Part shown: one piece after another, positions 1 to 64,000 of the stretch
How positions within the stretch are numbered: position 1 is the first letter of the stretch
Layout: each line of letters opens with the position of its first letter
Source: Stomoxys calcitrans
Taxonomy: Eukaryota > Arthropoda > Insecta > Diptera > Muscidae
NCBI RefSeq assembly: GCF_963082655.1
Contig: NC_081555.1
Location: forward strand, 26,718,776-26,782,775
Length of the DNA stretch: 64,000 nucleotides
Reading direction: 5' to 3'
The notes under the pieces: generated by a model
Seen by the model: only the letters and a program-made list of their open reading frames with translations
What the model was told of the DNA's origin: nothing
Database searches by the model: none
Made by a program: the position numbers and the translations under genes

Positions 1-306
1 ATAAACAGGAATATTTTTATTGAAGTTATGTGGCCAGACTGGACGTGACTTTATGCCAAGACTTTGGTATTGCATAGAGAAAAAATCCTGAAGTTATATG
101 AAGCCTTTGGATTTGCATTGGTCGAAGAATTGAAGAACTGGAATGCTTCTGTTTTAGATTAAAAAGTGATTTACGTATTCTGTCACCTATCAACACAGAA
201 ACATTGAAAAATTGTATCAAAATGAAAACTTGTTTTAAATATTTCATATAAAATTTGGACTAATCACATAATTTTTCCCTTTCTTTTTTTGCTTTCCATC
301 TCTCAG

Positions 307-29163
<28,857 letters not shown>

Positions 29164-30590
29164 AGAACGAGGAAACCTTGTATATAAAAGCAGATATTTT
29201 AAGAACAAAGAGACTTTTTTGAAAAAAGATATGCCTAAAAGTAGGCATGAAAAACCAACAACTTTTTTAGGAAAACCTTATAACCAAATAACAAATTTTT
29301 TTATAAACAGCAAAACGAACACACGAAGAACCGCGATAACACAACATAAACACCATGTATATAAGTAGTTTATAAGTGATCTAAAAAAAAGTGATTCACA
29401 TTGATAGAAAGTCGAAATTTAAAAAATAGAAGAGTAACCAAAAATATAAACCCTAAGATAGGAATACAAAATTAAAAACAGTTAAAAGTTTTCAAAAAGA
29501 AAAGGAATGTTTGTTTATATATATTTTTTTATTTTGTTTTAGTTAAAGAAAAAAGTAGTTTGTTCCAAATTAGTTTTTTATTGTCATTGAAGCAAGCCCA
29601 AAAGTATACTTCATTTTATTACTTTATTATAGAAGCTTGATTTTACATAAAGTTTTTTTTTCACATTTTTAAAACTATTTTATAAAAAAGTGTTTTATTC
29701 TAAATACGTTTGATTTTTTTATATTATAATAATGTTTTCAAGACAATTGTCCATAGTTCCCACTTATTGTACTCATTTTTAATTTAAGAATGCTCAAAAC
29801 TATTCAAATATTATATTCTGTTTATTTAAGAGACCATATGATAATGATTTTGTAGAAATATATTAAAAATATTCTATATTTGTATTGTTTAACCTTGTAT
29901 TAGTCGTTATAAGCTATAAATTCCCAAAAAAATCACTTCACATGTAAAGCATAAAAAACCAATGTCCACCCCACATACACACACCCACACATAGCTTAAA
30001 GCTTATTAAACATGTAATGAAGCCAAAAACAAAGAACAAAATAACAACAAATAGAAAATGAGAAAGAAAAGCTTACTTCAAAACCATTAACCAAGGCAAA
30101 GCACCAAAAAGTAGGCTTTAGTTTTTTTTTTGTAATTGTATTTATATAGAGCAACAATACAAAATGGCGAATAAAAATGCAGTAAAGAAATGTTAAAGAA
30201 TTTTTCCTATATGCCTATATATAAATGGAAATGGTAACAATAGAACAATATGAAATATAGACAAATGAAAGGAGTTAAGGTTTCAGTTGAATATTCAAAA
30301 ATTAAAAACAATTCTTAAAGAATGATGAAGAACCTTGAGTGTGTAATAGGAAATGAGCTTAAGTTTTTTTTATTCAAAATAAATTTGAAGTCAATTTTAG
30401 GGAGTAGGTTATGGAAAAATTGTTTTGATGACTTTTTACCCCAACGAATACAATCCATACCCTAAGACCTGACCTGAATCAATATACAACGTTTCTTCAT
30501 ATTCTTAGACAAACATCCCATTAGAGGTGAGATTATACAGTGGATTTACCACGACTTCTTGTGGACTTTTTAAATAATAAATAAAAAATT
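29164..30590 (+). other. AT-rich probable 3' UTR, then intergenic sequence
   Basis: Follows the TAG of the PH-MyTH4-FERM gene. No gene is visible. AATAAA hexamers at 30,170-30,175 and 30,378-30,383 are candidate poly(A) signals, giving a 3' UTR of about 1.0-1.2 kb. Oligo-T and oligo-A runs are common. Confidence 0.5.
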
Positions 30591-31500
30591 TATGAATAGC
30601 ATGAGTAAAGTGCAAAAGGGCTTAGTGAACATTTCATCAAAAATTGACAAAAACTATCTCCTCTGTGTCCTCAAGAAGTATCACCTGTTCCTGAATGGAA
30701 TGTTAATGGGAAATTTGGTATATACACAGTTAAAATTTCATAAAAATTCACAAAAACTGTCTCTTGTGTTTCCTCAAGAAGTAAGGTCGAGAGAGTGGTG
30801 GAACAGTGGTCCATGATCGAAACCCATCGGAAATCGCCCATATCTTTGTAGCTTTGGGCGCAATGGTCTAAAATTTTCTTAAAGTATTTTTCTTCATCCT
30901 TAGACATGGATGAACATTTGAAACAAAACAAGCAAATAGGCGCTAAATTCGGCCGGGCCAAATTTTGGTAACCCACCGCTAGCGATCCTTTAAAAAATTA
31001 TCGCCAACTTTGAGTCCGTTTTTACTATTGCTTTGTTTATTAAATTATTTTTTTTTTTAGGTTTTCCAGGTGCGGGTTACTGGCCCAGCGCCCTAACTGC
31101 ATGGATTATATATCTCTCCATATCACGAACCGCTTGCTTCAAGATCCGACGACTGCTTGCAGCCGCCCCTAACCTGGGAACAGGTGCTGATTTTGGCCAT
31201 TGGTTATTTAAAGGCAAAAATAACTCGCCTTGTCAAATCGAGTATCATATACACTCAGTATTTTAGTAAGAGTCAAAGCCACCCGACCCCTCACTGAGAC
31301 TCTCCTACAAAATCGGTGACTGCCGGTGGCTGAATTTGTAGCTACGCCGCATAAATATATAAAAAATATAAAAATCGTTTTCAATCACGTAATTAATTGA
31401 ACCAAATAATTTCTTAACTTAAACTGCTTCGATTACAAAAATGATAAAATCAATCACCATTTTTGAAGAAGTATTTGAAAAACAAATCAATTAAAAAAGT
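30590..31500. repeat. Mixed repeat fragments
   Basis: 30,640-30,785 holds a direct duplication (AAAATTGACAAAAACTATCTC and AAAATTCACAAAAACTGTCTC, each followed by CCTCAAGAAGTA). 30,925-30,980 carries the inverted GC-rich end of the ATACCGATC family (TTCGGCCGGGCCAAATTT). 31,175-31,335 is a middle part of the GTT-flanked repeat (GGTTATTTAAAGGCAAAAAT, CAAATCGAGTATCAT). No gene. Confidence 0.5.
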
Positions 31501-31539
31501 AGCATATTCATTTAAAAATTTATTGAATATTTTCAAATT

Positions 31540-31945
31540 TTCAATTAATTTTTCTCCAAAACTCTGGGTCCTATAGGGTGACATGTCTTAATTCGTGACT
31601 CCACTAAAAAATTCAAAATTTGACGAAAACCCATTAAAAATCTAAATTTCACTATTAAAACTTTAAATTGGCTTATCTCCCAAACTATGCGTCCTTGAGG
31701 GAAATGGGTCTTAATTCGTGACTTCACCAAAAAAATTCAAAAATTTATCGAAAATCCACTAAAAGTGATGTGCTACATCGGAAATGGGCCTTAATTCGTG
31801 ACTCCCTCAAAAAATTCAAAATTTGACCCAAAATTTATCAATAATCGAAATCCCTCTCAGTGGAGAGGGAAATGGGTCTTAATTCGTGACTTCACCAAAA
31901 AATTAAAAAATTTACCGAAAATCCATCAAAAGTGATGTACTACAC
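31540..31945. repeat. Tandem array, TTAATTCGTGACT units
   Basis: Four irregularly spaced units (roughly 75-130 bp apart) are marked by GTCTTAATTCGTGACTYCACC-type text followed by AAAAAATTCAAAATTT, at about 31,588, 31,709, 31,790 and 31,877. Some have AATCCACTAAAAGTGATGT. No coding potential. Confidence 0.65.
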
Positions 31946-32450
31946 ACCCTCGGGCGTCGCGCACCCCCATAACTCGGACTGCGTCGTCCCGAAAGGCTTG
32001 GGAATAACCAAGTTTTTTGACTTATGCTATTGGGTCCTGGAAGGGATGGGAGTATGAGAGATTTACCTCCAATCCAGGGACGGCCGTTGGCTGTGGTTTG
32101 CTGTGACTCAGCGTCTTAGGGTCTGTCAGACACTCGACCCTACGTTGGCTACTGAAGATAACGGGACGTGGGCTATTCAGTTCATGGCATGATAAATGCA
32201 CTTGGTCGTTCGTAAAGAACGCGTGGTCTATGGCTCAATGGCCCCTGTGTCTGAGGAACAAGGGCAGCATGCTGGCTAGGCTTATCATTGAGAAGTGATA
32301 AACGTTGCACTACATGACCCAGAGGCTATTTTAGCGAATGTAGTGGGTAGCGCGGTCACTGGCTCATTGGCTGCTATGTACACCTAGTAAAACTCTGGCG
32401 GCACTAGTTAGTAGAAGGCTCTGGTTTTCAGACTTATTACTCACTCCAAA
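31945..32450. repeat. Retroelement-like GC-richer fragment
   Basis: ATAACTCGGACTGCGTCGTC and CGAAAGGCTTGGG resemble 23,905-23,950 (GGACCGCGTCGACC, GAAAGGCTTCGGGCTAACAA). The base composition is clearly less AT-rich than its surroundings. No open frame of note; probably 5' or linker sequence of a LINE. Confidence 0.35.
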
Positions 32451-32451
32451 T

Positions 32452-32737
32452 GCAATTTTGCCCATTTATATTCCACTAAGGAACAGGGGCAAACTTCTCA
32501 CATATCAAAGAGTGCAGTCCGATTTAATTGAAATCTCAATGATAAGGGGCCTCCTTTTTATAGCCAAGTCCGAACGGCGTGCCGCAGCGTGACACCTCTT
32601 TGGAGAGAATTTTTTACAGTACCGCACAAATGTTGCCAGCATTAGGAGGGGAAAACCACCGCTGAAATTTTTTTTTCTGATGGTCTTACCAGTATTCGAG
32701 GCGTTCAGCATCATAGGCGGACATGCTAACTTCTGTT
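32452..32737 (-). mobile_element. tRNA-derived SINE
   Basis: Has the family order on the + strand: TTTTGCCCATTTATATTCCA, GGGGCAAACTTCTCACATAT, ATGATAAGGGGCCTCCTTTT, CATTAGGAGGGGAAAACCAC, then a decayed head (TCATAGGCGGACATGCTAAC). Box B is mutated (CAGTATTCGAGG). Confidence 0.7.
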
Positions 32738-32861
32738 CCAATATTTTCATTTCTACTTCCTTATCATCGCCACTGCTGCATTTAACACTTGACTGTCCAC
32801 TTTTCACATTGGTGCTGCCTTTTTTTACCCTTCAGGATAACGGTAACTTTTTTTTCGAATG

Positions 32862-32990
32862 AATTACATGTGAAGGTAGCGATCCCCGTCCAGCTCCCAT
32901 ATGTGAGCAAGCTCATTCCGGTGCGTAGGTCCGATCGCCAAAAATACGGCAACACTGGTATGGACTGAGGCTGCTGGTTGCAGGGTGGCA
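32862..32990 (+). repeat. GTT-flanked repeat, short fragment
   Basis: Contains TGTGAAGGTAGCGATCCCCG, TCCAGCTCCCATATGTGAGC and AAGCTCATTCCGGTGC, then diverges. 5' portion only. Confidence 0.5.
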
Positions 32991-33079
32991 AAGCACTATA
33001 CGGTCAGGTTTCACAAAAACGAGAACAAAAGCTATCCTAAGGATAAGGATGTTTGATTTCAAGCTTCTGATAAAAGATG

Positions 33080-33490
33080 CCTCTTTTACGCAAAAATTCA
33101 AAATTTCTTTTTAAGACAAAAATGATTCTGTTTACAACAGAAGACGATTTGTGACCAGAAAATATGACTTTTCAGCAGGAATCCTGCCAATATGTAATTG
33201 CAGTACTACTGCTGTAATAGCAGAACTACTGTGACAATAGCAGCAAAATTAACTACTAATGTTCAGCAGACAGTGTTTGCTATTTTCAGCCTCTTTTACG
33301 CAAAAATTCAAAACTTCTTTTAAGATTTGTTTACAACAGAAGATGATTTGTGACCCGAAAATATCACTTTTCAGCAATAAGCCTGCTACTCTGAACTTGC
33401 AGTACTACTGCTGTAATAGCAGAACTACTGTTACAATAGCAGCAAAATTAACTACTATTGTTCAGCAAACAGTGTTTGCTATTTTCAGCA
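33080..33490. repeat. Tandem duplication, about 205 bp
   Basis: Two neighbouring units share GCCTCTTTTACGCAAAAATTC, TTTACAACAGAAGA, GCAGTACTACTGCTGTAATA and AACAGTGTTTGCTATTTTCAGC. The second has a 20-nt deletion near its start. Inside each unit, GCAGTACTACTGC is a short palindrome and CAG/CTG-rich steps recur. No coding content. Confidence 0.75.
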
Positions 33491-33499
33491 AAAATTTTT

Positions 33500-35200
33500 T
33501 CGAAGAGTGTAGCTAAGAAAGACTCATTTTTGGGTTTTCTTTCAATGGGTAAAGCTCAGTCTACCGGCAGTCCGTATAGGGAGGTTCGCGATCGTGTGCG
33601 GATGTAAGTAGGCAATAAAATGTATACAGCGCATAAATTGTTTGACAACATCCTTTTCCGTAGAGAAATATCCATCATTTGTATTCGGAACAAGGTCTTG
33701 CTTTTTTATCGTAATCAAAATATTTTTCATAAAAAAAGTTTACTTGTCGAAAAGTTCGTGTAGCCAACGGATAATTTTTTTTTGCGTGTGTATAGGCTTT
33801 TTACAGACTATTGGCCTTCTTGTCATACTGAGCCGCTTTGTACGTACGAACACTTCTGGCCATCACTGTTCTCATATATAGTATACGTTAGCTTCTCACA
33901 TTTAAAACAAATTAGGCACATTTCAGAAACTCAAATGTTTCTTCCAATTCGAGTAAATAAACTAACCACTCACAAAATTGACTTTATATTTTCATAAAAT
34001 AAATCGCATTTTGCAAACTCAATATTCCCAAAATAAAAATCCTAAGCTGATTAATCTTCAATTAGAGAAACAACGCACAGAACGAAATTTTGAAAACAAA
34101 CCTAAACAAAAAAAACTTATTTTTAACAAAATCATGGCAAAGCAAAATCAACTACATACAAACAAAAAAATATAAACGATTTTCTAACAATAACAACTAA
34201 TTATAAGGCAAACAAAACAATTAGTGTAAAAAACCGTAAAACTAAAAAAAAAACATTTTTTGATAAATTTACAAAGTAAAACCAAAAAAAAAGAAAAGCC
34301 GATAACTTCAAGCAAGAGAAAATTTAAGAAAAATCATTTAAATGGAGAAAAACCCCAAAATGCTGAATTTAGACAAAAAGAAACCAACAACAAAATATAT
34401 CAGGTAGAAATCAAAAATAAAAAAATTATCTAATTCAAAATAAGTCAAGTGTCACCAGAAATTCCCACTCAGACCATTGGAGTTACTGGAAATTGGAGAA
34501 ATCTTGCTTTTAAATACCCCGCAAATGAAAACAAAAACAAATCAACATACACAAACACACAACCGAAATGCAAATTAAACTTGTTAAACAATCACTTTAA
34601 AGATTCCTATTTATTTGAAACAATAAACAACTGATTTCGCTTATAACAAAAAACAACACAATCCATATATACTCGTATTTAAATGTGAACCTTAAAAGAA
34701 CAAACACTTTTCTCATCTAAATGCCCCCCATTTAAACAGAAATTCTAAATAACCGTTGAATAAAAGGCATAGCTTGAAAAAAAATTTATAAATGCACTGT
34801 GTGTGTGGATATTAAATCTAAAACCAGATGATTTAGCATAATTTTGACTCCTTGGATCAAACAATTTAGGTACATTTTGACCATATCAAATTTTTGATAT
34901 AATTACTCACTAAGGTATATTGTGATTGAAAGAAATGAGCTTTTGTGCTAACGGAACCCTAGCAAAACATAAATTTTAATGAAAAATTTTTCAAAAATCA
35001 AATTTGTTTATGAAGATTTCGAGAAAATTCAAAAATTTCCGTCATAAACTTAGAACTCCCCAAAATATGCGACAAACCCAAAAACAGATGATAATTCTTG
35101 ATGATGCTAACCAAAATTGATTGAAAATCTAAAATGCTAATTGATTTTCATCTCATTTATTCTACAATGTAAGCTTCCTGAATCAAAATTTTCTACTTAC
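33500..35200. other. AT-rich stretch with no recognised gene
   Basis: A-rich on the + strand from about 33,900 to 34,650 with many AACAAA and CAAAAA runs; the longest frames are under 80 codons with no family resemblance. I see no promoter, RNA or transposon structure here. Confidence 0.5.
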
Positions 35201-35204
35201 AACA

Positions 35205-35860
35205 TTTTCTGTCCCGAACCCAGATGTGTGACGATTCTGATCCACTGAGTACTCACTTTGTCTCTTTATATTTCACACAGAGACCTCGTGGTATACGCAC
35301 GCAAGGATGTAGTGTTCCAAAGGCTCACAGGATCCAGAATTTAACTCGAGCTTTTCGCTGCCCACAATGGCTAGATGTATGACGATTCTAATCCTCTAGA
35401 TTTTCACATCCCTGGATACTACACTCTGTCTCTTTATATTTCACACAGAGGCCTCGTGGTATATGCACCCAATGATGTAGTGTTCCAAAGGTTCACATGA
35501 TCCAGAATTTAACTCGAGCTTTTCGCTGCCCACAATGGCTAGATGTATGACGATTCTAATCCTCTAGATTTTCACATCCCTGGATACTACACTCTGTCTC
35601 TTTATATTTCACACAGAGGCCTCGTGGTATATGCACCCAATGATGTAGTGTTCCAAAGGTTCACATGATCCAGAATTTAACTCGAGCTTTTCGCTGCACA
35701 CAATGGCTTGGCGCAATTAGTGAATGAACCCACCGGTGTTGCCACTCAAGAAAATTATTTTCCAAAATTTAAGAAAAATACTACCAAACCCGACCAAAAC
35801 TTAGCAAATGTTCTACAAGCCGAAGAATTGTCCATTTGGCATTCAATTTGGAACACATCA
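35205..35860 (+). pseudogene. Exon-like pseudogene fragment with 168-bp tandem triplication
   Basis: Three tandem units (acceptor AGs at 35,280, 35,448 and 35,616; period 168 bp) each contain TTTATATTTCACACAG, then about 95 bp of exon-like sequence. In the first unit the frame reads LVVYARKDVVFQRLTGSRI, then TAA. In the third it runs on past the TAA as LELFAAHNGLAQLVNEPTG and VATQENYF, to about 35,860. Units 2 and 3 are almost identical and have an extra TGA. The source protein is not recognised. The structure is a duplicated intron end plus exon start of a dead gene or captured exon, not a transposon of a known type. Confidence 0.5.
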
Positions 35861-35874
35861 AACTATTTATTTTT

Positions 35875-36590
35875 ATAGCCACCATCATAGTATACTCCCA
35901 GTATACTAATCTAGTCATTCCGTTCGTAACACCTCGAAATATTTATCTGCGGCCCCATAAAGTTTATACATTCTGGATCGTTCTGGATATTCTGAGTCGA
36001 ACTAGTCATGTCCGTCCGTCCGTCTGTCGAAATCACGATAGCAGTCGATGGCCTCAATTTTCCTCCGAATTGGCTAACATTTTTAAACAAAGACTTGAGT
36101 TATGACTTCCAACATCCATGTCTAGTATGATCCGAATCGGTCTATAAACCGATATAGCCCCCATATAAACCGATCCCCGGATTTGACTTCTTGAGCCCTT
36201 AGAAGCCTCAATTTTCATCAAATTTGGCTGAAATTTGGAACTATGACTTTTAACATCCATGTCCAGTATGATCCGAATCGGTCTATAAACAGATATAACC
36301 CCCATATAAACCGATCCCCAGATTTAACTTCTTCAGCCCTTAGTATTCTAAATTTTCACCTGATTTGGCTGAAATTTTACCCAAAATCCTATCTTATGGC
36401 TTACAACATCAGTGCCAAGTTTTATCCGAATCCGTCAATAAGTTGATAACGGCCCCTTAAGTACCGATATCCCGATTTGACTTGTTGAGACCAAAATAAT
36501 TCAAATACTAACTCAGTTATAAGGGTACATTTTTAGCGGTATCCATTGATTCGGCCCGGCCTAACTTAGCATGCTTTTAATTGTCGAGGC
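35875..36590 (+). repeat. ATACCGATC-type dispersed repeat
   Basis: Opens GTATACTCCCAGTATACTAA, TCTAGTCATTCCGTTCGTAA and CATGTCCGTCCGTCCG. It then has two near-identical blocks with AACATCCATGTC.AGTATGAT and CGGTCTATAAAC.GATATA, and closes with TTCGGCCCGGCCTAACTTAG and CATGCTTTTAATTG. The two blocks differ from the 5.96-7.17 kb blocks, marking a subfamily. A further fragment follows to about 36,830. Confidence 0.7.
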
Positions 36591-36837
36591 TACAGTACTA
36601 GATCGTCGTTATTAATACGAGATCTAGACATGTCCGTCTCTATATTGGTTCAAATCACTCTACAGCCTGAATTCAAAGATGGCCTATGTCTTGATATAGC
36701 ACCGTTTATACCGATCTCCCGATAAAAAATCTTGAGTTCATAAAGTCGTATTTTTACCGTGATTTCGATAAACAACCGTGCCGAGTTTGGATAAAGCGAT
36801 CTACCGATTTAAGTGTTTGCGCCCAGAAATAGTCTTT

Positions 36838-37132
36838 TACTTCCCATTTTCGCCAGGAACAGGGCAAACTTCTCACATATCAATGAGTGCAACCGATTGA
36901 AGTTTAAGCTCAATGATAAGGGGCCTCCTTTTTATAGCCCAGTCCGAACAGCGTGTCGCAGTGCGACACCTTTTTGGAGAGAAGTTTTTACATGGCATAG
37001 TACCACACAAATGTTGCCAGCATTAGGAGGGGAAAACGCTCGTTGAAAATTTTTTCAAATGTACCCGCTAGGATTCAAAACCAGGCGTTCAGCGTCATAG
37101 GCGGACATGCTAACCTCTGCGCTAAGGGGCCC
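36838..37132 (-). mobile_element. tRNA-derived SINE
   Basis: Colinear with the other minus-strand copies: GGGCAAACTTCTCACATATC, AATGATAAGGGGCCTCCTTT, TTGCCAGCATTAGGAGGGGA, then CAGCGTCATAGGCGGACATG and TAACCTCTGCGCTAAGGGGC (box A region on -). Immediately follows the preceding dispersed repeat. Confidence 0.75.
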
Positions 37133-37199
37133 TCTATTTTAAATGGAATGAAGACATTAATTCCAGTTAAGACTATAACTGTTAAATCAGAGGATAAAA

Positions 37200-38480
37200 G
37201 TTTGTTTAACCAGACATACATGCTGTCAGGTCGAAAGACCTGAACTGGAGCTTGGAGAAGAATGTCAATACTAAACTGCTGCTTAGGCGCGAAAAATTTC
37301 CTTACAAACAGCGCCTACGTACTAAGGTTCTTGCTTCTACACGTGGAAGTAAGAGCTTTCGGTTGTTTGTAAAAAAGGGTAAAGGGTAGCTCCTTATCTA
37401 TCCCAACTCTTGCTAAAGATGAGCAAACGTTTCCTGAACCGTTTGATAAGGCTTACCTGTTGGGAAGTCTTCCCTGCCGGATATCAATCAACAACACCCC
37501 TTAGTCAAGTTTGTATTTAGCATTATGCCTCAGATATTTTTTCGAATTCGTGGAGCTAAACGGGTTCTTGAGAATCCCGACATAAATAAATCCCCCGGCC
37601 TGTATGGCATATCAATACTTGTCTTGAGCAAGTCTTCTTCGACGCTTGCTCGTCCATTACGCGACCTTTTCAACCTTGCTTACGGTGCGGGAGTCTTCCC
37701 GACGCGTTTTAAGGTTGCGAACATTCAGCCGATATCCAAGAAGGGTGGGTCGAACAACCTTCCAAATTACGTGCCAATTGTGACACCCCCTGCAAGGTTA
37801 TGAAAGGCATGGTTAATCACCATCTTTTGGGGTATTCACATTCTAATGGCCTTCTTAGCGACCATTATTACGGGTTCCGCAGAAATCGCGACCTCATAGC
37901 ATTTCTGTCGAAACTTGGAGACGCTCAATCCACCAGTTTGGTGAGAGTAGGGTTGTGGCTCTGGATATCTCCAATGCATTTGATAGGTTCTGGCACGGTT
38001 TCTCAGAGATAGAGTCGTTGTAGATGGGTTCTCACCAATGAGCATAAATTGATTGCAGGTTTACCATAGGGCTCTATGCTTTCTCCTTCTATTTTTCTTA
38101 TTTTCATCAACGATCTGTTAAGTCAGAGATCGAGTCCGATCTACTCATTTGGAGATGACAGAAATCTCTGTGGCCATAGACCATAGTCCGAGTCTTCGAG
38201 AGGCCATAGGCTGAGTCTTCGAGAGGAAGACAGCATGGAAGATTTAGTGCAGTTTGTTGTCACACAAACGATTCGCTGACCCATTACGATTATCACTGTC
38301 TATGTACGGTATAAATGTTGAGCAATCAGATGCTCTTGATGTTCAGGGCATGAAGACACAATGTGATGTCCGTTGCGCTACATAATCGAGGTATCGCAAA
38401 AAGCATTCAAGTGTTTAGGCTTTCTTACTCTATTGATAGGATTTTAAAACTAATCAATAAACTTAGTGAGTAAACATCCC
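37200..38480 (+). mobile_element. CR1/Jockey-like reverse transcriptase relic
   Basis: The frame at 37,525-37,803 reads NPDINKSPGLYGISILVL and FPTRFKVANIQPISKKGG, RT block 1-2 (usual form KSPGPDGIP ... WK.A.V.PI.KKG). Next come GLLSDHYYGFRRNRDLIAFL (37,845 on) and VALDISNAFDR (about 37,957). Near 38,050-38,170 it reads AGLP-stop-GSMLSPSIFLIFINDLL and then SFGDD, where the family has SFADD. The mutated catalytic box, stops and shifts show it is dead. Confidence 0.7.
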
Positions 38481-39129
38481 GAAAATTTGATGAATTAAAG
38501 AATCATTCAACAAAAAATTCAACCCATGTAGTCAAAACTATGCACAATAATATGGTTTGACACACAGTGTTATCTGTTGTAAACTAATACTTCTAAACTC
38601 TTTATTTATTATTATCAAACAAAAGAATCTCTAAGATGATATTTTGTTTTCAAAGTTTTCATTTATTTTTAAACCATTCTTTTCAATAACTCCTGTTTTC
38701 GCTTTTGTCCTTAAGGTTTATTTCTATAATCCTAGTGATATAAATGTTGTATGTGTCTCTATATCTCTATCTATCTATCTTCCTCTTCAAAATTTCCCTA
38801 TATATGCATAATTATAAGTATCTATATATATTTATAATATATTTAGAATATATAATGTTTATACAATTTACTTATTATATACTCACTATAACAAAACAAA
38901 AACATATTATTATATGATATCTCGTCAAGAAAACGGATTGAAACAAAGAACTAAGAACAACAACAACGCCACATATTTTTTTCTTATTTTGTAGGCAATA
39001 ATTAAAAAAAGAAAAAAAATGAATATGAAATTATACACAATTCATAACAAAAAACCAAACAAACAAAAAAGACCGTAATAAATAAAAAAAAAAATATAAA
39101 ACCAAATGTGAAAAAAATCGTTTTTATTA

Positions 39130-40935
39130 TAACGGAGGGAAAAGTCTTTTTGGGAAAGGAAAAAACAAAAATGTTCGTAATAAGTTGAAATAACAATGGG
39201 GACCAATTGTCTGTACCGACTACGTCGTCTATTCAAGTCGCACCCTTTAGAGGTTCGGTCTGGGACCCACCTACTATGAATGGACGATCGCCCACCTTTG
39301 GGTTCAGTGGCTATGAATGATGGTGATGGTCCATCTAATGAGCTAATTGTTATTGCTCCGCGGAAGACGGTATTTGTATCTAGGCTTCACCCTGATACTG
39401 ATACTTCAACTGACAACATTCAGAGTTATGTGAAATCTAAGATAGTTGATATATCCGATAATGATTTAAATGTCTTTAAATTTTCTTCTTTTAAGATTAC
39501 AGTTCCGAACAGGTTGTTGGACAATACAGTAAGCAGATCATTTTGGCCCAATGGTATCTTGGTAAAGAAATTTATTTTTAGAGAACGTTACACTAATGGG
39601 GCACTGGGAATCTTGCCTACTCCAAAAAAACTAAGTTACGTCTTCTCCATTCTTTATCAAATCGTTAGGGAACTTGATACTAAATTGAGGGCTGTGTTCC
39701 TCAAAAGCTCTTACTGAGATTATGAACGGAGAGAAAAGTCTTTTTGGGAAAGGAAAAAACAAAAATGTTTGTAATAGGTTGAAATAACAATGGCGACCAA
39801 TTTTCTGCACCTACAGCAATGGAAAAGGATTCGACTACGTCGTCTATTCAAGTCGCACCCTTTAGAGGTACGGTCTCCGATCCACCTACTATTGTGCAGG
39901 ATCGCTCACCTTTAGATTTAGCGTTATGAATGATGGTGATGGTCCATCTAATGAGCTGATTGTTGTTTCTATGTGGAAGACAGTATTTGTACCTAGGCTT
40001 CACCCTGATACTGATACTTCAACTGACAACATCCGGAGTTGTGTGAAATCTAAGATTTTTATTTATACGATAATGACTTAAAGGTCTTTAAATATTCTTC
40101 TTTTAAGATAATAGTTCCGAACAGGTTGCTGGACAATACAGTTAGCAGATCATTTTGTCCCAATGATATCTTGGTAAAGGAGTTTATTTTTAGAGAACGT
40201 TCCACTAATGGGTCACTGGGAATTTTGCCTACTCCAAAAAAACTAAGTTACGTCTTCTCCATTCTTTATCAAAACGTTAGGGATCTTGATACTAAATTGA
40301 GGGCTGTGTTCCTCAAAAGCTCTTACTGAGATTATATAAAAGACTTTTGGGAAAAGAAAAAACAAAAATGTTTGTAATAAGTTGAAATAACAATGGGGAC
40401 CAATTGTCTGCACCTACACCAATCGAAAAGTATTCGACTTCGTCGTCTATTCAAGTCGCACCCTTTAGAGGTACGGTCTCCGATCCACCTACTATTGTGC
40501 AGAATCGCCCACCTATCGATTCAGCGGCTACAAATGATGGTGATGGTCCATCTAATGAGCTGACTGTTGTTTCTCTGTGGAAGACAGTATTTGTATCTAC
40601 GCTTCACCCCGATACTGATACTTCAACTGACAACATCCAGAGTTATGTGAAATCTAAGACAGTTATTTATACGATAATGACTTAATGGTCTTTAAATATT
40701 CTTCTTTTAAGATAATAGTTCTGAACAGGTTGTTGGACAATACAGTTAGCAGATCATTTTGGCCCAATCGTATCTTTTTATAGGAGTTTGATCTTAGAGG
40801 ACGTTCCACTAATAGAACAGTGGGAATCATGTAGGCTCCAAAAAACTAAGTAACGTCTCCCCCATTCTTTATCAAAACGATAGGGATCCTAAAACTAAAT
40901 TGAGGGCTGTGTTCCTTAAGAGCTTTTACTGCGAA
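39130..40935 (+). mobile_element. Triplicated LINE ORF1 segment
   Basis: Three tandem units, each about 600 bp, begin at AAAAGTCTTTTTGGGAAAGG (about 39,138 and 39,733; the third at about 40,340 is slightly altered). Each has a frame related to DGDGPSNEL, KTVFVSRLHPDTDTSTDNIQ and VSRSFWPNGILVKKFIF, then LSYVFSILYQ and AVFLKSSY. The FVSRLHPDT ... SFWP.G pattern is that of ORF1 proteins of insect CR1/Jockey-group non-LTR elements. Unit 1 keeps a 145-codon frame; units 2 and 3 carry shifts and stops. Unit 3 leads into the endonuclease relic. Confidence 0.65.
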
Positions 40936-41430
40936 TATAAAATATTGTCTTTACTGAAACCTGGTATACCTGGATACCGAGATGTTTTCTGATGATTATT
41001 ATGTCTTTAGAAAAGATATAGAAAAGGGGGTGGATTTTTAATACCAGTTCACAATTCCATTTCTTCAGAGATAGTTGATGTTTCAGCTGACTTGGATGTT
41101 GAATTTGTTTGTGTGCAATGGGTGTGCCTTGGTAACACTATTTGTCTAACCTCTTCTAATATTGCACTTAATTCGGAGCTTGGGATTTATTTTTGCCATA
41201 CTAACCTTATTGCTAAAGTGTGGTTCTTCATTATTTTCATTGGGTGTCTTTAACCTTCTGAAAAGTCGTGAGTGTGAGCAAAACGATGGCTTTTGTACAG
41301 GCACATCCACTAGCAGAGATAAAGAAAGAAATCTGATAACTGAGACAGATAGTGTTCTGAGGATATAGAAAGAACACTTTTTCCCAGCTGGTGGTATACG
41401 ATGATGGTGGCCAGAGTATACCACAGAACC
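40936..41430 (+). mobile_element. LINE endonuclease N-terminal relic
   Basis: Reads SLTETW, MFSDDYYVFRKDIEKGG and EFVCVQWVCLGNTICL, the first part of the apurinic-like endonuclease of CR1/Jockey-group ORF2 (TETWL ... VFR.DR..GGG ... EFVCV). Directly follows the third ORF1-like unit, so it is probably the ORF2 start of the same element. Confidence 0.6.
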
Positions 41431-41439
41431 ACTCTCTGA

Positions 41440-41700
41440 TGATGATATAGAATGTGTACCACCCAGTTAAAACGGGGTCCACGTAGCAGTAACACGGCTG
41501 AAAAAAAAATGAGGCAGCAGGAGCCGATGGGTTACTAGCTTAACTGTTTAAGACCGACGGCGAGACGCTGATAAGGCGTATGCATCAGCTCGTCTGCGTA
41601 ATTTATCAAGTAGAACGCATACCCGATGATAGGAACCTCAGCATTCTTTGTCTCGTACACAAGAAAGGGGACAAGATACTATCGAGCTATTTTTTGCAAT
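41440..41700 (+). mobile_element. LINE RT N-terminal fragment of another family
   Basis: The + strand reads AVTRLKNNEAAGADGLL with a one-base shift, then LFKTDGETLIRRMHQLVCVI and PDDRNLSILCLVHKKGDKI. This matches RT block 1-2 of LINEs with the AAGADGLPAELFK signature. It is not the same clade as the preceding endonuclease relic, so two elements meet here. Confidence 0.55.
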
Positions 41701-42416
41701 TTTTTGGATAGGCAACCACTGTCCAGGGACGTCAGTTTGAATCTTTATGATTAAGAGCCAGAAGCGCTTCTTTAAGCACTCTTTAAACTGTACTCCTAAA
41801 CTGTACTGCATATGGTTCTGAGAAACAGACAAATAAATAGAACAAGGTTCCGATATTTTCTTCGTTTCCATGGCGGACGCATAAGGTACAAATAGACGAA
41901 ATAGACGACGAATAAATGCCTAAACCAAGGGGGATGCCATGGCTAAAAAAAGTTTCATCGGAATAATCTGTTCAAGTTAACTTACCACCATTTTCATGGC
42001 CGATGGACATCAATCCCTGGATGCGTATGGGCTAACGATGGTCCATTACAAAGAAAATAACAAATTTTCAAAAAAAATTACATTTTTAAGGCGATAACGA
42101 AGATTTAAAATCAAATAATCCCAGCAATTGCCCCAATTTCGGACGTCGTTTTTAAAAATCAAACCATTCCCTATGTCAATTTTCGTCAAAATCATGAAAT
42201 GTGAACAGGCCATGTAATGACTTTTTCTATTAGTTTATTAACTGGCCTACCCGCTCTATTGTACAGATTTTCTTAGATGTGGCAACACAGCAAAGTGACA
42301 ACAACAATCAGCTGATTGACTTTCTCTAGTGTTTTGTTAGAATACAGCACGTGTTAGTAACAATAATTAGGAAAAAATTAGTAAAAGTTATTTAAAACTG
42401 TTGAAATTCCTTCAAA
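41700..42416. other. Intergenic region and probable LSG1 promoter
   Basis: No gene seen. The last 200 bp before the LSG1 start (42,215-42,416) are free of recognised repeats and probably hold its promoter and 5' UTR. No TATA box in a convincing place. Confidence 0.35.
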
Positions 42417-44666
42417 ATGAGTAAGAAAAGTAAAGGAGGAAGTAATTTGGGGCGCACTTTGATCAAAGATCGCTTTGGTCACACGCCAAGGCGCAAAGTA
42501 GACAATGACACCATGGTAAGTTGAGAAATAGGAATTTGGCTTGGAATTTCTTTCACCATTGCTTTTTCAGTTGCATACCACAGAATTACAAGATGGTTAT
42601 GATTGGGGCCGCTTAAATCTAAGCTCTGTCACTGAGGAATCTTCTTTCCAAGAGTTTCTGAGAACTGCTGAACTAGCGGGTACAGAATTTCAAGCGGAAA
42701 AACTAAACATCACCTTCATTAACCCCAAACAAGGTGTGGGTCTGCTGTCGCGCAACGAAAGATTGAATATCGAGAAGAAGCACAAAGACAACAAAGATTT
42801 ATTGAAAATTCCACGAAGACCCAAATGGGCGCCAGAAACCACTGCCGAGGAATTACAACAAGCCGAACGAGACAATTTTCTGGACTGGAGACGTAATTTG
42901 GCTTTGCTGCAAGAAGATGAGGATATTATAATGACTCCATATGAAAAGAATTTAGAATTTTGGCGTCAGCTATGGCGTGTAGTTGAACGATCGGATGTGG
43001 TGGTACAAATTGTAGACGCTCGCAATCCCCTTTTATTTAGAAGTGAAGATTTGGAAAAGTATGTCAACGAAATTAATCCACAGAAGATGAACATGATTTT
43101 GGTTAACAAATCGGACTTGTTAACAGACCAACAAAGGAAATATTGGGCAGAATATTTCGATGAGCAAGGCATAAGAACTGCTTTCTTCTCGGCATCTCTG
43201 GCAACGGAAGAATTAAAGGAGGAGGCGAAAAATAAAGAAGAAAAACCTGCCAAAACGGAACTCAAAGAGAAAAAGGCCAAAGAAAATGAAGAGGATTCAA
43301 CACAAGTACATAGCGACAGCCATTCTGATATAGAAGAAAACACGCCAGCTGATATATCTCTAAAAGAACTCAAAGAAGCTGCCTCATTGATCAATAATAA
43401 CCTGGATATGTTAGAAGCTAAACTGAAGCAAATTGAAAAGAAATTACCCACCCCCCAAGAGGAAAAATCGGAAATGCACTTCATTAAGAATAGCCATAAA
43501 TTGCTCACACGAGAGGAGCTGATTGAATTCTTCAAAACTATCTATCAGGGAAGCACACACACGGAAAATGTAACCACCATTGGTTTAGTTGGCTACCCCA
43601 ATGTGGGTAAAAGTAGTACCATCAATGCTTTGATGACAGAAAAGAAGGTTTCTGTCTCAGCCACACCGGGAAAAACAAAACATTTTCAAACTTTGTTTTT
43701 GGAGAAAGATTTATTGCTATGTGATTGTCCTGGGCTGGTAATGCCCAGTTTTGTGTTAACAAAAGCCGATATGATTCTCAATGGTATACTGCCAATTGAT
43801 CAGGTAGGGCAGAATGTGAAAAAACTTTTAATTGTTGTGGTCTAAGATTTTATGAACTTTTTCAGATGCGTGACCATGTTCCCGCTGTAAATTTGTTGTG
43901 CTCACGTATTCCCAGACATGTTTTAGAGGATAAATATGGAATTATTATTGCCAAACCATTAGAAGGTGAAGATCCTGACCGTTGCCCGCATTCTGAGGAG
44001 CTGTTATTGGCCTATGGATGTGAGTTAAATTGTTAAAACTTTGAAAAGGCAAATAAAGTTCATACTCCAGTCATTGAGCCAACAATCCTTTACTAAGTTG
44101 TTCTTGGATCATTCTCAACACTTGAAGCAATGCTGAAATTAGCACTTTTCCAACTAATTTGGTTTTTTTCAATTTTCAGACAATCGTGGTTTTATGACCT
44201 CCAATGGCCAGCCAGATCAGTCCAGATCTGCCCGTTATGTTTGCAAAGATTATGTCAATGGCAAGCTTTTATATTGCGTTGCTCCACCCAACGTTGAACA
44301 ATCCGTTTATCATACATTCCCAGAGCGAACGCGCAAGGAAGTACAGGAAGCGTCGTTACCCGATCAACAACAAAGGGCTATGAGGGTAAGTTTTTTATAT
44401 AAATTTATTTAGAATTCATTAGTGACTTATTTTGTTCCAATTGTTAGGTCAAAACTAACACTTCGTCCAAGGATTTGGATAGTAAATTCTTTGCTGGTCA
44501 ATCATCAGCAGCCCATGTAAAAGGTCGTGCCAATTTCCCACACATACGTTTGGCCAATGATGGCAGCCTAGTTGAAACCGATCCCTCAGCAAAACCATGG
44601 CGTAATGTTAAAAAGGAGAGGCGTGAAAAATTGCGCAAAAAATTTAATCATTTAGATCAACATTAA
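42417..44666 (+). CDS. Ns3: Large subunit GTPase 1 (LSG1, fly nucleostemin 3)
   Basis: Five exons join in frame: 42,417-42,515, 42,571-43,803, 43,866-44,019, 44,180-44,385 and 44,448-44,666 (1,911 nt, 636 residues; human LSG1 is about 660). The start ATG follows TTCAAA and yields MSKKSKGGSNLGRTL, the family N-terminus. The GTPase is circularly permuted as in the YlqF/YawG class: DARNPLL and NKSD (G4) come first, then G1 GYPNVGKSS and G3 DCPG. An acidic, Lys/Glu-rich insert lies between G4 and G1. A basic C-terminal tail ends KKERREKLRKKFNHLDQH. The family releases the export adaptor NMD3 from 60S subunits in the cytoplasm. Fly orthologs are called Ns3. All introns are short (55-161 bp), unlike the repeat-filled neighbours. 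Confidence 0.95.
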
Positions 44667-44790
44667 AAGAATCCATGAAATATTTTGAGTGAAACTATTA
44701 ACATTATATTGCCGAAATAGAGAATATCTTTTAAGATGAATCATTTTAAAATATATAAGTTATGTAAATAGCTTTTTTTAAGTTTACCAA

Positions 44791-44796
44791 AATAAA
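44791..44796 (+). terminator. Candidate poly(A) signal of LSG1
   Basis: AATAAA 125 nt after the LSG1 stop codon, in AT-rich sequence. Position fits a short 3' UTR; a second one follows at 44,830. Confidence 0.5.
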
Positions 44797-44879
44797 TAAT
44801 CAAGCCCGATTATATTCAAGTAAAAACTTAATAAAAAAAAAGTGGTTTGTCAGAAGTTTAATTTGCTAAGCACCAGCTA

Positions 44880-44990
44880 GGATTTCGTAGATTGCATAGC
44901 ACAATGACTATTTTTGCACCCGGTTGTACATACCGGATTGACCCCACAAAATCCTTCATGGGCAAGGGCTGCCGCCTCAATTACTACTAG
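44880..44990 (+). repeat. Tail of GTT-flanked repeat
   Basis: CCGGTTGTACATACCGGATTGACC followed by TCCTTCATGGGCAAGGGCTG and CCGCCTCA, the 3' tail signature also at 47.1 (inverted), 56.6 and 60.6 kb. The MITE starts just 3' of it. Confidence 0.55.
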
Positions 44991-44992
44991 TT

Positions 44993-45229
44993 TTGGGTTG
45001 CCCAAAAAGTAATTGCGGATTTTTTAAAAGAAATTAAATGCATTTTTAATAAAACTTAGAATGAACTTTAATTAAATATACTTTTTTTACACTTTTTTTC
45101 TAAAGCAAGCTAAAAGTAACAGCTGATAACTGACAGAAGAAAGAATGCAATTACAGAGTCACAAGCTGTGAAAAAATTTGTCAACGCCGACTATATGAAA
45201 AATTCGCAATTACTTTTTGGGCAACCCAA
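44993..45229. mobile_element. mariner-type MITE, second copy
   Basis: Same ends as 21,640-21,880 (TTGGGTTGCCCAAAAAGTAA and its inverse), with the interior in opposite orientation (ACAGCTGATAACTGACAGAA, CAATTACAGAGTCACAAGCT). TA follows the right end; the left flank is no longer TA. Confidence 0.85.
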
Positions 45230-45255
45230 TACTTTGCAGGCCAGCACTTCATATA

Positions 45256-45995
45256 AAGGGTGATTTTTTAACTATTATCTTTTTGGCAACACTGTTTGAA
45301 ACAGCTCGTGCTCTGTTAAGAAAGTTCATCGCTCGCTTCTTGTATTAAGCGACAAATCTCATTTTCGGCTCCATGGCTACGTAAATAAGCAGAATTGTCG
45401 ATTTTGGAGTGAAGATCAGCCAGTAGCATTGCAAGAGCTACCAATGCATCCAGAAAAAGTCACAGTTTGGTGCGGTTTATGGGCTGGTGGCTTCATTGGA
45501 CCGTACTTCTTCAATGATGATTCGAATCGTAAGGTAATTGTTAATGGTGAGCGCTACCTTGAGATGATATCCAACTTTTTTTTTGCCCAAAATTCAAGAG
45601 CTTGGCTTGCATGGCATGTGGTTTCAACAAGACGGTGCCACACGCCACACAGCACGCCAACAATGGACTTAATGAGAGGCGAGTTCGATGAACATTTTAT
45701 TTCACGTTCGGGGCCGGTGAATTTGCAGCCTGGATCGCTCGATTTAACGCCTTTAGACTATTTTTGTGGGGCTATGTTAAAGCTCATGTCTTTACAGACA
45801 ATCGCGCTTCAATTGACGCATTGGAAGATAACATTGAAGCATTTATTCGTTAGCTACCGGCCGAAATGTTGCAAAGAGTATGGTAAAATTGGACTAAGCG
45901 GATGGACCATTTGAGGCGCAGTCACGGTCAACATTTGCATGAAATAATCATCAAATATTAAATTATATTTATTCAAAGCTCTTAAAAAATCACCC
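45256..45995 (+). mobile_element. Tc1/mariner-superfamily element, broken transposase
   Basis: Ends are AAAGGGTGATTTTTTAA at the left and GAGCTCTTAAAAAATCACCC-like at the right (GCTCTTAAAAAATCACCC), so inverted termini are about 16 bp. The frame at 45,429-45,914 holds MHPEKVTVWCGLWAGGFIGP, then NGERYLEMI, and after shifts LDLTPLDYF, the last catalytic Asp region. The DDE catalytic core is recognisable (V.WCG.....G..GP.F). Upstream, FSSHGYVNK.NCRFWSEDQ-like text begins near 45,360 in broken frames. The N-terminal DNA-binding part is mostly deleted. Non-functional. Confidence 0.75.
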
Positions 45996-46111
45996 GGGGC
46001 TATAAACCTCTCAAAAGATTTTGATAAGTTTAGTCATGCTACGCTTTTTGAGGATATCGCTAAGGAGTCCCTTCAGCCGAGCCTTTAACGTTGGTTCACA
46101 AATTATCTGTG

Positions 46112-46575
46112 CAGTTGTTGTTGTAGCCATATTTGTATATTGAGGTGACGATCCTCGCCAAGCTCTTGTAAGAGAGCAAGCTCGTTCCGGTCTATTCTGG
46201 TCATTTAAAGGCGCCAATAACTCGCCTCGTTATATTGACTATCATAGGCACTCAATATTTAAGCAAAAACCGGTGTCACCAGCCCTCTCACCGAGGCTCT
46301 ATTCTATAGCGCTGATTGTCTGCGACTGCAGTTACAGCTACTCCGTATAGAGCATTCGGCTTTCCGCAACTTGTTGATGCGCCCAGAAGCTCCCACCTAA
46401 GCTTCACATGATAACAACCCATGGCAGCCGGTTGTTCGTACCGGATTGACCCGATAGAGTTCTTCATTGGCAAGGGCTGTCGCCTCAGTGTATATCACAC
46501 TGCTCAAGTTTCCAGCTTGTGGGGTGCTCATAGTTATCCCGTGTCGGGCTCTGTATGGTCGTCAATCGTTTGGGA
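46112..46575 (+). repeat. GTT-flanked dispersed repeat
   Basis: GTTGTTGTTGTAGCCATATT, GACGATCCTCGCCAAGCTCT, GCGCCAATAACTCGCC, CATAGGCACTCAATATTTAA, then TCCGTATAGAGCATTCGG. The tail motif (GGATTGACCCGATAGAG) begins near 46,441 and a further piece ends GTTATCCCGTGTCGGGC. Nearly complete but rearranged. Confidence 0.65.
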
Positions 46576-47009
46576 ATGTAGAAATAAAAAGTTGAAGACC
46601 CGTAGAGTGAAACAGAGTTCGTTAAGGCGGTGTGATATATCAATTTTTTATTCTTTTTTTTTTACATGATGGTTCAGCGCTACAAGAGAGAACCTCTAAA
46701 TCAGGCGGCGTTTTTAACCGGTTTAGATAGCATTCACGCATACACGATTGCAGAAGCGGTAAACAGCTACCGAGTGAGCACAGTCGTTGGAGATCTACCG
46801 CCACTTTTTGCACGTGAAGAGGTTGTTCACATCTCTCGGCAGACGAGAAAAGTTCAGTTCTTCAATTGCGTTCCGGCAGATGAAGCCGGCTCAACACCTA
46901 CATAGCTAGAATTTATGGCAGCATATTAAAGTCCCGTAACCTGGGACCACAAAACACGCGCCATCTGCATAACTGCCCAGATGATCCTACTCGACTTGGG
47001 GCCAGAACC

Positions 47010-47535
47010 CTGTTGAGACATCCCAACTTAGTCGCAGAGTCTGGATACTTAACAGAATCCAGCAAACGTACCGGATTAACCCGATGAAATCTTTCATCGG
47101 CAAGGGCCGCCGCTCTAGTGTAATAAAACACACTGATACAACAACAACCGACACACGATGACTATGAACACCACACGGGTTGGAATTCTGAGCTCCGATT
47201 TGCGTGGTGTTCATCGTCATTACGAGAAGCCTAGTTGCGAGCAACCATGTTGCGGATAGTGGAATGCTCCATACGGAGTAGCTGTAAAAATGCAATCCTG
47301 CAATTGCAGTCGCCGACAATCGGCGGTATCGAGCGGGAGAGTCTCAGTGGGAGACTTCTGCTTATGCATAAATACTGAGTGCCTATGATACCCGATATGA
47401 CAAGCCGAGTTATTGACCCCTTTAAATAACCATCATTTTTTTTCCGCGGCGATAGATTTTTTGGACCGGAACGAGCTTGCTCACCTATAGGAGCTAGCCA
47501 AGGATCGCCACCTTCACATATAGGCATGTGGATAT
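47010..47535 (-). repeat. GTT-flanked dispersed repeat, inverted copy
   Basis: On the + strand it begins with the inverted tail (ACCGGATTAACCCGATGAAA, near 47,070) and CACACTGATACAACAACAAC, and ends GATCGCCACCTTCACATATA and GGATATAATAACAACGGC. With 46,112-46,575 it makes a pair in opposite orientation between LSG1 and HAP40. Confidence 0.65.
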
Positions 47536-47665
47536 AATAACAACGGCAACTTGCTCACATATTATTACTAAAACTATCATAAGTAGTCTATAAAAAAATA
47601 TCACTTTTAAAACAAAATAATGTCTGACTTACCATCAATTTCTGCTTATTACAAATGATTTGGCT

Positions 47666-47671
47666 TTTATT
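47666..47671 (-). terminator. Candidate poly(A) signal of HAP40
   Basis: TTTATT on +, AATAAA on -, 146 nt downstream of the HAP40 stop codon. Confidence 0.4.
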
Positions 47672-47816
47672 GAACTCAAAATTGAAGCGTCTCATTTATA
47701 TCCTTTTAAGCAAATGCATATTTTCTAAAAATAAAAATTGCCCATTCGGTTAGACTTAATAAATAGGAATGTTTTTATCAAATATCTTTGAAAAGAAACG
47801 AATGAAAATACCTTTT

Positions 47817-48857
47817 TTAACACTTTTTCTCCACTTTCTCCAATACACAGTTAATAAGAAATCTCTGGGCATCTGTCAGTGAGCTAAAATTGTGGCGAAA
47901 TTCTTGCAAAGCCACTTTAAGCTCTCTTGGTTTAGCCAAATGCCATGCTAATACTATCTCACACAATGCATATTTTTGAAATTGAGTTAAATATAAACCA
48001 GGCCTCCAAGATGCATACAACTGATGTACTGTCTTGCTGGGTGATTGCGAAGGACTAGGCATAATATCTTCTTCTAGCTGAAATTCAGCCAATTGTGTGT
48101 AGAACTCAATTAGTTTTATATGGGCTGGTGTCTGGCGTGCCGGTGGTAAACTCAGGGCAACCAAAAGTAAAACTCGATAGATTTCCGATCTAGCCAACAC
48201 CTCTTGGTAAAGGTTTTGCTTTTTGCGCTCATAAATATTATCGACTATATCGTCCAGCTGTTGCAAGGCTGTTAGAAAATCTTGATTCATAACACTTTGT
48301 TCTGTGGCTAATTCTAGTTCATAGATACGATGTGCGGGAGAGTTGAAAGAACTCGTGCCCTCATAGTGAGGCTGTAGGGGTGACATTTCTCTTATAATTG
48401 CTGCCTTGATGACACTGTCATCTGGTGATTTCTCCACAGCTTGTGTAAAGCAATGCAATGCGGTCTCCCTGTATTCCTGGCGATTTGATCTTAACAGCAG
48501 AGACTCCATTTCTTCATGTGCCTTTAGGAATAAACGGGCTGCCTTCAAGAAAGCCTGACATTCCGCCATAGAATTTGCAAGGTAGTTTTCGCATTTGGCC
48601 ACACCTAGCTGACACATTGCTGCGTATTGATAGATGCCAGCTTCTTCAAATTTAATGGCCAGGCGACCATAGTCGTCCATTACCTCGGACACATTGGGAC
48701 GAAATCGCCTATAAAAATAACATTCCAATTGGAACTGTATATCCCCCAGTTTATAATGGTCTGGAACTTACTTGAATAAAGCTTTTTCGATTTTCTTAAG
48801 GTTGCTGGACGTTTTGAGGTACTGATCCACCAAATTTTTGGGATAGTTGCTGTCCAT
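47817..48857 (-). CDS. Hap40: HAP40 / F8A (40-kDa huntingtin-associated protein)
   Basis: Two exons on the minus strand: 48,772-48,857 and 47,817-48,708, with a 63-nt intron (GTAAGT ... TTTATAG). The join gives ALFKRFRPNVSEVM. 978 nt, 325 residues plus stop. Start MDSNYPKNLVDQYL. The helical, TPR-like repeat character is visible: YAAMCQLGVAKCE, FLKAARLFLKA, ALHCFTQAVEKS. The LRRPNVAE-like segment (here RFRPNVSEV) and ARLFL.AH region are shared with mammalian F8A/HAP40, which binds huntingtin and influences endosome motility. It is shorter than human F8A1 (371 residues), mainly through lack of the Pro/Ala-rich loop. Assignment is by recalled family pattern. Confidence 0.85.
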
Positions 48858-49079
48858 TCCTAATGACGATTCTGCTTTTATCAGCTCCCAAATTAACTCA
48901 AGCAAAAATGAACCGTTGTTTTACAGAGATTACTAAAACAGTGCCAAGCAGATGACAACTGTGACTGTCAAACTGTAAATATAGGAAGTACCAGTACGCA
49001 CAAATTCTTATATACTTCAATTCTGTTGCTGTATGCAGTATACAACTAAAATTTGAATTTTTTTTTAAATTATTAAAAA

Positions 49080-49450
49080 AATCTAAAAATGTTGATTAAA
49101 TTCAAAATAGAATCTGAATTTTCAAAAATTTTCTATAGAAAAAAATTTTTGGAAAACAATTTTCTATATCAAGTTTTCTATAAAAAAAAAAATTTTAAAA
49201 ATTTCCTATAAAAAATAAAATAAATAAAAAATTTTCTTTAGAAATAAAATTTTCTATAGAAATAAAATTTTCCGAAAACTTTTTATAGAAATAAAATTTT
49301 CCGAAAAATTTCTATAGAAATAAAATTTTCTGAAAATCTAAAGAAATAAAATTTCCCGAAAATCTTCTGTAGAAATAAAATTTCCAAAATGTTTCCAAAC
49401 AAAAGATTTCAGAAAATGTTCTAACGTGATAACATTTGCTGAAAATTGTC
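49080..49450. repeat. AAATTTTC-type minisatellite run
   Basis: Repeated TTTCTATAGAAATAAAATTT and AAATTTTCCGAAAA-type units of about 25-35 bp. Related in style to the 10.3-13.5 kb array but a different unit. Between HAP40 and CCT6. Confidence 0.6.
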
Positions 49451-49454
49451 TAGG

Positions 49455-49618
49455 TTGAGGTTGGGTAAGAGTGGCAGTCCTTTACAGACTCACTTAGACA
49501 ATTTTAGGTCCATTGTGATACCACAGTAGCGACAAACTAAGGCTTCTGGCGGGAATCGAACCCACGACCCCTTCAAGGGTAATCCAAGGACGCTACCAAA
49601 TCCGCTACAGGGGCGCCC
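49455..49618 (-). mobile_element. tRNA-derived SINE, second family
   Basis: The minus strand reads from GGCGCCCCTGTAGCGGATTT (box A TAGCGGATTTGGTAGCG) through box B GGGTTCGATTCCC (about 49,551-49,563 on +) to a body with ATGGACCTAAAATTGTCTAA. The head resembles a tRNA more closely than the first family, but no 3' acceptor strand follows, so it is a SINE head, not a tRNA gene. Confidence 0.7.
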
Positions 49619-50003
49619 GAAAAATTCTCTATAATAATTTTTTATAAAACAAAATTCTTTTCAAAACAAAAAATTTCTGAATGTTATACATACACATTTT
49701 TGCTATTAATTAAAACACCAAAACCTTTTTGTATGTTTTTTCTTTAAATGCTTCTTTATATTTTTGAATTTCTTTAATTTTTATAATAAAAATGGAAAAT
49801 AAGTCATACAAATATGTGTGTGTTTTTGAAACATTGTTTTCTTTTCTGCTTCTTTCGAAGTGATGAGAGTTATTAGAGCAAATAATGCTGTAGAAAATGA
49901 TTAAGGAAAATAAAGAACAAAACACGAAAAAATGAATACATTAAATGTTAGATAAGCGGGTGGTATATATTTCATCTCAAATGTTTTGGGTGATCTCTGA
50001 GTA

Positions 50004-53000
50004 TTAACCCTTTAGACTAGTCATGCCGGCGCGCATAACCTCATCGACCAGCAAGAGATTACTGGCAATTACCGAACAGGAATTCAATGTTTGTTTCTTA
50101 ACTATGTAATTGTCGTATACGCCCAGATCTACAGGTTTCATGGGTTCTCCCGTGGATAGATCCAGACCCACAGGATCAGGATTTAGACGATCCTCCTCTG
50201 TTAACTTAACTATGGTATCTTGAGCATCATAGCCACTATTGATGGCCAAATTCTTGGGTATAACCAAAAGAGCTTCGGCAAATGCCTGTATGCCCAAGCG
50301 TACCTTGCCCTTAACGGTATCCTTGTGTTTCATCAATTGGTTATAGGCTCTTACTTCGAAAGCACTGGCTCCTGGGACAACACATTTGTCATTAATGGCA
50401 TTGTTAATGGCTCTCAAACCATCACGAATGGCATCCTTAATTTGGACAATGGTATGTTTGTTGGGACCCTTGATCAAGATGGTCACAGATTGGGGATTCT
50501 TGCATTCTTCGACAAATGTATACTTGTTCTCACCCAATACATGTTCATAGACAACACCAGCATAGCCCAAATGAGATTCTTCCAAATCATCGACCGAATT
50601 CATGGCAGTACCACCACAGGCCAAAGCCAAACGTTCCATGTTACGGCGCTTGGCGCGACGCAAGGCCATAATGCCTTCTTTGGCCAAGGCATCCAAAGAC
50701 ATGGGGTCAATACCCTTTTGATTGATGACCACAAATGACTTGTCAGTACCATCACAGACCTTACGTTTCAATTCGATGATTTTCTGGACTCTTTGATCAA
50801 TAAATTCACGTTCAGCCTTGACAAACTTTTCACGTTCTTCCGCAGTTTTATAGAAGAAACCAGAGTTTACCTCAGATTTCTCGTATTCCATGGAAACGTT
50901 GCAAGTCAAAATGTAGGCCTTTTCCAAACGCTTGGGCATATCAGGATGTCTGGAGCCATGATCCATAACCAAACCCTTAATCAGAGAAGTATCTGTGGCA
51001 GTTTTATGTTGCATTTCCATAATTTCCACCATGTGCAAGTCAACTGGTTTCTCATCTTGACGAATGGCCAAAATGGCATCAACACAAACATCGGTCAACA
51101 AATCGGCTAAAGCTGCATGGACCTTAGTCTTCAGACTGGTACGAGCAACTTCAGTTAAATTCTTCTTATTGACTTCAATGGGAATTTTCATTGTCTCCAA
51201 GACAGCCAAGGCTTGCTCGCGAGCTTTCTCAAAGCCTTCAGTGACAATGCGAGGATGTAAACCTTCGGCCAAGAAGATATCAGCTTGCTTAAGCAATTCG
51301 CCAATGAGCAGAACAGTGGATGTAGTACCATCACCAGTAGAATCATCTTGGGCGGTACTGGCACGGGCTATCATAGAGGCAGTTGGATGTTGAATTTGCA
51401 TTTCATGCAAAAGAACATTGCCATCCTTGGTGATTTTTATATCGCCAGCGCCGGAAACCAACCTGAAAGGAAGAAAAAAAAAATAAATTACTATTCTATT
51501 TTCCAGTCTGCTTTACTGTGGTTCAAATCCTTTAATTTCTAAAACATTTGTAGCCTAATGGTTCCGAACTGAGACCAATTTTTAGGATCACCAATTCAAA
51601 TTAAAATATGCAAAATTTATCTAGCGCAAGCTTTATAACAAATTGCCAGAGTAATACAACAATTTATAGGCTAATTGCGCTTAATGACATTCTTATAATG
51701 GAAAAAAAATATATAAAAATTTAAAAATAATTGTTAAAAACAACTAAAAGAAATAAAAAAAAATGAAAAAAAAAATTAAAAAACAAAATTAAATAACTTA
51801 ATGAAAATACAAATATATAAAAAAAAATTAATTAAAAAGATATTTGTAAAAATTTAAATAAAAAAGGAAAAAACACAAAAATTAAGAAAAAAATATATAT
51901 AAAAAATAAGAAAAAATAGTTCAAAATTAATTAAAAAAAACAAAGAAATAATTAATAGAAAATATGTAAAAAATATATAAGAAAAAAATAAAAATAAATA
52001 AATAGAAAAATAAACAAAAAAAATAAATAAAAAAAAATAAATAAAAAAATATATAAAAAAAATAAATAAAAAAAAAAATAAAAAAATAAATAAAAAAAAT
52101 AAATAAAAAAAATAAATAAAAAAATAAATAAAAAAAACAAGAATTAAAAAAGATATTTGTAAAAATTTGAATAAAAAAAGTAAAACACAAAAAATAAGAA
52201 AAAATATATATAAAAAATAAATAAGAAAAAATATATAAAAAAAAATAAATAAAAAAAAATAAATAAAAAAATAGTTCAAAATTAATTAAAAAAATAATAA
52301 AATAATTAATAAAAAATATGTAAAAAATATATAAGAAAAAAATAAAAAAGAAGAAATAAAAAAATAAATAAAAAAGTTAATAAAAAAAATTAATAAAATA
52401 AAGAATAAAAAAACAAAAAAATAAAAAATAAAAAAAGTACATAAGAAAATTAAGAAACAAAATAAGTAAAGAATTATTTAATAAAGAAAAATATACAAAA
52501 TTAATAGAAAGATATATAAACCTATAAAAAAGTAGAATTAATAAAAAGTAAGATATTGTTAATTAAAAGTGAAAATAATAAAAAATTAGAAAAGTAAAAA
52601 AATTAATGAAAAAACTTTAAATTTAATTATTATTAATTAATCAAAGAATTAAACTCAAAAAAAAAAAATAATATGTATATAAACAATAAAAAAATAACAA
52701 AAGTTTATATATAAAATATAACAAATAAATTAAGATTAATAAAAAAAGAAAAAAATAAATTAAAACAAATACACAAAAAAGAATAAATTAAATAAAAACA
52801 AATACACAAAAAAATTGGTAAAGAAAAGAAAAGCGAAATATATTTAAATATAAAAGGAAAAAAATAAAAAATAGAAAAAAAGTATATAAAAAAAAAAAAA
52901 TAAAGTATATAAAAAAGTATATAAAAAGAAAAAATTAAGAAATAAATATATAAAAATATTAAGAAAAAAAAAATAAATAAATAAAAATAAATAAATAAAT

Positions 53001-54898
53001 AAAAATAAATAAAAAGTACAAAAAATAAATAAAAAGTAAAAAAAAAAATAAATAAAAAGTACAAAGTATATCTAAAAAGAAAAAAAATGAATAGAATGTA
53101 AAAAATAATAAATAAAATAGAAAAATATATACAAAAAATGAAAAAAAAAAATTATACATAAAAAAATTATATACATAAAAAATTATATACATAAAAAATA
53201 AATAAAAAATTATAAAATAAAATACTAAAAAATAAATAAATAAAAATGATACGTAAAAATTTTATAATAACAAAATAAATAAAATTATAAAAAATATAAA
53301 AACCATTGCATAAAAATCTATAAATACCAATATATGAATGAAAAACAAAAAATATTTTAAATTAAAATATATGTTGCCTAATGGTTCCGAAATGGCACCG
53401 AAGTTTTTTTCACCATTTCAAATAAAATTATGCGAGATTATTCTGGCGCAAGCTTTATAACAAATTGTCTGTGGAATACAACAATTTATAGGCTAATTGC
53501 GCAAGTAAATCATCCAGAAGAGTATTACCCTTAAAACGATTGTTACCTAATGGTTCCGTACAGAGACCAAAACAGGATCATCTGCACAAATTAAATTAGG
53601 TATAAATTTCTCTAGCACAAGCTTTATAACAAATTGTCAGTGGATACAACAATTTATAGGCTAATTGCGCATGTTAATCGCCCAGTAGAGTATTGTTACC
53701 AAATGGTTCCGAACAAAGACCAAAACAGGATCATCTGAACAAATTATATTTGGTGTAAATTTCTCTAGCACAAGCTTTATAACAAATTGTCAGATTTTAA
53801 AAACAATTCGTAGGCTAATTGTGCGTAGGGTTACTGATGCGAAATAATTTAAAGGGTTTGCAAAATCTAACTTAGATATGCAAAGACTTGTAGTTTAATT
53901 TGTACGAATATGGATATATAGCATATTATATCCTATTCAGAGTTATTTAAACACATTAATCTGGCACAATATTTTTCATGCATCATCCAATGATATAAAA
54001 ATGATACATAGGCAAATTGTGCACGACAAGAGAATAGTTTACAGTTTGCCGCAATTCTATACGCTCCACTACTACGAGAAGGATCACCTTTTGTGTAACC
54101 ACAGCCCCTCAATTTCGAGAAGACACAAAATAACGTTTTTTCCTTAGTCTTCTTGTCGTTTGGGATTTCAGTATTAGCCTGTCTTGACTTGCTCGACCAT
54201 TTTTACAGGTGAGTTTCCCCCCGGTCCGCCTGGTCCCTACTATTTCTCCTAGTTTTTGGTCTTTTGCGTTGCTTTTCCATTTTTCTGTCGCTCTGCTGTC
54301 TTGCATTTATTGGGGTGTTTTTCTAAAATCTTTGAAAAACAATGTAAAGAAATTGATTTTTCAATTCATTATTCCTCAACTTAATAACAAACTCAAAATG
54401 TGTGTAAGCTAAATAAAGTCTTTTTCTGTTGAACAGAAAAAGACTTTAAAAAACCATTTTACCACCCACAGATATTTTTCATCTTCAAAAAAGACCATCT
54501 GTTCATAAAAACTCCAAATTACATTAAACCAAACACTTTCCAACACTAAAACCAACATTCTTCACTATTTGATGACACATTCATTCATACAAACTAACCT
54601 AACTTTTCTTAGACAAAAAAGAGACACCAAATGCCGACACCCCGTGATTATTCTTCAAACAGATGCTTTCTAAATCTCTTGTAAATCGTTGAATACTACC
54701 AAATTCATGGAAATTCTTTAATTTATCAACGACTTATTTCATAAACCCTTAAAATACTTACATTTTCATTGTTCCTTTGGGTCCCAAATTGGTTCGCATG
54801 ACATCTTGCAAACCCTTGGCTGCCGAGATATTTATGGCCAAGGCATTTGCGGCACGGGCAAATTCAGCTTTGGGATTCAACAAACTAATTGAAGCCAT
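50004..54898 (-). CDS. CCT6: CCT6 / TCP-1 zeta chaperonin subunit
   Basis: Two exons on the minus strand: 54,762-54,898 and 50,004-51,462. The 137 and 1,459 nt sum to 1,596 nt, 531 residues plus stop, the usual length of CCT zeta. The Met codon ATG is split by the intron (GTMKM then [10 protein letters not shown]). Start [20 protein letters not shown]. Group II chaperonin signatures: [10 protein letters not shown] and [13 protein letters not shown] near the N-terminus, the nucleotide motif [10 protein letters not shown], and GIDPMSL and [15 protein letters not shown] in the apical/intermediate part. [13 protein letters not shown] and the C-terminal ATP-site region around [27 protein letters not shown] and [10 protein letters not shown] complete it. 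It is one of eight subunits of the cytosolic TRiC/CCT complex, which folds actin and tubulin. The single 3.3-kb intron contains five candidate H/ACA snoRNAs on the same strand, fitting a snoRNA host role. Confidence 0.97.
51546..51684 (-). ncRNA. Candidate H/ACA snoRNA, copy A (CCT6 intron)
   Basis: On the minus strand, hairpin 1 closes with GCGCAA/TTGCGC and an inner TATAA/TTATA stem. The H box AGATAA follows the hairpin directly. Hairpin 2 has an upper stem GAATTG/CAGTTC (one G-U), a pocket arm GGAACC and a partly mismatched lower stem, then ACA. The upper stem to ACA distance is 14 nt. The weakest lower stem of the set (two mismatches in GCATATT/ATTAGGC), and separated from the others by the AT tract, so possibly decaying. 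Confidence 0.6.
51700..53368. repeat. 1.6-kb A/T-only simple-sequence tract in CCT6 intron
   Basis: Almost entirely A and T on +, with repeated AAATAAATAAAAAA and ATATATAAAAAA phrases. C and G are very rare, and A dominates this strand, so the CCT6 transcript carries long U-rich runs. Long minus-strand reading frames rich in F, I, Y and L are artefacts. Partial internal duplication: 51,835-51,985 resembles 52,140-52,330 (AGATATTTGTAAAAATTT). Confidence 0.9.
53369..53506 (-). ncRNA. Candidate H/ACA snoRNA, copy B (CCT6 intron)
   Basis: Hairpin 1 closes with GCGCAA/TTGCGC, and the H box AGAATA follows one base after the stem. Hairpin 2: lower stem GCATAAT/ATTAGGC with one mismatch, upper stem GAAATGG/CCATTTC perfect over 7 bp, pocket arms TTTATTT and GGAACC, tail AACA. 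14 nt from upper stem to ACA. The upper stem sequence differs fully from copy C but still pairs, supporting a conserved fold. Confidence 0.75.
53538..53674 (-). ncRNA. Candidate H/ACA snoRNA, copy C (CCT6 intron)
   Basis: Best-formed unit. Hairpin 1: GCGCAA/TTGTGC (one G-U), AGC/GCT, TATAA/TTATA and ATTGT/ACAAT. H box AGAGAA. Hairpin 2: lower stem ACCTAAT/ATTAGGT perfect, upper stem GTGCAGA/TCTGTAC (one G-U), pocket arms TTAATTT and GGAACC, tail AACA. 14 nt from upper stem to ACA. By the H/ACA pairing rule the predicted target is 5'-GGUUCC-(Psi)N-AAAUUAA-3'. Only about 17 nt separate it from copy D. Confidence 0.8.
53691..53828 (-). ncRNA. Candidate H/ACA snoRNA, copy D (CCT6 intron)
   Basis: Hairpin 1: GCACAA/TTGTGC, compensating the G-U seen in copy C. 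H box AGAGAA. Hairpin 2: lower stem ACCAAAT/ATTTGGT, a compensatory A-T swap relative to copy C, with pocket arms ATAATTT and GGAACC and tail AACA. The upper stem is weaker (CAGA/TCTTTG region). Same predicted pocket as copies B and C. Confidence 0.75.
53886..54026 (-). ncRNA. Candidate H/ACA snoRNA, unit E, different guide (CCT6 intron)
   Basis: Hairpin 1 closes with GCACAAT/ATTGTGC (7 bp); the H box AGATTA follows one base later. Hairpin 2: lower stem GTTTAA/TTAAAC, upper stem GAATA-GGATATA pairing with TATATCC-TATTC around one bulged A, then TACA as tail. 14 nt from upper stem to ACA. Pocket arms ATAACTCT and GTACAAA predict the target 5'-UUUGUAC-(Psi)N-AGAGUUAU-3', different from the A-D group. 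Little sequence similarity to A-D beyond the boxes and hairpin 1 base, so an independent member. Confidence 0.75.
54415..54447. other. Near-perfect 33-bp palindrome
   Basis: AAAGTCTTTTTCTGTT, one G, then the exact inverse AACAGAAAAAGACTTT. As RNA this folds to a 14-bp stem with a 5-nt loop. It lies in the CCT6 intron upstream (in the sense of transcription) of the snoRNA group. Function unknown; a small inverted-repeat relic is the simplest explanation. Confidence 0.7.
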
Positions 54899-55205
54899 TG
54901 TTTAAACACGGAGTTTAGTAATTACTTTGAACTAGACAGGCAGTAATAAGAATTTTCCAGAGCCGATATTGCGATGACCAATTCCACAAAGAGACAAATT
55001 AAAATGTGCAGATTGTCAAGCAGAGTGTGTTCAGTGTTTAAAGCTGCTATCACACAATAAGTGCGTTGAATGTGTGCTGTCACTTTCTGTATTCGTAATG
55101 TTAAGTGTGTGTTCAGTGTTAAATGAAGGTATGTATTAAGCAACAACAACAAAGTTGTATTTAACAGCCATATACAAAGAGGACTGAAATAAAAAGATAA
55201 ATTTT
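54899..55205 (-). promoter_or_regulatory. Probable CCT6 promoter and 5' UTR region
   Basis: Repeat-free sequence directly upstream of the CCT6 start codon. It contains a duplicated GTGTGTTCAGTGTT phrase (55,025 and 55,110 region). No TATA box recognised. Assigned by position only. Confidence 0.35.
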
Positions 55206-57130
55206 TGTGCTCGCAAAATTTGAAAGCAATTGTTATATGAATCGGTATTTATTTTATTTTTCTTCAAAGCAAGCAGATCTGCCGAAAAATTTTAAAAAAA
55301 TAAATGAAATAGAAGAATGTAATGTACACCTATACGTGCATTACGCCATAGTTTGCTTCACGGGAAAGGAAATAATCCCCCTTATTCCGGTTAGCGATGG
55401 TGTAGTCGAATTTCGAAATTATTACAAATGATATTATGGTTGTCAAAGACGAAAATTCGTTGAATTTTTTTTTTTGTATTACGTAAGTCAAATTTGACGA
55501 AAACGATTGATATATAAGTTGCATTCTAAACTACATCACGACGGATTGTCAAAAGAGTATGGAACCTACTTTATTTTTTTTTATTTACAGTCGAATTTGC
55601 TTAATTGAAAACAGCAAAATATAGAAAATTGTTTCAATTATACTGTGTTTTCCATTATGCGAAGTTTATAACATTGAAAATTAGCTTTTTCGATTTCAAT
55701 CAACCGAGTTTTTCAATAAGGGGTGTTCAATTATCCCGATTCGACTGTACCACAATATTTTTCTATTACCAAAGTGTCGAAGGGGAATAAGTTACAGAAC
55801 ACCACGAAATATGAAATTCGTCTTCGACTTCGACTGCTGTCGATTTTCGCTTTCGACAACCGGAATAACGGTGAATGTATATTAGAAACAAACGACGCAA
55901 ACTGCATGACATTGAGAGCAGGATTCTGCTTGCGGCAGGTTCTCATTTATACACAAGCGCCACCCACCAATCTATGTGCGAAGTTCAAATTCTTTATCTA
56001 TACATAATTTGCCTATGTGATATATAGCCGCCATTGCTACGAGAATTAATCTTATGAAAATAACTAAACTATTAACAAAATAGTTTAAGCCAGTGAGATT
56101 AATATATATTTGTCCTTTATTTACAATTAGATTATGCTAATATGGCCAAAAGTAAACAAGCTTTCTCCATCGAGCTCTATCATTGGCCAAAGCCTTGTCT
56201 TGATTTCACGATATATGGGTTGATTTCAACTCTCTTTTCGTACAGCGTATCCATGTGTTTTTCGGGCGTTCCCTCCCCCGCGGTCCTTGCGGGTTCCAGT
56301 CTAGGACATTTCTCACTATATCATCGCTCGGTAGACTAGGATTTGACCCAACCAAGTCTATTTTCTCTTCCGGAATTCTACATCGACAGGGGAAGTGTTT
56401 GTTTTTATTTGCAATTCTTCATTTGAAATACGATTTGGCCAGCAAATTCGAAGTATTTGTTGTAGGCAGCGATTTATGAAAACTTGGACTTTACGGGTAG
56501 TCGCTTGTGTCAAGCTCCAAGTTGTACAACCAAGTCATACAAGTCTTGAGATTCCAAAGAAGATTTATATAACAATCAATAAGAATTTGAACGGCTCAAT
56601 CCCATGGCAGACGGTTGTACGTACCGGATTGACCCGATGAAGTCCTTCATCGGCAAGGTCTGCCTTCTCAGTGAACAACACACTGCTACAACTAATTTTC
56701 TATAGAAATAAAACTTTGACAAAATTTTCTATAAAAATAAAATTTTAACAAAATAAATAAATAAATAAAATTTTGACAATATTTCCTGCTATTTTCAGCT
56801 ATTTATTTATTAAAGTAATTTTACCTACAAAAAAAATTTGTTATATAAATTGGTTTGTAAGTGTTTCACTTACAGAAATTTAAGATAATTAAAGAGTCTG
56901 ACTACTACTAATTAATGAAGTAAACAAGAAAACTATGAAACAGGTCGGAACAGTGCGATGGTATGCTTTCAGCCCACTTCATATACTATGGATAATATAA
57001 ATTAGGGCATACTTCAGTTCCGTTGTATTGTGGTACTGACTACTTTGTCTTGTGACAATTTAAAAAAACAAAAACATATATAATTAGCGTCTTCTATTTT
57101 CTCATACATATTTCCATTTTCTTCACCTAC
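55206..57130. other. Intergenic, no firm gene
   Basis: Contains only short frames. The longest (55,207-55,431 and 55,723-56,007, +) lack family resemblance, and the first opens with GTG. 56,575-56,695 is a tail of the GTT-flanked repeat (CCGGATTGACCCGATGAAGT, CAACACACTGCTACAAC), and 56,690-56,770 has AAATTTTGACAAAATTTTC-type repeats. Confidence 0.4.
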
Positions 57131-57135
57131 GCCTT

Positions 57136-57797
57136 TCATAAAACTTTTGCCTCACTCAAAGGCCATATTCTACAAATTGCTCTACTTCTTACAAGACCTA
57201 ATGGTATAGGACCATAGTAACGGGAATCTGCACTATTGGACTGATTGTCACCCTCAATCCATACGAATCCCTTTGGAACGTAGTCACCATTGAAGGTAGG
57301 TGTATATTTATCGGCAGATGACTTGTTAAGTGCTTCACTCTCTTCATTCTGAGGTAGATTGTCGGCTATGACCTTATCACCAGGCAGGCCTATAACCCGT
57401 TTACATATATATTGCTCTGGATTTGTAGGAGATACAGCTATAATAATGTCACCACGATTGGGTTTATGGAACCGTGTGGTAATTCGCTCTGTCAGCAGTA
57501 TATTATTTGAGTGTAGTGTGGGTTCCATCGATGGACCATTGCACTGCAAAGGATAGAGAAAATTATACAATAGGGCATCTTATATATTGTCATATTGTTG
57601 CTTCCAGAGTGGCTTTGCTCCATTTTTCATTTATTAAATGTGCAATTCCTTTAAGGAGCCTAGTGGCCTACTTTGTCTGTTTTTGTTTTATATCATACCA
57701 CAACAAAATCGCCAACATATTCGAAAAAGCAATGGGTAACACACATGTATTGTATGCTGTACTTCATAATATCTTTCAAATGTGAAATAAATTTCAT
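57136..57797 (-). CDS. Mitochondrial inner membrane protease subunit 1 (IMMP1L)
   Basis: Two exons on the minus strand: 57,699-57,797 (99 nt) and 57,136-57,543 (408 nt), giving 168 residues plus the stop (human IMMP1L is 166). Start MKFISHLKDIMKYSIQY, with TAG in frame 6 nt upstream. Exon 1 holds the hydrophobic HCFFEYVGDFVV segment and splices in phase 0 to CNGPSMEPTL. Signal-peptidase family signatures: the catalytic Ser in GPSMEPTL, the catalytic Lys in ICKRVIGLPGDKV, and the conserved GFVWIEGDN and DSRYYGPIPLGLV boxes. It is an S26 serine peptidase that removes sorting signals from proteins in the intermembrane space. An insert around NLPQNEESEALNK is specific. Start choice rests on the upstream stop. 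Confidence 0.93.
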
Positions 57798-57949
57798 TAT
57801 CTACTTTCCACTATTTTTAATTCTAGTTATGAAAATGCTAAGAAAAACAATAACAATAAACAGCTGTCTTGTGGGTTTATGGGGTGTTTACATTTGAAGA
57901 TTGAGGTTGGTACTAAATTTGAGTTTCATGCGTTATTGATAGTACACAC

Positions 57950-58250
57950 AGAGAAAAGTTGATATCAAAGGTGCTCATTTCGGTACCATACGGTATTTAT
58001 TTTAAAACAACCCCGTATGATACAAAAATAATACCAGATGAAGCATAAAATGATTAGTAGGTCTGATACTAGTCTTATTACCGAACTGGTATTGATTTAA
58101 ATACCAATCTGTTATTGGGTTTAGCACCAGACTGTTATTGGTTTTAGTACCAAACTGTTATTGAACCAAAAAAATCATTGAACATAGTTTTATCTAATTT
58201 TATATCGGTTATTTATGTTAATAATTACAAAAACTAATGTTAGACCGTGA
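57950..58250. repeat. Short tandem TACCAAACTGTTATTG units
   Basis: Three units of about 27-33 bp (near 58,100-58,165) with ATACCAATCTGTTATTGGG, GCACCAGACTGTTATTGG and GTACCAAACTGTTATTG. The flank GAGAAAAGTTGATATCAAAG is a start seen in some dispersed dipteran repeats. Lies between the divergent IMMP1L and orphan gene starts. Confidence 0.45.
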
Positions 58251-58819
58251 CCAACCCCAATTATTTGCATACAGCAATTGAATCCGTATCCATTGATTCC
58301 AGGGGGTGGGTTTCATATGAATACACCAACATAGCATCGTTTTCTATACAAGAGACTGTCATGTTTTTGATTAAGAATGTCCTTAGAATTTGTACTATTT
58401 CTATTTTTACCGCTTTAGATTATTTTAACAGGGTTTCACGCACTCAAATTGTTTTAAAACCTTCAATTCTTAATATCAGACGGTATTGGCAAAGTACCAT
58501 CATTTTTCTATACGTGTGCGTACATGAGCAAAGATTATGCGAGAAAAAGATAACAACAAAGAGAATGCAAACAAAAATCTGTCATCTTAATACCGTCAAA
58601 CCCGGTCGGCTGTTAGCAGCGAGAGATCAATTCCTTCAAATGCTTTCAACTGCACAGGCCCGTTAAACATTGTCCCTCTAATCTCGTAGTTATTCCCTCT
58701 AGTTCTACGTTACGTCACTAATTAACACGAATTGCGTCTTATTAGAACTGCAGCCAACCTATTGATATTCAGCAGTTAGATTTACAGACTTGAAGCAACA
58801 ATAATAGTAAATCAACAAA

Positions 58820-61800
58820 ATGGCAAAAAAATTAATTGAGGCTGGTGAAATACATATCATGGACATTAGTAAAAATGTGGACAATTTCGGTCATATTAGA
58901 AACCATTTGGGAAAATTGAAACGACTGCAGAAAAATAAAGAAAAAGCTAATAAAACTTGTAGAATTGTCATGACCAAAAACCAAGCTTTTAATTTTTACA
59001 AAACAAATTTTCAAGCTGTGAATAATCCTATGAAAGTGAAGAAAACTAAATCGGTGAAAATAAGTGTAACAAGGAAAACCGGACTCGATTTTCATCTTTA
59101 CGAAATACTCCATGATAATAAAACGGGAGATGATAATCCATTAATTTTTGCTCCCTATACTTGGGATGGAAGGGAAATAATTTGGACAAATGAAAGTAAG
59201 TTGTTACCTATTGAACTTAAGAAAGAATAGACAGTATATAGGCGTAACATTCATCCGAAATCATTTACCATAATGCAGCCCCTTAATCCGGTATGAATGT
59301 TGTGAAGGGTAGTTTGTGACTATAAATTTAACAGGACAGGGAACATCAAAAATGGTTCAAAAGGAATGGAAGCGCTGCACTTCTATTTCATCTCCGTAGT
59401 TAGAAGTTTGGGACTAAAGCCCGAGACTGAGCACAGGATGTTTTCACTCTGGGCAGCTATGTACCGCGAAGGTGGTAATCTCGTGGGCACTGAGGAGCGC
59501 ATCGAAGGAGGCATTGTCAACATGACCTTACCAACGCAACCGTCGTAGTTTCAAACGTTTAACCATCGTTGTCGTATAGCTCATGCAGTTCGTGGTTCAT
59601 ACGGCGCCCATACTCTCCATTGGGTTTGATTTTTCTCGCAATTACCTGAACTTTCTGTATACACGGATATATACGGATTTGAGGTTGACACCGGGGCAGG
59701 AGCCTTCATTGAACTCTTTAGAACTAGAGAGTTATGCACGTTATTGTTGTAGTAGCCACATATCCGTAGCGACCCTAGTCAAGTTCCTAGTGGTGTGTTA
59801 TTTAAAGGCACCAATAACTCGTCTTGTCATACCGACTATCACAGACACTCAGTTCTTATGCAAGAGACGGTGCCGGCCGCCCTCACTGAGACTCGATACC
59901 GCTGATTGTCTGCCACTACAGGTACAGCTACTCGATATACGAAGGATTCCACCATTTGCAACCCATGCATGCGCCCGTTAGATCCCAGCTGAGCTTCTAA
60001 TGATAACGATGAACAGCACAAAAATCGGAACCCAAAGTTTTAACCCTGGCGTGGCTGCAGAGAGACAGTCTTTTCTTGTTTATAAATTGGGTGTCATCTC
60101 CTCTAGAAGGTATCCCTGATTGTAGTATCCCGTCATTCCCTAGTTCTTTTGTCTACATCGATTTATTAAAATTGGAGATTGGCATCGGGGTAGCAGCTTT
60201 TAAGTAATGTAGGAAGGGTTTAGCATCTTTCAGGCATCTAAAGTCTCTGAAGAAGTTGCTTATTTTCAGGACATACGTAGACAAGCGGTGCTGAAGGCCC
60301 TGTTTTCAGTCCATGCAAGTCAATGATGTCGTTTGACAAAGGGGGATGGGGAATTCTGCTGAATTTTTGGTAATGAGAACGATTTGGAGACGATTGAGCA
60401 AATATTGTGCCATGTTCTGCCATTGCGTGGAGAAGGTTTTGGATTATGTGTGAAAACCTCTTGTTTGGACTTTCAAGTGAAGTGGCTAACAGGCGAAGCT
60501 CTGGCCTATAAGTCTTGGAGTCTTTAAGAGAAGAAAATTTTATATTTTTGGACCAATCTGCTTTGACAAATTATATATCAATCCCACGGCAACTGGGTTC
60601 TCCCGATGGAGTCCTTCATCGGCAAAAGCTACCGCCTCAGTGTACAACACACTGCTATAACAACAACAACAGAAAATATTGTTGTTATATGGCATTATCC
60701 GTGGTACACAAATGGATCACAGCTAGAGGAAAGTGTGGGCCTGAGATCTACATTGAGAACTTAATGGTAAACGCTGAAGGAAAAGAAGAAAGCTCTAGTG
60801 GATAGACCAAATGAAAAGTGACATTCCAAACTGGGTGTAAGACACTGCAGAATGAGTGCAGAAGTGCGAACTGGTTAGAAACCTATTCCGAGTTCAGCTT
60901 AAGTAAAGGCTGATTTTTTAAGAGCTTTACCGTTTTGTTTAGAACGCATGTCATGCAAGCCAAGCACTTAAATTTTGGACAAAAAAAAATTAAATATGAT
61001 CTCACGGTAGCGCTCACCATTCACAATTACCTTAATATTCGCATCATCTTGAAGAAGTACGGTCCAATGATGCCACCAGCCCATAAACCGGAATAAACTG
61101 TGACTTTTTCTGATTGTTTACTTACTTTAATTGGCTATGACAGAATATTTGTTCCACTAGCCGAACCTAAAATAGCTTTCCAAGCGCCTCGATCTACTGT
61201 GCTCATTCTAAAATCTCTGACACCAAGTTTGGAGGTGTCTCCCACCACTTGATCTTTCCATCGGGCTTTTGTTCTGATAAAACGTCCTTAACTACACGCA
61301 AACTGGAAAGACCAAAAGCCCTATGGAAAGATCAAGTGGTGTTTGCCTTCAAAACACTTCTTTGCTGGAGCTTCTTCGTCCATTCTGATAACATGGCCTA
61401 GCCAACGCAGCCGTTGTATTCTGATGCGTGTAACTATGCTATCGTCGTTATACAGCTCGTAGTTCATACGTCGTCTATATTCTCCATTAACGCAAACTGG
61501 TCCCTATATTTTACGAAGAATCTTTCTCTCAAATACTCCAAGCAATGCCACATCTGCTTTTACAAGCTCCCATTGAGCCAAAAATGAAAAATAAATAAAA
61601 AATCGTCCTTAAGTTAAGATATGCGTCGCTGTTGTTGTTCTTACGTGGAGCTAACGATCCTCCTCAAGCTCCATATGAGATCAAGCTGGTAACGGTCCAT
61701 ATGACCGATAGCCTTGGGAACGTTATTGCCATTGGCTATTTAAAGTCGCCAATAACTCGTCATATTGAGTATCATAGGCACTCAGTATTTAAGCAAAAGC

Positions 61801-62521
61801 CGGTGCCGGCCGGCCTATCACTGAAACTCTCCTCTTGATACTGCTGATTGTCCAAGATTGCAGTTGCAACTTTTCTACACACTATCTGCAACCTGTGGAT
61901 GCGCCCGCTAGGTCTCAGATGATTTTCTCGTAATGACGATGAACACCACTCAAATCGGAACTGAGAGTTTCAACCCGTGCATCGTCTTCGTCCTCTATTT
62001 TATCTTCTAGAGCGAACGCAATATACCTAAGGCCTTCAAGTAAAGCGCCAAGACAATGAGACCAAAATCTAAATCAAATTAAAAATGAGTTTAGTAATGG
62101 TCTTATTGAAAATACCTTATAACTCTTATCCTGAATTGAAGTCGAATACTTGTTCCATATTCTAGTCAAACTTTGTTGTATTTTATTATTCATATATTTT
62201 GTCTTTCTAGATAATAGACGCAGAGTAAATGACATCAAACTTTGGAGTTTTATACTCACACAATATGAGAAACAAATGAAATATTCTTCAATTTACCTAA
62301 ATGCCAAAGTGAAGAAGTATTTCCTTAAGATTCTACGTTTTAAATTGAATGTAAACTTTCCGGAAATTGACGTTGGCGCCATACCAATAATGAAATGCAT
62401 TAACAGTATGCTAATGGAAGCTTTACGAATCTATCGAATATTTGAAGGTAGGGAAGAAGAAATCTCTTTGTGGTATTATAAGTTTTTTAAAAGAATATTC
62501 CCAAATGAATTTCAAAACTGA
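58820..62521 (+). CDS. Unrecognised two-exon protein (228 residues)
   Basis: I do not recognise this protein. Exon 1 is 58,820-59,195 and ends at GAAA|GTAAGT. Exon 2 is 62,211-62,521, after GTCTTTCTAG. 376 and 311 nt keep the frame (687 nt). The start ATG has a good context (CAACAAAATGGC). The product is basic and Lys/Asn-rich, N-terminus MAKKLIEAGEIHIMD, with GHIRNHLGKLKRLQKN and, late in exon 1, DNPLIFAPYTWDGREIIW. Exon 2 looks helical (LNAKVKKYFLKILRF, INSMLMEALRIYRIFEG) and ends FPNEFQN. No signal peptide or membrane segment. The 3.0-kb intron is filled with mobile-element debris. Evidence for a real gene: matching splice sites and phase, long frames with non-repetitive composition, and a clean 3' flank. 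It could be a fast-evolving fly gene or an old domesticated element. Confidence 0.6.
59380..59640 (-). repeat. LINE fragment in intron
   Basis: CCAACGCAACCGTCGTAGTT, CATCGTTGTCGTATAGCTCA and CGTGGTTCATACGGCGCCCA match 61,395-61,490, part of the decayed LINE of 61-64 kb. Inserted in the intron of the unrecognised gene. Confidence 0.5.
59740..60045 (+). repeat. GTT-flanked dispersed repeat, partial
   Basis: CGTAGCGACCCTAGTCAAGT, TATTTAAAGGCACCAATAAC, CTATCACAGACACTCAG, then TGCGCCCGTTAGATCCCAGC. A detached tail (GTCCTTCATCGGCAAAAGCT, CAACACACTGCTATAACAAC) lies at 60,575-60,670. Confidence 0.6.
60904..61112 (-). mobile_element. Tc1/mariner element, internally deleted copy
   Basis: The terminus AAAGGCTGATTTTTTAAGAGC is followed by inverted transposase text: ATCTCACGGTAGCGCTCACC and GTACGGTCCAATGATGCCAC, complementary to the GERY and GIIGP parts of the 45.3-46.0 kb element. 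After TTGGCTTGCATGACATGC it jumps straight to the terminus, so the 3' transposase half is missing. The other terminus is lost. Confidence 0.7.
61115..61570 (-). mobile_element. LINE 3' region
   Basis: The minus strand translates in pieces to the LRWLGHV(M)RMDEEAP-like end of an RT protein (61,360-61,420) and MNYELYNDDSIVT-like text (61,430-61,470), typical of insect LINEs with the YADD-INIMG box. The conserved 3' stretch (TTGGCTATGACAGAATATTT) is shared with 15.3 kb and 63.3 kb. Confidence 0.55.
61628..61990 (+). repeat. GTT-flanked dispersed repeat
   Basis: TGTTGTTGTTCTTACGTGGA, ACGATCCTCCTCAAGCTCCA, GTCGCCAATAACTCGTC, GAGTATCATAGGCACTCAGT, then CAACCTGTGGATGCGCCCGC. The last large insertion before exon 2 of the unrecognised gene. 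Confidence 0.65.
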
Positions 62522-63285
62522 AAACTGGCCTTAAATATCAAAAAATCAGATGCAAACGAAATTTTTTTCAAAAAGTATATTTTTCATTTTTAATTAAAAT
62601 AATTGTTGATTTTATTAAATGAAAAGACCATTTTATTTTATAATTTTGTATATTTTTTTCGAAAAATTTATGTAATATTGGTTAACATTTGTTAACAAAA
62701 ATGCAGTTCTAAAGACTATTAAAAATATAGCTTTAATTGAATGCCTTATATACTAAACCTGAGCTATATGATGCTAGGTAAAGTGCAAAATATACCATTC
62801 TATCTTTTTGACATTTTATGTACTAGATACAAGTGAATTAACTTTTGTTTTTATAACATTTTAATCATGGTTTGAAGTAAATTTTAAGTTTTGTTGCTAT
62901 CATAATTAAAGAAGTTAGAAAATTTATGTTTTGCCCTTTATCCCCTGAGGTTATTAACCATATTTTAAAAATCTTGTAAATAATTTGCTTTGTTTTGAAA
63001 TGAAATATTTTCTTTGTTTTTAATCTAGCATTAAATTTATGTTAAATAAAGGGTCATTTCTTTTTGGTTTTTTTATTAAAAACCGAATTTAAGAGTGCTT
63101 TAATTACTTTCTGTATTTCAAAAACCAAGGTTTCCAGAGCTTCCGGCCGACTGTGGCATTCCGTGACACGTGAATGAGGATATCTTCTAAATCCTGCCAA
63201 AGCGACACTTGCGATTTTTGATGGCAACTGAGAGCACACTACTCCTTTCCTTAGTGAAATGTTCATGGGCAAAATGTGCATTTTT
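62522..63285. other. AT-rich 3' flank of the unrecognised gene
   Basis: No gene recognised. AATAAA at 63,045-63,050 is a candidate poly(A) site for the gene ending at 62,521. The rest is AT-rich without repeats that I recognise. Confidence 0.4.
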
Positions 63286-64000
63286 GAGTATTTACTTACT
63301 TAGTTTGCTATCACAAACGATTGTTCCATTAGCCGAACTCCGTGTAACTTTACCAAGTTCTCGATCTTCTGCAATTCTTATTGTCTGCTTTCGCGAGTAT
63401 TCATGCATCGAAGCCATACAACAGCAAGGTTATCAGTGTCTTGTATAATGGAATTTTCGTTTGTCGAAAGGTGATTTTGCCACTCGTCTACATGCTCTAT
63501 GCAAAGTAGACTCTGTAAGCCAATATTTGTTTTATTTCAAAACTGGTGTCTTTCGTTTTGGTAAGATGTTGAGCAGCTGAAAATTGTAGTTCCCAACTTT
63601 ATCCATCTCCTTAATCTGCTCGGGTTTACAGTGCTTTGTGGGGGTTGATCTCATCCACTTTGTCTTAGCTCAATTTACTCCCAAACCCATTTTCGTTGAT
63701 CTGTCTTCGATACTTTCAAAGGCTGCAATTGCTGAAATTCCGGTGATCGACCCATAATATTAATGTCGTAGGCAGAGGCGAGTAACAAATGTTCTCTTCT
63801 GAGTAATGTACCTATTCACAGCTGCTCTCGTGTAATCTTCTCCAGCAGGATATTAAAGATATATCACGATAGGCTTTCTCCCTGCCTGAAACCTTGTTTG
63901 GTATTGAATAATTCAGATACGTTCTTTCCTATTTTAGCTGAGGAGCGTGTGTCAGTAACCGTCATCCTGCAAAGTCGTATCAGTTTTGCAGGGATAACAA
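63285..64000 (-). mobile_element. Decayed LINE reverse transcriptase at window edge
   Basis: The minus strand shows INIMGRSPEF after a decayed YADD box (63,740-63,790), STKMGLGVN.AKTKWM (63,640-63,710) and upstream text resembling QTRFQAGRKPI (63,860-63,900; family form Q.GVRQGD). Stops in every block. The element continues beyond 64,000. Shares its 3' end with 61,115-61,570. Confidence 0.6.

Follow-up and report, generated by a model that had tools for sequence, protein, structure and literature searches.

A cluster of predicted box H/ACA snoRNA genes in the CCT6 intron of the stable fly, with snR49-like candidate guides of two 18S rRNA sites

Multiple intronic clusters of box H/ACA genes in Drosophila melanogaster were reportedly described by Huang in 2004, to go by the title of that work. 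In box H/ACA RNAs, about 14–16 nt separate the pocket from the H or ACA box. In yeast, one such RNA, snR49, is listed with sites 120, 211, and 302 of 18S and site 990 of 25S rRNA in a table that, in the part consulted, carries no mark for 211 as conserved in human (PMC8307265). In vertebrates, 18S-120, snR49, and U66 share one row of a chicken table (PMC2653536), and 18S 119 is listed as guided by human snoRA66 (PMC6466398), for which the host is RPL5 and a single target is listed. CCT6A is itself a snoRNA host in the same two sources, carrying SNORA15 in human and an ACA28-type RNA in intron 3 in chicken, and the targets listed for these RNAs are 18S 1367 and 18S 775 (PMC6466398, PMC2653536). 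For D. melanogaster, one paper describes several intronic H/ACA genes with clusters in several host genes (PMC13228274), and a Drosophila study reports pseudouridine sites in 18S (PMC9997552).

Here, we analyzed a 64-kb stretch of DNA from the stable fly, Stomoxys calcitrans (the window), for which an earlier note had claimed five box H/ACA candidates in an intron of CCT6. We consider it highly likely, on comparison of the units with one another and with the rRNA of the same genome, that this intron hosts a box H/ACA snoRNA cluster in which four units, U1–U4, are double guides of 18S U209 and U119 and the fifth, U5, is a diverged copy. Our literature searches, with FlyBase and the 2005 Drosophila catalogue outside their scope, found no paper with CCT6 as a fly snoRNA host, and the main text of the stable-fly genome paper has 0 occurrences of snoRNA (PMC7944917). 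The host gene is arranged as follows.

54762..54898, minus strand: CCT6 exon 1, coding part (45 codons and 2 bases; start codon and GTAAGT read directly, translated)
51463..54761, minus strand: CCT6 intron, the sole one in the coding sequence and host of the cluster (GTAAGT at 54761, TTTCAG ending at 51463)
50004..51462, minus strand: CCT6 exon 2, coding (Pfam, PDB, and protein match; end from the ORF)

Exon 2 matched the Pfam model Cpn60_TCP1 (TCP-1/cpn60) at 5.1e-159 and T-complex protein 1 subunit zeta (CCT zeta) in PDB at 7.7e-231, and its product is Stomoxys calcitrans CCT zeta with 100% identity over 484 residues. Together with GTAAGT and TTTCAG as splice sites, these matches bear out the naming of CCT6 as the host gene. 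The intron is 3.3 kb long and contains an inverted repeat at 54414-54448, in which 16 pairs enclose a loop of 3 bases and which corresponds to a weak miRNA-like match in a permissive Rfam scan. Elsewhere in the window lie ORFs with a PH domain (13493-13942), with a FERM central domain and an RA-like domain (27781-29160), and with an MMR_HSR1 GTPase domain (42541-43842). Letters like the end of a tRNA T-arm, GGGAATCGAACCCACGACC, stand at 49545-49575, where ARAGORN found no tRNA; we presume that this resemblance may reflect a tRNA-derived SINE.

All five units were found at the intron position claimed for them, in the sense orientation of CCT6 (minus strand).

53887..54024, minus strand: U5, diverged H/ACA unit, 138 nt (covariance model from U1–U4, E 2.8e-8; fold z -4.2)
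53957..53962, minus strand: H box of U5, AGATTA
53889..53891, minus strand: ACA of U5
53692..53825, minus strand: U4, H/ACA unit, 134 nt (pairing, folding)
53761..53766, minus strand: H box of U4, AGAGAA
53694..53696, minus strand: ACA of U4
53539..53671, minus strand: U3, H/ACA unit, 133 nt (pairing; fold z -3.6)
53608..53613, minus strand: H box of U3, AGAGAA
53541..53543, minus strand: ACA of U3
53370..53503, minus strand: U2, H/ACA unit, 134 nt (pairing, folding)
53439..53444, minus strand: H box of U2, AGAATA
53372..53374, minus strand: ACA of U2
51547..51681, minus strand: U1, H/ACA unit, 135 nt (pairing, folding)
51617..51622, minus strand: H box of U1, AGATAA
51549..51551, minus strand: ACA of U1

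The plan of hairpin, ANANNA, hairpin, and ACA is present on the CCT6 sense strand in all five units. Two hairpins joined by a hinge are supported by pairing in every unit, U1 and U2 being weak by energy; the hinge always holds an H box that matches the motif definition ANANNA (PMC5932544), with the letters that had been read for U1 to U5 in the earlier note, and an ACA follows the 3' stem in each case, the 3' ends being predicted from trimmed coordinates. The claimed spacing of 14 nt between upper stem and ACA is seen in 5/5 units, and the upper stem of hairpin 1 lies 15 nt from the H box in all of them, so that both pocket distances agree with the box H/ACA rule. The unit length given there, about 138 nt each, does not hold for all of the units, which range from 133 to 138 nt. 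The assignment to the box H/ACA class is upheld by the two hairpins, the H and ACA boxes, the distances from pocket to box, and the compensatory pairs described later. U1 lies about 1.7 kb downstream of units U2–U5, and a degenerate A-rich simple repeat of about 1.6 kb (51700-53350) stands between them.

At gathering scores, Rfam gave no match in the window. A permissive Rfam scan of the intron gave four weak matches up to E 5, none at the cut-off, and the SNORA66 model was not among them. The best of these was snopsi28S-1192 (RF00542), which shares the plan and runs at full length over U3; however, its 24.6 bits (E 0.27) fall short of the gathering score of 44 and its pocket letters are different, and membership in this family was therefore rejected.

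In U1–U4, the strands of both pockets can base-pair with rRNA of the fly's own genome on either side of a target uridine. In U3, they lie as follows.

53658..53664, minus strand: 5' pocket of U3, left guide strand UUAGCCU, which pairs with AGGCUAA of 18S; identical letters in U1, U2, and U4
53621..53628, minus strand: 5' pocket of U3, right guide strand UAUAAAGC, 7 pairs with 18S GCUUUUA and one bulged guide base; identical letters in U1, U2, and U4
53588..53591, minus strand: 3' pocket of U3, left guide strand AUUU, which pairs with AGAU of 18S with one G.U
53550..53557, minus strand: 3' pocket of U3, right guide strand GGAACCAU, which pairs with AUGGUUCC of 18S; identical letters in U1, U2, and U4

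When targets were first sought in protist rRNA, from contaminants of bacterial assemblies, only noise resulted, and insect rRNA letters had no match in viral contigs. The protist genes themselves (L001–L004) are eukaryotic rRNA genes within assemblies filed as bacteria, and one of them, L002, ends in GGGGTTT repeats that we take to resemble a ciliate telomere. Genes for rRNA were located in the Stomoxys assembly by part of an insect 18S primer (PMC5333169), which matched at five places, three of them also matching the SSU model. Four stretches (L014–L017) were taken, and L014, L015, and L017 were scanned, with L016 left out; 18S and 5.8S are present in all three and 28S in L014 and L015. The rDNA copies differ in the extent of their 28S match, which is 5055 bases for L014 (3001-8055) and 2734 bases for L015 (2967-5700) over an equal model length, so one copy holds extra sequence or the other lacks some. 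The target scan used the 18S of L015 and the 5.8S and 28S of L014, the latter being the 5055-base span that may hold an insertion, and covered 2086 uridines with full flanks.

With a fixed register, the best site among these uridines for the 5' pocket of U1–U4 was 18S U209, with a score of 30.5 versus 20.3 for the next site. At this site, GUGCUUUUA-[U]U-AGGCUAAAAC, there are 7 pairs per side, with the right arm needing the one-base bulge in the guide. The best site for the 3' pocket was 18S U119, UUAUGGUUCC-[U]U-AGAUCG, with 8 + 4 pairs, the left arm having 4 pairs of which one is G.U; it scored 26.7 with U1–U3 and 26.9 with U4 versus 19.9-21.7 for the next sites. When one base of slack was allowed where the stem begins at its base, the 5' pocket was still best at U209, followed by 26.2 at 18S U803 and 26.0 at 18S U210, and the 3' pocket was still best at U119, followed by 23.6-24.2. 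Shuffled pockets, which keep only the composition of each strand and were scored in one register, reached the 5' score anywhere in rRNA in 3/500 cases and never with the same uridine as best (0/500), and they reached the 3' score in 24/500 cases for U3 and 26/500 for U1, with U119 as best in 0/500 and 1/500, respectively. On the protist rRNA used as a foil, none of 3429 uridines reached the score of either site in the fixed register, and with slack one 28S site beat U119 (29.6 for U3 and 27.6 for U1). Because of these shuffle and foil outcomes, the 5' pocket match is judged strong by itself and the 3' pocket match modest by itself.

In the Rfam eukaryotic SSU model, the positions aligned with U119 and U209 are 120 and 210, respectively, and we take model position 210 to be yeast 18S 211, by a motif with the yeast letters. 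The two uridines are then counterparts of 18S 120 and 211, which belong to one H/ACA RNA, snR49, in the yeast table (PMC8307265), and because of this both pocket matches gain weight. U1–U4 thus share the snR49-type pair of 18S sites at the level of complementarity, and these four units would guide two 18S sites in an snR49-like manner. They differ from snR49, which is listed with two further sites, in being present in four copies, and the comparison is one of target sites and not of sequence kinship. SNORA66 / U66 resembles them in the human 18S 119 and chicken 18S-120 entries and differs in its host and its single listed target. The RNAs hosted by CCT6A come from the same host family and have other listed targets, which suggests a favored host and not shared descent.

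It is unlikely, in our estimate, that the units are real H/ACA snoRNAs with main targets other than 18S U119 and U209, whether in other rRNA, snRNA, or mRNA. The frequency with which shuffles reach the 3' score and the 26.2 scored by the 5' pocket at U803 with slack speak for other targets, as does the fit of UUAGCC to a GGCUAA that U2 snRNA carries close to its 5' end, as read from an oligonucleotide in PMC13228274. However, the base before GGCUAA in that oligonucleotide is, by eye, an A; U2 snRNA was dropped as a target because an A in the pocket cannot become pseudouridine. More generally, the single best rRNA sites of the two pockets are counterparts of two sites served together by one yeast snoRNA in the table cited earlier, which argues for U209 and U119 as the main targets.

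The letters of the pockets are also conserved among the copies. In U1–U4, 27/27 pocket columns are invariant versus 57/109 other columns (P 3.5e-7), where the 27 columns were picked from structure and targets after the alignment had been seen and three columns of the 3'-pocket left strand were left out. With columns picked by structure alone, 26/28 versus 58/108 are invariant (P 6.7e-5). For hairpin 2 alone, conservation of the pocket columns of U1–U4 (11/13) is not significant (P 0.13).

Mutual identity is 68-88% among U1–U4 and 56-57% between U5 and the other units. Judged by these values, U1–U4 are tandem paralogs and U5 is a diverged relative, all forming one paralogous family, and the five units, as copies of one ancestor, are therefore not independent cases. 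With U3 as a query, a DNA search across the 1.07 Gb assembly gave at least four matches, U1–U4, with unit U2 matched over 85/133 bases; U5 is absent from the matches listed. Because the matches listed are U1–U4 alone, the CCT6 intron looks like the only source of the U1–U4 family in the assembly.

Folding energies gave z values of -4.2 (U5), -2.2 (U4), -3.6 (U3), -1.75 (U2), and -1.0 (U1), and 0, 4, 0, 10, and 34 of 200 shuffles, respectively, folded as well. In this folding check, of a kind proposed in the earlier note, the energies of U2 and U1 lie near those of shuffles. Folding energy alone is mixed and would not settle the structure; the comparison among copies decides. Among U1–U4, 115/120 cells are paired (0/500 shuffles as high), 7/30 pairs show change on both sides (1/500), and further pair types number 15 (22/500). 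Among U1–U5, none of five pairing measures was reached by any of 500 shuffles: 143/150 cells are paired (95.3%; 0/500), a percentage that leans in its own favor because the structure was derived from these same sequences, and 13/30 pairs have changed on both sides (0/500), a measure less prone to this bias. Controls in which the partners were slid gave 31-41% paired cells. A covariance model, R1, built from U1–U4 only and run on the 64 kb, detected U5 at E 2.8e-8 among 7 matches up to E 5; two other R1 matches lie elsewhere in the window (E 0.16 and E 1.8). The former is a weak match at 49387-49297 on the minus strand with a GC content of 0.21. As far as these comparisons among copies reach, the structure of the units is under selection.

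The same cells indicate the strand. Of the 150 U1–U5 cells, 16 are G.U and 0 are A.C, and because the opposite strand would turn G.U into A.C mismatches, the RNA would be that of the CCT6 sense strand.

snoRNA pseudogenes are common in animals. The weak 3' lower stem of U1 and the position of U1, set apart beyond the 1.6 kb simple A-rich repeat, are what a decaying tandem array of pseudogenes, with retired guide copies kept by chance, might look like; however, compensatory changes and conserved pockets among U1–U4 point to selection, and none beyond U1–U4 is among the matches listed for the U3 query against the assembly, leaving such an array very improbable. That the units are a neutral tandem repeat folding by chance, or a mobile repeat, with no RNA function is largely refuted and hardly credible, since, although tandem copies that are 68-88% alike do make up a repeat and simple repeats abound in the intron, the both-side changes in 13/30 pairs, the low pairing of slid partners, the 16 G.U versus 0 A.C, and the lack of dispersed copies among the matches listed in the U3 search all stand against it. 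The units are thus very probably functional H/ACA snoRNA genes, as predicted from sequence.

If the cluster works as predicted, U1–U4 would be spliced out and trimmed into stable RNAs that would assemble with dyskerin/Nop60B and its partners among the H/ACA proteins. Pseudouridine would then be formed at 18S U209, presented by the 5' pocket, and at 18S U119, presented by the 3' pocket, giving U1–U4 the role that snR49 has in yeast at 211 and 120. U5 would descend from the same ancestor and would have diverged, with changed pockets. It retains the plan and strong stems, and its pockets differ from those of U1–U4. A search of rRNA with the U5 pockets gave no convincing target, as the best scores were reached by 479/500 (5') and 87/500 (3') shuffled pockets; because its pockets are no better than shuffles on rRNA, guide function is not claimed for U5. 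Membership of U5 in the H/ACA class is supported and guide function is not.

The 5' site also varies among insects. A primer table gives UUAGAUCAAAACC at this site for a stonefly and AUUAGGCUAAAACC for a hoverfly (PMC4272292); the table entries consulted leave the gene unnamed, and we infer from the match that these primers are 18S. The Stomoxys 18S carries the hoverfly letters. Scored with the left arm of the 5' pocket, these fly letters give 17, compared with 5 for those of the stonefly primer. Such a fit would be expected if the guide had followed the rRNA, and, coming from one guide in one species, it is no proof. A fuller scenario is possible but doubtful: yeast and fly would share an snR49-type double guide with its pair of 18S targets, the strand of the 5' pocket would have followed a change of the fly rRNA from AGAUCAA to AGGCUAA, the guide would stand in four copies in the intron of CCT6, a snoRNA host in vertebrates too, and U5 would be drifting to a new target. 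If this were true, guide and target would visibly co-evolve.

H/ACA genes in host introns are well known, and the stable-fly CCT6 cluster is a new example that involves no new mechanism. In a window where Rfam at its cut-offs is blank, it supplies named candidate guides of pseudouridylation, down to the exact target uridines, for a livestock pest that lies outside Drosophila. Co-evolution of guide and target becomes testable across flies through the two-site match to snR49 and through the way the guide fits the letters of fly rRNA.
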